Assembly (NCBI GenBank): GCA_016182605.1
Contig: JACPGE010000016.1
Span: 1-64,000, forward strand
Reading direction: 5' to 3'
Length of the DNA: 64,000 nt
Origin: Candidatus Hydrogenedentota bacterium
Lineage (GTDB): Bacteria; Hydrogenedentota; Hydrogenedentia; Hydrogenedentales; JAEUWI01
The number at the start of each line of letters is the position of its first letter. The first letter of the stretch is position 1. The notes below the pieces were generated by a model that searched no databases, was not told the origin of the DNA, and worked only from the letters and a program-made list of their open reading frames with translations. Of this stretch, positions 1-64,000 are shown one piece after another. Position numbers and translations under genes: made by a program.

Positions 1-116
1 GTATGCGCTGGACGCGCCAAGGCGGACAACGCATACTCGACCTGCGCACCTACGTCAAATCAGACCGATGGGACAAATTCTGGGGAAAATACAAACAACT
101 GCTCTTAGCCGCATGA
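1..116 (+). pseudogene. 3' end of a transposase, cut by the window edge
   Basis: An open frame enters from the left edge and stops at a TGA at 114-116. The last ~37 residues contain MRWTRQGGQRILDLRTY followed by a W-rich tail (DRWDKFWGKYKQ). This resembles the C-terminus of ISKra4-type DDE transposases (family ending GMRW..GA..ILdLR....g.We.fW), recalled from memory. The rest of the gene lies outside the window, so intactness cannot be judged. No terminal inverted repeat was identified in the 50 bases after the stop. Confidence 0.55.
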
Positions 117-167
117 TGCGGTAATAACAGAACTACACCCTTAAGATTTAAGATTAAACAAAGGAGC

Positions 168-989
168 CTACAGCGCGGCCATCGCGCCAGAGAGTCCAGC
201 GAAGACTTCCGATACAGGGAATTGGCCCGGGAATTTGATGAACTCCACGTGGCCATCCATGAAGAGCACATTGCTGCCGCCGGGCACGTGGTTGTACGAC
301 GAAGCGGTCTCACCCAGCCAATCCCAACTCGTCGGAATGGTGCTTTGCGCTTCGGCGGATCCGGCAGCGTTGTTGATATCGGTGATGAAGAAACGCTCGA
401 TACCTTCTCTAAGACGGAAAAATGTAAAGTCGCCCAGCACCGGATCGTCGTCGATGCTCAGATCGTCATCCGGATCCAGCAAGCCGCCCAGCAGTTGGAT
501 GACCAGATTGGAACCCGCCGTTACCTGCTCGTCATTAATGATCGCCCATCCCAGGTAGATGTAGCTGATACCGTCAAAACAATCGGGAATGGGATTGCCT
601 TCGGCGTCGTTGAAGAGGCCGGTGCCGAACGGGCCGCCGTCGTAAAACTCGGAAAAATTGTCTCCGTCAGACGGGCACATCATGATGTTGATGTCTGAGA
701 GATACTCCGGATAGATCGCGGTGCCATGGGGTGTTCCCGCGAAGGCCGCCACGGCGTCCGAGTTTGAACAGTAGGTCAACGGATCCATCACCGGCGGAAA
801 CTTTCCCCCTTTCGATTCGTTGGAATACATCTTGAAAACCAGGCCGAATTGCTTCAGGTTGTTCTGACAGCTCGATCGACGGGCCGCCTCCCGGGCGCGC
901 GCGAGCGCCGGCAGCAGGATCGCTGCCAGGATCCCGATGATGGCAATAACCACCAGCAATTCAATAAGTGTAAAACCTTGCCGTTTCAT
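168..989 (-). CDS. Type II/IV pseudopilin-like protein with DUF1559 domain
   Basis: A 273-residue protein that starts with a class III prepilin signal: [19 protein letters not shown], with cleavage expected before the Phe and a Glu at mature position 5. A hydrophobic helix follows, ending in [14 protein letters not shown] and then the [10 protein letters not shown] segment typical of the DUF1559 group. The C-terminus has [21 protein letters not shown], a variant of the H-X9-DG motif with one extra residue between His and Asp. The family is expanded in Planctomycetes, Lentisphaerae and Hydrogenedentes and its role is unknown; it probably assembles in or is exported by a pilus/T2SS-like machine. 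Start chosen at 989 because AGGAGG lies just upstream and the prepilin signal must be N-terminal. It lies 67 bp downstream of the TetR gene on the same strand. Confidence 0.9.
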
Positions 990-1056
990 TACTTCTTTCC
1001 TCCTGCAACTATGATTGCTTTGCTCTGTGTCGTCACGGTGTGGCAAACGCCACGGA

Positions 1057-1821
1057 CTACGCCCTGTCTCCATACCACTGTCCTTCGCCATACAGCCGCT
1101 GCGACTCCTCCGGAAACACGCTCTGGCGAATCCGCGCGAGGCTCTCCTCGTAGTCCCACTCACTAAAGAGGGGACGCCACCCATAGGCGTCTGCCGCACG
1201 ATTGAAGTAGCGCCAAACCTTGGAGAGCGGCTCCTTCGCATTCAGCGCCTGCTGCGCGATGCCCGATTCGATCAACGTGAATCCCCCCTCCAGCAAGCCC
1301 CAGCTTCCCAGCACGATCTCGTCCAGCAACTCGTCGTCGCCCGCCGCCAGGTCGCCCACGCGGACCGACTCTGCCAGAATGCCGCGCGCAATCCGGATCA
1401 CCTGCCGCTCCGCCTCCATCAAGGCCGCCACCCGCAGGGGCGATGCCTTCTGATGCACCGGCCCCATGGCGTTGTGCAAAATCTGGGAATCCTCCGCATG
1501 CAGGCGGCTGTACAACGAGATGCCCTCGGCGAGCGCCAGAAAGCGTTCTCGCGGCCGTCCCTCAAACGCCGCCCCCCGCGCCATCATGTCGTTGCGCCGT
1601 TCCAGGCAGGCCGTGGCAAGCGCCACGAGGATGTCTTCCTTGGAAGCAAAGCGGTGATAGACCGTCCCCTTCGGGCAGTTGGCGGCTTTCGCAATCCGAT
1701 CCATGGAAACGCCGTAGTAGCCCTGCTCCAAAACCAGCACCCGGGCCACAAGCAGGATTTCTTCATCGCGTTGAAGCAACTGGGTCTGTTTAGGAGAAAG
1801 TCGATGCACGGTTGGTTTCAC
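1057..1821 (-). CDS. TetR/AcrR family transcriptional regulator
   Basis: 254 residues. The N-terminal helix-turn-helix is clear: [20 protein letters not shown] then [16 protein letters not shown], the usual TetR recognition helix followed by the Tyr-x-x-Phe-x-x-K motif. The remaining ~180 residues form the variable ligand-binding/dimerisation part, which gives no clue to the inducer. It lies directly upstream of the pseudopilin gene (67 bp) on the same strand, so the two may share a transcript. The upstream space (1838-2172) may hold its own operator. A slightly long C-terminal tail ([16 protein letters not shown]) has no recognised function. Confidence 0.9.
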
Positions 1822-2172
1822 TCCAATCTTTTTCGGGTGCTGAAATAGCCATTTCTGGACTTTTCGTCAGCTTTTAGTTGACTTATAGCTGAGAATACGC
1901 GAAGCGGTGCGCCAAGTCAAGCACTCTTTTCCGGAAATCGCACTTTCAAAGCTACTTTTCAATGAAAATTGCCCACCCCAAAAAAACAACCTTGGAAATA
2001 AAACAGGGAAATCACGATTGGACCCTCAGAATCGATTGGAATGCCTGGATTCCCACAGATACGGCGACCCATTCACCCAGGCGAAGGGGGCGCTGCTGCC
2101 GGCGTACTTGGCGGAGCGCTGAAACAGTGGGCAGAAGTGAATGGTGAGCCCGAATCCAATTTCGGCAAGGTG
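1822..2172. other. Intergenic space between the TetR gene and an unknown gene
   Basis: About 350 bases with no supported gene. The stretch around 1866-1893 is AT-rich and includes TTAGTTGACTTATAGCTGAG, which has a short dyad (CAGCT/AGCTG) and lies 45-70 bases upstream of the TetR start. It could be the regulator's own operator/promoter, but this is only a guess. The rest shows no terminator or repeat that I can support. Confidence 0.3.
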
Positions 2173-2640
2173 TTACGATACGCTGTCGAAGGCGCCGCAA
2201 AGCGCCTCGTAGTAGGCTTCCTGCTCCATCTGAACCAGGCCCGCGCCGTACTTCTCGCAGAGATTCGTATTGGCGATCTGGCCATAGTTGATGGCCGCGG
2301 CAACATAGGCAACGAAGAGCGGGAGCAACTCCGGGTGGTCCTCGAAGCGGGTGGCGATGTGAAGCTTGCAACAGCGGCCCCCCTCGTCGCCGTCGAAAAA
2401 AGGCTCGGCGAACTGATGCTCGTCGATACCCTCGTCGGAGAAGACCAGCGATGTGGGGTAGCGCAGACAATCGGGATCGGAGAGGAAGGCGGCCAGGTTG
2501 CCCTTGTCGAGCGGGCCGCCAAGTTTCGCCACCGTACGCTCGACCGCGCGCTCGGCATGATCGAGCAGCAGCGCATCGAGCGCCTCAATGGAGGCTTCTT
2601 CGCTCATATTCAACAGTGGATCGTCTGCGGGTTCGTGCAT
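2173..2640 (-). CDS. Unknown acidic protein downstream of the octaheme cytochrome
   Basis: 155 residues if the ATG at 2640 is used; a longer frame to 2724 exists but would nearly abut the upstream stop, and its first 28 residues look non-conserved. The protein is acidic, has no signal peptide or membrane segment, and matches no family I recognise. It has a lone Cys-Cys pair (GGRCCKLHIATRFEDHPEL) and an Ala/Tyr-rich helix (FVAYVAAAINYGQIAN). It is the last gene in the direction of the cytochrome operon, 99 bp after the octaheme gene, so it may be co-transcribed and could be an assembly or accessory factor. That link rests on position only. Confidence 0.6.
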   Translation of the reverse strand: MHEPADDPLLNMSEEASIEALDALLLDHAERAVERTVAKLGGPLDKGNLAAFLSDPDCLRYPTSLVFSDEGIDEHQFAEPFFDGDEGGRCCKLHIATRFEDHPELLPLFVAYVAAAINYGQIANTNLCEKYGAGLVQMEQEAYYEALCGAFDSVS

Positions 2641-2739
2641 GGCGGCATTGTCGCGTTTTGGCGGCGTGGTGTCAACAGGCAAGGAGCGCGGCGCGGAATG
2701 CCTTCCGCGCCGCGGCTCCTGCACTGAGTTGAAATGCGC

Positions 2740-4182
2740 TCAGTTCTTGTACCGATCCTGGAACTCTTTCATGCGCTGTTCGCGCTCGGCCTTCTCGGCA
2801 GGATCCATCTTGTTCAGATACCAGTTGTGGTTGCTGGAATTCAGAATCTCGTCCAGCTTGGCGTGAAGGGCATCCGCCGCCTGCACCTTTGCCGCATCGC
2901 CAGAAGCGCGCCCCTTTTCAATGAGTTCTTCGAGCTGGGGCACGAACTCGGAATAGAAGTGCTTGGCCACCTCGTAGGTGCCATGCCAATGCGTGATGTC
3001 CGGCCCCATCATGGAGACGCCATGACGCGCGCGGCGCCCTTCGTGGTGCCAGATTTCGTACCAAGTCCAGTCGATCTCGTTGGAAAACTCCACGGGCTTC
3101 ATGAGCGGCTTCGCGAGCGCCATGAGTTCCAGGCCGGGCTCGGCAAACTTCTGATGGTACAGATCCAGCAGGCCGTCGTACTGCAGATAGAACGAGGTGA
3201 CATAGTCTTTGTTGTGGCAATTGAGGCACACATTCTCCATGTTGGCGCGGCGCACCTCCCAGGACACGTCCGCACCAGGGAGCCCAAGCTTCGCGTCGGA
3301 GACTTCCGGGCGGATGGAGATGGCCGGGCGGTTGTTCCAACTGATGCGCATGCCCACATCGTGGGTGACCGGCTGGTCTTTCGTCGCGCTCATGTGGCAC
3401 GTGGCGCAGGTTGGCGCGGCGCTGTAATCTTCGCCCACCACCCACTTCGGACTGGAGAGGTTCATCTTGTCGATGTTCGCACGGAACGCGATGCCATGCT
3501 TGGATTCGTTGTAGATCTCGATCTGCGGGTGGTCCGGGCCCATGTGGCACTTGCCGCAATTCTCCGGCTGCCGCACCTGCTCCACACTGAAGGCGTGGCG
3601 CGAGTGGCAGGCGCTGCACGACCCTTCCGAACCGTCGGGATTGATACGCCCGATGCCGGAGTTGGGCCACGTGGCCGGGTCGAGCTTGCCGTTCTCCATC
3701 ACCTTCACTTCCGAACCGTGGCATTGCCAGCAGCCGTTTACCGCGGCCGCGGAAACGCCCATGGGGAACATGGGCGTGATGAAATTGTTGTTGCCCTCCA
3801 CCACCTCGGCGAGCGTGTTGTCCAGCGATCCCAGAATGCGCGCGGCCTTGGAGTGGTGAGAGGCCGTGAACTCGCCCACTTCCTTCTCGTGGCAGCGTCC
3901 GCAATCCTTGGGGCTCACGATCGTGGAGATCAGTTCGCCGTAGTGTTCGTACACGTCCGGATCTTCCTTCTCCGCCTTGTGGCACTCGAAGCAGGCGATA
4001 TTCCCGCGGAAGTGCTTGCTGTCGCCCCACTGTTCGTAGATAACGGGGCTCTCTTTCTTGTGGCACTCGATACACAACGCGGACTGGGGGGAAACCTCCG
4101 CGAGCATGTACCCGGCGGCGCCCGCGGGGCCGGCGGTCAGCGCCGCCAGCATGGCGAACAGCACGATCAGTTCGTTCTTCAT
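2740..4182 (-). CDS. Octaheme c-type cytochrome, hydroxylamine oxidoreductase (HAO) family
   Basis: 480 residues with a Sec signal peptide (LIVLFAMLAALTAGPAGAAG), so periplasmic. Eight CxxCH haem sites: CIECH 37, CFECH 64, CGRCH 94, CWQCH 151, CSACH 189, CGKCH 209, CATCH 259 and CLNCH 319. The distal helices after haem 8 carry WHHEGRRARHG and MMGPDITHWHGTYEVAKHF, the region of HAO that bears the tyrosine cross-linked to the catalytic P460 haem in ammonia oxidisers. Here that position seems to be Ile (GPDITHWHG), by alignment from memory. HAO relatives lacking the tyrosine are thought to work reductively (nitrite or hydroxylamine to ammonium). ATG overlaps the NrfD stop (ATGA), so translation is coupled. 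It is most likely the catalytic subunit of a quinol-linked complex. Confidence 0.88.
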   Translation of the reverse strand: MKNELIVLFAMLAALTAGPAGAAGYMLAEVSPQSALCIECHKKESPVIYEQWGDSKHFRGNIACFECHKAEKEDPDVYEHYGELISTIVSPKDCGRCHEKEVGEFTASHHSKAARILGSLDNTLAEVVEGNNNFITPMFPMGVSAAAVNGCWQCHGSEVKVMENGKLDPATWPNSGIGRINPDGSEGSCSACHSRHAFSVEQVRQPENCGKCHMGPDHPQIEIYNESKHGIAFRANIDKMNLSSPKWVVGEDYSAAPTCATCHMSATKDQPVTHDVGMRISWNNRPAISIRPEVSDAKLGLPGADVSWEVRRANMENVCLNCHNKDYVTSFYLQYDGLLDLYHQKFAEPGLELMALAKPLMKPVEFSNEIDWTWYEIWHHEGRRARHGVSMMGPDITHWHGTYEVAKHFYSEFVPQLEELIEKGRASGDAAKVQAADALHAKLDEILNSSNHNWYLNKMDPAEKAEREQRMKEFQDRYKN

Positions 4183-5447
4183 GATACCTCTCCTTTTATG
4201 GCCGCATCAGTGGCCCGGGGGACCCCTGAATCCTTCGAAAATGTTCCGTTCATGATGGGTATGGCCAGGTGCACCATCCACGAAAAGAGGAGCAGGCCAA
4301 AGGCCCAGATCCCGACGCACACAAGCACCTCGTTCACACTCGGCAGGTACTCGACGATATTCCCAAGCGGCGTGGGGATGAAGCCGGGAATGATGAGGCC
4401 CATGCCCTTCTCAATCCAGATGCCCACAAACGCAAGCACGCAGGCCACGTTGAGGAAGCCGCGCCGGCGCGCCACGGGCGGCGTGATGAGGATGGCTGCG
4501 GCGATGACTTCCATGACGATCGCCGTCCAAATCCAGGGCACGAGCAGATCGTAGGTGTGGCCGTTGTGCTCCAGGCCAAAGAAGAGGTACTGCGCCGACG
4601 CATTGTGAAGGGCGGCCGAGTAGAACTCCTTGAAGGCTTCACAGAAGAGCATGAAAAGATTGATGAGCAGCGACGCAGTGACAATCTGCCGCAGCAGGGT
4701 GTAGGCGTCTTCACTGACCTTCAGGTGGCTGAGGCGCTCCATGATCTGAAATGCAATGATGAGAATGCCCGGTCCGGCGGTGAAGGCAGAACCCAGGAAA
4801 CGCGGCGCCACGATCGCGGCGTTCCAGAAGGGGCGGCCAACGAGGCCCACATAGAGAAACGCCGTGACCGTGTGGATGCTGACGGCCCAGGCGATGGAGA
4901 TGAAGACGAACGGAACATAAAAGAGCGGCGTGGGTTTGCGCTTCATGTATTTCATGAAGAGCAGGTAGCCGCAGATATGGAGATTCAAGACCAGGTAGCC
5001 GTTCAGCACGATCACGTCCCACGAGAGCAGCGAGGTGGGAAAGTTGAACTTGCCGATCCAGGGAATCAGGTGCCAGAACCGATCCGGGCGGCCGAGGTCC
5101 ACCATGACAAAGAGCAGACACATGATGATGGCGGCGATAGCGAGCAACTCGCCATAGAGCACGACATCGTGCATGTCCTTGTTGCGGTAGATGTAGGCAG
5201 GAATGACCAGCATCACGGAGGCCGCGGCGACGCCGACGAGAAAGGTGAAGTTCGCGATGTACGCCCCCCAGGAAACCTGATCGGTCATACCGGTGGCCGC
5301 GAGACCATCGACAAACTGCCGCGTGTATGCGTTGCCGCCGATGACGGTGATTACGGTTAGGACCGCCATCCACAGGTAGAACTGGCGGGTGCCGTCGAAA
5401 CTCAATTGGAAGGCGCGTATCAGAAACCGGACGTATTCTTTGATCAT
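4179..5447 (-). CDS. NrfD/DsrP-like integral membrane quinol module
   Basis: 422 residues, about ten hydrophobic helices, belonging to the NrfD/PsrC family that exchanges electrons between the quinone pool and a partner ferredoxin subunit. Seen in the sequence: FYLWMAVLTVITVIGGNAYT helix 1, a conserved VDLGRPDRFWHL loop, and a C-terminal SWMVHLAIPIMNG. Start set at 5447 (MIKEYVRF), 10 bp after the ferredoxin stop, rather than the upstream ATG at 5501, which would overlap the ferredoxin gene. The stop overlaps the octaheme cytochrome start by four bases. Together with the ferredoxin it forms the NrfCD-type membrane half of the predicted complex. Confidence 0.92.
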   Translation of the reverse strand: MIKEYVRFLIRAFQLSFDGTRQFYLWMAVLTVITVIGGNAYTRQFVDGLAATGMTDQVSWGAYIANFTFLVGVAAASVMLVIPAYIYRNKDMHDVVLYGELLAIAAIIMCLLFVMVDLGRPDRFWHLIPWIGKFNFPTSLLSWDVIVLNGYLVLNLHICGYLLFMKYMKRKPTPLFYVPFVFISIAWAVSIHTVTAFLYVGLVGRPFWNAAIVAPRFLGSAFTAGPGILIIAFQIMERLSHLKVSEDAYTLLRQIVTASLLINLFMLFCEAFKEFYSAALHNASAQYLFFGLEHNGHTYDLLVPWIWTAIVMEVIAAAILITPPVARRRGFLNVACVLAFVGIWIEKGMGLIIPGFIPTPLGNIVEYLPSVNEVLVCVGIWAFGLLLFSWMVHLAIPIMNGTFSKDSGVPRATDAAIKGEVS

Positions 5448-5457
5448 CCCCGTGCCC

Positions 5458-6381
5458 TCACTTGTCGAAGTAGTAGAAGAACCGGGGGATTGTCCCCGCA
5501 TCTTCTTTCAGAATGTAGACCCGCTTGTTGCGAAGGATGAAGCTGATCTCGCTGTCCGGGTCGAGCATGTTGCCGAAGACCCGCGCCCCCGTGGGACACA
5601 CCTCCATGCAGGCCGGGTTCTTGCCCTGGCGCGTGCGGTGCAAACAGAAGTGACACTTCTCCACCACGCCGCGCGGCCGGATACGGTTGCTCAGGTAGCC
5701 CATCTCCGGGTTGATCTCTTCCTTCGGAATCTCCGGCTCGGAGAAGTTGAAGCGCCGCGCTTCATAAGGGCATGCCGCCATGCAATAGCGGCAGCCGATG
5801 CACCAGTTGTAGTCGATCACCGTGATGCCGTCGGATTCGGTCCAGGTCGCCTCCACGGGGCAAACCTTCGTGCAGGGCGGGTTCTTGCATTGCTGGCACT
5901 GCACGGGCATGTAGAATTTGCCGTCCTGCGGCACTTCCTCATGCTCGTAGTAGTGATCCGATTTCTCCACGTTCAGCGATCCGCTCGGCAGCTCCAGCAC
6001 CTTGATATACTGAATCCCCGGATCGTGCGACTGGTTGTTTTCTTTCATGCAGGCATACACACAGCGGCGCGAACCGTTGCAGCGCGTGAGATTAAGCGCG
6101 TAACCAAACTCGACGCCTTCAATGGGCTTGTAATCCTTGATGTTCACCCGCGCGCCGTAGCGCACGGCAATCTCCGTCTCCAGGCGCTTCATGATCACGT
6201 CCAGATCTTCGGGGCTGAGGCGCTTGTAGTGCTGCTGCAAGAACGCGCTGAGGCTCGTGCCCAGCTTCGAGTTGCGCAACGGCTCCAGCACGCCCGCGGC
6301 CGCCGCAATGGCCGCCATCGTGCCGATGCCCGCCTTCAAAAAACTCCGCCGGCCGCTCGTGGGCCGTATGGCTTCACTCAT
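5458..6381 (-). CDS. Tat-exported ferredoxin subunit with four [4Fe-4S] sites (NrfC/HybA/DsrO type)
   Basis: 307 residues. The N-terminus carries a twin-arginine signal (SGRRSFLKAGIGTMAAIAAA), so the folded protein is exported. Four cysteine sets are visible: CNGSRRCVYAC, CQQCKNPPCTKVCP, CIGCRYCMAACP and CHFCLHRTRQGKNPACMEVC, the pattern of NrfC/HybA/PsrB-like subunits that pass electrons between NrfD and a periplasmic enzyme. The ATG overlaps the stop of the upstream tetraheme gene (ATGA), and NrfD follows after 10 bp. The usual catalytic partner in NrfABCD would be the pentahaem NrfA; in its place this operon has the octaheme protein. Confidence 0.92.
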   Translation of the reverse strand: MSEAIRPTSGRRSFLKAGIGTMAAIAAAAGVLEPLRNSKLGTSLSAFLQQHYKRLSPEDLDVIMKRLETEIAVRYGARVNIKDYKPIEGVEFGYALNLTRCNGSRRCVYACMKENNQSHDPGIQYIKVLELPSGSLNVEKSDHYYEHEEVPQDGKFYMPVQCQQCKNPPCTKVCPVEATWTESDGITVIDYNWCIGCRYCMAACPYEARRFNFSEPEIPKEEINPEMGYLSNRIRPRGVVEKCHFCLHRTRQGKNPACMEVCPTGARVFGNMLDPDSEISFILRNKRVYILKEDAGTIPRFFYYFDK

Positions 6382-7004
6382 GACGTGGCCCCTTCTGACT
6401 CGTGGCGCCCGCCGCCTCCCGGACGCGCTTCAAAGCGCGAATAGGGCGGCGGTGGATCCGGGATCATGGGTTTGAAAGCCGGGTTGTGGGGATCGTGGCA
6501 CTGCACGCACAGCAGCCGCTTCGCGGGCTTCTCCGGGCCTTCCTGCCAATAGCCGTTTTGACGGCCGTGGACGCCCGCCTCCCACTCCCGGTAGGTCGGT
6601 CCGTGACACTTTGCACAAAGCCGCGCGGGCGTCTCTGCGGGAATAGCTGATCCATCGTGGTTCACATACGCGTTGCGGTCTTCCGTGTGGTGACAATTGA
6701 TGCACCGCGTGTTCATGCCATGGTTAAAACTCTTGTAGATCTCCGCGTGCTCGCCCTGCAGGTCTTGCTGGCGCACCGGATTCTGAAAGTCGGTGTGGCA
6801 CTCCGAACATTTGTACTCGAAACCTGTGCGGCGGTTGCGCAGGGGCCGGTACTCGCCACGGACCGGCGTGGTGTCGAAGACATCGCCATTTAGCGCGCGC
6901 GCATAGACCTCCGCAGGCATCACGGGCTCACGAAAACAGGAACTGCACAGCAAGAGCAGCACGGCACAGGTCATCCCGCCCATAACGCGGCCTGCTTTTT
7001 CCAT
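6378..7004 (-). CDS. Tetraheme c-type cytochrome, probable lipoprotein
   Basis: 208 residues from the ATG at 7004. A longer frame exists, but its first 43 residues are not signal-like. The start MEKAGRVMGGMTCAVLLLL is followed by a Cys in a lipobox-like position (LCSSC), so the protein is probably anchored outside the membrane. Four CxxCH motifs: CSECH, CINCH, CAKCH and CVQCH, plus extra His residues that could act as sixth ligands. The C-terminal 30 residues are Pro/Gly rich. First gene of the operon; its stop overlaps the ferredoxin start. It probably shuttles electrons to or from the octaheme enzyme, or plays the part of NrfB in nitrite reductase operons. Confidence 0.85.
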   Translation of the reverse strand: MEKAGRVMGGMTCAVLLLLCSSCFREPVMPAEVYARALNGDVFDTTPVRGEYRPLRNRRTGFEYKCSECHTDFQNPVRQQDLQGEHAEIYKSFNHGMNTRCINCHHTEDRNAYVNHDGSAIPAETPARLCAKCHGPTYREWEAGVHGRQNGYWQEGPEKPAKRLLCVQCHDPHNPAFKPMIPDPPPPYSRFEARPGGGGRHESEGATS

Positions 7005-7123
7005 TCGGAGTTGTCTCTGCACGTACACGAGCCTCCAGAACTCTAAGGGTAAAGCAACACGCCGGAATAGGCAAGATGCATGCCCTGAAATCGGAAGAGA
7101 CGAACTCACAGGAGATAACCAGT

Positions 7124-7152
7124 TTGACAGCAAGTGTTTATACGTCTATATT
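7124..7152 (+). promoter_or_regulatory. Predicted sigma70 promoter for the aminotransferase gene
   Basis: TTGACA at 7124-7129, a 17-base spacer, then TATATT at 7147-7152. The match to the -35 consensus is perfect and the -10 matches five of six. It points toward the gene at 7343, about 190 bases downstream. Confidence 0.55.
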
Positions 7153-7234
7153 CACTTGTAGACACACGTAATCGCAGACCCATGGAATGTCCAATTTGAG
7201 CACTTGTGCGCTTCCTGAACACTACATAGACGTA
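7141..7234. repeat. Perfect 9-bp inverted repeat across the promoter region
   Basis: TACGTCTAT at 7141-7149 and its exact complement ATAGACGTA at 7226-7234, centre-to-centre about 85 bases (eight helical turns). The left arm overlaps the -10 element of the predicted promoter. This layout suits a repressor that binds two sites and loops DNA, but no regulator gene lies beside it. Confidence 0.4.
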
Positions 7235-7342
7235 AATTAAATGTATCATTTGTACGCAAATCGCGACTTCGCATTGACGCATCGCATGCCACCTGGCACG
7301 CCCAGGGGATTTGGCACCCGAAAATCCGCTACACTCGCGCCC

Positions 7343-8518
7343 ATGAATATCGACACCCTGATCTTCGACGAATCCATACGCCAAGCCGCATTCCCGGTAT
7401 GCCAGGACGGTGCCTACTTCGCCCATGCAGGGGTCGCCCCCTTGCCTGCCGCTGCGGCGCACGCCATCCAGAATTTTCTGGACCAGGCCACCCGCGGCAA
7501 CCAGGAGAGCGTGCAGGCCATGGCCGCCGTGGATTCGGCACGAGTGCTCGGGGCCCGGCTCATCGGCGCGCAGCCGGAAGAAATCTCCCTGCTCGGCCCC
7601 ACGGCACTCGGCTTGAGCCTGGTGGCGCGCGGCCTGCACTGGAACACGGGCGATGAGGTCGTTTTCAACGGAGACGATTATCCGGCGAACGTGTACCCTT
7701 GGCGCTCCCTGGAGTCCTGTGGGGTGAAGCCGGTGGCCCTCTTTCCACAGCAGCCCGGGGTGATCGCCTGGGAAAACCTGGAGCCCCTGCTCACGGAGCG
7801 CACGCGACTGGTCTCACTCGCGAGTTGTCACTTCATCAGCGGCTACCGCATCGACGTCGACGGCATAGGGCGGCGCTTGCAGGCGCGGAACATCCGCTTT
7901 TGCGTGGACGCCATCCAGACGCTTGGGGCCTTTCCCTTCTCCACGGAGCACGTGGACTTCCTCAGCGCCGATTCGCACAAGTGGATGCTCGGCCCCGCGG
8001 GCGCGGGGATCTTTTTCGTGAAAGCGTCCCGCCGTGAAGAGCTGGCCCCGGCGCTATTGGGGTCGTGGAACGTGGTCTCCCCGAACTTCGTTGCGCAGAC
8101 CGCCCTCCACTACGAAGCGGGGGGACGCCGTTACGAACCCGGCATGCTCAATCTGCCCGGCATCGCGGGGATGGAGGCCTCCTTGCGCCTCCTGCTGGAT
8201 CTGGGAATAGCGCCCATAGCGGAACGCTTGCTGCACCTGCGCCGCTACACGCTGAAGCACGCCCGCGCGATGGGCTACCGGCTCTGCCTGGAAGACTGGG
8301 ACCAGAGCGATGCGGCAAGCGATGACGCGCGATCCGCGATCATGGCATTCACCCATCCCACACGCGATCTCACCGCCGATTTCCAGGCGCTCGCGGCGAA
8401 AAGGATGGTCACCTCGCTACGCAAAGATCGCGCGGGCACCGCCTACCTGCGGATCGCGCCGCACTTCTACAACACCGAAGCCGAGATAGACCGCTTGTTC
8501 GAAGTGCTCGCGGGATAG
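7343..8518 (+). CDS. Class V aminotransferase (PLP-dependent, cysteine-desulfurase-like fold)
   Basis: 391 residues from the ATG at 7343; a longer frame begins at 7241, upstream of it, but its extra residues look non-coding. The fold-type I signature is present: FCVDAIQTLGAFPF (Asp189 and Gln192 contacting PLP) and LSADSHKWMLGPAGAGIFFV with the Schiff-base lysine at about residue 213. The protein begins with DGAYFAHAGVAPLP, the usual 'N-terminal house' of the SufS/NifS/isopenicillin-epimerase group. No active-site Cys loop typical of true cysteine desulfurases could be assigned, and no SufE/IscU partner is adjacent, so the substrate is unknown; aminotransferase, epimerase and kynureninase-like roles remain possible. 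Confidence 0.85.
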   Translation: MNIDTLIFDESIRQAAFPVCQDGAYFAHAGVAPLPAAAAHAIQNFLDQATRGNQESVQAMAAVDSARVLGARLIGAQPEEISLLGPTALGLSLVARGLHWNTGDEVVFNGDDYPANVYPWRSLESCGVKPVALFPQQPGVIAWENLEPLLTERTRLVSLASCHFISGYRIDVDGIGRRLQARNIRFCVDAIQTLGAFPFSTEHVDFLSADSHKWMLGPAGAGIFFVKASRREELAPALLGSWNVVSPNFVAQTALHYEAGGRRYEPGMLNLPGIAGMEASLRLLLDLGIAPIAERLLHLRRYTLKHARAMGYRLCLEDWDQSDAASDDARSAIMAFTHPTRDLTADFQALAAKRMVTSLRKDRAGTAYLRIAPHFYNTEAEIDRLFEVLAG

Positions 8519-8536
8519 GGACGAGACGGCTGCGGT

Positions 8537-9109
8537 TCAGAAAAGCAAAAGGCCGAAGTGCATCGAATAAAAGAGGTCTACGAGGGCCAATGGCACCAAG
8601 GCGAGCCACCCTATAAGCCTGAGCGCCCACGTGAGCGGTCGCTTCCACCCTGGAGGCTGGGGACCGGAGTATAGAGCAATACCCCACAAAACTACGGTGG
8701 CTAGCGACATCGCCGACATCGGCCAGTCGGAAAACGGTCGCGGCCCTGCCCCGGCTCCAGTTTCAAGGTCTACCGGTTCCGAGGCGAAATAGGTAAGGCC
8801 GTAGCCTTCGAGTTCTTGAGACTCCGGTACGTATACAACCCACAAATGGAAGGCGGACGTGGGCTGGAGAATCAGGTTGACTTCAAGCAAGTTCGGATCG
8901 TCCTTGGAGCTACGAACAGGTCCCTTCGATTGAATGCGGTGTTCGAGGGCTCTCTCGACATCGGCCACAGTCTTTGTAGATTCATCGCGCAGGACTAGTG
9001 CGCACTCCTCAAGAATGGAAAATCGCTGCATCAGTAAGGCATTTCCGGTGAGATAAAGCGCAAGGAGGATTGCAAAGAAAATGATGCCGGTTCGATCAGT
9101 GGTGGTCAT
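8537..9109 (-). CDS. Unknown membrane protein, paralogue of the 9638-10219 product
   Basis: 190 residues: one N-terminal helix (IIFFAILLALYLTGNALLMQ), a ~90-residue polar domain, and two C-terminal hydrophobic segments. It shares GNALLMQRFSILEECALVLRD and a PVDLETGAGAGPRPFSDW block with the protein encoded at 9638-10219. No known family recognised. ATG at 9109 chosen because it overlaps the stop of the truncated HepT frame (ATGA); a GTG at 9121 is the alternative. The polar domain sits between membrane segments, so it may be periplasmic and sense or bind something. Confidence 0.7.
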   Translation of the reverse strand: MTTTDRTGIIFFAILLALYLTGNALLMQRFSILEECALVLRDESTKTVADVERALEHRIQSKGPVRSSKDDPNLLEVNLILQPTSAFHLWVVYVPESQELEGYGLTYFASEPVDLETGAGAGPRPFSDWPMSAMSLATVVLWGIALYSGPQPPGWKRPLTWALRLIGWLALVPLALVDLFYSMHFGLLLF

Positions 9110-9237
9110 ACATTGACCCACTTGGACGGACGACTTGCATCGAACTCTTCGCGGTCTGTGTCCGAAACGTAGGCTATCGCCTCACGGGCGGCTTCGACAA
9201 TGTGTTGCAGTCGCGTCCGGTCGTCTCTAAGCAGCAT
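9106..9237 (-). pseudogene. Truncated HepT-like toxin (N-terminal 43 residues only)
   Basis: A short frame beginning at ATG 9237, overlapping the MNT gene's 3' end by 11 bases, reads MLLRDDRTRLQHIVEAAREA and continues with YVSDTDREEFDAS, the start of the HepT/DUF86 family (D.eRL..IleAae.i..yv.g.s.eeF). It then hits a stop at 9106 after 43 residues, whereas the family is ~110-140 residues and carries its RX4-6H RNase-like motif further on. The missing part is replaced by the membrane-protein gene, whose ATG overlaps this stop. The toxin is therefore expected to be dead. HepT normally pairs with MNT, which is present upstream. Confidence 0.65.
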
Positions 9238-9526
9238 ATTGGACGACCGCTTTGCGCACCACTTCGTCACGGAATAAATGGCTCAGATCGTTGGGCGTGC
9301 GCATATCCGCCTTTCGCCCCAGGAGCCCGGAAAGTTCCCGTTCCATGCCGCACAACCGCAACATACCGGGAACGCGATCCGGATGAAAGTTCACCAGCAC
9401 ATCCACATCGCTTTCGTCTGAAAAGTGATCGGTAATTACGGACCCGAAGAATGAGAGCTTGACGATATGGTGCTTCTCACAAAATATCGCAAGCTGGTCT
9501 TTGTCTACGTGAATTGCCAATTCCAT
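9227..9526 (-). CDS. MNT-type minimal nucleotidyltransferase (antitoxin of HepT)
   Basis: 99 residues. The nucleotidyltransferase motif GS-X10-DxD is exact: SFFGSVITDHFSDESDVDVL, with the metal-binding aspartates in DVD. MNT proteins add AMP groups to a Tyr in HepT and so neutralise it. The stop overlaps the start of a HepT-like frame, the usual gene order for the pair (MNT can precede HepT), but that partner is truncated. It may now be an orphan antitoxin or act on another protein. The start at 9526 is preceded by GAAGGATA. Confidence 0.85.
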   Translation of the reverse strand: MELAIHVDKDQLAIFCEKHHIVKLSFFGSVITDHFSDESDVDVLVNFHPDRVPGMLRLCGMERELSGLLGRKADMRTPNDLSHLFRDEVVRKAVVQYAA

Positions 9527-9637
9527 GTAAAGGATATCCTTCTCTGCTGGGGATCATAACACGATCCAGGGTGGTTGTCATTTCTGATCAGGAGTAATTC
9601 TGGCGCGTGCAGTGTAATCTCGCGGCACTGCGGCCAT

Positions 9638-10219
9638 TCAGAGATCCAATCCTGAGAGGATCACGTCCAGAAACAGCACCACATCCGCAAGCAGCAGCGG
9701 AACCAAAGCAAGTATGGCGAGCATACCCAAGGGAAGGTAGCGGATCTTCTGCGGCCACTTCGCGAATTGCGTGTCCCGATGCACGACACCGGGCCAAAGC
9801 AACAGCCACAACAGCGATGAGGGTACTGCCAGCCAGTCGCCAAAGAGCCGTCTACCCGCACCTTCTCCCGTGTCGAGGTCCACGGGATCGGAACCCGCAT
9901 GCACCAGCCCGCATTCCTGGATGAGTTGCGTCTCCGGGGCATATACCACCGTCACATGCAGACTCGAAAAACGCCTGAGCTTGAGCATGACCTCCTCCAT
10001 GCCTGGATGAGCCCCGGATGCGCGAACGGGAATTTTTTCCCGGATGAGATGTCCGAGCGATTTTTCCAGGTACGGCAGCGTGGTTACCGATGTGTCTCGC
10101 AGTATCCCGGCGCATTCTTCCACAATGGCGAAGCGTTGCATGATCAGAGCGTTGCCCGAAAAATAGACCCCGAGCAGCAGTACATACACGAGCACGGTCG
10201 ATCTGCCCGGAGTATTCAC
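9638..10219 (-). CDS. Unknown membrane protein, paralogue of the 8537-9109 product
   Basis: 193 residues if a GTG at 10219 is used; AGGGAG lies about 10 bases upstream, and this start gives a length equal to the paralogue (190). A longer ATG frame (to 10339) has an extra, unsupported N-terminus. One N-terminal helix (TVLVYVLLLGVYFSGNALIM), a ~90-residue polar domain with PVDLDTGEGAGRRLFGDW, then two C-terminal helices. Same architecture as the gene at 8537-9109, separated by the MNT/HepT remnant, so the two arose by duplication or one was inserted into the toxin locus. Function unknown. Confidence 0.7.
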   Translation of the reverse strand: MNTPGRSTVLVYVLLLGVYFSGNALIMQRFAIVEECAGILRDTSVTTLPYLEKSLGHLIREKIPVRASGAHPGMEEVMLKLRRFSSLHVTVVYAPETQLIQECGLVHAGSDPVDLDTGEGAGRRLFGDWLAVPSSLLWLLLWPGVVHRDTQFAKWPQKIRYLPLGMLAILALVPLLLADVVLFLDVILSGLDL

Positions 10220-10390
10220 GGACTGAAATTCTCCCTGTAGTTGGGACCTCGCAATACCGCGTGGGATGCCCATTCTTCCCAATTCTTGATGGTCGACGAA
10301 GCAGATGCTGTGAATGGACAGGCCATTGTCATGGAGCACGGAGCCGGGAGACCACCCTGCAGCAGGAAGTATACGTTCTCACCCCTCCCC

Positions 10391-10428
10391 AAAAAAGCAC
10401 GCCCTGGAAGGGAGAGCATCCAGGGCGT
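10391..10428 (-). terminator. Rho-independent terminator, minus strand
   Basis: Perfect 10-bp stem ACGCCCTGGA (10399-10408) / TCCAGGGCGT (10419-10428) with a 10-base loop. On the minus strand it is followed by GC then six T (10391-10396). It lies ~400 bases after the stop of the AICAR transformylase gene, beyond that gene's own terminator, so a small transcript may lie between. Confidence 0.6.
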
Positions 10429-10782
10429 TGAGGCTCGTCCTGCTGGTGTCGGGTAGACACAGCATTTCGAGGGAGAGGCTTGCAGGGGTGGAACCCGCTG
10501 CCCAGGCACTGGGAGGCGCCGGGGCAGCGGATTCCCGTTCATATTAAGGAGCGGTTAAGAGATTTTGATCGGGGTGTTCTTAAGAATCCCCGAATTTCCA
10601 GGGATCCCAACGGGTTGTTATTGTCGTCGGCAAAGCGTTTTTTAATCTTCGCCATCAACCATGAACGCAAGTCCCGTACCAACCCAAAAGCCCCAGAATT
10701 TGCCCCCATTGGTGCCAAAACCTGTAACGTCCCCGGCACACTCGTGTGCGCCTGTCCCGTCCCGTGTTACATGTCCGGCACA

Positions 10783-10820
10783 CAAAAAAAAGGACCGGCG
10801 TTCATCCCGTCGGCCCTTTT
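10783..10820 (-). terminator. Rho-independent terminator after the AICAR transformylase gene
   Basis: Minus-strand hairpin GGGCCGACG / CGCCGGTCC (one wobble pair and one mismatch) with loop GGATGAA, followed by eight T. It lies 16-55 bases beyond the stop at 10836. Confidence 0.75.
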
Positions 10821-10835
10821 CTTCGCTGCAAATGG

Positions 10836-11954
10836 TCAATGGTGCGAAAAACACCGCTCCATCGTAAACACCATCGTCGCACCGCACTCGTTGCACGCCA
10901 TGATCGCATCGTAGTCGTTCATGCTGCCCCCGGGCTGCACAATCGCGCACACCCCCTCACCCGTCGCCGCATCCACCGCATCGCGGAAGGGGAAGAACCC
11001 GTCCGACGCCATCACCGCGCCCTTCAGCGTCTCCTCGCCTTTGTACTTCGATTTCGCCTTGATGATCGCCTGCTGCACCGCGCCCACGCGATCCTGCTCG
11101 CCCGTGCCCACCGCCAGAGTCTGGCCGTTCTTCACGATCACCACCCCGTTCGAACGCACGTGAATGTTCACATACCACGCAAAGAGCAGATCGTCCAGCT
11201 CGCGCTGCGTCGCCTGCCGCGCAATGTCAATCCGCCCCTTCTTCGGGTGCTCGTTGTAGGCCGCCACCAAGTCCGCCGTCGACTTTACCCGCGACAGGTA
11301 CGGCTTTGCCACGATGATGCTGCCGTCATCCAGCACCTTCATCTCCAGCGCGTGATCTGTATCGTCAATGAACTTGGGCAGCACATCGAAGGCTGGCAGC
11401 TTCACGAGCCGCAGTTCCTTGTTCCGCTTGAAGCGATCAAAATTGTTGAAGGCCTGCAGCGCACCCGCCGTGAACGATGGCGCCGCAACCCCCTCCACAA
11501 TCGTCTGCATGATCTCCACCGCCGCGGGCTCGTCCACCTCCGTATTGAATACTACCACGCTCCCGAAGGCCGCCTGCGCATCCGCGTCCCGCGCGCGCAC
11601 ATACACGTCCACCAGGCCATGCCCCTCCAGCGCCATTGCCACACCAGACGGATTGCAATGCTTCATCACCGCGCACGCCGGCCGTGAAATAAACTTCAAG
11701 ATGCCGATCGCGTGCTGCATGTCTTCCAGGTTCGTCTGCGACAGGCCGCTCTTCCCCGTCTTCACAATCTCCAGGCGCCCCAGCACCAGATTCTTCGCGT
11801 CCACCGGCCGGTAGAAGGCCGCGGGCTGGTGGGGATTCGTTCCATACCGCAGATCCTCCACCTTCTCATAGCGCCGCCCCGCCACCTCCATCGTGCTGGG
11901 AAAATCACCCTCCGTCCGGGTGCGGTACATTTCCTTCAAATCTTTCTCGGCCAT
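10836..11954 (-). CDS. Stand-alone AICAR transformylase domain protein (PurH C-terminal half)
   Basis: 372 residues matching only the AICAR formyltransferase half of PurH; the N-terminal IMP cyclohydrolase domain (~200 residues) is absent. Visible motifs: YGTNPHQPAAFYRP at the start, VMKHCNPSGVA (the catalytic Lys-His motif, with Ser for the usual Cys), AAFGSVVVFNTEVDEPAA, YLSRVKSTADLVAAY, SDGFFPFRDAVD and IVQPGGSMNDYD at the end. The reaction is AICAR + 10-formyl-THF to FAICAR in purine synthesis; cyclisation to IMP would need another protein (PurO or a separate PurH N-domain). The ATG at 11954 follows GGATGGAG; the longer frame to 12236 has no domain support. It is the only gene of its transcript, with a terminator just downstream. 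Confidence 0.85.
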   Translation of the reverse strand: MAEKDLKEMYRTRTEGDFPSTMEVAGRRYEKVEDLRYGTNPHQPAAFYRPVDAKNLVLGRLEIVKTGKSGLSQTNLEDMQHAIGILKFISRPACAVMKHCNPSGVAMALEGHGLVDVYVRARDADAQAAFGSVVVFNTEVDEPAAVEIMQTIVEGVAAPSFTAGALQAFNNFDRFKRNKELRLVKLPAFDVLPKFIDDTDHALEMKVLDDGSIIVAKPYLSRVKSTADLVAAYNEHPKKGRIDIARQATQRELDDLLFAWYVNIHVRSNGVVIVKNGQTLAVGTGEQDRVGAVQQAIIKAKSKYKGEETLKGAVMASDGFFPFRDAVDAATGEGVCAIVQPGGSMNDYDAIMACNECGATMVFTMERCFSHH

Positions 11955-12144
11955 CTCGCGTTCTCCATCCCGTCGCGCCCGTCCATCGCGCAACCGTCGT
12001 CGTGGTAAAGAGGCGCCCGGCGCCTTTAAAATCCATTCCGTCTGCCATCTTGAGAAACTCAGGGGGCTGTCCCCGGCGTGCATACCATCATGCCGGGCCC
12101 CCCTGACCCATAGCCGCCCATTTTGCCACACCCACCCCGCCCGC

Positions 12145-15036
12145 TTAAAGAACCCGCCGCCATCCAGCCACCCCAAGCACCCCAAGGAGCACCAGCAGAC
12201 ATACCACGTCCGAAATCCGAAATCCGGCCTGCTCACTCACGCCGCAGACCGGAAATCCCGGCTTGGGTGCGTCATCCGCCAGTATCACGTCAATCACTTC
12301 CGCGCGGCGCGCCGCCGTGTTGTGATGGTGCAGCACGAGCAGTTTCGGCGCTTCTAGCGTCGCGGCCACGGCCCGGTCGATGCGCAACACCATCGGCTGC
12401 GCCACGTCATCCACACCCAACGGTCCGGCAATCAGCCCCTCCACCTCTACAATCAGATGCCGCGCGCGATCCACCTCCAGCCACGGCGTCTCGTCCATCA
12501 ACTCAAGCGCGGGCGGAAAGACCACGCCGGGCAACAGAAAGGTTTGCACGCGCATGCGGAACCCACTGTCTTCCAGACCGAGCGCTGTCAACGGCGCCGT
12601 GAGGAACAGCACATTGGAATGAAACAGCGCCGTGTTGTAGCTGTCCGGCGCAAGTTGATTGAGGTTCCCCACAATGGCATCCGCGCTCCCGTTGCGCAGC
12701 CGGCTCGAGTAGACGTCGCGGAAGGGCACGCCGGTCCCCGCCGCCGTCTGATCGGAGGACGAGTACAGCACGCGGTCCGCCACCCCGTCCGCGTCCAGGT
12801 CAATCTCCACGCTGAACTGCACGTAGTTCGGTGTGAACCAGTCACCGTGCACCGCGATCCCGACCGCGAGTTCCTGTTCCGCCTCTGCGCCGTCGAAGGG
12901 CGTGAACGCTACCCCCACCTGCGCAATATCCGCCCCCGCCTCCAGGCCCGTGCGCGCAGCGTCCTGCGCGTCGCTATGGAGCCACTTATACACGCTGCGC
13001 GACGCCGTCTCGTCGTCCGGCAGGGAGGACCCATGCGCAAAACTGCTTCCTTCGAAGTGCAGTGCCCCATTCCCATCCGCATCCACCTGCACCGCCGTGT
13101 CCGTTGCACGCACGTCTGAAGCGGGACGCAGCGCCGCATAATAGCCCAGCCGCAGCGTCTCCCCGTCCGCCATGTCGGTCAATGCCACGTAACCCACCGC
13201 TTCACTTATCCAGTGGCGCAACACATTCGCAGTCCGTGCCGCGGCCGCGGGATCGCGCACGTGCTTCATCATTTCGGCCTCCGCATCCAGCGTTAGCGTC
13301 AATGCCGCACTCTCCCCGGCGCCCAACGACAAGAAGTCTGGCGCGATGGCAACGCTCACCCCCGGAATCGTCACCACAGGGTCGAGGCCCACGGAAAAAC
13401 TCCGTGCCTCCGTACCCAGATTCGACACCGTGATCGACTCCGTTTCATGCAGCACATCCACCACTTCACGGGCCTGAAACGTAACATGCACCGCCTCCGG
13501 ATGCGCCGTCCCGAAGAGGATTACGCTGTTGCGCGACGCATGCGCGCCATCCACTGCGCCCACACCGGCCTGCGCCGGACCATTGCGCGGCAGGGCCTGA
13601 TCCGGATCGAGAAACACATCGCGAGACGCCGTGTTCATGATCAGCGCCTTCACCTGCGGCGCCGTCAACTGCGGATCCTGCTGGCGCAACAACGACGCCA
13701 ATCCCGCCACATGGGGACACGCCATGGAGGTGCCGCTCAACAGACGCACCGGCTCCGCGCCACTGACCACGAAGGCGCCCGCCGATCGTATGCGCGATCC
13801 CGGCGCGGTGACATCCGGCTTCAGCCACACGCGCCCCCCGTGGCTGTGCGACGGCCCGCGCGAAGAGAAGGAGGACAACTGAAACGCGTCCAGGCCCGTC
13901 TCCCCGGGGTCCTCATCCTCACAGGCGGCCACACTGATCACCCACGGCGACGCGGCCGGCATGCTCGTGATGTAGTAGGTGTCGCCGTTGTTCCCCGCCG
14001 AGGCCACCACCACCACGCCCGCCTGCGCTGCGCGATTGCAGGCCTCCGCCTCCACCGCATCCGCGGGGCCAAAGGGCTCGCCCAGGGAAAGGTTCAGCAC
14101 ATCCAGCCGATCGGAAAGATCGCCGTCGCCATTGGGATCCATCGCCCAATCGATGGCCGGCAGCAGCACATCGCTCTGCAACGACGCACTGAAAATCTTC
14201 AACGCGTAGAATTCCACCTCCGGCGCCATCCCCGGCCCCAGCTTGAGCCCGGCGATTGCATCACTGCCATACGGCCCCGCAAAGGCCACCCCATCCTGCC
14301 GGATGCCGTTCCCACCGAGTATCCCCGCCACGTGCGTGCCGTGGCCGTTCTGGTCCATCGGATCCGGATCGGGCTCGGGCACATCGTTCTCCTCATCGAG
14401 CGGGTCATAGCGCTCCCCCACAAAATCATAGCCCCCCACTACACGCACCGTGGGAAAGAACCCGTCATCGATGCGTGTCGTGTCGTTCGCGGCATGATCG
14501 GCACTATCTCCTTGTCCACCAAAATCGGCGTGCAGGTAGTCGATGCCCGTATCCACCACCCCCACCCGGATGCCCCGGCCCGTCAGTCCCTCCGGCTGCG
14601 CCTCCCAGAAGGCCGGCGCGCCCACGAACGGCACACTTGTGGCCACTTCCAGCGTGAAGCGCCGCAACGGCACAACGCGTTTCACTTCCGGCATCGCACG
14701 AAGCGCTCCCAAAGACGCATCGGGAACGTGCAGTGCCACCGCATTCGCCCCAAGCTGCACCGCAAAGAGTTCCCGGACCGCCAGGGCCTTGGCCGCAAAG
14801 CCCGATCGCAAGGCTGCCTGCTCCTGGAACACTGCGTCACGTGCCGCGCGGGCGGCCACAGCGGCTTTCTCTGGTGCGGCCCGGTGCGCCGCATAGACCT
14901 GTGCCACCGGTGGCGCGTGCAACTCCACCAGCACTCGGTGCGCTGGGGCCCCCTGCCCGAAAGCGCCGGAACACGCCAGTATCAGCGGGGCCGCGGCGCC
15001 CCGCAGGATGGGCAAATGGCACACTCGAAAGAACAT
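12145..15036 (-). CDS. Secreted subtilisin-like serine protease (S8) with C-terminal membrane tail
   Basis: 963 residues. The Sec signal is weak-looking but present (LPILRGAAAPLILACSGAFG). An N-terminal inhibitor-like propeptide comes first, then the S8 triad: Asp in VGVVDTGIDYLHADF, His in NGHGTHVAGILGGNG and Ser in LLSGTSMACPHVAGLASLL. A ~400-residue beta-rich C-terminal part follows, and the end (VCGVSEQAGFRISD then LLVLLGVLGVAGWRR) is a hydrophobic stretch with a basic tail, i.e. a CTERM-type sorting/anchor signal. ATG at 15036 preferred because AGGAG lies 5 bases upstream. The next gene starts divergently, about 100 bases away. Confidence 0.9.
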   Translation of the reverse strand: MFFRVCHLPILRGAAAPLILACSGAFGQGAPAHRVLVELHAPPVAQVYAAHRAAPEKAAVAARAARDAVFQEQAALRSGFAAKALAVRELFAVQLGANAVALHVPDASLGALRAMPEVKRVVPLRRFTLEVATSVPFVGAPAFWEAQPEGLTGRGIRVGVVDTGIDYLHADFGGQGDSADHAANDTTRIDDGFFPTVRVVGGYDFVGERYDPLDEENDVPEPDPDPMDQNGHGTHVAGILGGNGIRQDGVAFAGPYGSDAIAGLKLGPGMAPEVEFYALKIFSASLQSDVLLPAIDWAMDPNGDGDLSDRLDVLNLSLGEPFGPADAVEAEACNRAAQAGVVVVASAGNNGDTYYITSMPAASPWVISVAACEDEDPGETGLDAFQLSSFSSRGPSHSHGGRVWLKPDVTAPGSRIRSAGAFVVSGAEPVRLLSGTSMACPHVAGLASLLRQQDPQLTAPQVKALIMNTASRDVFLDPDQALPRNGPAQAGVGAVDGAHASRNSVILFGTAHPEAVHVTFQAREVVDVLHETESITVSNLGTEARSFSVGLDPVVTIPGVSVAIAPDFLSLGAGESAALTLTLDAEAEMMKHVRDPAAAARTANVLRHWISEAVGYVALTDMADGETLRLGYYAALRPASDVRATDTAVQVDADGNGALHFEGSSFAHGSSLPDDETASRSVYKWLHSDAQDAARTGLEAGADIAQVGVAFTPFDGAEAEQELAVGIAVHGDWFTPNYVQFSVEIDLDADGVADRVLYSSSDQTAAGTGVPFRDVYSSRLRNGSADAIVGNLNQLAPDSYNTALFHSNVLFLTAPLTALGLEDSGFRMRVQTFLLPGVVFPPALELMDETPWLEVDRARHLIVEVEGLIAGPLGVDDVAQPMVLRIDRAVAATLEAPKLLVLHHHNTAARRAEVIDVILADDAPKPGFPVCGVSEQAGFRISDVVCLLVLLGVLGVAGWRRVL

Positions 15037-15137
15037 GTTAACTCCTGGGGGCATTTTGGTATTATTCGCACGCAGTGTCCGGTCACTACACTATACCAAG
15101 CAATCACAGTGCACGCGAACCAATAAGGGCTGAAAGC

Positions 15138-16259
15138 ATGAATCTCGTCTCCAAAAAACTGGCAATTCAATGGGGTTTGGGGGGCGCTTGCGCCCTGACA
15201 CTGTGCGCCGGCGTCATGCCTGCCGCCACTGCCGGCCCCGGCGCAATCTCCGCTTTCCACGCCGCCGCCTTCACACAGGGCGCTGCGGACAAGACCAGCG
15301 GCGACGGCGAATACGCCTTCAAGGTCCTCTTCACCTCTTCCCACCTCCCCGCGGAGGCCCAGGCCGTCCTGGAAAAAGCCCATGGTGGCTTCGGCATCGA
15401 CATCCGCGAAGGCCAGGGCGAAATTTACTTCGCCCTCCCCGGCGCGGGCATCATCCAGATCAGCAAGGACCTCAAGTCCACCAAGATGATCCCCACGCCC
15501 GACGACATCAAGAACAACAACATGCACAACACCATGTTCTGGCAGGCGCCCTCCGGCACGCCATACCTTTCCTTCCCCGCGAATGACACCGCCAAAATCC
15601 TCACCGCGGGACTCGACGGCACCCTGGCCAATACCCTGGACGCACCCGCGGGCTTCGACTTCGATGAACCCGTGGTCAATGCCTACTTTGCCGCCGGTGA
15701 AAAATTCGTTCCCACCGATGTCGAGTACCTCGATGGCCGCTTTTACATCACCACCGGCTACTCCAAGCTCGACTACGTCCTCACCGCCACCGTCCGTGAA
15801 GACGGCGGCATCCACTCCGAGTGGCACGACCTCGCCTTCGGCGGCAAGGGCGACGGCGCGGGACAGTTCGGCACAGGCCACGGCGTCACCATCGCACCCG
15901 ATGGCAAGCATCTCGCCATTGCCGATCGCCCCAATTCGGAAATCGAGTTCTTCACCCGCTACGGACGCTTCCTCGAAAAGGTCGACATGCCCAAGGGCTC
16001 CCTGCCGTGCGACGTCGATTTTGAAGCGGGCTACATGCTCGTCGGCTGCCTCGAAGGACCCAACAAGGAAGTCGGCGCCCCCATCTACCTCGTGAAAGAC
16101 AACCAGGTCGTCTCCACCGTAATCATCCGCGAAGAACTCGGGCTCGAAAAATTCGCCCACATTCACAACGCGGCCCTGCGCGAAATCAACGGCAAGCTTT
16201 ACATCATCGCCCAGGCCTGGAACCCCGGCGACTTCGCCATCCTCGAACAGGTGAAGTAA
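15138..16259 (+). CDS. Secreted beta-propeller (NHL/SMP-like) protein of unknown role
   Basis: 373 residues with a Sec signal (LGGACALTLCAGVMPAATAG, cut near AGPGAISAF). The mature part shows repeated beta strands with D-G-x motifs (GFGIDIREGQGEIYFALP, VEYLDGRFYITTGYS, VTIAPDGKHLAIADRPNSEI), suggesting six propeller blades as in the NHL/SMP-30 group. No catalytic set is recognisable. It stands alone between two converging/diverging genes and ends in a good terminator (16280-16318). Start at 15138 because the signal peptide begins there; an upstream ATG at 15075 gives a longer N-terminus without support. Confidence 0.6.
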   Translation: MNLVSKKLAIQWGLGGACALTLCAGVMPAATAGPGAISAFHAAAFTQGAADKTSGDGEYAFKVLFTSSHLPAEAQAVLEKAHGGFGIDIREGQGEIYFALPGAGIIQISKDLKSTKMIPTPDDIKNNNMHNTMFWQAPSGTPYLSFPANDTAKILTAGLDGTLANTLDAPAGFDFDEPVVNAYFAAGEKFVPTDVEYLDGRFYITTGYSKLDYVLTATVREDGGIHSEWHDLAFGGKGDGAGQFGTGHGVTIAPDGKHLAIADRPNSEIEFFTRYGRFLEKVDMPKGSLPCDVDFEAGYMLVGCLEGPNKEVGAPIYLVKDNQVVSTVIIREELGLEKFAHIHNAALREINGKLYIIAQAWNPGDFAILEQVK

Positions 16260-16279
16260 GTCCGCTCAAGAACAATTGT

Positions 16280-16318
16280 GCCCGCCGGTGCATCCCTCGC
16301 CGGCGGGCATTTTCTTTC
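16280..16318 (+). terminator. Rho-independent terminator after the beta-propeller gene
   Basis: Stem GCCCGCCGG (16280-16288) / CCGGCGGGC (16300-16308), 11-base loop, followed by ATTTTCTTT. It lies 20-58 bases beyond the stop. Confidence 0.8.
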
Positions 16319-16781
16319 AATCGCCACAATTTTCCCCGGATTATTTTTATCCACCGCCCCAAGATTGCACAGACCCGCAACAAGAACACGTCCGTTTTCA
16401 CCCCCATCAGCAATTCCGTGTCACCCTAAGTTGGGGCCACGAGGCCACAAACAACGGGGCCACAAACCACTTGACACCCAATCCATATTTTGTCACAATA
16501 CTTTCCTATAATCTGGCGTATTTACTTTGAACACTCCACAATGCAATGGTTGTTTATCTGGAACTATGTTGCGTCAATAACGCGAAGTCATGGAGAACTA
16601 CGCTTTGCTTGAGCACGCCAAAAATATTCAATGGCATCGCAATGGCCGCGATTGTCAAAACACCGAACAAATGTCGCGTGATTCCCTTGCGCGGCAACGA
16701 TCTAAGTTCTGGAGCGCCGAATTGTAATAATTCCAACCCTCTTGCAGATTTCTTGATTGCACCAAGACTCGAGGATTCCCG
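16319..16781. other. AT-rich space upstream of the SIR2 gene pair
   Basis: About 460 bases, clearly more AT-rich than the neighbouring genes, with no supported gene; a plus-strand frame of 91 codons exists but looks non-coding. It holds the repeat GGCCACAAAC at about 16444 and 16460, preceded by a related GGGGCCACGA unit, and the promoter elements listed separately. Confidence 0.4.
16471..16512 (+). promoter_or_regulatory. Candidate promoter(s) of the SIR2 pair
   Basis: TTGACA at 16471-16476 with a CACAAT (16494-16499) at a 17-base spacing, and a perfect TATAAT at 16507-16512 (no good -35 at the right distance). Tandem GGCCACAAAC repeats lie just upstream (16444-16469) and could be an operator. 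Confidence 0.4.
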
Positions 16782-18239
16782 ATGGCACGAGAAGACAGTC
16801 GAACGAGGGATGCCGCCGTAGAGCCAACAGATCCGATCGCAGAAGTGGTAGTTTCGAATGTCAGCGGCACGAATGCTACAACCCAGGAAACTACTCCGCC
16901 AGTTGCGAACTTGCCGGATGTGAACCGGCGCGCCATCACTATCATATTGGGCGCAGGCGCGTCGACTGGCGGTGGTTTCAGGACCTTTCTCTCCTTTCCA
17001 CACCTGTTCTGGCCCACTTCGAGCGAGCCTGCCAAACTGGAAGCAACCGAAAAGGAGCGTGCGCTACTGAGGTTTATCATGACGGGGCTTAAGCGGAAGA
17101 AGCGCCCTCTCACGACGGACCAGTTTCTCTGGGTATTGGATGAGTACCACCGCGTGCTCAAGGGCATATTCTCCGACGAGGCCCTTCGAATCCGGTTTTC
17201 CGACTCACTGCTCCTGTGGTCCCGAATTCGCGAACTTAACGCAGTAGTCCAGGGTGTGCTGCGTAGGGTGTGTACCCTGACCGTGAGCCACTACAGTGCG
17301 CCGCCTTCCAAGCATTACGTGGACGCGGCTCGAGAGTTCTATGAGAAGCTTCTGAGAGAAAACCATGACGGCATTGATGTTTTTACAACGAATTACGATC
17401 TTGTGCCCGAGTACCTCTTTTCGCGCAACAAATGGTTCACGAATAGATTAAACAAAGCCTGGGGATGTAAAGAAGACACAGACACAACATGGCCCGCCTT
17501 ATCCAACAGTGACCCGGGGGGGAACGAACCTTCCGATGACGGCCAGGGAACAGGCTGGCCCACCTTTTACAACGGATTTGCTGACTTCGACAGTCTGGAA
17601 CTTGCCGGCGATGACTCTCCAGATAATGTATTGGAGGAAGGCCCCTCGGTCAAGGGATCTGACGATAATGAGTGGAGCGAAATAAACTATTCGCAGACCA
17701 CTGCGCCGCGCGCCATCCGCCTCTACCGTTTGCATGGCTGCGTCGCATGGTACTACCGCGAACAACTGGAAAATGCCCCCGTCTACTTCAACAGTGATGG
17801 CATCACTTCAATCGGAAGCTACTACAATAAACTGTGCGTCATGTACCCCGGACGAGAACAAAATGTGGGCTGTAGACCTCACAACCTCGCCTTTCGCCAG
17901 CTCTACCATGCAGCATTCACCTCCAACTTCCTCATTTTTATCGGCTTCGCATTTCGGGATGCCGACGTTGTTGCCGCCGTGTTTAACGCAGTCTACTGCA
18001 GAATGCTCCTTCCCGGCAGTACCGGGAAGAACAAGATGCATATTTTGATCTATGACCCATTTCTGGATCAGAATATTTTCGAGCGGCGCATAAAGCAGCT
18101 CGAACGATCTATTGCCGTCCCCTTGGCGGAAGTCTGCAAACAAATGACGATCCACGTTATTCGCTTCCCCTTTCCATCACCGGAAGGCTGCGAGCAGCTT
18201 TTGCACGTCCTGACGAAAATGGGCAAACAAGCTCACTGA
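16782..18239 (+). CDS. SIR2-domain protein (predicted NAD-consuming effector)
   Basis: 485 residues. After a ~45-residue low-complexity N-terminus, the SIR2-like fold shows its landmark motifs in order: IILGAGASTGG (57-61, NAD loop), DVFTTNYD (202-206), RLYRLHGC with the candidate catalytic His 318, and FIGFAFRDAD (387-393, usual IG-S/F-F-R-D). This arrangement is typical of the SIR2-like NADase/hydrolase domains in bacterial anti-phage systems, not of histone-type deacetylases (no Zn-finger). Start at 16782 is preceded by GAGG. It ends 13 bases before the next gene's preferred start, so the two form an operon. The DNA is AT-richer than its neighbours, indicating a mobile block. Confidence 0.82.
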   Translation: MAREDSRTRDAAVEPTDPIAEVVVSNVSGTNATTQETTPPVANLPDVNRRAITIILGAGASTGGGFRTFLSFPHLFWPTSSEPAKLEATEKERALLRFIMTGLKRKKRPLTTDQFLWVLDEYHRVLKGIFSDEALRIRFSDSLLLWSRIRELNAVVQGVLRRVCTLTVSHYSAPPSKHYVDAAREFYEKLLRENHDGIDVFTTNYDLVPEYLFSRNKWFTNRLNKAWGCKEDTDTTWPALSNSDPGGNEPSDDGQGTGWPTFYNGFADFDSLELAGDDSPDNVLEEGPSVKGSDDNEWSEINYSQTTAPRAIRLYRLHGCVAWYYREQLENAPVYFNSDGITSIGSYYNKLCVMYPGREQNVGCRPHNLAFRQLYHAAFTSNFLIFIGFAFRDADVVAAVFNAVYCRMLLPGSTGKNKMHILIYDPFLDQNIFERRIKQLERSIAVPLAEVCKQMTIHVIRFPFPSPEGCEQLLHVLTKMGKQAH

Positions 18240-18252
18240 AGGAATGTCATTT

Positions 18253-19353
18253 ATGCCTCATTCCGACGAAAGACAAAACACCGGCTTCTTCGAGAGCAGA
18301 ATTCACCGGCGGGTTTTCACCAAGTATGCTGTCGCCTTGAGGGCCGCTGCGTTGCTGCGGGAGGGCGACGCCATTCTCATCGACGCCGGCACATCACTTA
18401 CCCCAATTGCCAAGATTATTGGGCGTATCGCCGATCAACCAGAACAGAAATGGACGCACTACACTATCATGACGCATAATAATGCCGCTTTCGATCCCCT
18501 CTCTAACGCTCCCCCAAATGCGCGGCTCAATGTTTTTCAAACCGGGGGCCGCTATGATCGCGACTTGAATGCTTCGTTTGGCCATCAGGCTGAAATGGCT
18601 TATTTGCAATATCATCCTCGGTGGGTGTTCATAGGACAAAACGGCATCGAAGCTGATCTCGGCCTCTTCTGTCATGGAAACACGGAAGAACTCGCGCTGA
18701 AACGGGAAATCTTTGCCATGCCAGCTTGGGGACGCGTTATCGTAGCCGATTTCACCAAGATCGGCAGCCCCGGCGGTCTGGTCTTCGGCGCTTCGGAGAA
18801 TCTTACGACGAATGTGAACGTGTGCGTCATCGTAACTGACGATCCACACGACGGCCAGTTTCGCCCACCCGAATCACAAAGCACATCGTACACCTCCGGG
18901 CGCAGTCCAAGAACTGCTTCGGAGAACTTCGAAAACCAGGTGCAACTGCTCAAGGAAACGTATGAATCTTGTGTCCTGGCGGTGCATTTTCGCGTTCACA
19001 ATCTCACGAAGAAGGAAAACGGCGGGAACACCAGTGAAATTAAATATGAGGATGCGGGTTATGTCGATCCTAAATCATCAGAGATCCTCCGGCTCAATTG
19101 CCAAAGAGTGGAAGGCTGTTATCGAATACACCTGACGAAGGATGATACGACAAACAAGGCTCCGTTTAAGCCCGAGTTCGATATTGCCACTTCGCTTGCC
19201 TATGTAGACTTGGAAGTCAAGAATGATGAAAGCATTGAAGTATTGCAGGTGGAACTCTTCTGGGACGACGACGGAGTGCCAAAACTTCAGCGAGAAGCCG
19301 GAATCCCCGGGCTCAACGGCCACGAGAATCCATACGGGTTTGCGGGCTGCTGA
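18253..19353 (+). CDS. DeoR-sensor-like (ISOCOT fold) protein lacking a DNA-binding domain, partner of the SIR2 protein
   Basis: 366 residues. From residue ~23 to ~185 the sequence follows the ligand-binding (C-terminal) half of DeoR regulators: GDAILIDAGTSLTPIA, IMTHNNAAF, LNVFQTGGRYDRDLNASFG, WVFIGQNGIEADLG, GNTEELALKREIF and WGRVIVADFTKIG. In DeoR these loops bind phosphosugars. The winged-helix that always precedes this fold in DeoR is missing: only ~22 residues precede the domain. The remaining ~180 residues are a beta-rich extension I do not recognise. Start: the ATG at 18253 has GAAGGA nine bases upstream, better than ATG 18244 which overlaps that site. It begins 13 bases after the SIR2 stop. 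Inferred role: a small-molecule sensor that controls the SIR2 effector. Confidence 0.7.
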   Translation: MPHSDERQNTGFFESRIHRRVFTKYAVALRAAALLREGDAILIDAGTSLTPIAKIIGRIADQPEQKWTHYTIMTHNNAAFDPLSNAPPNARLNVFQTGGRYDRDLNASFGHQAEMAYLQYHPRWVFIGQNGIEADLGLFCHGNTEELALKREIFAMPAWGRVIVADFTKIGSPGGLVFGASENLTTNVNVCVIVTDDPHDGQFRPPESQSTSYTSGRSPRTASENFENQVQLLKETYESCVLAVHFRVHNLTKKENGGNTSEIKYEDAGYVDPKSSEILRLNCQRVEGCYRIHLTKDDTTNKAPFKPEFDIATSLAYVDLEVKNDESIEVLQVELFWDDDGVPKLQREAGIPGLNGHENPYGFAGC

Positions 19354-19434
19354 TCAACTTGAGCACAAAACCATCTCGTTGTCGATCACCAGTGTGACTG
19401 TATCTTCTTTGTCCAATCTACTGCCCGTCCCCAA

Positions 19435-20301
19435 TCATTTGACCCCCAGTAACGCCTCCGCTTCTGCGCGATGCGCCGCCAGCCCCGCGTTCACCACGTC
19501 TTTCCGCTCCCGCTGCGCCACCTCCAGCAGGGCCGCGCGCAGATCGCGCCTCATCGATTCCCCGTCCCCCAGCGCCTTCCAGATCCGCGCGCGCCGGATC
19601 AGCCACCGCGCCTGAAACCGCGACCCCGCCAACCCCTGCTCCACCCGCGCCATCGCCTCCTCGTGCGCACCCCCCGCAATCAGCGCATCGGTCAACTCGT
19701 CCTCCAGCACCACGCTCGAATTCCGCGTGATCGCCGCGCGCAATGCCGCAAGACGGCGCACGCCTTCTCCCGATGCCGCCAGGAGCCGGCTCTCCGCCAG
19801 AAACCAGTCCACCTCGGGACGCGCCGTCGCCAACGCCTTCTCCACGCTCTCCAATGCGCCGGCCCGGTCCCCCGCTTGCTCCTGCACACGCGAAAGCGTC
19901 ATCCAGGCGCCACCGGAATACGGCGTCCCCGCCGCCAGCGCCACGGCCTCACGCCCAAGCGCGAGCGCCGTCGCGCCCTGTCCCTGCATGCCGTACAACT
20001 CCGCCGACAGCAACAGGGCCGGTACGTTCCCGGGCTCCAGTCCCAGGGCGCGATCCGCATCCGCCAGCGCCGCGCCGTAGTCCCGCAACTGCCGGTACTC
20101 TTCGGCACGGCGCACGAGCAACGCAACGCTCTCCCCGTCCCGCGCAATCGATTCCGTCAGCGCCCCTATCACCACGGACGGACCCGGATGGGCCGCCGCG
20201 GACACTCCCACGAACAACAGCGCCGCGAACGCCACGCCGCATACGCCTCTGCGCAACGCCACAGTGGGCTCAGCGGAACGGACTGTCACCGGGGCAGCCA
20301 T
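19435..20301 (-). CDS. Secreted tetratricopeptide-repeat protein
   Basis: 288 residues from ATG 20301, immediately after the phosphatase stop (1-base gap), so co-transcribed with it. A Sec signal (CGVAFAALLFVGVSAAAHPG) is followed by about five TPR-like helical pairs, e.g. RAEEYRQLRDYGAALADADR, LGLEPGNVPALLLSAELY and WLIRRARIWKALGDGESMRR. Such proteins mediate protein contacts; here it is probably a periplasmic scaffold. No catalytic residues. A longer frame to 20370 would overlap the upstream gene and lacks a signal at its start. Confidence 0.75.
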   Translation of the reverse strand: MAAPVTVRSAEPTVALRRGVCGVAFAALLFVGVSAAAHPGPSVVIGALTESIARDGESVALLVRRAEEYRQLRDYGAALADADRALGLEPGNVPALLLSAELYGMQGQGATALALGREAVALAAGTPYSGGAWMTLSRVQEQAGDRAGALESVEKALATARPEVDWFLAESRLLAASGEGVRRLAALRAAITRNSSVVLEDELTDALIAGGAHEEAMARVEQGLAGSRFQARWLIRRARIWKALGDGESMRRDLRAALLEVAQRERKDVVNAGLAAHRAEAEALLGVK

Positions 20302-20302
20302 C

Positions 20303-22366
20303 CTATTTCTCAATATCGAAGGCGCCCAGTTGGAGGTGCGCACCGGGCTCGATGCGGAACCCGAATTCACCCGCGCTCAGCGGCGCTTCATCCTTGTACA
20401 CCAACGCCGCTCCCGGAGCCTGGGCCGCAAAAGTTCCCTGGTCCATACGCGCCTCCAATGCCACCCGCTCACCGCGCTTCAGTTCCGCCGTCACCTCGCG
20501 CAGCACCTGCGGCTCGCCCCCGGCATACTTGATCAGGCGCAGCTTCTGCCCCGCCACATCCGCCTGGAGGTAGTAAAAATGCTTCGTATCCTGGTAACAC
20601 AGCAGCATCCCGGCCTGGCCCGCGCCGTTCTCTCCAAAATAGACATTCATCTTCGCTTCGAAGGCGGCCGACTTGAAGGGCTCATACACCGCCACGACCG
20701 GCGCGGCCGCCTTTGTCGCATCCACTTGCGCCAGCTTCACCTTAGGCGCATTCGGCGCGGACGGGTAGCTCCACGCCACCGCGTCCAGCTCGGATTCCAG
20801 CTCGAAGGCAACAGGCGAGTCCCCATCCTCGTCCTTGGCAAAGTCGATGGAAAATTCGGAGAGAAGCCCTGGATCATGCACCGGCTGCCACGGCTGCGCC
20901 ACCCGCTCCACCGTGACCGTGCCCGACTTCTCCACCCGGAACAGATCGCGCGTGGCGCCCTCCTTGTCGATCATCGTGCCGGTGATCTGCGCTCCGTCGA
21001 TGTCCAGCACCACCGAACCATGATCCAGAATGATCTCCCGCATCACCGGCATGGTTCCCTGACGCCCCAGACTCGCGCCGCCGTGCCCGGCAACCACCTG
21101 CACCGTGCCCTCGTGCGGATGCAGCCCCGCACTCTTGCGATAGGGCCCATCGCCCTCCGGATTGCCATCGCCATCATCCAGAATCACGCCCTCGGCCGTC
21201 GTCGGCGTCACATACGCGCCATCCATCAACATACTGCGCTCATAAATATGCGAATGCCCCGTCAGCACCACGTCCACGCCTCCCTCTTCGAGTATGGGCA
21301 TGATGTGCTCGCGCATCTCGATCAACTGGCCCTCCCGGTCGCTGTCGTGCGACCCCTTCGTGTAGGGCGGATGGTGCCAGAACGCAATCAGAATCTCCGC
21401 CTTCACCTGCTCCAGATCCGCCTGAAGCCAGCGGTACATCGCCCCGCCCGGCGTCCGATCCAGATCGTGGGAATCGAGGCAGATGAAGTGCACGTGGCCA
21501 ATGTCGAACGCGTAGTACGCCTCCGTTCCCGAGGCCACGCCGCCGCCCTCGCCCTTCGCCGGCACCACATAGGCGTCGTAGTACGGCCCAAAGCCCGTCT
21601 GGCCGCGCGAAGTGTGCCCCTCATGGTTGCCCATGCTTGGCCAGCACACCGTGTTGCGCAGGGTCTCGTCGTAGATCTCAAAGAAATTCCGCTGGAACTG
21701 AAAGTCGGTGCCATCGCCATAGGCCATGTCGCCCACATGAATGTACTGATCCAGGGGACGCTTCGTCTTCTTCGTGAAGTCCTGCATCGCCGTGTGAACC
21801 CGCTTCTGCGCCACGCCGCCCGTGCCCGAATCCCCCACCACCCAGATGCGCATCGGCGCGGCCGGACCCACCGGCGGCAGGGTCTTGAAATAATAGGACT
21901 CATGATTGCCGGCCAGCATCGTGCCGCCATCGAAGACGGCGTAGTAGTACTGCGTTGCCGGGCTGAGGCCCGTGATCCGCGCCTCGTACTGCCACGTGTC
22001 CGCGGGCGTGGAGGGATCCCGGTCCTTCCCGTCCTTCTCGCGTTCCGCACGGTCCTCTGCCGGCTCGGCGTAGAGCTTCGGCAACGCATCCGCGCCCGCA
22101 ACATCCACCGAAACCCGCGTCACGATCTGTTCCGCCGCGGCCTCCTGTGTGAGGGCGTCCGCCGCCGCGCCAAAGCGGACGGACGGCTGTGCAGGACCCG
22201 TCGTGCGCCACACAACGACCACGGAATCCGAAGTCGCCTGTTGAATATAGGGCCCGCGCTGAAGCGTGCCCGCGCCTGCAAGCGCAGAACCGAGCAGCAC
22301 GAAGGCTGCAAGCAAAAGCATCCGCAGGGGCGGATGGAAATTGGCGAGAACAGGGCGTAGTGACAT
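20303..22366 (-). CDS. Secreted purple-acid-phosphatase-type metallophosphatase
   Basis: 687 residues. Sec signal (MLLLAAFVLLGSALAGAGT) then an N-terminal Fn3-like domain (VVVVWRTTGPAQPSVRFG .. YEARITGLSPATQYYYAVF) as in purple acid phosphatases, followed by the di-metal core: GDSGTGG, GDMAYGDG, GNHEGH, FWHHPP and TGHSHIYERS. The last ~200 residues look like a jelly-roll/LamG-type carbohydrate or lipid binding module (FEAKMNVYFGENGAGQAG). Substrate unknown; likely phosphate release from organic phosphates outside the cell. Start at 22366 is supported by GAGGAAACG nine bases upstream. The TPR gene follows after 1 base. Confidence 0.85.
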   Translation of the reverse strand: MSLRPVLANFHPPLRMLLLAAFVLLGSALAGAGTLQRGPYIQQATSDSVVVVWRTTGPAQPSVRFGAAADALTQEAAAEQIVTRVSVDVAGADALPKLYAEPAEDRAEREKDGKDRDPSTPADTWQYEARITGLSPATQYYYAVFDGGTMLAGNHESYYFKTLPPVGPAAPMRIWVVGDSGTGGVAQKRVHTAMQDFTKKTKRPLDQYIHVGDMAYGDGTDFQFQRNFFEIYDETLRNTVCWPSMGNHEGHTSRGQTGFGPYYDAYVVPAKGEGGGVASGTEAYYAFDIGHVHFICLDSHDLDRTPGGAMYRWLQADLEQVKAEILIAFWHHPPYTKGSHDSDREGQLIEMREHIMPILEEGGVDVVLTGHSHIYERSMLMDGAYVTPTTAEGVILDDGDGNPEGDGPYRKSAGLHPHEGTVQVVAGHGGASLGRQGTMPVMREIILDHGSVVLDIDGAQITGTMIDKEGATRDLFRVEKSGTVTVERVAQPWQPVHDPGLLSEFSIDFAKDEDGDSPVAFELESELDAVAWSYPSAPNAPKVKLAQVDATKAAAPVVAVYEPFKSAAFEAKMNVYFGENGAGQAGMLLCYQDTKHFYYLQADVAGQKLRLIKYAGGEPQVLREVTAELKRGERVALEARMDQGTFAAQAPGAALVYKDEAPLSAGEFGFRIEPGAHLQLGAFDIEK

Positions 22367-22634
22367 GATACGTTTCCTCTGAGGTGCACTTCTGGGCGGA
22401 ATGCCCGGATCGAGTGGAGTAGCCCGCGCGGCCGATTCGACAGCACTATAGCCGCTGTACTTTAGCAAATTGTTAAGCCTGCATTCGCGCTTCGAAATGA
22501 AGCGCCCGCCGGAACATACGCGCTTAGACTCCCACACTACCCCTCCGGTTCCAAGGTTGAATTATTCCGCACTTGAGACCATCATAAGCTGTTCCTGGCT
22601 ATGCATGGGCCCAGCGCCCGGGGAGTATCTTGAC

Positions 22635-25349
22635 ATGGCGAAACGTTATACCTGTAAAGCACATTTGATCCTGTTCGGGCTTTGCGCGCTCGTGAACACT
22701 GCCGCAAGCACCGCACCCCTCACCCTCCACGTCGCCCCCAACGGTGTGGACACCGCCACCGGTGCCTCCGCGGACGACGCCCTGGCCACACTCACAGGCG
22801 CACGCGACCGCCTGCGCACCCTGCGCCCGGAGGGAAAACTCGACGAAGGCGCCATAGTCCAGATCGCCGCAGGCGCCTACGCCCTCACCGCGCCCGTGGA
22901 ATTTACCCCCGCCGATTCCGGCACCGAAGACGCCCCCATCCTCTTCCGCGGCGCAGGCACCGGCCAGACGATTTTCTCCGGCGGCCGCGCCATCACCGGT
23001 TGGAAACAGGAAGGAAAACTCTGGGTCGCCGATCTGCCCGATGTGAAATCCGGTGCGTGGCACTTCAGCGCCCTCTGGATTAACGGCGATCGCCGCCAGC
23101 CTGCCCGCACCCCCAACGCCACCCACCCCTGGGGCGACGAACCCACCGACGACGACTTCCTCCGTACCGTCGGCCCCGTGAAGGAGAAAAATCCCCAGAC
23201 CGGCGAGGAAGTCTCCAGTTCCCTCAAGTTTCAATACCGCGAGGGCGATCTTCCGCCCTTCGATCGCCTCGACGGCGCCCACCTCGTCATCTTCCACTCC
23301 TGGGAAAGCTCCCTCATGCCGGTGAAATCCATCGACACTGCCGGCAAGATCGTCGAGTTCACCGGCCCCGCGCGCTGGCCCTACTGTCAATGGCAGGCCG
23401 ATCAGCGCTACTACATCGAACACTACTTCGACGGCCTCGATCGGCCCGGCGAATGGTACCTCAACAAGAACGAGGGCAAGCTCTACTACATGCCCCTGCC
23501 CGGGGAACGCCCCGAAAGCATCACCGCCATCGCACCCGGCGCCACCAACCTCCTCGTCCTCGCGGGCGATCCCGCGAACGGCGCCTTCGTCGATCACCTC
23601 GCCTTCGAAGATCTCACCCTCGCCCACACCGAATACGGCATCGCCCCCGAGGGACACAGCGACTCCCAGGCCGCATTCAAGGTCGATGCCGCCGTCATGG
23701 CCACCGGCGCACGGCACTGCCGCTTCGAACGCTGCGACATCAAACACCTCGGCAACTACGGCGTCTGGTTCCGCAGCGGCTCCCAGCACAATGCGCTCCG
23801 TCAGTGCGAACTTTACGATCTCGGCGCGGGCGGCGTCCGCATTGGCGAAGACGCCAGCCCGGCGACAGAAAACGAGGCCGCGGACCACAACACGGTCGAC
23901 AACTGCTACCTCCACGAGGGTGGGCGCATCTTCCGCTCCGCCGTGGGCGTCTTCATCGCGCGCAGCTCCCACAACAAAATCACCCACAACGAAATCGCCG
24001 ACTTCCGCTACACCGGCGTCTCCGTCGGCTGGAGCTGGGGCTATGACCCAAGTTCCGCGAACCACAACATCATCGCGGACAACCACATCCACCACATCGG
24101 CCGCGGACAGTTGAACGACATGGGCGGCATCTACTGCCTGGGCGTTTCCCCCGGCACCGAACTCACCGGCAACGTCATTCACACCGTCCTCTCGCACCCG
24201 CGCCTCTACGGCGGCTGGGGCCTCTACACCGACGAGGGCAGCAGCGGTATCCTTCTCAAGAACAACCTCGTCTACCACACCCGCACCGGCGCCTTTCACC
24301 AGCACTACGGCGAGGACAACCGTGTCGAGAACAACATCTTCGCCTTCTCCATCGAGCAACAGTTGCAGCGCTCCCGGGAAGAAGACCACAACTCCTTCTT
24401 CTTCGAACGCAACCTCGTCTACTACAACAACGGCTGGCTCCTCGGAAGCACCTGGAAAAACAACAACTGGAAGATGGACTACAACTGCTATTGGGACACC
24501 TCCGGCGCCATACCCGACTTCCGCGGCGGCTCCTTCGCCGACTGGCAGGCCGCCGGCTTCGACACCCACGGCGCCATCGCCGATCCCGGCTTCGTAGACG
24601 CGGAACACGGCGACTTCCGCCTTAAACCCGATTCCCCCGCCCTCGCCCTGGGCTTCGTCCCCTTCGATTTCTCCAAGGCCGGCCTCTACGGCGACCCCGC
24701 GTGGGTCAAACGCACCGAGGCCTTCGCGCATGAACCCTTCACAGCACCGCCCATGCCGAAACCCGAAGCCATTGCCGATGGCTTCGAGCAAGAGCCGGAC
24801 TCCCCGGCCCAGGGCGCAAACACCCTCGGCGAAACGGACGCCGCCCGCATTCGCACCACCGAAGGCATCGCGCGCACCGGCAAGAGCGCCCTGCGCTTCG
24901 CCGACGCCGCGGGCCTGTCCTCCGCCTTCAATCCGCACCTCGTCTACGCGCCGCGCTGCAATGCAGGCGCCGCCACCGCAAAATTCAGCGTCTACCTGGA
25001 GCCCGGCGCCACCTTCTACCACGAATGGCGCGACGCCGCCTCTCCCTACCGCGTGGGGCCCTCGCTCTGGTTCCATCCCGATGGGCGCCTCGTCGCCAAC
25101 GGAAAGGAGATCGCCACCCTCCCCTTCAAGGAATGGGTCGATCTCACCATCGCCTGCCCCCTCGGCAAGGCCGCCAACGGCGCCTACAGCCTCACCCTTG
25201 GCGGCGGCAAACCCATCGAAGGGCTGCCCTGCGGCTCGCCCGATTTCTACCGGCTCGATTGGTTTGGCTTTGTCTCCAATACCGACGGCCCATCCACGGT
25301 CTATGTCGATGATCTGGCCCTCGGTACGGACAGGGCGATCGCTCCATGA
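22635..25349 (+). CDS. Secreted right-handed parallel beta-helix protein with C-terminal LamG-like domain
   Basis: 904 residues; start at 22635 gives a Sec signal (LILFGLCALVNTAASTAPL). The first ~600 residues are a pectate-lyase-like beta helix: PILFRGAGTGQTIFSGG at the N-cap, then long ladders such as YGVWFRSGSQHNALRQ, HNKITHNEIADFRYTGVSVG and NDMGGIYCLGVSPGTELTG. The C-terminal ~160 residues form a concanavalin-type module (FHPDGRLVANGKEI). It fits extracellular polysaccharide lyases/hydrolases of the DUF1565/PbH1 type; catalytic residues cannot be named. It stands alone upstream of the MoxR operon (80-bp gap). Confidence 0.75.
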   Translation: MAKRYTCKAHLILFGLCALVNTAASTAPLTLHVAPNGVDTATGASADDALATLTGARDRLRTLRPEGKLDEGAIVQIAAGAYALTAPVEFTPADSGTEDAPILFRGAGTGQTIFSGGRAITGWKQEGKLWVADLPDVKSGAWHFSALWINGDRRQPARTPNATHPWGDEPTDDDFLRTVGPVKEKNPQTGEEVSSSLKFQYREGDLPPFDRLDGAHLVIFHSWESSLMPVKSIDTAGKIVEFTGPARWPYCQWQADQRYYIEHYFDGLDRPGEWYLNKNEGKLYYMPLPGERPESITAIAPGATNLLVLAGDPANGAFVDHLAFEDLTLAHTEYGIAPEGHSDSQAAFKVDAAVMATGARHCRFERCDIKHLGNYGVWFRSGSQHNALRQCELYDLGAGGVRIGEDASPATENEAADHNTVDNCYLHEGGRIFRSAVGVFIARSSHNKITHNEIADFRYTGVSVGWSWGYDPSSANHNIIADNHIHHIGRGQLNDMGGIYCLGVSPGTELTGNVIHTVLSHPRLYGGWGLYTDEGSSGILLKNNLVYHTRTGAFHQHYGEDNRVENNIFAFSIEQQLQRSREEDHNSFFFERNLVYYNNGWLLGSTWKNNNWKMDYNCYWDTSGAIPDFRGGSFADWQAAGFDTHGAIADPGFVDAEHGDFRLKPDSPALALGFVPFDFSKAGLYGDPAWVKRTEAFAHEPFTAPPMPKPEAIADGFEQEPDSPAQGANTLGETDAARIRTTEGIARTGKSALRFADAAGLSSAFNPHLVYAPRCNAGAATAKFSVYLEPGATFYHEWRDAASPYRVGPSLWFHPDGRLVANGKEIATLPFKEWVDLTIACPLGKAANGAYSLTLGGGKPIEGLPCGSPDFYRLDWFGFVSNTDGPSTVYVDDLALGTDRAIAP

Positions 25350-25430
25350 ATCGGCTCCCAAGTTGGGCTCCTGCAACCCGGACTGTGTTATCGTATGCAC
25401 AGAACCCACACTCCAAGGGAACGCACATCC

Positions 25431-26381
25431 ATGGCGATTGCTGAAACGGCCAGTATCCAGTCCAAGATCCAGTTGTTGCACGACAACCTCTGTTCCGTAA
25501 TTCAGGGAAAAGCGGAACAACTCGACCTCCTCGTCATCGCGCTTGCCGCGGGCGGCTCCGTGCTCATGGAAGACGTGCCCGGCGTCGGCAAAACCACCCT
25601 CGCCAAAGCCATGGCCAAATCGATCGACGCCATCTACAACCGCATCCAGTTCACCCCCGATCTTCTCCCCGCGGATATCCTCGGCACTTCCATCTACAAT
25701 CCCGCCGATGGCAGCTTCCGCTTTAACCGCGGCCCCGTCTTCTGCAATATCCTGCTCGCCGACGAGATCAACCGTGCCTCGCCGCGCACCCAGGCGGCGC
25801 TGCTGGAATCCATGAGTGAGTATCAGGCTACCATCGAAGGCACCCTCTACCCGCTTCCAAAACCCTTCCTCGTGCTTGCCACCCAGAATCCCATGGAATA
25901 CCACGGCACCTATCCGCTCCCCGAGGCCCAGCTAGACCGTTTCATGCTCATGTTGAATCTCGGCTATCCCAGCCGTGAAGTCACCAAGCAGATCCTCTTT
26001 TCCCGGCAGGAATCCGATCCCCTCGACGCCCTCACCCCCGTCATGTGTGCGGAGACCGTGCTGAACCTGCAGCAGGCTGTGCGCCACGTCTCCGTCGAAG
26101 ACAGTATTGCCGGCTACATCGCCGAGATCGTGGAGTCCACGCGCAACCACCATCAAATCAAACTTGGCGTCAGCCCGCGCGGCGCCCTGATGCTCTTCCA
26201 CGCTGCCCAGGCCTCCGCCTTGCAGCAGGGCCGTGATTTTGTTCTGCCGGACGATGTCCAGCGCCTCGCCCCCGCCGTCCTCGCGCACCGGCTCATACTC
26301 ACGTCGAAAGCGAAATACAGCGGCGTGACGAAAGTCGAACTGATCAAACACGTGCTCGATAAAACCGACGTGCCCATCTGA
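25431..26381 (+). CDS. MoxR-family AAA+ ATPase
   Basis: 316 residues. Walker A EDVPGVGKTTLAKAMAK, Walker B LLADEINRASPRTQAALLE, sensor/arginine region LDRFMLMLNLGYPS, and the MoxR-type C-terminal lid. MoxR proteins are chaperone-like ATPases that act with von Willebrand/DUF58 partners. Start at 25431 has AAGGGA upstream; the frame extends further but those residues are non-coding. The stop overlaps the DUF58 start (TGATG), so the three-gene MoxR/DUF58/transglutaminase set is an operon; this layout occurs in many bacteria. Confidence 0.9.
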   Translation: MAIAETASIQSKIQLLHDNLCSVIQGKAEQLDLLVIALAAGGSVLMEDVPGVGKTTLAKAMAKSIDAIYNRIQFTPDLLPADILGTSIYNPADGSFRFNRGPVFCNILLADEINRASPRTQAALLESMSEYQATIEGTLYPLPKPFLVLATQNPMEYHGTYPLPEAQLDRFMLMLNLGYPSREVTKQILFSRQESDPLDALTPVMCAETVLNLQQAVRHVSVEDSIAGYIAEIVESTRNHHQIKLGVSPRGALMLFHAAQASALQQGRDFVLPDDVQRLAPAVLAHRLILTSKAKYSGVTKVELIKHVLDKTDVPI

Positions 26382-27661
26382 TGATCGGCCACCTGCGAAA
26401 GCTCCTCCGGAGCCCCTATTTCCGCAACCGTTCCGTCTCTTACCGCGTCTTGCATCTCGCCCGGAACTTCTGGATCTTCTCCCTCACCCCCGGCGGAAAG
26501 ATCTTCGTCTTTTGCCTCCTCCTCTCCGCCTCCGTCGGCTCGGTCTCCATCGACATCCCCATCTACAACCTCTTCAACCTCTTCGCCGCCGGCTGGCTCG
26601 TCACCGCCGCCGCCGCCTACCTCTTCCGCCCCGCGCTCGAACTGGAAGGCGACTACCCCGATCACGCCACCGCGGGCGAGCCCATCCGGCTCCACTTCCG
26701 GATACACAACCCGCGTAACCGGCCCGCCTATGACATCGGACTCTTCGGCTTCGGCATACCCCGTCAACTCGACGTGCACGACGTTACGACCCATGTGACC
26801 ATCGGTGCGGACGACGCGGAATACCTAAGTCTGGAACTGTTGCCCCATCAGCGCGGCCTCTATGGACCGCTCGGGGTGCGCGCATACACCTCCTATCCCA
26901 ACCATCTCTTCCGCATCCCTTGCAGCCGATCGGCCCGGGGCAGCCTCCTGGTCTACCCCCATTTCCAGCCCCTCGTCGATCTCCGGTTGCAGATGGGCCG
27001 CCGCCTGCAGCCCGGCGGCATTGCGCTGACCTCCAATATCGGCGAGTCCATGGAATACATCGGCAACCGGGAATACCGTTACGGGGATCCCATCAAACAA
27101 ATCGATTTCAAGGCTTGGGCCCGGCTCGCCAAACCCGCGGTGCGCGAATACCAGGAAGAGTACTTCTGCCGCGTCGGGCTCGTCATCGACACCTTCATCG
27201 AGCCCGGCGCGCGCAGGTCGAAGGCCGGCTACGATACCCTCGAGGCCGCAATCAGCATCTGCGCCGCCATTGCCGATGTGCTCGCGCGCGGTGAATATAT
27301 CATCGATGTCTTCGCGGCCGGCTCCGAGTTGTATGTCTTCCGCGCCGGGCGGCACACCATGCACTTCGATCATGTCCTTGAAGTGCTCTCCTGTGTCGAG
27401 TCCTGCCGCGAGAATCCTTTCCACATGATTACACCCGCGCTCGCCGAAGAACTCGGAAGTGTCTCCGCACTCATCTGTGTCCTCCTCGACTGGGACGAAA
27501 GCCGCATGGAGATGGTCCACCTGGCTCAGGAAATGGGCTGCAGCATCAAGGTCGTCCTCATCCGGAATTCAGAACCCTCCTCTCCATTTGAAGACGCCTC
27601 CATCGACTTTCAGCAGTTGCGGGTGGACGAGGTGCGCTCCGGAAATCTGGAGTACCTCTGA
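26381..27661 (+). CDS. DUF58 (von Willebrand-like) membrane-associated protein, MoxR partner
   Basis: 426 residues. Two N-terminal hydrophobic helices (FVFCLLLSASVGSVSIDIP), a beta-rich domain, and the DUF58 signature REYRYGDPIKQIDFKAWARL followed by LVIDTFIEP (the MIDAS-like start of the vWA-type domain). TGATG overlap with the MoxR stop. Together with the gene at 27663 it makes up the conserved set of this family, thought to assemble or quality-control envelope protein complexes. Confidence 0.88.
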   Translation: MIGHLRKLLRSPYFRNRSVSYRVLHLARNFWIFSLTPGGKIFVFCLLLSASVGSVSIDIPIYNLFNLFAAGWLVTAAAAYLFRPALELEGDYPDHATAGEPIRLHFRIHNPRNRPAYDIGLFGFGIPRQLDVHDVTTHVTIGADDAEYLSLELLPHQRGLYGPLGVRAYTSYPNHLFRIPCSRSARGSLLVYPHFQPLVDLRLQMGRRLQPGGIALTSNIGESMEYIGNREYRYGDPIKQIDFKAWARLAKPAVREYQEEYFCRVGLVIDTFIEPGARRSKAGYDTLEAAISICAAIADVLARGEYIIDVFAAGSELYVFRAGRHTMHFDHVLEVLSCVESCRENPFHMITPALAEELGSVSALICVLLDWDESRMEMVHLAQEMGCSIKVVLIRNSEPSSPFEDASIDFQQLRVDEVRSGNLEYL

Positions 27662-27662
27662 T

Positions 27663-29723
27663 ATGAGTGTGCGGCTCTCGGCCTTCCTCGTCCTCCTCGT
27701 GGAAGCGATCGCCTTCGCCTACTTCACCGGCGACCACCTCGTGCCGGCCTTCTTCGCGCTTACCGCGCTTCTCGGCGCCCTGCGGAACCGCCGCTGGATC
27801 GCCGGACCCAAGGCCCGTATCGCGTGGATCCTCTTTCTGGGATTGTTAATCGCCGCTTCCCCGCTGGTCAGTCCCTACCAGCGCCCCACCCCCTCGGGCA
27901 TCTTCCAGTATCCCGCGCTCGCACACGGCGTGGGCCTCTATCTCCTCGCTTTCCAGGCCCTCCAGATTTTCATCGATCCCCGCTACCCCACCGCGCCACC
28001 GCAATGGCTCCGCCAGTTCTGGGGATTGCGCGGCGCCTTCCCCTGCTACGGGATCGGGGTCTTCATCGCCGCCGGCGACATGAACATCGACCGCCGGGAA
28101 CACGTCTACTTCCTCGCCGCTTGCGCCTTCCATCTCGCGGCAACCTGGCTTTACATGGGCCTGCGCACCCGCCCTGTCGACTCCGCCGCCTGGGACCAGA
28201 GCCGGTGGCGCAGAACCCGCTTCCAACTCACCTTGCTCGTGCTCAGCCTGAGCGTGGGGACCGCCCTCAGTTTCGTCGTCTTGAACTATGGCAACCTGGT
28301 CGATCGCATCCTCTCCAACATGCTTATCAATCCGAATCTCGGCTCCACCATGGGCTTCTCCTCCTCCTCGGGTCTCGACAGTATCCGCGCCATTCGTGGC
28401 AACAGCGCCAACGCCATCTCCTTGCGGGTCTACGGGGAAGGCCCGCCCGGTTATCTCCGTGCGCTCGTCTATGACAGCTACGACAAGGGACGATGGCAAC
28501 GCAATGCGCCCCGCTTTGAGCTTCGCGCTCCCGATCCGGGCGATACACGCGCGCCCAAGCCCGCCCCCGCGCAAACACTCTATTCCGTGCGGCCAACGGA
28601 TGCGCCCTCCCTGAAAACGCACGAGATCTGGAGCGTCATGACCCTCGCGGATCAGATCTTCGCCCCGATGGATACCGCCTACGTCAGTTGCACCGGAGAC
28701 GGCCTCTTGCGCGACTCTTATTACGCCTTGCTGCCGCGCAATTCGGTCCCGGCACAACCGTACACGGTGTACACCGATAACGCGCCCGCAAACGAGCCGC
28801 CAGACGCCATAGTGCGGAACAACTTGCTGCAACTCTCGAACGAAGTGGACGGCGAAGTCCGGGATTTTGCCCGCGGCCTCATCGGAGATGCCACCGGTAT
28901 GGAGGCCGCCGACCGGGTTGTCCAGTACTTCCGGCAAAACTACACGTACCAATTCGGCATCCAGGTGCCGCCCGGCCAGAAACCCCTCAACTATTTCCTC
29001 CTGCAACGCCCTCCGGCTCACTGCGAATATTTCGCCACCGCCACCGCGATCCTGCTCCGCATCGCCGGTATTCCCACGCGCTACGCCACCGGATTTGTCT
29101 GCGCCTCAAAACATCCCTACGGCGGCTACTGGATCGCGCGCAACAAGGACGCCCACGCCTGGGTCGAAGCCTGGATTGACGGCCAGGGCTGGGTCACGCT
29201 GGAAGCCACCCCCGAAAGCGGTGTCCCGCAGCCAGAAGTACTGAGCCGGTGGGGCTTACTCCAAGACTACGCGCAGCATCAGGCGCATCTCCTGCGCACA
29301 ACCCTCCGCTCTGCCGGGCTTTTCGCCATGCTTGCGGAAGTGCCGCGCACACTCAAAGCCTTTCTCCGGCCCGCGCTCTACCTGACCGCCATCGTCGCGA
29401 TGCTCCTGCTGCTCCGCCAATTCGCCCCCGTGACCTGGCGGCGCCTCCGGCAACCACCTACCCGCGCCACCGCAACTTCCCATGCCGGACTTCATGCGCT
29501 CCTCGCCCAGCAAGACAAGGCCCTCGCCCGGCACGGACTGGTCCGCCGCCACAATGAAACCCTGCACGCCTTTGCAGGCCGCCTCGAAACCGCCGCCCTT
29601 CCCAGTGCCTCCCGCGCCGCGGCCTGGTACCGCCACTACGCCACGCTGCGCTACACCGGCGCACCGTATTCAGACGCCCTCTCCCGCCTCCAGGAGAGTC
29701 TCTGGCGCGAATCTGCGCCCTGA
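27663..29723 (+). CDS. Transmembrane transglutaminase-like protein (TgpA/DUF3488 type)
   Basis: 686 residues; start at 27663, one base after the DUF58 stop. The N-terminal part has about six hydrophobic helices, followed by a periplasmic transglutaminase core: PPAHCEYFATATAILLRIAG (Cys), NKDAHAWVEAWIDGQGW (His), then VTLEATPE where the third residue of the triad is expected; the usual Asp is Glu here. After the core come a helix (YLTAIVAMLLLLRQF) and a C-terminal ~80-residue cytoplasmic tail. Third gene of the MoxR set. The changed third residue could still work or could signal a non-enzymatic role. Confidence 0.85.
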   Translation: MSVRLSAFLVLLVEAIAFAYFTGDHLVPAFFALTALLGALRNRRWIAGPKARIAWILFLGLLIAASPLVSPYQRPTPSGIFQYPALAHGVGLYLLAFQALQIFIDPRYPTAPPQWLRQFWGLRGAFPCYGIGVFIAAGDMNIDRREHVYFLAACAFHLAATWLYMGLRTRPVDSAAWDQSRWRRTRFQLTLLVLSLSVGTALSFVVLNYGNLVDRILSNMLINPNLGSTMGFSSSSGLDSIRAIRGNSANAISLRVYGEGPPGYLRALVYDSYDKGRWQRNAPRFELRAPDPGDTRAPKPAPAQTLYSVRPTDAPSLKTHEIWSVMTLADQIFAPMDTAYVSCTGDGLLRDSYYALLPRNSVPAQPYTVYTDNAPANEPPDAIVRNNLLQLSNEVDGEVRDFARGLIGDATGMEAADRVVQYFRQNYTYQFGIQVPPGQKPLNYFLLQRPPAHCEYFATATAILLRIAGIPTRYATGFVCASKHPYGGYWIARNKDAHAWVEAWIDGQGWVTLEATPESGVPQPEVLSRWGLLQDYAQHQAHLLRTTLRSAGLFAMLAEVPRTLKAFLRPALYLTAIVAMLLLLRQFAPVTWRRLRQPPTRATATSHAGLHALLAQQDKALARHGLVRRHNETLHAFAGRLETAALPSASRAAAWYRHYATLRYTGAPYSDALSRLQESLWRESAP

Positions 29724-29862
29724 GTGCCGGGGCACCGCATCCACAGCCCCCAGAATCTGCGCTGGAATCGCGCCAACACATGCGGCATAATCCAGTACAC
29801 ACCATTGGCCAGAGCATACAGCCGCATTCCCGATGCCGCAAACCCATCGCAGGTTTCCACCG

Positions 29863-30699
29863 ATGAAAAAACTCAGCCGCTCCACACTCCGCACCCTCGC
29901 CACGCGCAAAGGCGCCCTCCGCCGGGACGATGTCTCCAGCGAGTTGCGCCACGCCCTCAACACCGGGCGTCTTGAAACCAAGACCCTCTCCGAATGGCTC
30001 GTCGTCGACCACCGCACCCTCCTCCAATGCGCCGCGCGCGACGCCGGGATCGACGATCGCATCCGGGATCTCCTCGCGGGCTTTCAGGCGCTCGAAGACG
30101 AAGGCATCACCCGCCGCATGCGCGGTGTGGGCGCGCTCCTGCACCAAGCCCTTGCGGCACACACCGATCGGGATACCGCCTTCAATCGCCTCGCCGGACA
30201 CAACTCCGACGTCGTGCGCTCCTGGGCCGCCTATGCCGTCTCCGCACACCCGAAACTCACCATGAGATCCCGCCTCGCGAAGATCCGGCCCTTCGCCGCC
30301 GATGCCAACATGGCCGTGCGCGAAGCCGCCTGGGACGCATTCCGCCCCTGGCTCGATCCGGGGCTGGAGAAACACATCCCCCTCTTGCTCCCGTGGGTCC
30401 ACGATACCGATCCCAATGTGCGCCGCTGCGCCGTCGAAGCCACCCGGCCCTGCGGCGTCTGGACCGCCCACCTCGGCCCCATGAAGGCCAACCCCGCACT
30501 CGGTCTGCCCCTCCTCGAACCCGTCCGCGCCGATCCCAGCCGCTACGTGCAAAACGCCGTCGCCAATTGGCTCAACGACGCCTCAAAATCCGCCCCGGAC
30601 TGGGTGAAATCCATTTGCGCCCGGTGGGCAAAAGAATCCTCCGCCAAAGAAACGGCCTACATTGTCCGCCGCGCCCAACGCACCCTCAACAAGACTTGA
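29863..30699 (+). CDS. AlkD-like HEAT-repeat DNA alkylation repair protein
   Basis: 278 residues of short alpha-alpha repeats: ALNTGRLETKTLSEWLVVDH, SDVVRSWAAYAV, ANMAVREAAWDAFRPWL and PNVRRCAVEATRPCGVWTAH. The last motif matches the family's 'NVRRxxSEGTRPRxxW' segment, which lies at the DNA-binding groove in AlkD/AlkC. These proteins excise N3/N7-alkylated bases. Start at 29863 (AGG upstream); a frame from 29833 adds ten residues. It lies 139 bases after the transglutaminase gene, on the same strand, and may be co-transcribed. Confidence 0.75.
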   Translation: MKKLSRSTLRTLATRKGALRRDDVSSELRHALNTGRLETKTLSEWLVVDHRTLLQCAARDAGIDDRIRDLLAGFQALEDEGITRRMRGVGALLHQALAAHTDRDTAFNRLAGHNSDVVRSWAAYAVSAHPKLTMRSRLAKIRPFAADANMAVREAAWDAFRPWLDPGLEKHIPLLLPWVHDTDPNVRRCAVEATRPCGVWTAHLGPMKANPALGLPLLEPVRADPSRYVQNAVANWLNDASKSAPDWVKSICARWAKESSAKETAYIVRRAQRTLNKT

Positions 30700-30933
30700 T
30701 GGACTTTGCCAAGTCCCTGATTCCTTTCATCCTTCCCCTTCATTTTCCCCTTCCCTTCGCTCTCCTCCGGCTTCCGTCTGCCGTCCTGGTGCTCCGCGTG
30801 GCCCGTGGTCCACGAAATCTTTCTTCTTCGCTCACCGCTCATCCGGCATCGCTCCTCCGCGCTTGCGCACACGCCCCCGCTCCCCTACAATACCGCCTGT
30901 TCTTCACCCCCCTCAACGGGACAGGAGCCCCTG

Positions 30934-32289
30934 ATGAATTCCCTTGTGCGCCTTGCCGCCCTCCTCCTTGCCACGTGTACCCTCCACGCCGCCCAGGCGG
31001 ACCCCGCCTTCCGCGTCGGCGCCGGCAAACGCGTCATCACCCCCGTAGAGGCCATGTGGATGGCCGGCTACGCCTCCCGCACCGCGCCCTCCGACGGCAA
31101 GATCCACGATCTTCACGCCAAAGCCCTCGTCATCGAAGACGCAGCCGGACTCCAGGGCGTCATCCTCACCACCGATCTTATCGGTATCCCCAAGAACATC
31201 GCCGTAGCCACCGCCACCCTCATACACGACACCTACCAGATCCCCCGCGAACGCGTCATGATCACCGCCTCACACACCCACTGCGGCCCCGTCATGCGCG
31301 ACAACCTCTACGGCATGTACGCCCTCGACCCCGAACAGGTCAACCGGATCGAGGCCTACACCGGCGCCATGCCTCAGATGCTCCTCGACGCCGTCACCGC
31401 GGCCATGGACAATCTCGAGCCCGCCACCCTCACTTGGGGCATCGGCAACGCCGGCTTCGCCGTCAACCGCCGCGAATACACCCCCGGCGGTGTTACCAAC
31501 GGAGAAAACCCCATCGGACCGGTCGATCACGATGTCCCTGTGCTTGCCGCCCGCCGCGCCGACGGCTCCCTCAAGGCCGTCCTCTTCGGCTACGCCTGCC
31601 ACAACACCACCCTCTCCTTCCAGCAGTTCTGCGGCGACTACGCCGGCTTCGCCCAATACGGACTCGAAGAAGCCTTCCCCGGAGCCACCGCCCTCTTCGC
31701 CACCGGCTGCGGCGCCGACGCCAACCCCCTGCCCCGGCGCACCCTCGAACTCGCCCAGCAATACGGTGCCCAACTGGGCAAAGCGGTGGAGTCGGTGCTC
31801 GGCGGAACCATGGCCCCCCTCAACGGCCCCCTCAAAGCCTCGTTCGAAGAAATCCCCCTCGAACTCAGCGCGCCCCCCACGCGCGAACAAATCGAAGAAC
31901 AACTCAAAAGCGAAGACGTCTATATCCAGCGCCGCGCCAAGACCCTCCTCAAAACCCTCGACACCCGCGGTGCCCTTGACACCACCTACCCCTACCCCGT
32001 GCAGATCTGGCAGTTCGGCGACGCCCTCCAGATGACCGTCCTGGGCGGCGAAGTCGTCGTCGACTACGCCCTCCTGCTCAAGCACCGCCTGGGCCGCGAA
32101 AAACAGTTCGTCATCGCCTACGCCAACGACGTCTGCGCCTACATCCCCTCCCTCCGCGTCCTCCGCGAAGGCGGCTACGAAGGCGACACCTCCATGATCT
32201 ACTACGGCTTCTACGGCCCCTGGGCGCCCACCATCCAGGACGCCATCCTCGGCTCCGCCCTAAAACAAACCGAAGCCCTCAAGGAGTAA
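30934..32289 (+). CDS. Secreted neutral/alkaline ceramidase-like protein
   Basis: 451 residues with signal MNSLVRLAALLLATCTLHAA. It starts with FRVGAGKRVITPVEAMWMAGYA, the standard N-terminus of the neutral ceramidase-like family, and has TASHTHCGP with the Zn-ligand His pair, GYACHNTTLSF, and FATGCGADANP. These are the metal/nucleophile motifs of ceramidases, though many family members in PVC bacteria work on other amides. ATG at 30934 supported by AGGAG six bases upstream; the longer frame (30805) lacks a signal. No neighbour suggests the substrate. Confidence 0.75.
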   Translation: MNSLVRLAALLLATCTLHAAQADPAFRVGAGKRVITPVEAMWMAGYASRTAPSDGKIHDLHAKALVIEDAAGLQGVILTTDLIGIPKNIAVATATLIHDTYQIPRERVMITASHTHCGPVMRDNLYGMYALDPEQVNRIEAYTGAMPQMLLDAVTAAMDNLEPATLTWGIGNAGFAVNRREYTPGGVTNGENPIGPVDHDVPVLAARRADGSLKAVLFGYACHNTTLSFQQFCGDYAGFAQYGLEEAFPGATALFATGCGADANPLPRRTLELAQQYGAQLGKAVESVLGGTMAPLNGPLKASFEEIPLELSAPPTREQIEEQLKSEDVYIQRRAKTLLKTLDTRGALDTTYPYPVQIWQFGDALQMTVLGGEVVVDYALLLKHRLGREKQFVIAYANDVCAYIPSLRVLREGGYEGDTSMIYYGFYGPWAPTIQDAILGSALKQTEALKE

Positions 32290-32397
32290 CCCCAATCCTT
32301 CGCTGCATCTAAAAGCAGCACTTCATAGTCGAATGAAAATTTCCGCGCTTTTCATCGGATGACCAAAATACTTCTATCGACACCATCTAATCGTTCA

Positions 32398-33054
32398 TTA
32401 ACTTTCGGCAACTAAACGACGCAAACCATCGCGAAACTTACAGAAACTTTTTGAGTCATTAAACTCTACCCCCATGAGCGGGCCAATTTTTTCAGCCCAT
32501 TCGTGCTTTAACTGCCCAGGCAAGGGCCATCCTCTTTTTCTTATGGCCGCAGATCCACCTGGGTAAATCACATCGGCCAGCACCTCCCATGTCCCACAAA
32601 CACTATCTTGAACATACCGGTTGAGCACATTCTTTTTCCCACGCGGATATGCACAAAAAAGTGCTAAACGGTCCCCCAAATACCAAGCCTCCATTTCCTC
32701 TATCGCCAATCGAAACATGACCTTTATCGTCCGTTCGGATCTCGGCACTAACGCATTCAATTCCGCCAAGAACGCAATGCAGTCTTTTCGATCTACATCC
32801 AAAACAACGGCAATCGCGTCTATGCCGGGAGTATTCGCATAACCCTTGAGGATCCTCGCAAGTTGATCCAGTAGTATACGCTTAGACGGGTCCGCCTTAG
32901 GCATGAGCCCTGCTGGCACTCGCCCTATTCCTTTGTATGAATGAATTCTCCACGTATGTAATACTTTTTCCGCATCTAGTATTTTAGGAACAAGCTGCTC
33001 CAAAAGCTTACCGCCCGAACCATCTTCCACCAAGATCTCGACGTGCATACTCAC
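32398..33054 (-). CDS. DUF4276-family protein (TOPRIM-like), second gene of an AAA/TOPRIM pair
   Basis: 218 residues. The TOPRIM-type acidic motifs are visible: ILVEDGSGGKLLEQLV (E-x-x-S-G-x), VVLDVDRKDC (DxD) and the family mark LAIEEMEAWYLGD. DUF4276 proteins accompany AAA ATPases of the OLD/RloA kind and are thought to act as nucleases. Start overlaps the upstream ATPase stop by ATGA, so the two are coupled. The DNA is more AT-rich than the neighbourhood, consistent with transfer. Confidence 0.8.
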   Translation of the reverse strand: MSMHVEILVEDGSGGKLLEQLVPKILDAEKVLHTWRIHSYKGIGRVPAGLMPKADPSKRILLDQLARILKGYANTPGIDAIAVVLDVDRKDCIAFLAELNALVPRSERTIKVMFRLAIEEMEAWYLGDRLALFCAYPRGKKNVLNRYVQDSVCGTWEVLADVIYPGGSAAIRKRGWPLPGQLKHEWAEKIGPLMGVEFNDSKSFCKFRDGLRRLVAES

Positions 33055-34280
33055 CTCGCATCGAGATAGTCACTATACCAGAGACCACCTAAAGGCAGAC
33101 CTTCTGCCACTAGATTTCTTACCATCTCCAGATCTGACACATGTGTTATTTTCGAATAACCTTCGACCCCTTTTTCGAGCATCCAGACTTCGTTTGGGAC
33201 TAACGCGTCGACAAAATAGGGTTGATGTGTAGTAACAAAGATCTGCGGCGCATTCTTTTTGCCCGTAGCATGCGCTCGGAACTCTGATGCCAATGTCTCC
33301 AGGAGCTTGTGATAGAGCCCATTTTCTGGCTCTTCAATACAAATAAATGGGGGCGGCTCAGGGTCAGCCAAGAGCAAAAGATACGCGAATACCTTAAGAG
33401 TTCCATCAGACATTTGTTGCGCAAAAAAAGGATCCTTAAACGCGCCGTCGTTGAATCGCAGTAAGACGCGATTGTCATCAGTCACTTTCGTGTCAATGCT
33501 TCTCACTCCGGGTATTTTGGCTGCGATCTCCGCAAGAATCGAAAGAAACCTTTCCTTGTGTTCACGCTCCATAAACTGAACAACGTTGCCAATGTTGTCG
33601 CCATGTATATTAAGGTGCTTCTGCGGACCTGCAGCTGGCAATCCTCTCGCTGCGTCAGGATAGAAATACGACAGGTACCACCCTTTCAGGAAGTCGCGAA
33701 ATCGTTTTATGCGCGGGTGCTCCCTTAGGGTGCCAAGTGTAGCAATTCCCAATTGCCTCAAATCTGTCAGTTCCATCTCGACTTGAACCCGATCTTCTTC
33801 GCCCTCCACTTCTACCGCATCCTCTCCTGCCCAAACCTTTCCCTTACCGTGTTGGAGCCGCAGAAAAGGAAACGGTCTACCGTGCTTCTGATCTTTACGC
33901 CGCTGCTTCAGCACTTCGGACTCAACGAATGGCCTACCAGATTGATCGAGAGAAATTGCAAGTTCATAAGTTATTGGACGTTCGCCCTTTGCCTCACGAT
34001 AGTAGATCTCGAATCGTATTGAATCCTCGACTCCCGAGGAACGTAGACGCTCATACCCACCACGTTGCTTCATGTCACACGCTGACTCGACATCATGCGA
34101 CAGACAATCAGCAATAAACCCGAACGCGTCAAATAATGTACTCTTGCCTGCCCCATTCTTCCCGATGACAACGGTAAATGGAGTAAGTGGGTCGCTTTTC
34201 TGCTGGTGCGAAAGCTTCCCTAACGTTACATCACGCAACGCTCGGTAATTTTGCACACGAAATCCTTCTATCAACGCCAT
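33051..34280 (-). CDS. AAA (AAA_21/OLD-like) ATPase, first gene of an AAA/TOPRIM pair
   Basis: 409 residues. Walker A VVIGKNGAGKSTLFDAFG (about residue 40), an ABC-like signature QMSDGTLKVFAYLL, Walker B PFICIEEPENGLY and a switch His in FVTTHQPYFVDAL. This is the single-polypeptide SMC-type AAA_21 fold seen in OLD, RloA and AriA. Its ATG is preceded by AGGAGGAATT, a strong ribosome site. Next gene overlaps by four bases. Likely part of a two-gene defence module. Confidence 0.87.
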   Translation of the reverse strand: MALIEGFRVQNYRALRDVTLGKLSHQQKSDPLTPFTVVIGKNGAGKSTLFDAFGFIADCLSHDVESACDMKQRGGYERLRSSGVEDSIRFEIYYREAKGERPITYELAISLDQSGRPFVESEVLKQRRKDQKHGRPFPFLRLQHGKGKVWAGEDAVEVEGEEDRVQVEMELTDLRQLGIATLGTLREHPRIKRFRDFLKGWYLSYFYPDAARGLPAAGPQKHLNIHGDNIGNVVQFMEREHKERFLSILAEIAAKIPGVRSIDTKVTDDNRVLLRFNDGAFKDPFFAQQMSDGTLKVFAYLLLLADPEPPPFICIEEPENGLYHKLLETLASEFRAHATGKKNAPQIFVTTHQPYFVDALVPNEVWMLEKGVEGYSKITHVSDLEMVRNLVAEGLPLGGLWYSDYLDAR

Positions 34281-34501
34281 AATTCCTCCTCACAACCATT
34301 CAATCTCAAATCAAATCTCGCCCTGTCGGATTTTCGCCAATTCGCATATTTTTACACTAGATAACTCTTACAAACTAGCCAATTCCAAATTTACCTATTC
34401 GTAGGTAGCGAACACCACTGTGCCGAAGAGACTGCCTAGCATAATAAATCGCTCATTCGATCGACTTCCAAATTGCCTTTAAGGCATTTTGCGCAGTTTC
34501 C
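34281..34501. other. AT-rich intergenic stretch between the AAA pair and the acyltransferase
   Basis: About 220 bases, conspicuously AT-rich; no gene found. The AAA-pair promoter should lie here, but no clean -35/-10 pair could be supported on the minus strand. Confidence 0.3.
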
Positions 34502-35704
34502 TCACACCCGGATAAAAATCCGCCGCCGCCACATCCACAGAATGATCAGCCACAACAGAAACGTCCCGGTCACATGCGCCCAGATCGGGCCATACACTCC
34601 CGAAAAAATCTCCTGACCGAAGTGCGTGCGCACCGTCTGCAAGAGCCATCCCTCAATCGTATGCGCGAGGAAGTACATCGCCAGCGGATTCAGGCCCACC
34701 ACGATGCACGGGAACGCCCACTTCTTCCACCCCTTCATGTCGATCACATAGATAAACACCGCCAGCAATAGCAACGTCCAGCCCGAACTGAAGATCACCC
34801 AGCCCGGCGACCAAATCCGCTTCACGACCGGCGCGATCGTCCAGTTCCAATCGGCAAACGGCCAGATATTGCCATCCAGCAGGAAGGCGATTCCAAAACA
34901 GACCGCGCTCGCCTGCGCCAGGCGCTTCACCCGCGCCGCCAGCGGAATCTCCCGGCGAAGCCACTCACCCGCCATCAATCCAACCAGCATCGTTGCCATG
35001 GACGGCACGAAGCTCAGCGTTACATAGCCGCCGTAATTGTACGTGTAAGGCTTCAGGCGCGGAAACACATTCAGGAGCCAATGATCCAGATAGCCCGCCG
35101 GATTGGGGCCCTTGTTCCAATGCGCCGCAAAGCCCTCGAAGAACCGCCAGTCCGCCGTCAGGCCCATCGCCTTGGCGTCCACATTCGCAGGCAGCACGGG
35201 CCACAGCGCGAAGAGCAGCCAGTAACCCATCAAAATACCGATGCCAAAGGTGGCCTGCTTCACCAGCCCCTTGTTCACGAAAAGGTAGACAAAGAAATAG
35301 CCCAGCCCAATCTGGGAAAGCACGTCCTCAAAGACATAGTACGTCATCGTCGATCCGTTGGACCGCAAGAAAACCCCCAGCGCCACCAGGATGAACGCGC
35401 GCCACGCCGTGTGCCGCAGACACTCCGCGTGCGCCTTCCCCTGCCCGCGCCGCGCAGCATACGAATACGGAATCGCCACCCCCGTGATAAACATGAACGA
35501 CGGCTGAATCAAATCCCACGCCGCGCAGCCCGTCCACTCCACGTGCGAGGTCTGGTAGCTTAAGAACTCCCACACCCGGCTCCCCTTGAAATTCTCCGCC
35601 ACCTTCGACAGGCCCAAACCATCCGTCACCATCGCCAGCATCGCAAAGCCCCGGTACGCATCCAGACTCACCAGGCGCTGCGCTTTCTGCAAGGTTCCAC
35701 TCAT
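34502..35704 (-). CDS. Membrane acyltransferase-like protein (HGSNAT/DUF5009-type)
   Basis: 400 residues with about ten hydrophobic helices. Begins RLVSLDAYRGFAMLAMVTDG, the start of the heparan-alpha-glucosaminide N-acetyltransferase-like family (DUF1624/DUF5009), with the 'SLD-x-x-RG' and FMFITGVAIPYS landmarks. The human homologue moves acetyl from acetyl-CoA across a membrane to glucosamine; a bacterial role in cell-wall or sugar acetylation is plausible. ATG at 35704 has GGAGGA ten bases upstream; a longer frame from 35740 exists but is less likely. Stands alone. Confidence 0.85.
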   Translation of the reverse strand: MSGTLQKAQRLVSLDAYRGFAMLAMVTDGLGLSKVAENFKGSRVWEFLSYQTSHVEWTGCAAWDLIQPSFMFITGVAIPYSYAARRGQGKAHAECLRHTAWRAFILVALGVFLRSNGSTMTYYVFEDVLSQIGLGYFFVYLFVNKGLVKQATFGIGILMGYWLLFALWPVLPANVDAKAMGLTADWRFFEGFAAHWNKGPNPAGYLDHWLLNVFPRLKPYTYNYGGYVTLSFVPSMATMLVGLMAGEWLRREIPLAARVKRLAQASAVCFGIAFLLDGNIWPFADWNWTIAPVVKRIWSPGWVIFSSGWTLLLLAVFIYVIDMKGWKKWAFPCIVVGLNPLAMYFLAHTIEGWLLQTVRTHFGQEIFSGVYGPIWAHVTGTFLLWLIILWMWRRRIFIRV

Positions 35705-35825
35705 GATGACCGCTTCCTCCATCGCTGCGTGCTTCTCCACGCCGCTTCCGCTTCATCGCATCATACATCGGCGCTTTGAGAAGAATACAGAGCCCAACCC
35801 CCCAGCGCGCCCAAAATAGACCCCT

Positions 35826-36050
35826 TTGCCGGGAATGCGCTATGACGCAGGCCTGCCCGCCTCTGGCATGCTTCAACTCCACTTGCTCGCTGCTTTGCCG
35901 TACATTCTGCCCTCGCACCCGGATCATGCCCGCAAACGCATGCTCCGCGCCCTCGAACGCGACCGCATCGAGGTGCGTTGCGGCATCCCTGTTGCCCCCG
36001 GCTTCAAGCGCCGATACCCATTGAAAGCCCGGACCCCCGGCAACGTATAA
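35826..36050 (+). pseudogene. Possible remnant of an FAD/NAD oxidoreductase
   Basis: A 74-codon frame reads ALPYILPSHPDHARKRMLRA then LERDRIEVRCG, which resembles the 'LLP-x-x-P-x-x-x-R-R-x-L-x-x-L-x-x-x-G-V-E-V' segment of pyridine-nucleotide oxidoreductases (from memory). It has no cofactor-binding GxGxxG motif and no upstream continuation. If real, only this fragment survives. Could also be a chance open frame. Confidence 0.2.
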
Positions 36051-36096
36051 TGGCACCCGCGTCTTCGAGTCAGTCGCAGCAAGGAACCCTTCGATC

Positions 36097-37059
36097 ATGA
36101 AAGCGATACAGGTCACCCGCAACGGCGGACCGGAAGTTCTAACCCTCGCCGAATGCCCCGATCCCACCCCCGGCCCCGGCGAAGTCCTCCTCCGCATCCA
36201 CGCCGCCGGCGTCAACCCCGTGGACACCTACATCCGCGCGGGCACCCAGGGCTACGCCTGCCCCCTCCCCTACACCCCCGGCGCCGATGGCGCGGGCGTG
36301 GTGGCCGCCGTGGGCGATGGCGTCTCCCAATTCAAACCCGGCGACCGCGTCTATTGCGCCGGCAGCCTCTCCGGCGCCTACGCCCAATTCACCCGCTGCC
36401 GCGAGGCCCAGGTCCACCCCCTCCCCGAAAACACCCCCTTCGAAGCTGGTGCCTGCCTCGGCATCCCCTATGCCACCGCCTGCCGCGCCCTCTTTCACCG
36501 CGCCTTCGCCGCCCCCGGCGAATGGGTCCTTGTGCACGGCGCCAGCGGCGGCGTCGGCCTCGCCGCCGTACAATGGTGCACCGCCAAGGGCATCCAAGTC
36601 ATCGGCACCGCGCGCACCGAAGCCGGCCGCGAAGCCATCCTCCGCGCCGGCGCTGCCGCCGCCTTCGATCATAGCGGACAAATGCACTTCGAAGCCTGCC
36701 TCGAACAAACCGGCGGTCGCGGCCTCGACGTCATCCTCGAAATGCTCGCCAACGTCAATCTCGGCCTCGACCTCCTCGCCCTCGCACCCCGCGGACGCGT
36801 CGTCGTCATCGGCAGCCGCGGCGACGTCCAGATCACCCCGCGCGAACTCATGAAACGCGACGCCGCCATCTTCGGCATGTCCCTCGCCAACATCGACCCC
36901 GAAGAACTCGCCGGCATACACGCCGAGATTGTCACCCATCTCGCCAACGGCGCCCTCAACCCCGTCATCGGCGCCGCACTGCCACTACAGGATGCGCCCA
37001 CCGCCCACCAGCGCGTTATCGAAGGACCCGCCTGCGGCAACCTCGTCCTCATTCCCTGA
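36097..37059 (+). CDS. Zinc-free NADPH:quinone oxidoreductase / alcohol dehydrogenase-like protein
   Basis: 320 residues of the medium-chain dehydrogenase family, quinone oxidoreductase (zeta-crystallin) branch. Seen: MKAIQVTRNGGPEVL at the start, PGADGAGVVAAVGDGV, YCAGSLSGAYAQF, and the Rossmann motif VLVHGASGGVGLAAVQ at residues ~145-160. No catalytic Zn Cys/His set. The usual reaction is one-electron reduction of quinones or enone reduction with NADPH. GGAA lies upstream of ATG 36097. Neighbour downstream is a secreted SIS-like protein, with no obvious link. Confidence 0.85.
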   Translation: MKAIQVTRNGGPEVLTLAECPDPTPGPGEVLLRIHAAGVNPVDTYIRAGTQGYACPLPYTPGADGAGVVAAVGDGVSQFKPGDRVYCAGSLSGAYAQFTRCREAQVHPLPENTPFEAGACLGIPYATACRALFHRAFAAPGEWVLVHGASGGVGLAAVQWCTAKGIQVIGTARTEAGREAILRAGAAAAFDHSGQMHFEACLEQTGGRGLDVILEMLANVNLGLDLLALAPRGRVVVIGSRGDVQITPRELMKRDAAIFGMSLANIDPEELAGIHAEIVTHLANGALNPVIGAALPLQDAPTAHQRVIEGPACGNLVLIP

Positions 37060-37202
37060 TCCCTACCCATCATCTCGAAGCGCAGCGAGAGATCTCCCCA
37101 CTCCCCGCGCTGCCATGGAGCAATACAGTCCACTACGCGTCACCACAACGAACCGAATGCCACGCCGCGCATTCAACCCATACCGGGGCGAAAGGCCGAC
37201 CC

Positions 37203-38378
37203 ATGACTCGCAGCACCCAACGCATCTTGTGCCTCCTCACCCTCCTCTGGACCTCCAGCGCACCCGCCGCCGAAGCACCTGCCGCCTCCTGCCTGGAACG
37301 CACCGCCACCGCCCTCCAATCCATGCAGCCCCGCCTCGAACACATCGCCCAGGCCGCCGATGCCGCCGCCAAAGGCATGCACCCCGGCAGCCGCTACTGG
37401 ATCGGCGGACACCCCGCCCTCATCAGCGAATTCACCGGCCGTGCCGGCGGCATCATGCTCGCCGCTTCGCTCGACCCCGCCGCGGTCAAGCCGGGGGACG
37501 TCATCCTCTTTGCCACCGCAAACGATCACCCCGTTCCCGAACACACCACCGGCGCCTGGATCATCCTCGCGGACAAGGCCGCAGAGAAAGACACCACCCT
37601 CCTCACACCCCACGGCGAATGGGGCCTCTCCCCCACCCTCGCCCAGGCCATCGCCGGATGGATCTTCAACGGCGAGTTCATCGCCGCGCTCACCCGCGAA
37701 GGACGCATGCCCGTACTCTACGAAAGCATCGGCCTCTACGGCGGCATCCCCCGGCAGAACCAATATCAGATGCAGGGCATCTTCTGGCACGACACCCACA
37801 GCGCCGGCCCCGTGCCCCCCGGACAGCTCGGCGCCCGGTTCATCACCCTCGTGGCCGCCATGCTCCGCCGCATCGAAACCGAGGAACGCCCCCTCCTCGA
37901 TCGCACCGGCGCCTGGGCCGCCGCCGCCCTCAAAAACAATCGCAGTTGCTGGATGTACAGCATGGGCCATCTCTTCCCCTTTGAAGTCGACGGCACCGAG
38001 ATTGGCAAGACCTTCAAGTCCGGCGTCTGGAATTCCGGCTTCACCCAGCACCCCACGCCCGACGACACCTACCATCCCGGCGATGTCATCATCCATGTCG
38101 GCTACCAGCACCCGCCCTACACCCTGCTGCCCAAGGCCCGCGCCGCAGGCGCAAAAACCATCTACATCGACGTCATGCAACACCGCGACTACCCCACCAG
38201 CGACGACGTCATCTGGATTGATCCCATGTGGCCCTGGAGCGACGCCTGCGTTCCCATCGACGGTTACGACATCCCCGCCCTCGCCGCCTCCGGCGTCGTC
38301 AACGCCGCACTCGCCTGGGAAATCCACCGCCTCACTGCCCATCAAAATCAGCAACCACCGGCAGAGCCGGGGGTATGA
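37203..38378 (+). CDS. Secreted SIS-domain-like protein of unknown role
   Basis: 391 residues. An unclear Sec signal (ILCLLTLLWTSSAPAAEAPA) is followed by two alpha-beta halves. The second reads HPGDVIIHVGYQHPP.. then KARAAGAKTIYIDVMQH, with DVIWIDPMWPWSDACVPIDG and LAASGVVNAALAWEIHRL, which fits the SIS fold (GD-V-I.., AK..GA..I.I, aDi..D.., ..NAL..E) by shape, as in phosphosugar isomerases. The first half (RYWIGGHPALISEFTGRAGG) would be the other SIS-like lobe. An exported SIS-like protein is unusual because SIS proteins are normally cytoplasmic. Function unknown; fold assignment is inference. Confidence 0.5.
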   Translation: MTRSTQRILCLLTLLWTSSAPAAEAPAASCLERTATALQSMQPRLEHIAQAADAAAKGMHPGSRYWIGGHPALISEFTGRAGGIMLAASLDPAAVKPGDVILFATANDHPVPEHTTGAWIILADKAAEKDTTLLTPHGEWGLSPTLAQAIAGWIFNGEFIAALTREGRMPVLYESIGLYGGIPRQNQYQMQGIFWHDTHSAGPVPPGQLGARFITLVAAMLRRIETEERPLLDRTGAWAAAALKNNRSCWMYSMGHLFPFEVDGTEIGKTFKSGVWNSGFTQHPTPDDTYHPGDVIIHVGYQHPPYTLLPKARAAGAKTIYIDVMQHRDYPTSDDVIWIDPMWPWSDACVPIDGYDIPALAASGVVNAALAWEIHRLTAHQNQQPPAEPGV

Positions 38379-38645
38379 GGAAGGCCCCTAAAAGGGGCCG
38401 TTGAGTCCACGAAGTGGACGGCATATTGTAGCCCGGCGGTAAGCGAAGCAAACCTTGGGTGAAAAGCACCAACAACTAAGCCCCAGCGGGGGGCACAGAT
38501 GGACGTTCGAGTGACACCACGCAAGACACCACGATGCTCACCCCTTTCGGGGGCGTCGTTACTTTAAATATTCGGTCAAAACAGACTCAAGTGCGCACCT
38601 TTTGAATGCTCACCGGCAGAGCCGGTGGTTTATCTTGTGAAAATT

Positions 38646-38759
38646 AGCCCGGATACATCACGGGCTCCACGCGTTTGTTCCGTAACTCCTTCTTTGACCC
38701 GCAATGGCCACTACAAGCACGGCGGCATCGCCAGGCAGCCCGTGATTTAGCCTGCCCGG
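38646..38759. repeat. REP/MITE-like element, copy 1
   Basis: Begins AGCCCGGATACATCACGGGC, ends CAGCCCGTGATTTAGCCTGC then CCGG; the two ends are inverted repeats of GGCTAAATCACGGGC-type sequence. Inside it has GTTTGTTCCGTAACTCCTTC, found again at 46681-46700 in copy 3. Confidence 0.65.
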
Positions 38760-38790
38760 TGAACGCCAGCACCATCGTCACGCTGAGCAT

Positions 38791-38904
38791 AGCCCGGACA
38801 AATCACGGGCTCCAGCCGACGGAGTCATAACTCTCACTCACGCTTGTTGTTGCCCAAACCTTGGATCCGGAAATAACAGACAGCCCGTGATTTAGCCTGC
38901 CCAG
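38791..38904. repeat. REP/MITE-like element, copy 2
   Basis: Same ends as copy 1 (AGCCCGGACAAATCACGGGC .. CAGCCCGTGATTTAGCCTGC) but a different core. Both copies are followed by GTGAACGCCAGCA and a C-T-G-A-G-CATA junction, so they form a ~147-base tandem pair. Confidence 0.6.
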
Positions 38905-38932
38905 TGAACGCCAGCATCGACGTTACGCTGAG

Positions 38933-39052
38933 CATATTTCACCACGTTGCCAATCCGAATGCGATCCGGAGGTCGCAAAGTGGTGAAATATGCGTAGTTC
39001 ACCGTGCTCCAAATGTCCGCGCGCGCGTTGAGGCTCCAAGTGGTGAAATGTG
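38933..39052. repeat. Three copies of a GTGGTGAAAT arm
   Basis: CATATTTCACCAC (38933-38945) is the exact complement of GTGGTGAAATATG (38980-38992), giving a 13-bp stem with a 34-base loop. A third arm, GTGGTGAAATGTG, lies at 39040-39052. No gene is associated. Confidence 0.5.
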
Positions 39053-39112
39053 CGGGTTCGCCCCACCCATCAGAGGAGGAGGCTCACTTCGTTCAAGAGG
39101 TCAGGCGATTGA

Positions 39113-39970
39113 TCAGTTCGTGCGCGAGGGGTTCTTCATACACATCGCGCAGAGTCCACCCAGGGCGAAGGCCAGGAGCAGCAGGTCGCCGAAGTATTCT
39201 TGGAGGGGTTGTTGGAAGTATTGCAGGGCTGCGCAACCCGTGGGGGGCGCGGAAAGGGTGTAGTCGAGCAGCAGTTGCGGGCGCAGGCCCAGCGCTTCGG
39301 AGGAGTAGAACTTTTTCACGCGTTGCGGGGTGCCTTCATCGGCGTAGACGATCATCCAGCCGAAGTTGCTTTCGGGCGTCTCTAGCCAGGCTTGTACGTC
39401 GGCAAGCAGCCCGGCGCCGGTCCATTCGACGATATCCATGCTTTGGCCGGCAACGGCGCTTGCGGAGGGCTCGGCTTCAAAGTCGCCGCCGGGCGCCGTC
39501 CATTGCGACTGCATGAAGAAGTTGTCGTTCCAGGTGGCGTCGCCCTCGGCGGCAGGCGCGCCGACGCCCCCGGGCGAACCCTCGACGACGGCATTGCCTT
39601 CGCCCCAGTTCCGGGTGATGCGGTGGAGTCCGAATTCGAGGTCGCCAAAGTTTTCGCCGGAGCGGTCGACGTTCAGGCGCAGGGTGACGCCGGTGAGGGT
39701 TGCGCCTTCGGGGAGTTCGGGCAGGTGGACGCGGATGAGCGCGCGGCGCAGGAAGCCGGTGCGGATGGTACCGGAGAAGATGCCGTCGATACCGCCGCCC
39801 GCGCGGGTCACGAAATCCTCGTAGAGGGAAGTGTCTTCGAATCCGGAGAAGCCGTCGAGATCCTGTTCCAGGACGAGCGTTTCCGCGGCGGCGCGGTGGG
39901 TCGTGAAGGCAAGGCACAGGATGCAGGCGGCGGCAAGCAAACGCGCATCAGCAATGATAGAGCGGGGCAT
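39113..39970 (-). CDS. Secreted DNRLRE-type protein with C-terminal anchor
   Basis: 285 residues. Sec signal (LLAAACILCLAFTTHRAAA), then a beta-sandwich of the DNRLRE type: RALIRVHLPELPEGATL (the 'R-x-L-l-r-F' strand), VTLRLNVDRSGENFG, ATWNDNFFMQSQWT, GLLADVQAWLETPESNFGWM and KKFYSSEALGLRPQLLLDYT. The end (PTGCAALQYFQQPLQEYFGD LLLLAFALGG, basic tail) is a predicted membrane anchor shared with the Gly-Glu protein. The start overlaps the peptidase stop by 23 bases and has AGAGGAAGT immediately before the ATG. Likely cell-surface attached; ligand unknown. Confidence 0.75.
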   Translation of the reverse strand: MPRSIIADARLLAAACILCLAFTTHRAAAETLVLEQDLDGFSGFEDTSLYEDFVTRAGGGIDGIFSGTIRTGFLRRALIRVHLPELPEGATLTGVTLRLNVDRSGENFGDLEFGLHRITRNWGEGNAVVEGSPGGVGAPAAEGDATWNDNFFMQSQWTAPGGDFEAEPSASAVAGQSMDIVEWTGAGLLADVQAWLETPESNFGWMIVYADEGTPQRVKKFYSSEALGLRPQLLLDYTLSAPPTGCAALQYFQQPLQEYFGDLLLLAFALGGLCAMCMKNPSRTN

Positions 39971-41444
39971 ACTTCCTCTCCAGGTACGTCATGTAAGGTT
40001 CGGCGGAGGCGGCTTTGCCTGAGATGGATTCGATGAGTTCCTGGGCCTTCATGCGGCGGCCCACCCGGTGGACGTGCGTGCGCAGCCAATTGAGTAGCGG
40101 ATGAAAATTGGCACGGCCGACGTCTTCCCAGAGCTGGGGGATGTCGCGTTCGATGACTTCGAGCATCTGCACGGCGTAGAGGTTGCCCAGGGCGTAGGTG
40201 GGGAAATAGCCCATGCTGCCGTGGGACCAGTGGATGTCCTGCAGGCAGCCCTGGGCATCGTCGGGGACCTCGAGCCCCAGGTATTGTTTCATTTTTTCAT
40301 TCCAGGCCGTGGGGACGCCGGCGGCGTCGAGCGAGCCTTCGACGAGCGCGCGCTCGATTTCGTAGCGGAGGACGACGTGGAGGTTGTAGGTGCACTCGTC
40401 GGCCTCCACGCGGATGAAGGTGGGGGCGACATGATTCACGGCGCGGTGGATGGCGTGTGCGTCCACGCCTTGCAGTTGGGCGCCGAAGTGTTTCTTGAGC
40501 AGGGGCGTGTAGTGCTCCCAGAAGGGGAGGCTGCGGCCGATGGCGTTTTCCCAGAGGCGCGACTGGGACTCGTGGATGCCGAGGGAAATGGCCTGCGCCA
40601 GGAGGGTGCGCCGGTCGGATTTCAGGAAGCCCATTTCATAGAAGGCGTGGCCGCATTCGTGGGTGGAGCCGGTGAGCGCGGAGAAGAGTTCGTTGGGGTT
40701 GAGGCGCGTGGTGATGCGCGCGTCGTCGATGTCGAAGTTGGTAGAGAAGGGGTGGACCGACTTGTCCTGGCGCCCGGCCTGGAAGTCGAAGCCCAGATCG
40801 CGCAGCACTTCCTCGCTGATCGTCCACTGGGCGTCGGCGTCCCACTGCTGATCGAGCCAGGCGAGATCGGGCTGGTGCGGCGAGGCCATGATGCGTTGGA
40901 GGAGCGCGGTCTGTCTGGGGGCGAGATCGCCGAAGATGGCGTCCAGTTGACGGGAGGTCATGCCGGGCTCGTAATCCTCGATGAGCGCATCGTAGGGCGA
41001 CTCCGCATAGCCGTGGTACTCGGCCTTCTCGCGCAGCAGGCCGAGCAGGGTTTGGAGGTGGGGCTGGAAGAGTCTAAAGTCGGATTCTTCGCGGGCCTTG
41101 ACCCAGACCTGATAGGCCTTGCTCTGTTCCCCGGCGAATTTCTGTACGAAGGCCTCCGGCAGGCAGGTGGCCCGGGTGTAGTCATAGCGGGTCAGTGCGG
41201 CCAGAGTTTTTTCGTCGGGGGTGCGCGCGGCGTCTTCCGCGGCCTTGATGCAATCCTCCATCTCCTGGGTGACGAAGAGGCGGTGTGCGAGCGCGGAGAG
41301 GGTGGCGAGCTGCATGCCGCGCGCCTCGGCGCCCTTGGGCGGCATCATCACTTCGAGGTCCCATTGGAGGAGGTTGATGGCGGCGCGCACATCGAGCACT
41401 TCGGCCATTTTCGTTTTCAGGGTGTCCATCGGAGTAGGTGCCAT
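39948..41444 (-). CDS. M32-family zinc carboxypeptidase (Taq type)
   Basis: 498 residues. Zn motif STHECGHAFYEMG (HExxH) with the third ligand in GIHESQSRLWENAIGR, the two signatures of carboxypeptidase Taq (M32). The N-terminal LQWDLEVMMPPKGAEAR is the family's start. It removes C-terminal residues from peptides in the cytoplasm. ATG at 41444 chosen (AAAGGA upstream); the longer frame lacks support. It overlaps the DNRLRE gene downstream by 23 bases. Confidence 0.93.
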   Translation of the reverse strand: MAPTPMDTLKTKMAEVLDVRAAINLLQWDLEVMMPPKGAEARGMQLATLSALAHRLFVTQEMEDCIKAAEDAARTPDEKTLAALTRYDYTRATCLPEAFVQKFAGEQSKAYQVWVKAREESDFRLFQPHLQTLLGLLREKAEYHGYAESPYDALIEDYEPGMTSRQLDAIFGDLAPRQTALLQRIMASPHQPDLAWLDQQWDADAQWTISEEVLRDLGFDFQAGRQDKSVHPFSTNFDIDDARITTRLNPNELFSALTGSTHECGHAFYEMGFLKSDRRTLLAQAISLGIHESQSRLWENAIGRSLPFWEHYTPLLKKHFGAQLQGVDAHAIHRAVNHVAPTFIRVEADECTYNLHVVLRYEIERALVEGSLDAAGVPTAWNEKMKQYLGLEVPDDAQGCLQDIHWSHGSMGYFPTYALGNLYAVQMLEVIERDIPQLWEDVGRANFHPLLNWLRTHVHRVGRRMKAQELIESISGKAASAEPYMTYLERKYAPLYHC

Positions 41445-41494
41445 GAGAAGATCCTTTGCAGGGTGAAGGGCGCGGCTGGTGCGCGTTGCCGTGT

Positions 41495-42322
41495 TCAGAC
41501 GTGTTTCAGGTAGGCGTTCTTGAGGCGCTTCAGATAGCGGGTCTGGTCGAGGCCCCAGCACTCTTCCGAGAAGATTTCCACTTCGATGAAGCCTTTGAAG
41601 CCGCCGAGTTCTTCCATCCAGCCGCGGATCTCCCGGATCTTGATGCAGCCGTCCCCCATGACCCCGCGATCATTGAGGAGGTCGCGCGTGGGAACGCGCC
41701 AATCGCAGACGTGGAAGCCGAGAATGGTGTCGCGGGCGCGCTGAATTTCCGCGCGCAGGAAGTGGTCCCACCAGACGTGGTAGACATCGACAACAAGGCC
41801 GGTCCATTCGGAGCCGAGGGCGAGGATCATGTTGTTGGCCTGGTCCATGGTGCAGACGGCGGAGCGGTCGGCGGCATACATGGGGTGGAGGACTTCGATG
41901 CCGAGTTTCACGCCGGCGGCTTTTGCATGGGGGATGATGCTGTGGATGCCGTCGGTGATTTGCTGGCGGGCGGTTTGCTGATCGATTTCGGGGTGGGCGC
42001 CGCAAACGAGCACGACCAGGGGGGCCCCAATCTCGGCCGCCTCGTCTATGACACGGCGGTTTTCGGTGCGTGCTTCTTCGCGCGCCGTGCCGCTGGTCGC
42101 GGGAAAGAAGCCGCCGCGGCAGAGGCTGACGACCTTGAGGCCGGAATCGCGCAGCATTTTGCCGGCTTCCTCCGCTCCGACGGCTTCGACATGCTGACGC
42201 CACACCGTGATTCCGGGAATGCCCTCCTTAGTGTATGCCGCAATCGCTTCGTCCAGCTTCAGCGGTTTGGTGGTCATCGTGTGCACACACATACGGGAGA
42301 AATCGGTCAAAGCGGCCGGCAT
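41495..42322 (-). CDS. Sugar phosphate isomerase/epimerase (TIM barrel)
   Basis: 275 residues of the AP-endonuclease-2-like/xylose-isomerase-like barrel. Seen: MCVHTMTTKPLKLDEAIAAY, LVVLVCGAHPE, LGIEVLHPMYAADRS (metal-binding Glu), LVVDVYHVWWDHF (Asp/His), FHVCDWRVPTRDLL and GFIEVEIFSEECW. Glu and His positions correspond to the di-metal site of this superfamily. The substrate is likely a ketose or inositol-type sugar; it sits near a Gfo/Idh gene in many genomes but not adjacent here. GGAG precedes ATG 42322. Confidence 0.85.
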   Translation of the reverse strand: MPAALTDFSRMCVHTMTTKPLKLDEAIAAYTKEGIPGITVWRQHVEAVGAEEAGKMLRDSGLKVVSLCRGGFFPATSGTAREEARTENRRVIDEAAEIGAPLVVLVCGAHPEIDQQTARQQITDGIHSIIPHAKAAGVKLGIEVLHPMYAADRSAVCTMDQANNMILALGSEWTGLVVDVYHVWWDHFLRAEIQRARDTILGFHVCDWRVPTRDLLNDRGVMGDGCIKIREIRGWMEELGGFKGFIEVEIFSEECWGLDQTRYLKRLKNAYLKHV

Positions 42323-42509
42323 GGGAACTCCAATCGTCGGGTTGTTTCGTCCTGGCGTGTGGTCCGCGTTGCGGCACGTTTCCGGCCCGCTCGGAGGCCA
42401 GGCGGGCGGCGCGGACGCCGAAGAGCACGATCATAGCGCCTGCGAGGGCGGTGGCGCCAATCGGCCCTTCGAGGAGGAAATAGGCGGCGCCGAAAAGGAG
42501 GAGCCACAA
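42228..42509 (-). CDS. Possible small membrane protein without a clear start
   Basis: A minus-strand frame has coding-like codon use (GC at third positions) between the charged protein and the epimerase gene. It reads LWLLLFGAAYFLLEGPIGAT then ALAGAMIVLFGVRAARLA, two hydrophobic helices. The only in-frame start codon nearby is a TTG at 42509 and no ribosome site is visible; the frame also overlaps the epimerase 5' end by ~95 bases. May be a real gene, a decayed one, or part of the upstream gene shifted by a frame error. Confidence 0.25.
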   Translation of the reverse strand: MWLLLFGAAYFLLEGPIGATALAGAMIVLFGVRAARLASERAGNVPQRGPHARTKQPDDWSSHAGRFDRFLPYVCAHDDHQTAEAGRSDCGIH

Positions 42510-42561
42510 ATAGCGGGCGCGATGTTCAATGGAGCGCCGGCAATTCAGGTGCGGGCGGAGA

Positions 42562-43080
42562 TTAGACGCGAATGTCGATCCGTGCGGGTGCACTGCGTTC
42601 TTCGGGGGGAGCATCCGCGGAATCTTCCGGGGCATTGCGATCCGCGGCCGCGTCGCGATTCTCGCCGTCATTTTCTTCGAAGCGCCGTACTTGTGGGGAG
42701 GGATCGGGGCGCACGGATTCCAGAGGCGCGCGCACCTCTTCCTGAGATTCGCGAGTTTCGCGCCGCAGGGCATTGCCTTCTTGCCCGTCCGCCGCCGGGC
42801 GCTCAGTCCGGGCTTCACGCGCGCGCGCCTGCACTTCCTCCAAGGTGGGCACCAACTGGCGCGCCTCTTCGAGGTTGATGCTGAGGGTGCGCAGTGCGAG
42901 GCCCTGGGGAGAGGTGGTCCGTTCGGACTGACGCGCGGCTTCGGCCTCGGGGTTTCGACCGGTGAGGCGGTTCGATTCGGACACAGCGGTATCCACAACC
43001 GCTTTCCGGCTTGCCTGCGCGAATTCCGCAGCCCGGGCGGCAGAGAAACTGGCTACACTCTGTCCGATGGGCAGTCCCAT
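42562..43080 (-). CDS. Unknown charged, low-complexity protein
   Basis: 172 residues starting MGLPIGQSVASFSAARAAEF. The first ~30 residues are helical; the rest is rich in Glu, Arg and Ala (RREGESQEEVRAP-like runs) and looks disordered or coiled. No signal, domain or neighbour suggests a function. ATG at 43080 chosen because AAGGGAT lies nine bases upstream; a longer frame (43257) would start in unlikely sequence. Confidence 0.5.
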   Translation of the reverse strand: MGLPIGQSVASFSAARAAEFAQASRKAVVDTAVSESNRLTGRNPEAEAARQSERTTSPQGLALRTLSINLEEARQLVPTLEEVQARAREARTERPAADGQEGNALRRETRESQEEVRAPLESVRPDPSPQVRRFEENDGENRDAAADRNAPEDSADAPPEERSAPARIDIRV

Positions 43081-43295
43081 ATGGGGTAAATCCCTTGTAG
43101 TATAATTCAACCTAATTTTCGCACGCTGCCCATTGATTGTCAAGCACTTATGTGTGAAAGTGCGGATTGGGTGCGGGCCGCGCCGCTGTGTTAATCTGGC
43201 CACACTGAAAGGGCTCCGAAACGATGCCAGGGGCCTGTGAAGCATTCGCAGATACATGAGATGTAAGGTATAATTGCCATGAGCGGCCGCAAGAC
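43081..43295. promoter_or_regulatory. Promoter region of the kinase pair
   Basis: Contains TATAAT at 43269-43274 with TTCGCA (four of six) 18 bases upstream at 43245-43250. The expected start of transcription is only ~15 bases before the GTG at 43296, so the mRNA would have almost no leader. The 43130-43190 stretch holds no gene. Confidence 0.4.
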
Positions 43296-44249
43296 GTGAC
43301 GGAGCACTCGATAGTGAAGGCCGATGCAGGTCTCCGTGACGTGCCGGGGCTCCGCATTGCCCAGCGCTATGTGGTGATGCGCAGTCTGGGCCGGGGCGGG
43401 ACCGGGGAAGTCTTCCTGGTGCACGACACGCATTCCGGCCGCGAGGTAGCGTTGAAACGGCTGTGGCATGAGCACCTGAGCAAGCCCCGAATCACGGCGC
43501 GCTTTGCCCGCGAGGTACAGATAACGCGCAAGATGGATCATCCCGCGATAGTGAAGGTGCGCGATGCCGCACACGACGGGGAAGACCTGTTTTTCACGAT
43601 GGACGTTGTGGACGGGGTGAACTTGAGGACATGGATGTATATGCATGGCCGGAGCAGTGTGGAGGCCGCGGTGCGTGTGGCCGGGATGGCCGCGCGCGCG
43701 CTCGATCATGGGCACCGGCATACGATCCACCGGGACGTGTCCCCGGAGAACATCATGGTATCGCCCAGCGGGGCGATAACGCTGATCGATTTTGGTCTTG
43801 CCAAGCGGCACGGGTGCACGGAGGGCCTGACGATCGTGAACACGCCGCTTGGCCGGCGCGAGTACAGTGCGCCGGAGCAGGAACGGAATGCCTCCTCGGT
43901 AAATCTTGGGGCGGATTTGTATCCGCTTGGGGTGGTGTTTTACGAGATGCTGACGCAGCAACGCACGCGCGTGGCGCAGGCGATGGAGGCCGCGCGGCCC
44001 GATGTGGGGAAGCACTTCGACGCGTTTCTGTCACGGGCCCTTGCGGAAGACGCCGGGGAGCGGTATCCGAGCGCGCGTGAGCTGCACGACGATCTTCTGG
44101 GGGCGTATTGCCGGTATCAAGACTCCAAGCACGGAATTCAGGCTCGCCGCGGCCTGAAGCAGGCCTGCGGCGCGCCCCGCCGATGGTGGTTTCGTATACT
44201 GGAAGGTGTGCGCGAGTGGGCCGGCGCATACGGATCGAAGGCACAATGA
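43296..44249 (+). CDS. Serine/threonine protein kinase (Hanks type)
   Basis: 317 residues from a GTG at 43296; the ATG inside (RSLGRG) would cut into the glycine-rich loop. Catalytic landmarks: SLGRGGTGEVFLVHD, VALKRLWHEH (Lys), THREO-like HRDVSPENIMV (HRD), IDFGLAKRHG (DFG) and REYSAPEQERNASS (APE). No transmembrane helix or extracellular sensor follows the kinase domain, so it is a cytoplasmic enzyme, and its end (WWFRILEGVREWAGAYGS) is basic. The stop overlaps the ATG of the histidine kinase gene (ATGA), so the two are translated together. This pairing of a Ser/Thr kinase with a histidine kinase is uncommon. Confidence 0.88.
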   Translation: MTEHSIVKADAGLRDVPGLRIAQRYVVMRSLGRGGTGEVFLVHDTHSGREVALKRLWHEHLSKPRITARFAREVQITRKMDHPAIVKVRDAAHDGEDLFFTMDVVDGVNLRTWMYMHGRSSVEAAVRVAGMAARALDHGHRHTIHRDVSPENIMVSPSGAITLIDFGLAKRHGCTEGLTIVNTPLGRREYSAPEQERNASSVNLGADLYPLGVVFYEMLTQQRTRVAQAMEAARPDVGKHFDAFLSRALAEDAGERYPSARELHDDLLGAYCRYQDSKHGIQARRGLKQACGAPRRWWFRILEGVREWAGAYGSKAQ

Positions 44250-46654
44250 GAACGGGAATTCGTCTTCTGGACGACTTGAATGCGCTGGCGCATATTGGAT
44301 CCGAGCCGTATATCGAACGCGCCATGGAAGAGATGCAGCGCTGGCGGGTGCGGCTGGTCGATCTGATTTTGCTGGCCGTGGCCGTGGTGATTCCTGTTGT
44401 GTATGTGCCGTTGTGGTTTTTGGGGGGCGGGGTCTGGAATGATCCGCCGGTTGTTTTTTTCGCGGCGCTCTATGGGTGCTTTCTGGCGCTCACCTGGATG
44501 CCCCGGCGCATGCAGCGCTGGCGCGCCGAGGCGCTGCTTGGTCTGGGCTATGTCACATGCCTGGCAATCCTGCTTGGCTTGGGCCCCTTTGGGGTGGGGA
44601 TGGTGGGGCTCTTTGCCCTGCCCGTGCTCGCGTGTCTGGTCTCTGGCTTTCGCACGGCATTGGCAGTGCTGGCCGCGAACGCGGTGACGATGGGCGCGAT
44701 TTGCGCAGCATTGCTTTCGGGGCAGTTTTCCGTGCGGGTGATCGAGCCCGATACCTTGCGGTGGAGCCTCACGGCGGGCGCGCTGTTTTTGCTCGATATG
44801 ATGATAACCTTGTGTTTGGGCGTGCTCTTGCTGACTCTGGCACGGGCGCTGGCGCGCGAAAAGGCGGCGGTCGAGCGTCTTGCGGAGGAGCAGGTAGAGC
44901 TTTTGGAGGCGATGACGCATCAGCGGACGGCAACGGCCAGCCACCGGGAAGTTGCGGAGCGGCTGTCGCGGCATGTGGAGATGGAGCGGCTTGTGAAAGA
45001 GATATCCGCCGATCTTTCCCAGCGCGGGATTGAGGATCTGAATGAGGGCATTCAGGAGGCTTTGGGGTGGCTGGGCGCGTTTGTGCATGCGGATCGGGCG
45101 TTTATATCGATGCTTTCCGAAGAGGCGGTGGCGATAGACGAGAACTTTGAATGGTGCGCGCCTGGGATCGACGGCCAGGCCGCCATGATGGAGGGCGTTC
45201 CCATCGATATATTTCCGGACGCGCTGGAACTTTTGACCAAAGGCGAGGTCTTTCAGGTGGACGATGTGTCCGCGATGCCCGATACGATGGTGAATGAAAA
45301 GCGGCTCTTGTCTGCTCAGGGAGTCCGGGCCACGCTGAACATGCCGTTTGTGGGGGCGGCACGGGTCTATGGATTCACGGGATTCGACATGGTTCGTGAA
45401 ACGCGGGCTTGGGGAGAGGATGATCGGAGTGTGCTTATCATGGCTTCGGAAGTGTTCGCGCGCGTCTTGCAGCGCAAGCACAATGAAACCAAGCAGCGCC
45501 GCCTGGAACAGCAAGTGCAGCAAGCGCAAAAGCTGGAGAGTTTGGGGGCGCTTGCCGGCGGTATCGCCCACGACTTCAACAATCTGTTGATGGGGATTCA
45601 GGGGCACGCGGAACTGCTCCGGGAGGAGACGATGCTGGCGCCGGGCGCGGGTCCGCATCTTTCGGAGATCCTGCACGCGACGGAGAAGGCGGCGGAGCTT
45701 TGCCGGAAAATGCTGGCCTACGCAGGGGATACGCGCTCCGCTCTGGAGGCGGTGTCGCTGAACGACGTGTGCACGGCGGCGGCCCTTTCGGAAACGATGC
45801 CGGAGCGGGTCAAAATTGAGTGGGGCCTTGAGCCGTCGCTCCCTCCGGTGCGCGCGGACGCCCGTCAACTGGAGCAGGTGACCCGCAGTTTGCTGACCAA
45901 TGCGGTGGAGAGTCTGGGGGCGCATGGGGGGCGTATCCGGCTCAGCACGGGAGGCGCGCATTTGCTGGCGCGAGACCTGGAACGGGCCTATTTCCGTGAC
46001 AGGATCCGGGTGGGCTGGTATGCGTATCTGGAGGTTATGGACACGGGCGAAGGAATGAGCGACGAGACCCGGCGCAGGCTCTTTGAGCCCTTCTTCAGCA
46101 CACGCTTTCCGGGGCGGGGTCTTGGGATGGCGGCGCTCCTGGGGATTATCCGCAACCACCATGGCGCCGTCACGATCCGCAGCGCGCCGGGAAGCGGCAG
46201 CGCCATCCGCATCTATATTCCTTCGGATTCCGATCGGAACCCGGGCGCCGGACAGGAGCTTTCACCCGGTCTGGGCGCGCCGTGCAAGGTACTCTTGATG
46301 ATGGAGGAGAGTCTTGGATCCGCGATCATCGAATCGCTGCTTGCCGCCGCCGGCATTGGCGTGGAGCGGCTGGCGGCTGGCGCGGAAGGGATGCGCTATC
46401 TGGAGACTTGCGGGGTTCAGCCCCATGTGGTGGTGATGGACCACGATGTGCAGACGAAAGAGGGTTTGGGAACCTATGCGTGCTTGCGGGAGCGCTGGGC
46501 GGGACTTCCCGTTCTGCTGGTGGATGCTGGCCCCAACCGGCCCTGGCCCGCGGGCATAGAGTGTGATGAGCATTGCCGGGTGTTGGTCAAGCCGTGGACG
46601 GCGCAGCAATTGCGCCAGCAATTGCATTGGCTGCTGAGGCGGGATCTGGCTTAG
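44246..46654 (+). CDS. Membrane hybrid histidine kinase with GAF domain and receiver-like tail
   Basis: 802 residues; ATG at 44246 overlaps the kinase stop. N-terminus: five or six membrane helices (residues ~30-210, e.g. LILLAVAVVIPVVYVPLWFL). Then a GAF domain (LGAFVHADRAFISMLSEEAV) and the kinase core: phospho-His in LAGGIAHDFNNLLMGIQGHA, N-box LLTNAVESLG, MDTGEGMSD, FEPFFSTRFPGRGLGMAAL. The last ~120 residues resemble a receiver domain (VVVMDHDVQTKEG with a candidate Asp, and LVKPWTAQQLR), but the first acidic pair is degenerate (MMEES), so phosphotransfer is uncertain. Input: membrane signal; output unknown. The upstream kinase may modify it. Confidence 0.88.
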   Translation: MRTGIRLLDDLNALAHIGSEPYIERAMEEMQRWRVRLVDLILLAVAVVIPVVYVPLWFLGGGVWNDPPVVFFAALYGCFLALTWMPRRMQRWRAEALLGLGYVTCLAILLGLGPFGVGMVGLFALPVLACLVSGFRTALAVLAANAVTMGAICAALLSGQFSVRVIEPDTLRWSLTAGALFLLDMMITLCLGVLLLTLARALAREKAAVERLAEEQVELLEAMTHQRTATASHREVAERLSRHVEMERLVKEISADLSQRGIEDLNEGIQEALGWLGAFVHADRAFISMLSEEAVAIDENFEWCAPGIDGQAAMMEGVPIDIFPDALELLTKGEVFQVDDVSAMPDTMVNEKRLLSAQGVRATLNMPFVGAARVYGFTGFDMVRETRAWGEDDRSVLIMASEVFARVLQRKHNETKQRRLEQQVQQAQKLESLGALAGGIAHDFNNLLMGIQGHAELLREETMLAPGAGPHLSEILHATEKAAELCRKMLAYAGDTRSALEAVSLNDVCTAAALSETMPERVKIEWGLEPSLPPVRADARQLEQVTRSLLTNAVESLGAHGGRIRLSTGGAHLLARDLERAYFRDRIRVGWYAYLEVMDTGEGMSDETRRRLFEPFFSTRFPGRGLGMAALLGIIRNHHGAVTIRSAPGSGSAIRIYIPSDSDRNPGAGQELSPGLGAPCKVLLMMEESLGSAIIESLLAAAGIGVERLAAGAEGMRYLETCGVQPHVVVMDHDVQTKEGLGTYACLRERWAGLPVLLVDAGPNRPWPAGIECDEHCRVLVKPWTAQQLRQQLHWLLRRDLA

Positions 46655-46762
46655 CTCGGATAAATCACGGACTCCATGCGTTTGTTCCGTAACTCCTTCT
46701 TTGCCCCACAATTGCCACATCATGCAGGGCGCTACCGCCAGACAGCCCGTGATTTATCCGGG
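46653..46762. repeat. REP/MITE-like element, copy 3
   Basis: Begins AGCTCGGATAAATCACGGAC and ends CAGCCCGTGATTTATCCGGG. The core includes GTTTGTTCCGTAACTCCTTC, as in copy 1 (38646-38759), 8 kb away. It starts right after the histidine-kinase stop and abuts the stop of the convergent gene, so it may also act as a bidirectional transcription barrier. Confidence 0.65.
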
Positions 46763-48238
46763 TTAACGGCATTCATCTCTGGCCTCGGCTTTGTTCTTGC
46801 AGCCGCTTGCAAACTCGGGGTAGTGCACCTCCAGGCAATCCGGGCAGATGCTGTGGCTGAAGGCGGCGCCGGAGTGGGTGCTGATGTAGTGCTCGATCTG
46901 GCTCCAGAATCCGGCGTCGTCGCGCACCTTCTTGCAGTGGCTGCAAATGGGGATGAAACCTTCCAGGGTGCGGACGTTTTCGAGGGCCGCGGCCAGCTCG
47001 CGGGTGCGCTCTTCCACGCGCAGTTCGAGGCTGTCGCGGTGGTGCTCCTCCAGCGATTTGAAGCGATCCCACGTGGCGAGGGAGAGCATCAGAAGCATGA
47101 CGGGGAAGGCGAGCAAGGGGCCGTTGGAAGTGACGAAGTTGTCCGGGATGTAGCCGAGCCCGGCGACGGAATACACGGCCGCGCTCAGCAGGAGCAGGCT
47201 CCACCCGGCGAGGAAGATCCAGGCGGCGCGCTTGCCGTTGCGCAGGCCGTTAATCGCGGCGGCGAAAACCACCAGGGGCATGGTGATGCCGATGGCGTAG
47301 GAGATGCGATCCGTCCACATGGCGTCGAGTGCGTTGACGATGGGGATGCAAAAGCCGAGCGCGGCGATGCCGAAAAGCACCCGGGCCAGTTTGGGGGAAT
47401 TCGTTCGCGCATCGAGGAAGCGCTCTGCAAAGAGGGCCGCGAAGGCAAACATGATGCCGGCCCAAGGCAGGGTGAAGCGCTGGGAAAGATTCGCGGATTC
47501 GGGCCAGATAAACTGGAAGGTATATCCCTTGTAGGTGGCCACATAGACCAGGGTGGAGAAGACCACCGCCGCCAGAAACAGAAAGCTCCTTTCGCGGAAG
47601 ATGCCGAACATCAACAGGTAATGCGCAATCATGATGAGCAGCATGCCGAAATACAGGCCCATGGCCATAATCCGGCTGGATTCGCGCTCCCGGAAGAGGC
47701 CGGGGGCAAGCAGGGTGACATCGGTGCCCGTTGCGCCGACGGTGTTGATCCGCAAGAAGTAGGTGGCGAGTTCTCCCGGCGCCAGGTCAATGCGAAACAC
47801 GGGCTGCCGCGCGGGCACGGGCCGCTCGTAGAACAGGGTGTCGCTGCGCACCACCTGCGGGAAGGCCGCGGGGGAGCCGCCCTCCTTGTACAGTTCGAGC
47901 CCGTCCATCGTGGTGCGTTCGATCTCCAGAAACTGATCGACGGGAGACGCACCCGTGTTGCGCACCTGGAAGCGGATCCAGCGGACGCCTTCGATAATGC
48001 CGAAGTTGAGCCGTTCGGTGCGGATAGCTTCGAAGCGCACTGCGTACTCCGGGCTGGATACCGTCTCAAACGTGAGGCTGCTGCCGGGATCCGGAAGGAA
48101 GCTCAAGTGCCGCGTCATGTCGATGGCGGCATGTGCTCCACTGCACTCCGCCGGATCGACGGCCCAGCAGGGCATCATGACGGTGAAGACCAAAAGCATT
48201 TGGCCCACAAGGTCCATCGTCCTTCGATGCTGTTTCAT
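46763..48238 (-). CDS. 7TMR-DISM-type membrane receptor with a C-terminal Cys-rich 'CSHCKK' tail
   Basis: 491 residues from ATG 48238 (start uncertain; ATG codons at 48274 and 48271 exist). Signal, then a beta-sandwich periplasmic domain of the 7TMR-DISMED2 type (GVRWIRFQVRNTGASPVDQF, ATYFLRINTVGATGTDV), then seven hydrophobic helices, a coiled coil (LEEHHRDSLELRVEERTREL), and a ~55-residue C-terminal domain: ICSHCKKVRDDAGFW then IEHYISTHSGAAFSHSICPD and CLEVHYPE. This Cys/His module is common at the ends of bacterial signalling proteins and probably binds Zn, role unknown. No kinase or cyclase domain is present, so the protein must signal via a partner. Confidence 0.82.
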   Translation of the reverse strand: MKQHRRTMDLVGQMLLVFTVMMPCWAVDPAECSGAHAAIDMTRHLSFLPDPGSSLTFETVSSPEYAVRFEAIRTERLNFGIIEGVRWIRFQVRNTGASPVDQFLEIERTTMDGLELYKEGGSPAAFPQVVRSDTLFYERPVPARQPVFRIDLAPGELATYFLRINTVGATGTDVTLLAPGLFRERESSRIMAMGLYFGMLLIMIAHYLLMFGIFRERSFLFLAAVVFSTLVYVATYKGYTFQFIWPESANLSQRFTLPWAGIMFAFAALFAERFLDARTNSPKLARVLFGIAALGFCIPIVNALDAMWTDRISYAIGITMPLVVFAAAINGLRNGKRAAWIFLAGWSLLLLSAAVYSVAGLGYIPDNFVTSNGPLLAFPVMLLMLSLATWDRFKSLEEHHRDSLELRVEERTRELAAALENVRTLEGFIPICSHCKKVRDDAGFWSQIEHYISTHSGAAFSHSICPDCLEVHYPEFASGCKNKAEARDECR

Positions 48239-48399
48239 CGGGTGCGCTTGATCCTGTCTCTTTAATGGCATCATGACCGTACCGTGCGGGCAGTATATCG
48301 CAAACGGGCGGCAGGTTTACGAACGGGACGGAGAAGGCGTATCATGACGGCATCTCTGGTGGAAAACCGATCGCCCTTGCGCGGTAAATGGAGCGTGCC

Positions 48400-49734
48400 A
48401 TGAATTATAGAATTACCCGGCGGGATTTCATCAAATCCGCCACGCTGAGCGTGACCATGGCGGCGGCGGCCGGCCCGGCGATTGCCCAGCCCGGTTCCGC
48501 AAACGAAAAGCTCGGGGTGGCCATTGTCGGCATCGGCGGCCAGGGTGAATTCAGCTACGAGAACCTGCGCCGGGAACGCATGGTGGCCGTGGCCGATGTG
48601 GACACGGTGCGCGCGGGCAAGCCCTATACGGCGTTTGATGCGTCGTGCCAGTTCACGGATTACCGCAAGATGTTCGACAAGATGCACGCCTCCATCGATG
48701 CGGTCGTGGTGGCGACGCCGGACCATTCCCATTTTCATCCCGCGTCGATTGCGTTGGAACTGGGCAAGCACGTCTATCTTGAGAAGCCCATGGCGCACAA
48801 CGTCTGGGAAATCCGCAAGCTCACGGAACTGGCGGCGCAGAAGGGCCTGACGACGCAGCTCGGTATGCAGCGCCACGTCAAAGACAACATGCACCGGGTG
48901 ACCGAACTGATCCAGGCGGGCGCGATTGGCGATGTGACCGAGGTTCACACCTGGATCGGCAGCGAACGGGGCATGTTTCCGCGGCTCACGGAACCGCAGA
49001 TCGTTCCTGCGACCCTCGATTACGATCTGTGGCTCGGGCCCGTGGAACACCGGCCCTACGATTCGAAAATCACGCCCTACGGCTGGCGCTTCTGGTGGGA
49101 CTTCGGCACCGGCGAAACCGGAAACTGGGGCTGCCACGATCTGGACATTCCCTTCTCGGCGCTGCACCTGGACTATCCCACCCACGTCGCCGTGACGGGC
49201 CCCGAGCCCCACGCGGAGATGACGCCCACGGCCATGCACTCGATCTTTGATTTTCCCGCGAAGGGAGACCGCAAAGCGCTGAAGCTGCACTGGTACCAGG
49301 CCAACGGCGGGCCGGAAATTCTCAAGCACTATGGCCTCTCCACCAAGGGCAAGAACAACCTCTTCATTGGCACGAAGGGCATCCTGCTGTGCGGCTTTGA
49401 CGAACGCGATCTGATGCAGCAAGACGCCAAAGGCACGTGGGTCAGCGTGCTCACCCACAAGAGCGCGATGGATTTCGCCGTGCCGGAGAAGAGCGTGCCG
49501 GATTCCCCCGGCTTCCACCAGGAATTCGTCAACGCGTGCAAGGGCGGCGCCACGCCGCCCACCTGCAATTTCAGCTACAGCGGGCCGCTCTCGGAAACGG
49601 TGATTCTCGCCAATGTGGCCTACCGGTCGAAGGAAGCCTTTGACTGGGACCACACAACGATGACCTGCGCGAATGCGCCCGCGGCACAGGCCCTGATCAA
49701 ACCCGTCTACAAGGCGGGCTGGGAAGTCGCGTGA
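48400..49734 (+). CDS. Tat-exported Gfo/Idh/MocA family oxidoreductase
   Basis: 444 residues; start at 48400 (GGAG six bases upstream) gives the Tat signal YRITRRDFIKSATLSVTMAA. The Rossmann motif GVAIVGIGGQGEFSY and the catalytic-region EKPMAHN (Lys of 'EKP') are clear. The mature protein would act outside the cytoplasm, with bound NAD(P), on sugars; relatives oxidise or cleave glycosides. It is followed by a DUF1080 gene after ~150 bases of palindromic repeats, a pairing common in polysaccharide-degrading bacteria. Confidence 0.9.
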   Translation: MNYRITRRDFIKSATLSVTMAAAAGPAIAQPGSANEKLGVAIVGIGGQGEFSYENLRRERMVAVADVDTVRAGKPYTAFDASCQFTDYRKMFDKMHASIDAVVVATPDHSHFHPASIALELGKHVYLEKPMAHNVWEIRKLTELAAQKGLTTQLGMQRHVKDNMHRVTELIQAGAIGDVTEVHTWIGSERGMFPRLTEPQIVPATLDYDLWLGPVEHRPYDSKITPYGWRFWWDFGTGETGNWGCHDLDIPFSALHLDYPTHVAVTGPEPHAEMTPTAMHSIFDFPAKGDRKALKLHWYQANGGPEILKHYGLSTKGKNNLFIGTKGILLCGFDERDLMQQDAKGTWVSVLTHKSAMDFAVPEKSVPDSPGFHQEFVNACKGGATPPTCNFSYSGPLSETVILANVAYRSKEAFDWDHTTMTCANAPAAQALIKPVYKAGWEVA

Positions 49735-49884
49735 ACGTTCATCAGCACGCTCGCTCCCACGCTCTCCGTGGGCATGCAGCCCCCGGCGCCCAAACTAGTC
49801 TCGTTCCCACGGTCCTCCGTGGGAATGCAGTCCCCGACGCTCCGCGTCGATTGCATTCACTGCACATGAAGGAGTAGTACTAAA
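49735..49884. repeat. Intergenic palindromic repeats (TTCCCACGG type), copies A and B
   Basis: CCCAC/GTGGG hairpin at 49756-49772 and TTCCCAC/GTGGGAA at 49804-49825; a third copy (C) lies at 50602-50625. Each is preceded by CTCG- or CACG-type sequence and followed by ATGC. Typical short extragenic palindromes that form hairpins. Confidence 0.65.
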
Positions 49885-50571
49885 ATGTCCACATCCCAAT
49901 ACCATTCAACGCGACGCTTGACCCAACTTGGCTTCGCTCTATTGCTAATGGCCGCCGCGGCGGCGGACCCAACGCCAAGCGCCTTTGAAGCGGACGCGTC
50001 GGGCTGGGTCGACATCTTGCCGCCCGCCGATCTGAAGGGCTGGTCGCGGGTGCCCGTGCCGCCGGGCGATCCCCTCGGCAAGGAGCAATGGCGTGTGGAT
50101 GCAGCGGCCAAGTTGCTGATTTGCGAGGGCGACGGCGGCCACGACATGCTTTTGTGTGACCGCGAATTCGGCGATGCAATCTTCCATTGCGAATTCCGCT
50201 ACACCAAGGTTGAGGGCAAGGCGGGCTACAACAGCGGCATCTACGTGCGCAATTCCAAAGACGGCACCACGTGGCACCAGGCCCAGGTCGGCGATGGGAG
50301 TGGCGGCTATCTCTTTGGGGAAACGCCCGGCGCGGATGGCAAGCTGGCCTTCTTCACCGTGAAGCCCGAACCGGAGGATGGCCGGGTGAAGCCCGCGGGC
50401 GAATGGAACACCGTCGAGATCGCCGCGCGCGGAAAAGACTTGACCCTGTGGGTCAACGGCGCCGTCACCTGCGAGTACAACGGCTGCGGCGCGCCCACGG
50501 GCCTGCTGGGCGTCGAGGGCGAGGGCTACCGCGTCGAGTTTCGCAACCTGAAGGTCAAAGATCTGAAGTAG
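49885..50571 (+). CDS. Secreted DUF1080 (3-keto-disaccharide hydrolase-like) protein
   Basis: 228 residues with Sec signal (TQLGFALLLMAAAAA). One concanavalin-like domain of the DUF1080 family: LKGWSRVPVP, FHCEFRYTKVEGKAGYNSG, YVRNSKDGTTWHQAQVG and LWVNGAVTCEYNGCG. Relatives cut 3-keto-disaccharides or bind sugars; it fits with the preceding Gfo/Idh oxidoreductase, which could make 3-keto substrates. GAAGGAG precedes the ATG. The gene ends upstream of a third TTCCCACGG palindrome (50602-50625). Confidence 0.8.
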   Translation: MSTSQYHSTRRLTQLGFALLLMAAAAADPTPSAFEADASGWVDILPPADLKGWSRVPVPPGDPLGKEQWRVDAAAKLLICEGDGGHDMLLCDREFGDAIFHCEFRYTKVEGKAGYNSGIYVRNSKDGTTWHQAQVGDGSGGYLFGETPGADGKLAFFTVKPEPEDGRVKPAGEWNTVEIAARGKDLTLWVNGAVTCEYNGCGAPTGLLGVEGEGYRVEFRNLKVKDLK

Positions 50572-50705
50572 GGCTGCGGGCATTCCCTCGCACGCGCACC
50601 GTTCCCACGGTCCCCCGTGGGGGAATGCCTGCCGGAGCGCCGAACGTCACGGGATACAGCTTCCCCGCCTGCAATGGCGCAAACGCCTTGCCGCAGGCAG
50701 CGCCC

Positions 50706-53123
50706 TCACGCGTTGGCGAACTGAACCGGCGCTTCCACCACGGCGGACCCCACCCCTTCCCCCAGCAGCCCCTGGACGCGCTGCATCAGCGTGTTCGGCG
50801 TGAAGGGCTTGTCCATATACGCAATCTCCCGCACATCCAATCCATACTGTTCCAGCTTGTCATCCGTATACCCGGACATGTACAGCACCTTGAGCTGGGG
50901 CTCCTGTTGCTGCAAGCGCAGCGCCAGCTCCGGTCCGCTCATCCCCGGCAGGACGACGTCGGTGATCAGCAGATCGATCTGCTGACGATGCTTCTGAAAC
51001 AGTTCCAGGGCCTCTTCTCCGCGGTTCGCGCCGATCACGGCAAATCCGCTGCGCTCCAGAATCTGCGTGGTCAGCGCCTGTATGTCCACATCATCCTCCA
51101 CGAGCAGCAGCTTCTTCCGCTTCACGGGGATTAACTGCACGCAGCCATGGGCGTCTTCGGCGCACACGCCGTCCGCGGCGGGAATCTTAATCGTGAAGGA
51201 ACTCCCCTCGCCGATCGTGCTCCGCGCGCTGATAAGCCCCTTGTGCCGGCGGACCGCGCCATAGACAATCGCCAGGCCAAGGCCGGTGCCCTTGTCCTGC
51301 GGCTTCGTCGTGAAGAAAGGATCGAACATGCGCTCCAGCGTGCCGTCGTCCATGCCGCAGCCCGTATCCGACACCTCAATACAGACGCACCCCTCCGGAA
51401 ACAGCAGCCGTTCGTCGTCGTTCAGCGTGCTGCCGTCCAGGTACAGGGAACGGATCGACAGCCTGCCCCCATTCGGCATTGCATCGCACGCGTTCACCGA
51501 CAAATTGAGCAGCACCTGCTCCAACTGGATCTTGTTCGCGCGCACCAGGCAGGGCGCCGCCGATTTCTCGACCACCAGCGTGATGTCCTCGCCCGCCGTA
51601 CGCGCCAAAACGTTCTCCGTGTCGCCGATGATCTCGTTCATGTCGATGAGCGTGGTGTCGTTTGTGCCCTGCCTGCTGAACGTAAGCAACTGACGCGTAA
51701 GATCCGCTGCCCGTTCCCCCGCCTTGTTAATCTCCATAATCTCCTTGCGCGCGGCCGCCGCATCCGGCCGCCGCCCTTCCAGCAGCAACTGGCACCGCAA
51801 TAAAATCCCCGTCAGAATATTGTTGAAATCGTGCGCAACGCCCCCCGCAAGCCGGCCAAGCGTCTCCATCTTCTGCGATTGATGCAACTGGTTCTCCAGA
51901 TCGACCTGCCGCGTCACGTCTCGTGCCGTGATCACCACCCCGTTCACCACGGGATCGTCCATCAGGTTGAGTCCGCTCGCCTCCACCGTGCCCCACGTGC
52001 GGTCTTTTTTCCGGCAGCGGAAACGGATGATCTCCGCCTTGCTCTGCCCTTCATAGATCTCCTGCAGCGCCTGTGACACGTTACGCCGGTCGCCGGGATG
52101 GACACTGGAGAGCAACTCGCGTGTGTCCAGCCGGCTGCCCAACGCGAATTCGTATTCACTGCGATTCGCAGGCGTGACCTGGGTAACGCGGCAATCGGGA
52201 GAGACCACAGCCACCATGTCCGGCACGCTTTGCGCGATCTTGCGCAGCCATTCCTCCTTCTCCTTGAGCAACTGTTCGGCACACTTCCGCTCCGTGATGT
52301 TGAAAACGGTGCCTATGATGGCCGGCTCGCCCTGAAAGGTGATCGGGGCAATCGTCGTCGCCCCCCAGTGGACCGCGCCGTCCTTGCCCGCATACTGCAT
52401 GTCCGCCGAGATGGGCTCCCACTGCGTTTGCTGCAACTTCGAACCCAGCCGCCGCGCTGCAACCCGCGTCTCCGGCGCGAAGAACTGCCAAAAGTCCAAC
52501 GCATAAAACTCTTCCGCGGCATACCCCAAGGTCTTCAGCGTGACCGGATTCGCATAGCAACACCGCTCGCCCTTCAGAATGAAAATGGCGGCGGCCGTGG
52601 ACTCCGCCAAGGCGCGGAACTTCGACTCGCTTTCCGTCAGCGCACTCGAAACGCCCCGGCGCTGCTCTTGTTCCTTCTTCAACCCCAGCAAAGAACGATC
52701 AAGGGCGTTAATGATCAGGCTAAAAGACACCAGGAACAGGCCTATCGAGCCATGACCCAGACTGAAGTCCAGCGTCCGCCATACCCCCTCCATCCACGGG
52801 TACGTCCCCACCGCAAACTCCGCGCCGCCCGCCGCCTTCGAAACGAAGTGCAGGCCAATCCCGGCGGCCGCCGAACCCGCAATGGCCAGACCGCCCAGCA
52901 ACTTCCTGAATCGCACCACCGTAAAGACAATAAACGCAATGTACAACGCCACGTTGCCCGTCTTCAGAATGCCGTTGAAACGATCCGGGATGATCTCAAA
53001 ATTGTCAAAGATGATGGATAGCGTATAGGTGGACCAGCCCGCAAAAAGCATGATCAGGGCAAATCGAATGAACCTGGAATCCGAATCCAGCGTGGTCTTG
53101 GGTGCCGTCGTGTCAGTGCTCAA
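50706..53123 (-). CDS. PAS-containing hybrid histidine kinase with receiver domain
   Basis: 805 residues; TTG start at 53123 supported by GGAGG eight bases upstream. Three or four membrane helices at the N-terminus, then two PAS domains (FRALAESTAAAIFILKGERC and IAQSVPDMVAVVSPDCRVT), kinase core with phospho-His in LAGGVAHDFNNILTGILLRC, then NLSVNACDAMPNGG, DTGCGMDDG, FDPFFTTKPQDKGTGLGLA, and a complete receiver domain (LLLVEDDVDIQ; LLITDVVLPGMSG with the phospho-Asp; KPFT). The receiver is intact, so phosphate can be held or passed on. Output protein not in the window. Confidence 0.9.
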   Translation of the reverse strand: MSTDTTAPKTTLDSDSRFIRFALIMLFAGWSTYTLSIIFDNFEIIPDRFNGILKTGNVALYIAFIVFTVVRFRKLLGGLAIAGSAAAGIGLHFVSKAAGGAEFAVGTYPWMEGVWRTLDFSLGHGSIGLFLVSFSLIINALDRSLLGLKKEQEQRRGVSSALTESESKFRALAESTAAAIFILKGERCCYANPVTLKTLGYAAEEFYALDFWQFFAPETRVAARRLGSKLQQTQWEPISADMQYAGKDGAVHWGATTIAPITFQGEPAIIGTVFNITERKCAEQLLKEKEEWLRKIAQSVPDMVAVVSPDCRVTQVTPANRSEYEFALGSRLDTRELLSSVHPGDRRNVSQALQEIYEGQSKAEIIRFRCRKKDRTWGTVEASGLNLMDDPVVNGVVITARDVTRQVDLENQLHQSQKMETLGRLAGGVAHDFNNILTGILLRCQLLLEGRRPDAAAARKEIMEINKAGERAADLTRQLLTFSRQGTNDTTLIDMNEIIGDTENVLARTAGEDITLVVEKSAAPCLVRANKIQLEQVLLNLSVNACDAMPNGGRLSIRSLYLDGSTLNDDERLLFPEGCVCIEVSDTGCGMDDGTLERMFDPFFTTKPQDKGTGLGLAIVYGAVRRHKGLISARSTIGEGSSFTIKIPAADGVCAEDAHGCVQLIPVKRKKLLLVEDDVDIQALTTQILERSGFAVIGANRGEEALELFQKHRQQIDLLITDVVLPGMSGPELALRLQQQEPQLKVLYMSGYTDDKLEQYGLDVREIAYMDKPFTPNTLMQRVQGLLGEGVGSAVVEAPVQFANA

Positions 53124-53622
53124 CGTGAAAGCCTCCAGCCGACGCGTGTGTCAGACTCCATCCAAGCCATCGCGCCCGCAAAATGGACAACATCTTCCGC
53201 ATATACCGTAAATCCAAGCAATAATCGAGCCAATTGACTTTATATCATAAAATTGAAGCTTTTGTGAAACTTTACCTGACTTTTTATAACCCATCTCATT
53301 AAAGTTGCTCATGGTTGACCACTAAAGGATACTTTATGAACGTTTATTATCCTAAGGCCCCTCCTCCAGAACGGCAGTCCCACCCGTCCACCGTGCCAAG
53401 CGAGTCCGCCCAAGGATTCGCGTGCCCGCCACCGCATCGACCCAGATTCCACCCAATGCCGCCCCTCGCGGCTTATTCCCAGCCGCCGCCCAGGTCTCTC
53501 CGCGCTGAGTTCATCGCAATGACAAAAGCGCTCTTTTGCTCCTTGAGAAAAATACGAATCGGGGCCTGGATTGTCCGGGCCCCGATTCTATTCATTATTG
53601 AATCGATTTGCAGTGGGAGAGC
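53124..53622. other. Intergenic space between the PAS kinase gene and the Gly-Glu protein gene
   Basis: About 500 bases. AT-rich at 53210-53320. A plus-strand ATG (53336) preceded by AAAGGA opens a 113-codon frame to 53674, but it runs through the terminator hairpin and the opposite gene's 3' end, and its composition (Pro/Arg-rich) looks non-coding. Confidence 0.35.
53548..53590 (-). terminator. Rho-independent terminator after the Gly-Glu protein gene
   Basis: Stem GAATCGGGGCC (53556-53566) / GGCCCCGATTC (53578-53588) with an 11-base loop; on the minus strand it is followed by GTATTTTTC. It lies 35-75 bases beyond the stop at 53623. Confidence 0.7.
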
Positions 53623-55350
53623 TCAGGGCTCCTGGCGCCAGCGACCGAAGAAGAAGAGGATGCAGGTGGCGTAGAACAGGATGAGCAGGTCTCCAATGTA
53701 GCGGAAGAAGTCCGCAATGGGGTTGCCCATGCCGGCGTTGCAGCCAGAGGGGGTGTTGGCGTCTATATACTCCTCGAGTTCGTCCTGGGAGATGGTCCCG
53801 CCATCCCCGCCGCTCAGTGCTTCAAAGACTTCCATGGTCACGGTCGGATCGAACGCGACGACTTCCTCGAAGCTGAGGGCGCCGTCCGCATTGGTGTCAA
53901 TCGCTGTGAAGTTCTCCACAAGCGATTCCGCCAATTGAACTATCGGATTCTCGCCTTCGCCTTCGCCTTCACCTTCACCTTCACCTTCGCCTTCACCTTC
54001 ACCTTCGCCTTCACCCTCGCCTTCACCTTCACCCTCACCCTCACCCTCGCCTTCACCTTCGCCTTCACCTTCACCTTCACCTTCGCCTTCACCTTCACCT
54101 TCACCTTCACCCTCGCCTTCACCCTCGCCTTCACCCTCGCCTTCACCCTCGCCTTCGCCTTCACCTTCACCTTCACCTTCTCCTTCTCCTTCTCCTTCTC
54201 CTTCTCCTTCGCCTTCGCCTTCGCCTTCACCTTCACCTTCACCTTCACCTTCACCCTCGCCTTCACCTTCACCTTCACCTTCACCTTCACCTTCACCTTC
54301 ACCTTCACCTTCACCTTCACCTTCACCTTCACCTTCGCCTTCGCCTTCGCCTTCGCCTTCGCCTTCACCTTCGCCTTCACCTTCACCTTCGCCTTCGCCT
54401 TCACCACTTACCATATGCATGGTGGAATCGGTGCTGGCGCGGTAGTTGTCATCGCCGCTGTAGTTGGCGGTGAGATCGTGGGTGCCCAGGCTGAGTGCGG
54501 TGGTCATAAAGGTGGCGACACCGGTACCGTCCACCACCGCGGCGGCGGTCAAAATGCCGTCAATATCGGAACTGATTGCCACGGTGCCGGTGGGAGTGGG
54601 ACCCATGGAGAGCGGGGTAATCGTGGCGGTGAGTGTTGCGGATTCGCCGAATATGGACGGAGTGGGCGTAATCAAGAGGGTGGTCAGGGTATCGGCGATG
54701 ACGTCCGCGAAGAAGGAATCACTGTTGTTGGCGGGGTCCGGATCGTTCGTGGTGCTTTCCGCCGTGGCGCCGGTGATGATGGAGGCGTCAGTCAAGGGGG
54801 CGTCCGCCGTTACGGTAATTTCGCAGACGGCCTGTGCAGCGGCGGCGAGGGTGCCCACGTTGAGCTGGAAGAGGTTTCCGGATGCGCTGCCCACGCCGCA
54901 GGTGTCGCTCTGGTAATTCAGCGCGGCATCCAACTGCACGGCGATGAGGGTGTTCAATGCGTCGTCCGGGCCCAGGTTGGTGAGGGTCAGGGTGTAGACA
55001 AAGGTTTCGCCGTCGGCGATGGGCTCGGCGGTGGTGTCAATATCAAGCTGAAGGTCAGCGGTGGGCACAGCGGTTACGGTGGCGTCGTTTGGTGCGCCGG
55101 TATCGGGGTCGTCGGTCAGGGCGGTGGTGAAATTGTCTCCGGAGAGCGTCCCCTGGACGGAGACGGCATTGTCGCCCGCGGGCAGCGAGGAGTCGACGGT
55201 GGCCTGGAAGATCACTGTGACTTCGACGCCCGGCGGGAGATCGCCGAGGAGGGATTGAATGGTTTCGCCGGAGGCGAAGGCCAAAGAAGGTGCGAATACG
55301 GCGATGAGGAGGGCCACGAGGAAATTCGTGAAGGGGTGATAGTTTCGCAT
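53623..55350 (-). CDS. Secreted protein with 76 Gly-Glu dipeptides, EF-hand and C-terminal anchor
   Basis: 575 residues. Sec signal ([19 protein letters not shown]), then two DUF11/Ig-like beta domains ([17 protein letters not shown] .. [26 protein letters not shown] .. DLTANYSG), then a strictly alternating (Gly-Glu)76 segment, then an EF-hand ([12 protein letters not shown], intact 12-residue loop) with a second degenerate one, and a C-terminal anchor [26 protein letters not shown], hydrophobic, RWR. The ATG at 55350 lies 4 bases after the stop of the 2088-residue gene, so both share a transcript. Acidic linker plus EF-hand suggests Ca binding at the cell surface. Confidence 0.8.
53950..54405. 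repeat. Hexamer-type repeat encoding (Gly-Glu)76
   Basis: 456 bases of GGN-GAR codons (read on the minus strand). Third positions vary (GGT, GGC, GGA; mostly GAA, some GAG), so the DNA is a degenerate six-base repeat rather than a perfect one. Two or more other frames also stay open over it, producing Ala/Phe/Thr and Lys/Val/Ala-rich shadow frames. Confidence 0.9.
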
Positions 55351-55354
55351 GATA

Positions 55355-58300
55355 TTACTCAGCCCCATCGTTGGATTGCGCGGATTGGATATGTTGGTCA
55401 GTGGGGCCGGTATCGGGTGGTGGACCGCTGCCGCTCTCATTGAATGGTGATGGCAAGCGGCGTTCTCCGACGGTGAGCCCTCCATGCATCAGATCGTCGC
55501 GGGCATCGGTGGTGTAGCTATCGTCGAGGCCGAGCGCGTGGCCCATTTCGTGCATGATGGCGGAGAGCAGGTCCATGCGCCCGGCGGAGTCAAGTTCAGG
55601 ACGTGCGTAGCGGCGCACAGCCGATCGGGCGTCGGGAAACTCGTTGTCGTCAAGCGGCGTTGGATCGATGAACCAGCCGTATCCGGCAGCATCCTCGTCG
55701 ATGATGATGTGGTACGGGGTGGCGGTGCCGAGATAGGAACCGGGCATGTCGGCGATTTCGAAACTAAGCGATCGAAGATGCGACACTTGTGTGGCGTTCA
55801 GACCATTGGCGGACCAGTGCGCGATCGCCGCCGCGGCCAGGGAGTCTAGCTCGGCCTGTGTGAGGACGTGCAAGCCGCCCAACTGCGCCGCGTCGACGCC
55901 GCCGGGCGCTGCGAGCAGCGGCAGAGGCGGGGCAGCGGCGCCAAAGGTCACCGTACCGCTGACACTGATTTGGGCAGACGTAACCGGATTGCCCCCCACG
56001 CTGTTGGCATCATCCAGCTCGTTGGCGTTGACGGCAGCACTTGGCGAAAGCTGGGTGACGTTTACTGTTCCCCCGGCGAGTTGCCGCAACCGCATCATGG
56101 TGCCGTCGCCCGCCTGTCCAGCAATGGAATCCGCATCGATGTTATTGTTCGAGATGCTGGCGTTAATGGTGCCCGGCGCCGTCGAATTGTTTTCTTGCAC
56201 AATAATGGCGCGGCTGTTGTCCACGTCGCTGATTACATTATTCCGGATGGTTACGTTTGTCGTGCGTGAGAAGGCTTGGGCGGCGATGCCGTGATTGACG
56301 TTGATGGCGGCAAAGTTGCTCATTTCCCGCACCGTGTTGCCATCGATAAGGACTGTCACAGGGTTCGACGTACTTGTGCTGCCTTCGTTCTGAACCCGTA
56401 TGCCGAAGCCCAGACTTGAGCCGGAGCCCGAAACCCCGGATGTGCCCACAATATTGTCTTGAAACTTTCCTGTCACGGTACCCGTGCTGCTTGCAGCGAC
56501 GAAGAGATTCAACCCGTGGGAACGATTCTCGGTGGCGGTATTGCCGTTGACATCAAAGTTGATGCTTCCACCCTGTGCCGCCGAGACGGATATCGCCGCG
56601 TTGTTGTCGGTAAAGGTCGCGCCGGATATGTTTGCGGTTACTGTGCCGCTCGTGCCGGAATGGTCGGCCTGTATGCCCGTCGCCGTGGTGCCATCTGGAT
56701 TGGCGTTGCCCGTGTACGTGCCGCCTGTGACGGTCAGCGTCATGACGGCGCTGCCCAGGGCGAGAAAATTGACGAGGTTGCCATGCGCATCGAGTGTATT
56801 GCTGTTGTTGCTTGAGATGGTATCGCCCGTCAATCTGAAGTCTGCGAGTGTGCCGGTGGAATTGCTGACCTGGAGCTCGAATTCCTTGTTGTTGCTGATG
56901 ACGCAATTGGTGAGGCCGGCCGGATTGGCGCCACCGCTGGCCGTGCCGGTAAGCTGATAGAAATCAACGCCGAGTTCGTCAGCATTCGAGGTCGTCAGAT
57001 CGCCGTTGTTACTGACCGACGTGCGCGTCATCTGGAATCCATTGACGGTGTGCCCGAACACGCCGCTGGCATTATTGCCCGTAATGTTCATGTAATCGAG
57101 CGAAACCTTGCTCGTGTTGCTCAGAAAGACCCCATTCGTTCCACTGATCACAAGGGATGTGACGCCATCGTAGGACAAGAGTGAGGGTTCGCTAAAGTCC
57201 CCGCCCTTGCCACTAATCGTTCCACCCGATCCATTGTTGGCCCCGCCGCCGTCGCCTGTGACCGATAATCCGCCGGTGCTGCCTGTGTTGATAAGTACGA
57301 TTCCGGGCGCAGAACCACCGGTGGACGTGACGGCTGTAAACACGAGGCCAGTGGCTCCAATCGTAGTGTTCTGGACGTTCACGGCCGCTGCGCCGCTACT
57401 GGAATTGATGCTGTTGTTGGCACCCGTTACGCTGATGGTGCCGCCGCCGGTGGCGTTGAAGCCTGTGGCGGAGGTGGTGTCGATGTCGAGGCCGCCACCG
57501 CCGAAGTTGACGGTGCCACCGGTATTGTTGGTGGTGAGGGTGACGGCCGCGTTGGCGCCCGTGTTCAAGGATTTAGTGGGGAAGTCGACATTGATGGCGC
57601 CGCCGTTGCTGTTGGCGACGCGGACGCCTTGTGCGGTGGAGGTGAGGGAGCCGGTTTGGAAGGTGACGGTGCCGCTGTCGTGGTTGTCGATGTCGATGGC
57701 GAAACCGGTGTTGTCGGAGATGGAGCCGCTGTAGGTGACGTTGGCGTTGCTGCTGCTGAGATTGAAGGCGGTACCGGTGGGGTTGATGATGGATGTGCTG
57801 GAACCGAAGCTGAAGGTGCCGCTGGAGCCGTTGAGGATATCGATGCCTGCGTCACCGCCATTGAGGGTTGTCGAACCGTTGAAGTTGTAGGAACTCGTGC
57901 TGTCGGCGTTGTCGAACTGGAGGCCGGTGCCATTCGAGGCGTTCAACGTGCCGTTGAAGGTGATGGCGCCGGTGGTGTGTCCGCCCGCGACGCTGACGAG
58001 GGCGCCGGCATTGCTCTTGGAGACGTCGCCCGCATAGGACAAGCTGACGGTGCCGCCGCTGACGTTGACCGCCGCGGAGGCTGCGGTGGTGCCGTTGATG
58101 CCCACGCCGCCGGAACTCACGTTCATGGCGCCGGTGACACCAACGAGGTTAATGCCGGAGCCCGGAGAACTGGAGGATTCGAGCACGTCGAAGGTGACGG
58201 TGTTGCCAAACGCGGCGCTGGTCGAGATGTTAATGGCGCCGCCGGTGCCGGTGAGGCTGAGGTTGTCAATCGTGACCGTGCCGGCCGCGCCGCCGCTGAT

Positions 58301-61300
58301 CTTGAAGAAGCCGGGGGTGTTGTTAATGTTGAAGCCGCGCAGGGTGTTGCCGCTGGCCAGGGTCACACCATGGCTGACGGCGGACGTGATAACCGGGCGC
58401 GTGCCCGCATTGAGCAGGGTAATCGTATCGACCACGAGGGCCACGCCGCCGCCTTCGAGGGTCTGGTTGTCGAGGAGGGTGATGCCGGTGGTGTAATCGG
58501 TGCCGGTGTTGGCGAGGTAGATGCGCTGACTGGTGGCGGGCTTGCCGGCACCGGCGCCGTTGGCGGCGTTGAAGTCTGCAACGGTGCGGAAGGGATTGGA
58601 GGTGACGCCGGTGCCGCCCGATCCGCCGCCCGTGTTGTTGATGAACCAGACGACGGTGCCGACGGTCATGGTGACGGTGGCGGGTGCGCTGGAGGCGACG
58701 CCGTCGGAGATTTGGTAGGTGAAGGTGTCGGAGCCGCTGAATCCTGCGGGGGGCGTGTAGGCGAAGGAGCCGTCGGCGAAGATACTGACGCTGCCGCCCT
58801 GGGTGGTGGCGCCTGCGCTGGCCACCACGCTGAGGCTGCCCGTAGCGGTGTCGGGATCGGAGGCGCCGTCTTCAAGGTTGAGCGTGCTGGTGACGGCGGG
58901 GGTGCCGGCCGCGCTTGCCGTGAGGCCGCCGGAATTGGCGACGAATTCGACGTTGCCCACGGTGGTCCCGGCCTGGGCTGCGGCGGTGGGCGCGTCGCTC
59001 ACACCGGCGATGTCGATGGTGACGGTGGCGGTATCGGTGCAGTCGCCGTCGGTGATGGTGTACGTGAAGGAATCCTGATCGGACTGGCCGGTGGCCAGGC
59101 CCTGGAAGACGGCGAGGGGATTGTAGGTGTAGTTGCCGTTGGCGAGGAGGGTGACCTGCGCGCCGGAGGGCAGGGCGGTGGCCACGCCGATGGCAACGCT
59201 GGAGCCGTTCAACTCACTCACGGTGATGCTGTCCCCCGTGTCGGGCTCGGTGTCGTTGGTGAACACGTCGCCCATGGCGTTCGTGTCTTCGTCGGTGCTG
59301 TCCGAGTCGTCATTGGCGGTCGGGCAGTCGTTCGCGCCGTTGATGGTGAGGGTAACCGTGGCGGTATCGGTGCAGGTGCCGTCGGAGAGGGTGTAGGCAA
59401 AGGTGTCGGAGTCCATGGCGCCTGCGGCGAGGGTTTCAAACTGGCCATTGGGATCGTAGGCGAAGGCGCCGTTGCTGTTGAGGGTGAGGAGGGCGCCGGA
59501 GGGGAGGGTGATTTCCATGCCCACGTTGCCGGCCACGCCGTTCACTTCGGTGATCGTGAGGGTGTTGGTGCTGTCGGGATCGGTGTCTGCGCCGCTGCCG
59601 TTGTCTACGAGGACATCGCCATTGAGCACGGTGTTCTCGCCGGTGGCGGCGGCATCGTCCTGGGCAGTGGGGCAGTCGTTCGCGCCGTTGATGGTGATGG
59701 TGACGGTGGCCGTGCCGGTGCAGTTGGTGTCGAAAATGGTGTAGGTGAAGTTGTCGGCGCCGGTCTCGGTGGCGGCGAGGCTGTTAAGGATGCCGTTGGG
59801 ATCGTAGGTGAAGGTGCCGTCGCTGTTGAGGGTGACCAGTGCGCCGGAGGGCAGGGCGGTGGCCATGCCGATGGCGGCGTTGGAGCCGTTCAGTTCGGTG
59901 ACCGTGAAGGTGTCGCCGGTGTCGGGGTCGCTGTCTGCGCCGCTGCCGTTGTCGTCGAGGACGTTGCCAGGCACGGTGCTCTTCTCGGCCACGCTGAAGG
60001 CATCATCCTTGCCGATGGGGCAGGTGTTCTCGCCTTTGATGGTGACGGTGACCGTGGCGGTGTCGGCGCAGGCGCCGTCGGAGAGGGTATAGGCGAAGGA
60101 GTCGGTGTCCGTGCCGGCATCGTCCAGGCTGTCGAAGACGCCGTTGGGATCGTAGGCGAAGGTGCCATTGGCGTTAAGGGTGAGGAGGGCGCCGGAGGTG
60201 AGGGTGATCTGGACGCCGATGCTGGCGGAGACGCCATCGACCTCGGTGACAGTGAGGGTGTTGCTGGTGTCGGTGTCGCTGTCCGCGCCGGAACCATTGT
60301 CCACGAGGACATCGCCGTTGAGGACGGCGGTCTCGGTGGTGTTCACGGCGTCGTCGGCCGCAACGGGGCAGTCGTTTTCGCCGTTGATGGTGGCGGTGAC
60401 GGTGGCAATGTCGGTGCAGGTGCCATCGGAGACGGTGTAGGTGAAGGAATCCGTGTCGCTTTCGCCGGCGGCGAGCGCTTCAAACTGGCCGTTGGGATCG
60501 TAGGTGAAGGTGCCGTCGCTGTTTTGGGTGAGCACCGCGCTGGAGGGCAGGGTGATGCCCATGCCGACGTCGCCCGCGACCCCGTTGACCTCCGTGATGG
60601 TGAGGGCGTTGGTGGTATCGGGGTCGCTGTCCGCGCCGCTGCCATTGTCAATCAATACGTCGCCGGCTGTCGCGGCGCTTTCGTTCACTGAGACGGCGTC
60701 GTCCTGCGCAACGGGGCAGTTGTTTTCGCCGTTGATGGTGAGGGTGACGGTGGCTGCGTCTTCGCAGAGGCCGTCGGAGAGGGTGTAACCGAAGGCGTCG
60801 GTGTCGCTTTCCCCCGCGGCGAGGCTGTCGAAGGCGCCGTTGGGATCGTAGCTGTAGGCGCCATCGCTGTTGAGGGTGAGGAGCGCGCCGGAAGGCAGGA
60901 CAATGCCACTGCCTACATCCGCGGAGTCCCCGTTCACTTTGGTGACGGTCAGGGTGGCGCCCGCATCGGCGTCCGAGTCCGCGCCATTGCCGTTGTCGCT
61001 GAGGACATTGCCCATGCTGGTGGCGGATTCATTGAGCGCCGCGGCGTCATCCTGCGCGATGGGGCAGGTGTTGACCAGCACGGTGACGAGGGCCTGGCGG
61101 GAGACGATGCCGTCGTTGTCTTCCACGGTGTAGCGGAAGGTGTCTGGGCCGGGGACGCCGGTGGAGGTGTAGGTGATAACGCCGGTGCCGGTGTCAATCG
61201 AGGTAGAGCCCGCAGTGGGGGCCTGGACGATCTGGACGGTTGCGGGCTGGAGGGTGCCGTCGACATCGCGGTCGTTGTCGAGGACGGGAATGGCGATCAT

Positions 61301-61621
61301 GCCGGCCTGGGCGACGCCTGCGGTATCGTCGAGGGCGATGGGGCCAATCTTGACGGAGCCTGGGACCAGGGTGAGGTTGCCGTCGAGGGGGACGGTGATC
61401 TGCATGGCCTGGGCATCCGCATCGCCGGAATTCTGGAGGATGACGGTGTACTCAATCGTGTCGCCGCGATCCACATGGCTGTCGCTGTCGGCGTCGGTCA
61501 CGAGGGCGTCGTCCAGGGTGGACTCGACGGCGGGCTGCGCGTAGGTGCTTGGGGCCCAGAGGGTTGCGGTTAGAAGCAGGGTGCCCAGCAGGCAGCGGCT
61601 GAAGGTGCGGGAAGAGGCCAT
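55355..61621 (-). CDS. Giant secreted adhesin-like protein: Ig-like repeats, beta-helix, C-terminal metzincin site
   Basis: 2088 residues; AAGGAG upstream of ATG 61621. Signal (LLGTLLLTATLWAPSTYAQP), a DUF11-like domain (VDRGDTIEYTVILQNSGDAD), then a linker unit followed by six ~112-residue cadherin/VCBS-like units each beginning C-P-x-A/G-x-D-D and holding a Cys before DxATVT, e.g. NDCPVAADDAV and DGTCTDIATVTATINGEN. Next a long Gly/Ser/Thr/Asn-rich region with the period of a parallel beta helix (about residues 970-1900). The last ~180 residues hold SAIMHEMGHALGLDDSYT with Met-turn DDLMHGG, a metzincin-type zinc site with Asp as third ligand, as in snapalysin. The operon continues with the Gly-Glu protein. 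Confidence 0.85.
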   Translation of the reverse strand: MASSRTFSRCLLGTLLLTATLWAPSTYAQPAVESTLDDALVTDADSDSHVDRGDTIEYTVILQNSGDADAQAMQITVPLDGNLTLVPGSVKIGPIALDDTAGVAQAGMIAIPVLDNDRDVDGTLQPATVQIVQAPTAGSTSIDTGTGVITYTSTGVPGPDTFRYTVEDNDGIVSRQALVTVLVNTCPIAQDDAAALNESATSMGNVLSDNGNGADSDADAGATLTVTKVNGDSADVGSGIVLPSGALLTLNSDGAYSYDPNGAFDSLAAGESDTDAFGYTLSDGLCEDAATVTLTINGENNCPVAQDDAVSVNESAATAGDVLIDNGSGADSDPDTTNALTITEVNGVAGDVGMGITLPSSAVLTQNSDGTFTYDPNGQFEALAAGESDTDSFTYTVSDGTCTDIATVTATINGENDCPVAADDAVNTTETAVLNGDVLVDNGSGADSDTDTSNTLTVTEVDGVSASIGVQITLTSGALLTLNANGTFAYDPNGVFDSLDDAGTDTDSFAYTLSDGACADTATVTVTIKGENTCPIGKDDAFSVAEKSTVPGNVLDDNGSGADSDPDTGDTFTVTELNGSNAAIGMATALPSGALVTLNSDGTFTYDPNGILNSLAATETGADNFTYTIFDTNCTGTATVTITINGANDCPTAQDDAAATGENTVLNGDVLVDNGSGADTDPDSTNTLTITEVNGVAGNVGMEITLPSGALLTLNSNGAFAYDPNGQFETLAAGAMDSDTFAYTLSDGTCTDTATVTLTINGANDCPTANDDSDSTDEDTNAMGDVFTNDTEPDTGDSITVSELNGSSVAIGVATALPSGAQVTLLANGNYTYNPLAVFQGLATGQSDQDSFTYTITDGDCTDTATVTIDIAGVSDAPTAAAQAGTTVGNVEFVANSGGLTASAAGTPAVTSTLNLEDGASDPDTATGSLSVVASAGATTQGGSVSIFADGSFAYTPPAGFSGSDTFTYQISDGVASSAPATVTMTVGTVVWFINNTGGGSGGTGVTSNPFRTVADFNAANGAGAGKPATSQRIYLANTGTDYTTGITLLDNQTLEGGGVALVVDTITLLNAGTRPVITSAVSHGVTLASGNTLRGFNINNTPGFFKISGGAAGTVTIDNLSLTGTGGAINISTSAAFGNTVTFDVLESSSSPGSGINLVGVTGAMNVSSGGVGINGTTAASAAVNVSGGTVSLSYAGDVSKSNAGALVSVAGGHTTGAITFNGTLNASNGTGLQFDNADSTSSYNFNGSTTLNGGDAGIDILNGSSGTFSFGSSTSIINPTGTAFNLSSSNANVTYSGSISDNTGFAIDIDNHDSGTVTFQTGSLTSTAQGVRVANSNGGAINVDFPTKSLNTGANAAVTLTTNNTGGTVNFGGGGLDIDTTSATGFNATGGGTISVTGANNSINSSSGAAAVNVQNTTIGATGLVFTAVTSTGGSAPGIVLINTGSTGGLSVTGDGGGANNGSGGTISGKGGDFSEPSLLSYDGVTSLVISGTNGVFLSNTSKVSLDYMNITGNNASGVFGHTVNGFQMTRTSVSNNGDLTTSNADELGVDFYQLTGTASGGANPAGLTNCVISNNKEFELQVSNSTGTLADFRLTGDTISSNNSNTLDAHGNLVNFLALGSAVMTLTVTGGTYTGNANPDGTTATGIQADHSGTSGTVTANISGATFTDNNAAISVSAAQGGSINFDVNGNTATENRSHGLNLFVAASSTGTVTGKFQDNIVGTSGVSGSGSSLGFGIRVQNEGSTSTSNPVTVLIDGNTVREMSNFAAINVNHGIAAQAFSRTTNVTIRNNVISDVDNSRAIIVQENNSTAPGTINASISNNNIDADSIAGQAGDGTMMRLRQLAGGTVNVTQLSPSAAVNANELDDANSVGGNPVTSAQISVSGTVTFGAAAPPLPLLAAPGGVDAAQLGGLHVLTQAELDSLAAAAIAHWSANGLNATQVSHLRSLSFEIADMPGSYLGTATPYHIIIDEDAAGYGWFIDPTPLDDNEFPDARSAVRRYARPELDSAGRMDLLSAIMHEMGHALGLDDSYTTDARDDLMHGGLTVGERRLPSPFNESGSGPPPDTGPTDQHIQSAQSNDGAE

Positions 61622-62152
61622 GATCGCCGTACTCCTTGATGTCGCATGGGCTCCGGGGGGGCCTCAACTCTAGCACGAAATCGGAACCGGTTCAATAGAG
61701 GTGGCGGCCAAAAGAACTTTTCCTGGGGGGGAGGGGAGACTGGAGACTGGAGACTGGAGACTGGAGACTGGAGACTGGAGACTGGAGACTGGAGACTGGA
61801 GTCTGGCCAGGATCAGGAATCGTTTCTGTGGCTCAACCAATAGGTCCGGAACGAGCGCAATGTAGGCAGGGATTCGCGGTCCTTTGCCCTTCCCGAGGCT
61901 CAGGCCGTGGTATTCCTCACTTCGTTCGGAATGACAGGTGGCATTCGCTGTCATCTCGAACGCAGTGAGAGATCTCCTTCCCGGTCGTCGCTCAGGTTGG
62001 GGTATTCCTCACTTCGTTCGGAATGACAAGTGGCATTCGCTGTCATCTCGAACGCAGTGAGAGATCTCCTTCCCGGTCGTCGCTCAGGTTGGGGTATTCC
62101 TCACTTCGTTCGGAATGACAAGTGGCATCGGAATGACAAGTGGCATTCGCTG
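61622..62152. repeat. Tandem repeats between the giant gene and the GIY-YIG gene
   Basis: 530 bases with no supported gene. A 7-base repeat (GGAGACT, nine exact copies plus a variant GGAGTCT) spans 61734-61803. Three ~92-base units begin at about 61911 and each contains GAATGACA, a short linker, and TGTCATCTCGAACGCAGTGA followed by GAGATCTCCTTCC. The third unit carries an extra 18 bases (GGAATGACAAGTGGCATC duplicated). Confidence 0.8.
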
Positions 62153-62473
62153 TCATCTCGAACGCAGTGAGAGATCTCCTTCCCAGTCGTCGCTCAGGTC
62201 TCTCCACTCTGGGTTCATCGTGACAACCAGAGCGTCCTTTTTCTCCCTGCGCCATTTCTTGATTTCTTTTTCGCGCGCAATGGCCGCGTGGACATCGGAG
62301 GTTTCCTCAAAATATACCAATTTATCTACGTTGTACTTCGCCGTAAAGCCCGGCACTTGTTTGGTTTTGTGTTCATAGAGACGCCGTCGGAGATCGTTGG
62401 TCACCCCGACGTACATGACGTTGCCGTGCTTATTTGTCAGCAGGTAGACGTAGTAGTGATGGTCCCGAGGCAT
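62153..62473 (-). CDS. GIY-YIG nuclease domain protein
   Basis: 106 residues. The catalytic domain opens YYVYLLTNKHGNVMYVGVTN (GIY-YIG variant VYL..YVG), then DLRRRLYEHK and FEETSDVHAAIAREKEIKKW, the Arg and Glu segments of this family (UPF0213 type). These small nucleases may act on DNA, often as homing or repair enzymes. The C-terminal ~12 residues (DWEGDLSLRSR) and the stop come from the third copy of the flanking 92-base repeat, so the gene ends inside it. Start at 62473; a longer frame upstream has no ribosome site. Present as an accessory gene. Confidence 0.8.
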   Translation of the reverse strand: MPRDHHYYVYLLTNKHGNVMYVGVTNDLRRRLYEHKTKQVPGFTAKYNVDKLVYFEETSDVHAAIAREKEIKKWRREKKDALVVTMNPEWRDLSDDWEGDLSLRSR

Positions 62474-62639
62474 GAGATCTCTCCCTTCGGTCGAGATGAC
62501 AAGATTTGCCACTTTTGCACCAGCGGATTCAACTGTGTTCGGAATGACAGGGCGAGTGCGGGGTTGGGGTGCCGGCTTGGGTGGAGATCTCTCACTACGT
62601 TCGAGATGACAGGGGGGACCGAACCGGCATGGGCTCGCG
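62474..62639. repeat. Repeat-like non-coding space after the GIY-YIG gene
   Basis: 166 bases with units related to the 92-base repeat (GAGATCTCTC.. GAGATGACA, GGAATGACAGG), in the orientation seen in the upstream block. No gene. Confidence 0.5.
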
Positions 62640-63902
62640 CTACTTGCCGGGCTTCGCGGTGCTTTGAAGGTCTGACGAAACGATACAGCCGCGGTCATCG
62701 GTGAGGTTGATGTAGTACCAGGTGCAGTTTTCGGGCAGGGTTGCGGTGACGGTTTTCGCGGCGGAATCGAGCAGCGCTTCCGTTGCTTCGAAGGGCTGGA
62801 CCAGATCGAGGTGGCTTTTTTCATCTTTCTGGTCGTATTCCAGGGGCGCGGTGAGGGCGTAGAGGCTTGCGGAGACGACGGGGGCTTTGCTTTCGTAATG
62901 GAGGATCACGGTAGCGCCCTTCTGCGCTTCGGGTTGCTTCGTGATGCGGGCGAGGGGTGCGCCGCTGCCTTTCAGCAGGTGATCGGCAAGGGCGTAGATC
63001 TCCGGCACCATATTGGTCTCCCAGCTTACCCCGTGGCCGTGGGGCATGCGCGGGTGGATGGAGAGGATGGACGCCGGGCCCGCGCTCTGATGCGAGCGGC
63101 TCATGGTATCGACGGAGAAATGCGGATCGTTGTCGCCGTTGACCCAGAGCATGGGCATGGGGGCGTTGGTGAAGTAGCGCGCGGGGTCCCAGTATTTCCG
63201 GAGTTCCAGCGTGGCGTCGTCCTTCGCGCCCATGCGGTTGAAGTAGCCCTTGGAGTCGTAGAGGTAGCCGCAGCCGTAGACCGGGGCCGCGAAGGCGAAG
63301 CGATCGTCCACACCCGCGACCAGGCTGGACAAGACGCCGCCCCAACTGATGCCCGTCATGCCGATGCGCGCGGGGTCCACCTCAGGCAGCGAGCGCAAGA
63401 GCGAATGGGCGAGCATGATGTCCGCCACGGCGTGGTACATCCACTGCGCGTTCCGCGGTTTGGCCTCGTCGTCGAACATGCCCGTGCGCGACGGGCCGCC
63501 CAGTGCATGGCGCGGATGCCCTTCGGTGGGCAATTGCCCTTCCAGGTCCATGGAGATGGCGGCGTAGCCCTTGTCATGCCAGATCTTGACCCAATCGTGG
63601 AAGGCCGTGCCGCCGCCGCCGTGGACGAGGACCATGGCGGGGAGTTTTTGGCCTTCGGGCGCAGCAGGCACACCCAGATAGGCGAAGACGCGCGTGGGGT
63701 TGTTTTCGTACGGCAGCGCGTCGTAATAGATCGCCTTGATGGGGCCCTGGTCCATCTCCGGCGCGGGATGGATGCCAGGCGCGGTGAGCACGGCCTCGCC
63801 CAGGGCCGCACGGAGAGCGGCGCGGGCCGCGACGGGATCGGCGGAGGTGTTGAGGGATGTGAAGGTGAGGGCGAGGAGGAGGGCAATGGGGGCTGTGCGC
63901 AT
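62640..63902 (-). CDS. Secreted alpha/beta hydrolase (acetyl-xylan-esterase / dienelactone-hydrolase-like)
   Basis: 420 residues; signal MRTAPIALLLALTFTSLNTSA. The alpha/beta fold is shown by LPAMVLVHGGGGTAFHDW (oxyanion), YAAISMDLEGQ, IGMTGISWGGVLSSLVAG with the nucleophile Ser in GISWGG, MLWVNGDNDPHFS (Asp) and RMPHGHGVSW (His). The C-terminal ~110 residues form a beta-rich extra domain. Substrate probably an acylated polysaccharide or ester; typical of carbohydrate-degrading secretomes. Start at 63902 (AGGA nine bases upstream); a longer frame reaches 63962, near the window edge. Confidence 0.8.
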   Translation of the reverse strand: MRTAPIALLLALTFTSLNTSADPVAARAALRAALGEAVLTAPGIHPAPEMDQGPIKAIYYDALPYENNPTRVFAYLGVPAAPEGQKLPAMVLVHGGGGTAFHDWVKIWHDKGYAAISMDLEGQLPTEGHPRHALGGPSRTGMFDDEAKPRNAQWMYHAVADIMLAHSLLRSLPEVDPARIGMTGISWGGVLSSLVAGVDDRFAFAAPVYGCGYLYDSKGYFNRMGAKDDATLELRKYWDPARYFTNAPMPMLWVNGDNDPHFSVDTMSRSHQSAGPASILSIHPRMPHGHGVSWETNMVPEIYALADHLLKGSGAPLARITKQPEAQKGATVILHYESKAPVVSASLYALTAPLEYDQKDEKSHLDLVQPFEATEALLDSAAKTVTATLPENCTWYYINLTDDRGCIVSSDLQSTAKPGK

Positions 63903-64000
63903 GGGGTGCTTTCCTGGGGGATCAGAGGAACTGGCGGATCGGGTGAAGCCGCTCCAAGTCATGGGTCATATAACGACGTATGCTTCAGGCAACCTACACC
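63903..64000. other. Right edge of the window
   Basis: 98 bases upstream of the hydrolase gene, cut by the window end. The extension of the hydrolase frame to 63962 is unlikely to be coding. Too short to judge promoters. Confidence 0.3.

Follow-up and report, generated by a model that had tools for sequence, protein, structure and literature searches.

An HAO-family octaheme cytochrome of predicted reductive type encoded with a DsrJOP-like membrane module in an uncultured Hydrogenedentota bacterium

Which reaction would be served by an octaheme cytochrome of the HAO family whose gene is joined to those of a ferredoxin-NrfD-type membrane module, and where would its electrons come from? The question is raised by four genes with intact open reading frames on the minus strand (7004-2740) of the window, i.e., the whole 64,000-nucleotide stretch of DNA analysed here, which belongs to an uncultured Hydrogenedentota bacterium. 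Its own assembly is 98% complete, and its closest named relatives, among the matches listed, are Candidatus Hydrogenedentota MAGs at 77-85% identity. The genes encode a tetraheme c-type cytochrome that is a probable lipoprotein (THC; 6378..7004, minus strand, 208 aa, four CxxCH), a Tat-exported, DsrO/NrfC-like polyferredoxin (FDX; 5458..6381, minus strand, 307 aa, Tat motif RRSFLK), a DsrP-like membrane subunit of the NrfD family, predicted to bind quinol (4179..5447, minus strand, 422 aa), and an HAO-family octaheme cytochrome c of predicted reductive type, the putative catalytic subunit (OCC; 2740..4182, minus strand, 480 aa). The first two genes overlap by an ATGA (6381-6378), FDX and the NrfD-family gene are 10 bp apart (5457-5448), and the latter overlaps OCC by a second ATGA (4182-4179). 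Both the order and the junctions are those given in the original prediction, and the arrangement is that expected of a co-transcribed set.

The octaheme protein had been taken for a member of the HAO family, and it is one: all of its 16 cysteines lie inside exactly eight CxxCH motifs, and it scores 82.7 bits against the Pfam profile PF13447 (cut-off 21.9). Its signal peptide, judged by eye, is of the Sec type. The nearest solved structure is that of the Ignicoccus octaheme 4qo5 (E 1e-50), followed by 6h5l and the Nitrosomonas HAO. By alignment, the catalytic pair Asp217/His218 corresponds to Asp267/His268 of N. europaea, and it is invariant across the 26 sequences aligned. A CxxCK octaheme nitrite reductase was also considered and rejected; OCC has no CxxCK. 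An AlphaFold model of OCC, for which a narrow set of 26 aligned sequences served as input, was set aside as poor (pLDDT 59).

What marks the oxidative members of the family (HAO/HDH) is a tyrosine cross-linked to the catalytic heme, and OCC lacks it, with Trp399 occupying the column of the N. europaea cross-link Tyr467. Because the PDB matches obtained with the OCC profile stopped short of the C-terminal part of canonical HAOs, this tyrosine was placed via Scalindua paralogues and PDB sequence fragments: Tyr467 was located in PDB chain 4fas, which was aligned with six more tyrosine-bearing sequences (chain 4n4j, the Scalindua HAO and hydrazine-dehydrogenase paralogues). Tyrosine is present at the column in 7/7 of the oxidative sequences so aligned, whereas OCC has Trp, as do its orthologues and the Onr-like paralogues of Scalindua; Ignicoccus-type proteins have Phe. 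Trp399 is invariant; Met391, eight residues ahead of it, is so across 26 relatives. In the published text used for comparison, this Trp and Met pair is the mark of the reductive Campylobacterota Hao (PMC8940962, following Haase et al.), and OCC shows the same pair. The original prediction had both noted the lack of the cross-link tyrosine in this protein and read it as a reductive enzyme; the first is borne out by the alignment, and the second is supported by Trp399, Met391 and the retained Asp-His pair, which together favor OCC being a reductive HAO-family enzyme as far as sequence can tell. One side of the tree takes in all seven tyrosine enzymes (support 92/62); OCC groups with Ignicoccus-like octahemes (branch support 100/99), with the deep branching order being unsure because several branches are long.

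These observations bear directly on the direction of the reaction. NrfD-family modules are able to reduce quinone, as in Qrc (PMC8076601), and the OCC complex could in principle work in the same sense, reducing menaquinone with electrons drawn from hydroxylamine, hydrazine or NO. However, a Trp in OCC stands where all oxidative relatives tested have the cross-link tyrosine, on which ground OCC was rejected as an oxidative HAO, and the NapA context described below is reductive. We regard the oxidative direction as very improbable.

The module that would feed OCC is less conventional than first supposed. Four CxxCH motifs in THC agree with the tetraheme lipoprotein originally proposed, as does a match to Cytochrome_C7 (PF14522, 26.8 bits, cut-off 24.8) and the presence of 4 hemes in 37/38 related proteins, but the lipobox in the window is imperfect (LLCSSC), with good forms (LSSC or LAGC) found in the relatives. 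FDX, which matches Fer4_11 (PF13247), has its predicted Tat motif, but one of its four clusters is short of a cysteine: it has 15, not 16, cluster cysteines, Ser104 replacing Cys in the first cluster motif, and the same position holds Ser or Asn in 20/67 sequences. Given the missing cysteine, one cluster may be of the [3Fe-4S] type, by analogy with QrcC, for which such a cluster is listed (PMC8076601).

The membrane protein was rightly assigned to the NrfD family (PF03916, 133 bits), and its association in one operon with a multi-cluster ferredoxin is what defines NrfD-like energy-transducing complexes. The more precise label of NrfCD, however, fits in architecture and fails in sequence. The NCBIfam model for DsrP gives 411 bits (cut-off 350) as opposed to 30.5 for NrfD (cut-off 347.6), and FDX scores 181 bits with DsrO (cut-off 200) and 114 with NrfC (cut-off 377.6), reaching neither threshold. 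The DsrP cut-off is passed in five relatives as well, three of them adjoining OCC and two in modules without OCC alongside. By sequence, the membrane pair is DsrOP-type, not NrfCD. The succession of multiheme cytochrome, ferredoxin and NrfD-family protein is the dsrJ-O-P order, although THC is a tetraheme and DsrJ a triheme; no DsrM or DsrK was found adjoining the module, whether in the window itself or in the related loci read. Since the scores favor DsrP and DsrO over NrfD and NrfC, OCC is better seen as attached to a DsrJOP-like module than as a substitute for NrfA inside NrfABCD.

Such a resemblance invites an interpretation in terms of sulfur, where the DsrJOP-like module would feed an MccA-like octaheme reducing sulfite, thiosulfate or polysulfide. 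MccA has a special heme motif with a long spacing between its two cysteines; this motif cannot occur in OCC because all 16 Cys sit in CxxCH, and OCC was accordingly rejected as an MccA octaheme sulfite reductase. In favor of a sulfur substrate are the DsrP score, the nearness of FDX to DsrO and the J-O-P order, as well as the origin of the nearest solved structure in the archaeon Ignicoccus, where a sulfur reductase is discussed, and a proposal that HAO-family proteins in vent Desulfobacterota have a sulfur role (PMC9213671). Against it, besides the heme motif and the lack of any noticed DsrMK beside the module in the loci read, stand the Trp/Met pair that OCC shares with nitrite-reducing Hao, as described in the published text compared, the recurrent NapA/NapD/NapB linkage and the exclusion of NrfA in Hydrogenedentota, all of which make a sulfur-compound reductase distinctly unlikely.

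If OCC and the module do work together, their genes should stay together, and largely they do. Among the best 80 of at least 565 relatives, recovered by a profile scan of genome contigs, 61 loci were testable (each with at least 4.2 kb upstream), and 46/61 have the exact order THC-FDX-NrfD-OCC, a frequency beyond chance, so that the co-conservation on which the original prediction depended is upheld. The remainder read OCC-THC-FDX-NrfD (3/61), FDX-NrfD-OCC (1/61) or OCC alone (11/61); the module thus adjoins OCC in 50/61 testable loci, a count that leans towards conservation, the 80 loci having been chosen as the nearest relatives. Module-bearing records include Verrucomicrobiota, Planctomycetota (Scalindua among them), Desulfobacteraceae, Myxococcales, Bdellovibrionales and Latescibacterota. 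The distance matrices of OCC, the NrfD-family protein and FDX are correlated (r = 0.77-0.88, Mantel p = 0.001), which could be explained by shared history alone. The partnership is not obligatory, given the 11 loci with OCC alone and two genomes (G017 and G024) that have the THC-FDX-NrfD trio without OCC; in these two cases the module can therefore serve another partner. The trio of G024 adjoins a DUF2339 membrane protein.

As to the substrate, the genes around OCC are telling. NapA is present in 13/80 related loci (a few of the matches being clipped by contig ends), mostly at 61-76% identity to the NapA of one of them (L052), and in Verrucomicrobia loci NapD directly follows OCC (at about 60 bp in L025), and is itself followed by NapA and a tetraheme NapB-domain protein. 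The window's genome has its Nap genes on another contig, namely those of a NapA (NF010055, 908 bits, cut-off 904), which shares 62% identity with its L052 counterpart, and of a tetraheme NapB-domain protein. NapA was scored by NF010055 and direct alignment, TIGR01706 at its low cut-off having proved unspecific. The same genome has a single HAO-family protein, and no match in it was found for NrfA (PF02335) or NirK. This gene context points to nitrite as the putative substrate of OCC.

A fifth conserved gene (2173..2640, minus strand, 155 aa), downstream of OCC in the window, accompanies this set. In 36 of the 80 loci a six-frame profile search places it on the same strand, where it follows either OCC directly or napDAB. 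Its product has no match in Pfam or NCBIfam and no signal peptide judged by eye; its AlphaFold model is confident (pLDDT 93) and has no match below E 0.25 among PDB folds. Some relatives have Cys-rich tails. From gene position alone, it is probably an accessory factor, either for maturation or for regulation.

Nitrite as substrate does not settle the product. OCC could stop at NO, or make hydroxylamine and leave the last step to a hydroxylamine reductase/hybrid-cluster protein (Hcp), in which case it would be an enzyme of denitrification or detoxification and not an ammonium-forming one. The tyrosine-less HAOr of Kuenenia does turn nitrite into NO (PMC12485887), the octahemes of Phycisphaerae are proposed to yield NO or ammonium (PMC11266412), and in Deferribacter, which converts nitrate to ammonium without NrfA, a Nap-Hao-Hcp route of ammonification has been proposed, the conversion being attributed to Hao and Hcp in the Nap cluster (PMC6896113). 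In one genome (G010) an Hcp gene does follow OCC. Yet, beyond G010, Hcp occurs in just 1/80 loci (L079), OCC is distant from HAOr-like sequences in the tree, and its Met/Trp pair is that of the Campylobacterota enzyme, reported in the published text compared as ammonium-forming in vitro. We therefore hold a product short of ammonium to be unlikely, and formation of ammonium by OCC to be the better reading.

Were OCC to do the work of NrfA, the two should tend to avoid each other, and in Hydrogenedentota they do. In 40 genomes of this phylum, OCC and NrfA co-occur in 1, OCC is found without NrfA in 12 (one of them a contig-edge match), NrfA without OCC in 21, and neither in 6 (Fisher one-sided p = 3.5e-5; 4.8e-4 among genomes at least 90% complete). 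Shuffling of NrfA labels within families leaves p = 0.056, so that much of this contrast lies between families; one genus has both states in different species (G001 vs G004-G006). Exclusion is weak in Planctomycetota, where NrfA is found in 1/20 genomes with a close OCC vs 70/274 (p 0.025), and Verrucomicrobiota show no NrfA depletion (5/31 vs 39/194, p = 0.41; one of the samples, with a single close-OCC genome, has no power alone). The suggestion that an octaheme took NrfA's place is supported for the role, given the NapA operons and the near-exclusion of NrfA in Hydrogenedentota, but not for the NrfABCD-like complex, the module being DsrJOP-like.

Taken together, we think it probable that the four genes specify a menaquinol-dependent periplasmic nitrite reductase complex, supplied with nitrite by NapA and most likely producing ammonium. 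The DsrP/NrfD-like subunit would take electrons from menaquinol in the membrane and pass them to the clusters of the periplasmic FDX, and from there to the hemes of the membrane-anchored THC. THC would hand them to the heme chain of OCC and so to the catalytic heme carrying nitrite, and OCC would reduce the nitrite released by periplasmic NapA, most likely by six electrons to ammonium. We infer the electron path from what is known of NrfABCD and the NrfD family (PMC12285233, PMC8076601), and infer likewise the physical complex, the substrate and the product. Ion translocation has been proposed for NrfD-like subunits (PMC8076601), and it is tempting to speculate, as a tentative idea that we hold somewhat doubtful, that a reductive HAO joined to a DsrJOP-like quinol module forms a distinct, possibly proton-translocating respiratory complex for nitrite ammonification, which replaced NrfA in uncultured bacteria of several phyla and would give their nitrate ammonification an energy yield above that of the NrfHA type.

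If the predicted activity is true, it would be a further way in which a reductase of the HAO family is connected to the quinone pool, and it would explain nitrite disposal in NrfA-free genomes with NapA. There is also a practical side to it. The usual genome marker for nitrate ammonification is nrfA, which the OCC module would escape in Hydrogenedentota and some Planctomycetota; in addition, the module can be misread as sulfate respiration because its NrfD-family gene passes the DsrP cut-off.

How, then, does the set compare with known systems? Known donors of epsilon-Hao are cytochromes of the NapC/NrfH type, whereas the candidate donor of OCC is a ferredoxin-NrfD-type module. In other respects the two are alike: the Campylobacterota epsilon-Hao, compared through its published text, belongs to the HAO family, has Trp for the tyrosine and Met eight residues ahead, and comprises nitrite/hydroxylamine reductases of Nap-using organisms; OCC is likewise Nap-associated, its activity being predicted. 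E. coli NrfABCD shares with the OCC set an NrfD-family protein, a Tat ferredoxin, a small multiheme cytochrome and a terminal multiheme enzyme, but its catalytic subunit is the pentaheme NrfA with CxxCK and not an octaheme HAO-family protein without it; the NrfB position is filled here by a tetraheme, and the membrane pair is nearer to DsrOP. The DsrJOP half of DsrMKJOP has the J-O-P order, and a DsrP whose curated cut-off is passed here, yet it differs by its triheme DsrJ, by the DsrMK that is not alongside our module and by lacking the octaheme added here. The Ignicoccus 4qo5 protein and the Kuenenia HAOr are, like OCC, HAO-family members without the tyrosine cross-link; both are distant from OCC in sequence, the partner of HAOr is another small cytochrome, and no NrfD module is described for either in the literature covered. 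Reductive HAOs without the tyrosine have been published for Phycisphaerae (PMC11266412), microbial mats, Campylobacterota (PMC8940962) and Deferribacter (PMC6896113), and the general layout has a precedent in MccACD, an octaheme enzyme with NrfC/NrfD-like subunits (PMC8076601), albeit of another octaheme family and with sulfite as substrate. In the main texts of the open-access literature searched, we found no description of an HAO-family octaheme joined to a ferredoxin-NrfD module. Reductive HAOs, NrfD modules and an octaheme with NrfCD-like subunits, as in MccACD, were each known beforehand; the present set combines them in a way that this literature was not found to describe.

The gene downstream of the octaheme cytochrome c (OCC), at 2640-2173 on the minus strand, encodes a 155-aa protein of no known family and is present at 36 of the 80 OCC loci, these being the best 80 of at least 565 relatives. 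Its fold is predicted with confidence and found no match in the PDB, and some of its relatives carry Cys-rich tails.

The electron module of tetraheme cytochrome, polyferredoxin and NrfD-family protein occurs without OCC at three Hydrogenedentota loci (L141, L142 and L147), the last being incomplete, with its trio reduced to the tetraheme cytochrome and a partial NrfD. In L142 the trio is adjoined by a DUF2339 membrane protein, and proteins resembling it, as judged by eye, are present in L141 and L147. A DUF2339-type membrane protein is thus a possible swapped partner of the same module.

In two Scalindua genomes (loci L121, L122, L124, L125 and L102, L115, L116) the matches to PF13447 number 13 and 9, with some of them split or fragmentary. 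They include three OCC2-type proteins at about 58-59% to the window OCC.

Elsewhere in the window, a 6-bp unit (CCTTCA) is repeated in 75 copies with 89% matches (53954-54405), its minus-strand reading being a long ORF of Lys-Val/Lys-Ala repeats, and a 348-bp tandem repeat array encodes part of a protein of 2088 aa in which Big_9 domains and cadherin-like domains occur (55358-61621, minus strand).

On another contig of the genome to which the window belongs (L140, 7828-10820, contig C91), NapA is followed by a NapB-domain protein, and similar tetraheme forms recur in OCC-linked nap operons. NapB usually has two hemes, whereas this one has four.

What the first reader, a model, noticed from the sequence alone, without database searches (positions are those of the whole stretch)
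16782..19353. SIR2 effector coupled to a DeoR-sensor-like protein that has lost its DNA-binding domain
Seen: an intact SIR2-like protein (GAGAS, TTNYD, LHG, GFAFRD) is followed after 13 bases by a 366-residue protein that carries the complete phosphosugar-binding core of DeoR regulators but no winged helix, plus a ~180-residue unknown beta extension. The block is AT-richer than its neighbours and has its own promoter-like sequences. Known: SIR2-like domains in defence systems deplete NAD, and partners act as sensors. Inference: the second protein binds a small metabolite or nucleotide derivative (possibly ADP-ribose or a sugar phosphate) and turns the SIR2 effector on or off. I know of no named system with exactly this pair.
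Basis: partly seen in the sequence, partly recalled or inferred. Interest (0 to 1): 0.78.

Follow-up and report, generated by a model that had tools for sequence, protein, structure and literature searches.

The report
SIR2 NADase paired with DeoR-type sensor
Two neighbouring bacterial genes, one predicted to destroy the cell's NAD and one built like a sugar-phosphate sensor that lacks any DNA-binding part, travel together in six unrelated genomes or mobile elements and look like an undescribed anti-phage alarm.

Summary
The window encodes a SIR2-like protein (16782-18239) with an intact NADase motif set, followed directly by a protein with the DeoR sensor domain and no helix-turn-helix. The AlphaFold core of the second protein matches E. 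coli DeoR's sensor best among PDB structures. The pair is conserved: one query made with the SIR2 protein and others made with the sensor found five further loci, and in every one the unselected partner lay next door, SIR2 first, on the same strand. They come from Dethiosulfatarculus, two Desulfobacterales-order genomes, a Patescibacteria-labelled contig and a virus-like contig. The sensor family forms its own clade, shares a signature absent from ordinary DeoR regulators (GGRYDxDLNAxFG...CHGNTEEL) and lacks an HTH throughout. The 22 other SIR2 loci checked have no such sensor. Neighbours in three loci are defence or mobile-element genes. The nearest known SIR2s are those of SIR2-HerA (Nezha); here the sensor takes HerA's place. 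In one genome the SIR2 is fused to a mannitol-1-phosphate dehydrogenase, the only such gene there, which points to phosphosugars. Best reading: a rare, mobile, undescribed two-gene NADase defence system gated by a DeoR-type sensor. Ligand, direction of control and anti-phage activity are untested.

The parts
16782..18239 (+). SIR2-like effector gene (485 aa), predicted NADase
   Evidence: Pfam SIR2_2 9.7e-07; PADLOC SIR2 and Aga_SIR2 models up to 1.4e-11; profile A7 hits SIR2 of SIR2-HerA in PDB, E 1.3e-10; model's best PDB matches are SIR2-HerA SIR2 chains
16950..16964 (+). GAGAS, predicted NAD-binding loop
   Evidence: residues 57-61, invariant in the five SIR2s aligned
17385..17399 (+). TTNYD with predicted catalytic Asn204
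   Evidence: N invariant in the five aligned; same residue essential in ThsA N112 and DSR2 N133 (PMC7272460, PMC11290490)
17730..17738 (+). LHG with predicted catalytic His318
   Evidence: H invariant in the five aligned; equivalent to ThsA H152 and DSR2 H171
17943..17960 (+). GFAFRD motif of the SIR2 family
   Evidence: residues 388-393; GxxFRD in all five aligned
18240..18243 (+). AGGA, possible ribosome-binding site for the ATG at 18253
   Evidence: sequence
18244..19353 (+). HTH-less DeoR-sensor-like gene (369 aa; 366 aa if started at 18253)
   Evidence: Pfam DeoRC 3.2e-19, no HTH; Foldseek best match E. coli DeoR 7l6l
18319..18843 (+). sensor core (about residues 26-200)
18544..18588 (+). 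family signature 1, GGRYDRDLNASFGHQ
   Evidence: residues 101-115; all but three columns invariant in the five close members, GGRY...G.Q kept in the sixth
18661..18693 (+). family signature 2, GLFCHGNTEEL
   Evidence: residues 140-150; invariant but for one F/Y in the five close members, GLFCHG-EE kept in the sixth
18856..19350 (+). C-terminal extension, present only in the long form
   Evidence: shared with L013, absent in L011, L014, L015; low pLDDT; no family match
16471..16499 (+). possible promoter TTGACA-17-CACAAT
   Evidence: weak, number of sites near chance
16278..16310 (+). terminator-like hairpin ending the upstream gene
   Evidence: separates the pair from the gene ending at 16259

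Best explanation
The two genes are one horizontally moved, two-gene anti-phage module. The SIR2 protein is the effector, which destroys NAD+ when released. The second protein is a DeoR-type phosphosugar-sensor domain that has lost its DNA-binding half and now controls the SIR2 protein by contact, in the place HerA takes in SIR2-HerA. The sensor most likely reads a phosphorylated sugar, or a related product of nucleotide or sugar metabolism, whose level changes on infection. Shown: both folds or domains, conserved adjacency, absence of HTH, co-divergence, defence neighbours, foreign composition. Inferred: NADase activity, protein-level control, the ligand class, the anti-phage role. Undecided: whether the ligand switches the effector on or holds it off.
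For: Adjacency 6 of 6 with the partner not selected for. The SIR2 query A1 found L011, where the DeoRC gene follows. DeoRC queries found L013, L014, L015 and G537/L023, each with SIR2 directly upstream on the same strand; gaps are a few bases or the genes overlap in most. Reverse control: the SIR2 profile at E<=1e-12 in 390 genomes hits the two DeoRC-linked SIR2s (1e-160, 1e-134) and one SIR2-HerA locus at 7e-15; none of 21 other viral SIR2 loci holds the sensor. Pairwise identities of the two proteins correlate, r 0.95 over 10 pairs from 5 loci. The sensor family is split from ordinary DeoR regulators with 100/100 support. SIR2 Asn and His kept. Defence or mobile context: L015 bSEFIR 2.6e-66, PD-T7-4 4e-90, AbiGi antitoxin 3e-29; L023 type I R-M directly upstream; L011 virus-like contig with HNH. 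Sugar-phosphate link: the L023 SIR2 is fused to both mannitol-1-phosphate dehydrogenase domains (3.3e-25, 5.7e-10), with K-x4-N-x2-H kept against 3h2z, and this is that genome's only PF08125 gene.
Against: No experiment. The window's own flanks look like ordinary genes; the nearest other defence-like pair (HEC-01A/B) is 13 kb away, and L013 has no defence neighbour. Only six loci are known, one with a frameshifted SIR2 (L014). The models are modest (mean pLDDT 60 and 55), and no complex was modelled. The fused dehydrogenase occurs in one genome only.
Confidence: 0.6

Rival explanations
1. Toxin-antitoxin-like pair: the sensor protein is simply a standing inhibitor (antitoxin) of the SIR2 toxin and is removed or titrated on infection; its sugar-binding pocket is vestigial.
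For: Compact two-gene unit, tight spacing, patchy mobile distribution; a VapC-like gene (by eye) and an AbiGi gene lie beside two of the loci.
Against: The pocket region is the most conserved part of the sensor and is better conserved than the effector, which is hard to explain if it were vestigial.
Confidence: 0.15
2. The second protein is an enzyme, not a sensor: an isomerase-like or hydrolase member of the RpiA/eIF2B/DeoR fold that makes or destroys a small signal acting on SIR2.
For: After DeoR, the model's next matches include RpiA enzymes and eIF2B-alpha; new invariant Cys, His, Arg, Tyr and Asp residues not found in ordinary DeoR; fusion of the effector to a sugar-phosphate dehydrogenase in one genome.
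Against: Sequence and fold are closest to the non-enzymatic DeoR sensor.
Confidence: 0.12
3. A metabolic rather than defence unit: the sensor tunes a SIR2 enzyme to carbon status, with no role against phages.
For: Ordinary gene neighbours in the window and in L013; DeoR-type sensors usually read sugar metabolites (general knowledge).
Against: Rare, patchy and compositionally foreign; defence or mobile-element neighbours in L015, L023, L011; the SIR2 matches anti-phage SIR2 families.
Confidence: 0.08

Closest known systems
SIR2-HerA (Nezha), and PD-T7-2
   Same: Two-gene unit with a SIR2 effector and a separate regulator gene; the SIR2 belongs to the same broad group (best PDB profile and fold matches; the next weaker genomic hit was a SIR2-HerA locus)
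   Different: No HerA ATPase; the partner is a DeoR-type sensor. SIR2 profile similarity to the SIR2-HerA locus is weak (57 bits against 446-538 for intact family members)
Thoeris ThsA (SIR2-SLOG)
   Same: A SIR2 NADase governed by a Rossmann-type small-molecule sensor
   Different: In ThsA the sensor is a SLOG domain on the same chain and a TIR protein is part of the system; here the sensor is a separate DeoR/RpiA-fold protein, and no TIR gene lies beside the pair in the window
DeoR/GlpR-family transcription regulators
   Same: Pfam DeoRC domain and fold; E. coli DeoR is the closest solved relative
   Different: No HTH; distinct clade; extra motifs RYDxDLN and CHG; always beside SIR2
Mannitol-1-phosphate 5-dehydrogenase (MtlD)
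   Same: Fused in front of SIR2 in the divergent member L023, with both domains and catalytic residues kept
   Different: Not present in the window's system
SPARSA (SIR2-APAZ with short pAgo)
   Same: PADLOC Aga_SIR2 models are among the best matches to the SIR2 domain
   Different: The adjacent partner is a DeoR-type sensor that matches no PADLOC model

Membership tests
SIR2-type NADase effector | catalytic Asn and His, GAG(A/C)S loop | tested here: met
   N204, H318, GAGAS; invariant in the five aligned
SIR2-type NADase effector | NAD+ hydrolysis | not testable with these tools
   needs an enzyme assay
SIR2-HerA (Nezha) | HerA ATPase gene beside SIR2 | tested here: not met
   the gene directly downstream is DeoRC in all six loci
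Thoeris | SLOG domain on the SIR2 protein and a TIR-domain ThsB beside it | tested here: not met
   Pfam finds only SIR2_2 in the effector and only DeoRC in the partner
DSR1/DSR2 | single long SIR2 protein of about 1000 aa with a large C-terminal helical part | tested here: not met
   485 aa protein; DSR2 chains are weak fold matches (E 0.04 or worse)
SPARSA | APAZ domain and short pAgo | tested here: not met
   no APAZ found and the partner is DeoRC
DeoR/GlpR transcription regulators | C-terminal DeoRC sensor domain | tested here: met
   Pfam 3.2e-19, Foldseek 7l6l
DeoR/GlpR transcription regulators | N-terminal winged HTH | tested here: not met
   absent in all six members
DeoR/GlpR transcription regulators | binds a phosphosugar | not testable with these tools
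   Glu149 and Lys153 align with E. coli DeoR's NLEELPVK stretch, but binding is untested
Anti-phage defence system | enriched beside known defence genes | tested here: inconclusive
   L015 and L023 clearly, L011 in a virus-like contig, window (13 kb away) and L013 not closely; six loci are too few for statistics
Anti-phage defence system | lowers phage plating | not testable with these tools
   needs plaque assays

The most novel reading that the evidence does not exclude
A class of bacterial immunity in which a former sugar-phosphate transcription sensor, stripped of its DNA-binding half, directly gates a SIR2 NADase, so that the cell detects infection through disturbed phosphosugar metabolism; in one variant a built-in mannitol-1-phosphate dehydrogenase on the SIR2 chain makes or removes the ligand.
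Probability: 0.33. Interest if true: 0.87.

Novelty: new variant of a known kind. Interest (0 to 1): 0.72.

Why it matters
What triggers SIR2 NADases is known for only a few systems, such as DSR2 and phage tail tube protein. A DeoR-type sensor in that position would mean a metabolic trigger, and the candidate ligands are few and testable in vitro. The family signature also gives a clean handle for searches: neither the PADLOC models used here nor the papers held name this pair.

Tried and rejected
Single-protein searches of viral contigs, phages and plasmids with P0001 or P0002 found no family member; plasmid and phage hits to the sensor were ordinary DeoR regulators where annotated. Synthetic rows were added to A1, A4 and A5 only to steer the pattern search to the motifs; they were not used for profiles, structures or trees. 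A transmembrane gene downstream of the sensor in both L011 and L015 was considered as a third component and dropped: the two are unrelated (E 0.14). No tRNA and no convincing flanking repeats mark an integration site in the window. Literature searches for SIR2 with DeoR, ISOCOT, DeoRC or mannitol-1-phosphate in a defence context found no description; subscription papers and preprints are largely outside that library. The viral fold library was not searched.

Full report
What is in the window. Two genes on the + strand form a separate unit at 16782-19353. The first (485 aa) matches Pfam SIR2_2 at 9.7e-07 and several PADLOC SIR2 and Aga_SIR2 models, the best at 1.4e-11. It keeps GAGAS, TTNYD, LHG and GFAFRD. 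The Asn of TTNYD and the His of LHG correspond to residues whose mutation abolishes NAD cleavage in ThsA (N112, H152; PMC7272460) and DSR2 (N133, H171; PMC11290490). The second gene has DeoRC over residues 26-189 at 3.2e-19 and nothing resembling an HTH. The pair has 52.7% GC against 61.7% for the rest of the window and clearly lower GC3 than six neighbouring genes, so it is probably a recent arrival.

Is the pair real? A motif-directed SIR2 query on viral contigs gave one relative, L011, and the next gene there is an HTH-less DeoRC protein. Turning the search round, a sensor query on 84,980 genomes gave L013, L014 and L015, each with SIR2 directly upstream. A sensor profile run over 390 genomes of the order of L015's genome found G537, again with SIR2 directly upstream. 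In each search the partner was not part of the query, so five of five further loci test the adjacency fairly. As a reverse control, the SIR2 profile at E<=1e-12 in the same order found the two sensor-linked SIR2s at 1e-160 and 1e-134 and one weak hit, 7e-15, which is a SIR2-HerA locus. Twenty-one other viral SIR2 loci carry no family sensor in the DNA held around them, up to 10 kb each side. Pairwise identities of the two proteins track each other (r 0.95, 10 non-independent pairs).

The sensor family. Members score 309-402 bits with the family profile and ordinary DeoR regulators under 50. That profile includes the members; the fair test is G537, which scored 94.6 bits with a profile built without it while the window genome's own ordinary DeoR regulator scored 37.7. 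A small tree separates the family with 100/100 support, although the regulators in it come from one phylum and L023 sits on a long branch. Shared features are DAGTS/DAGSS, THN/TNN, GGRYDxDLNAxFGxQ and GLFCHGNTEEL. The stretch Asn-x-Glu-Glu-Leu-x-x-Lys aligns with E. coli DeoR NLEELPVK, while Arg-Tyr-Asp and Cys-His-Gly are new. The AlphaFold model (core pLDDT about 80, extension poor) finds E. coli DeoR first (E 5.8e-09, TM 0.73 on target), followed by eIF2B-alpha and ribose-5-phosphate isomerase. The ligand-binding lobe is therefore kept, and altered, while the DNA-binding half is gone. There are short members (L011, L014, L015), long members with a C-terminal extension (window, L013) and a divergent one with a long N-terminal charged, probably coiled segment (L023). 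L014's SIR2 is interrupted by a frameshift, and its Patescibacteria label rests on a 3.3 kb contig.

The effector. By profile and by fold the nearest solved SIR2s are those of SIR2-HerA, the Nezha system that depletes NAD and needs HerA for immunity (PMC11559045). Here the sensor occupies HerA's position in the gene pair. The SIR2 model is only of moderate quality (pLDDT 54.5).

Context. L015 is a clear defence island: bSEFIR, PD-T7-4, NERD, a trypsin-like protease weakly matching LmuA models, and an AbiGi antitoxin. L023 follows a type I restriction-modification operon. L011 is a virus-like contig with a primase and an HNH protein. The window and L013 have ordinary neighbours. Distribution is very patchy: only the seed genome in 395 Desulfobacterota, 380 Patescibacteria, 68 genomes of the window's own phylum, 63 of L013's class and 8 of G537's family. 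That is typical of mobile defence genes and means the family is rare.

The strongest mechanistic lead. In L023 the SIR2 domain is the C-terminal half of a 797-aa protein whose N-terminal half is a mannitol-1-phosphate 5-dehydrogenase (PF08125 3.3e-25, PF01232 5.7e-10; best PDB match 3h2z, 2e-28, with K-x4-N-x2-H kept). It is the only PF08125 gene in that genome, so it is probably not the organism's mannitol pathway. A phosphosugar sensor and a phosphosugar enzyme have thus been recruited to the same NADase, which makes a phosphosugar the leading ligand candidate. This rests on one genome.

Mechanism, step by step. NAD destruction by SIR2: inferred from family and catalytic residues. Control by the sensor through contact: inferred from strict pairing, co-divergence and the SIR2-HerA parallel. 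Ligand a phosphosugar: inferred from fold and fusion. Sign of the switch: open. Anti-phage role: inferred from neighbours and effector type.

Novelty. Neither PADLOC (2023) nor the papers held describes the pair. The kind of system, a SIR2 NADase with a partner sensor, is known; the sensor type is not. It is filed as a new variant of a known kind, with the categorically newer reading (metabolic phosphosugar sensing of infection) left open.

Noticed in passing
window 32398-34280 (-): A two-gene unit matching PADLOC HEC-01A (3.9e-190) and HEC-01B (2.6e-87), an AAA-type ATPase with a small partner: a second candidate defence system 13 kb downstream.
   Followed up: partly
L023 7309-9702: Natural fusion of a complete mannitol-1-phosphate dehydrogenase to a SIR2 domain; the only PF08125 gene in that genome.
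   Followed up: partly
L015 214-9880: Dense defence island: NERD, PD-T7-4, trypsin-like protease, bSEFIR, the SIR2-sensor pair, a transmembrane protein, AbiGi antitoxin.
   Followed up: partly
L014 1262-2388: The SIR2 reading frame is broken by a frameshift near 1888 while the sensor gene is intact; could be assembly error or decay.
   Followed up: no
L030 8344-11344: A SIR2-HerA locus in a genome of the same GTDB family as G537, followed by a pentapeptide-repeat-like protein.
   Followed up: no
window 43296-44246 (+): Ser/Thr-kinase-like gene matching PADLOC PD-T4-6 models (7e-62); may simply reflect the common kinase fold.
   Followed up: no
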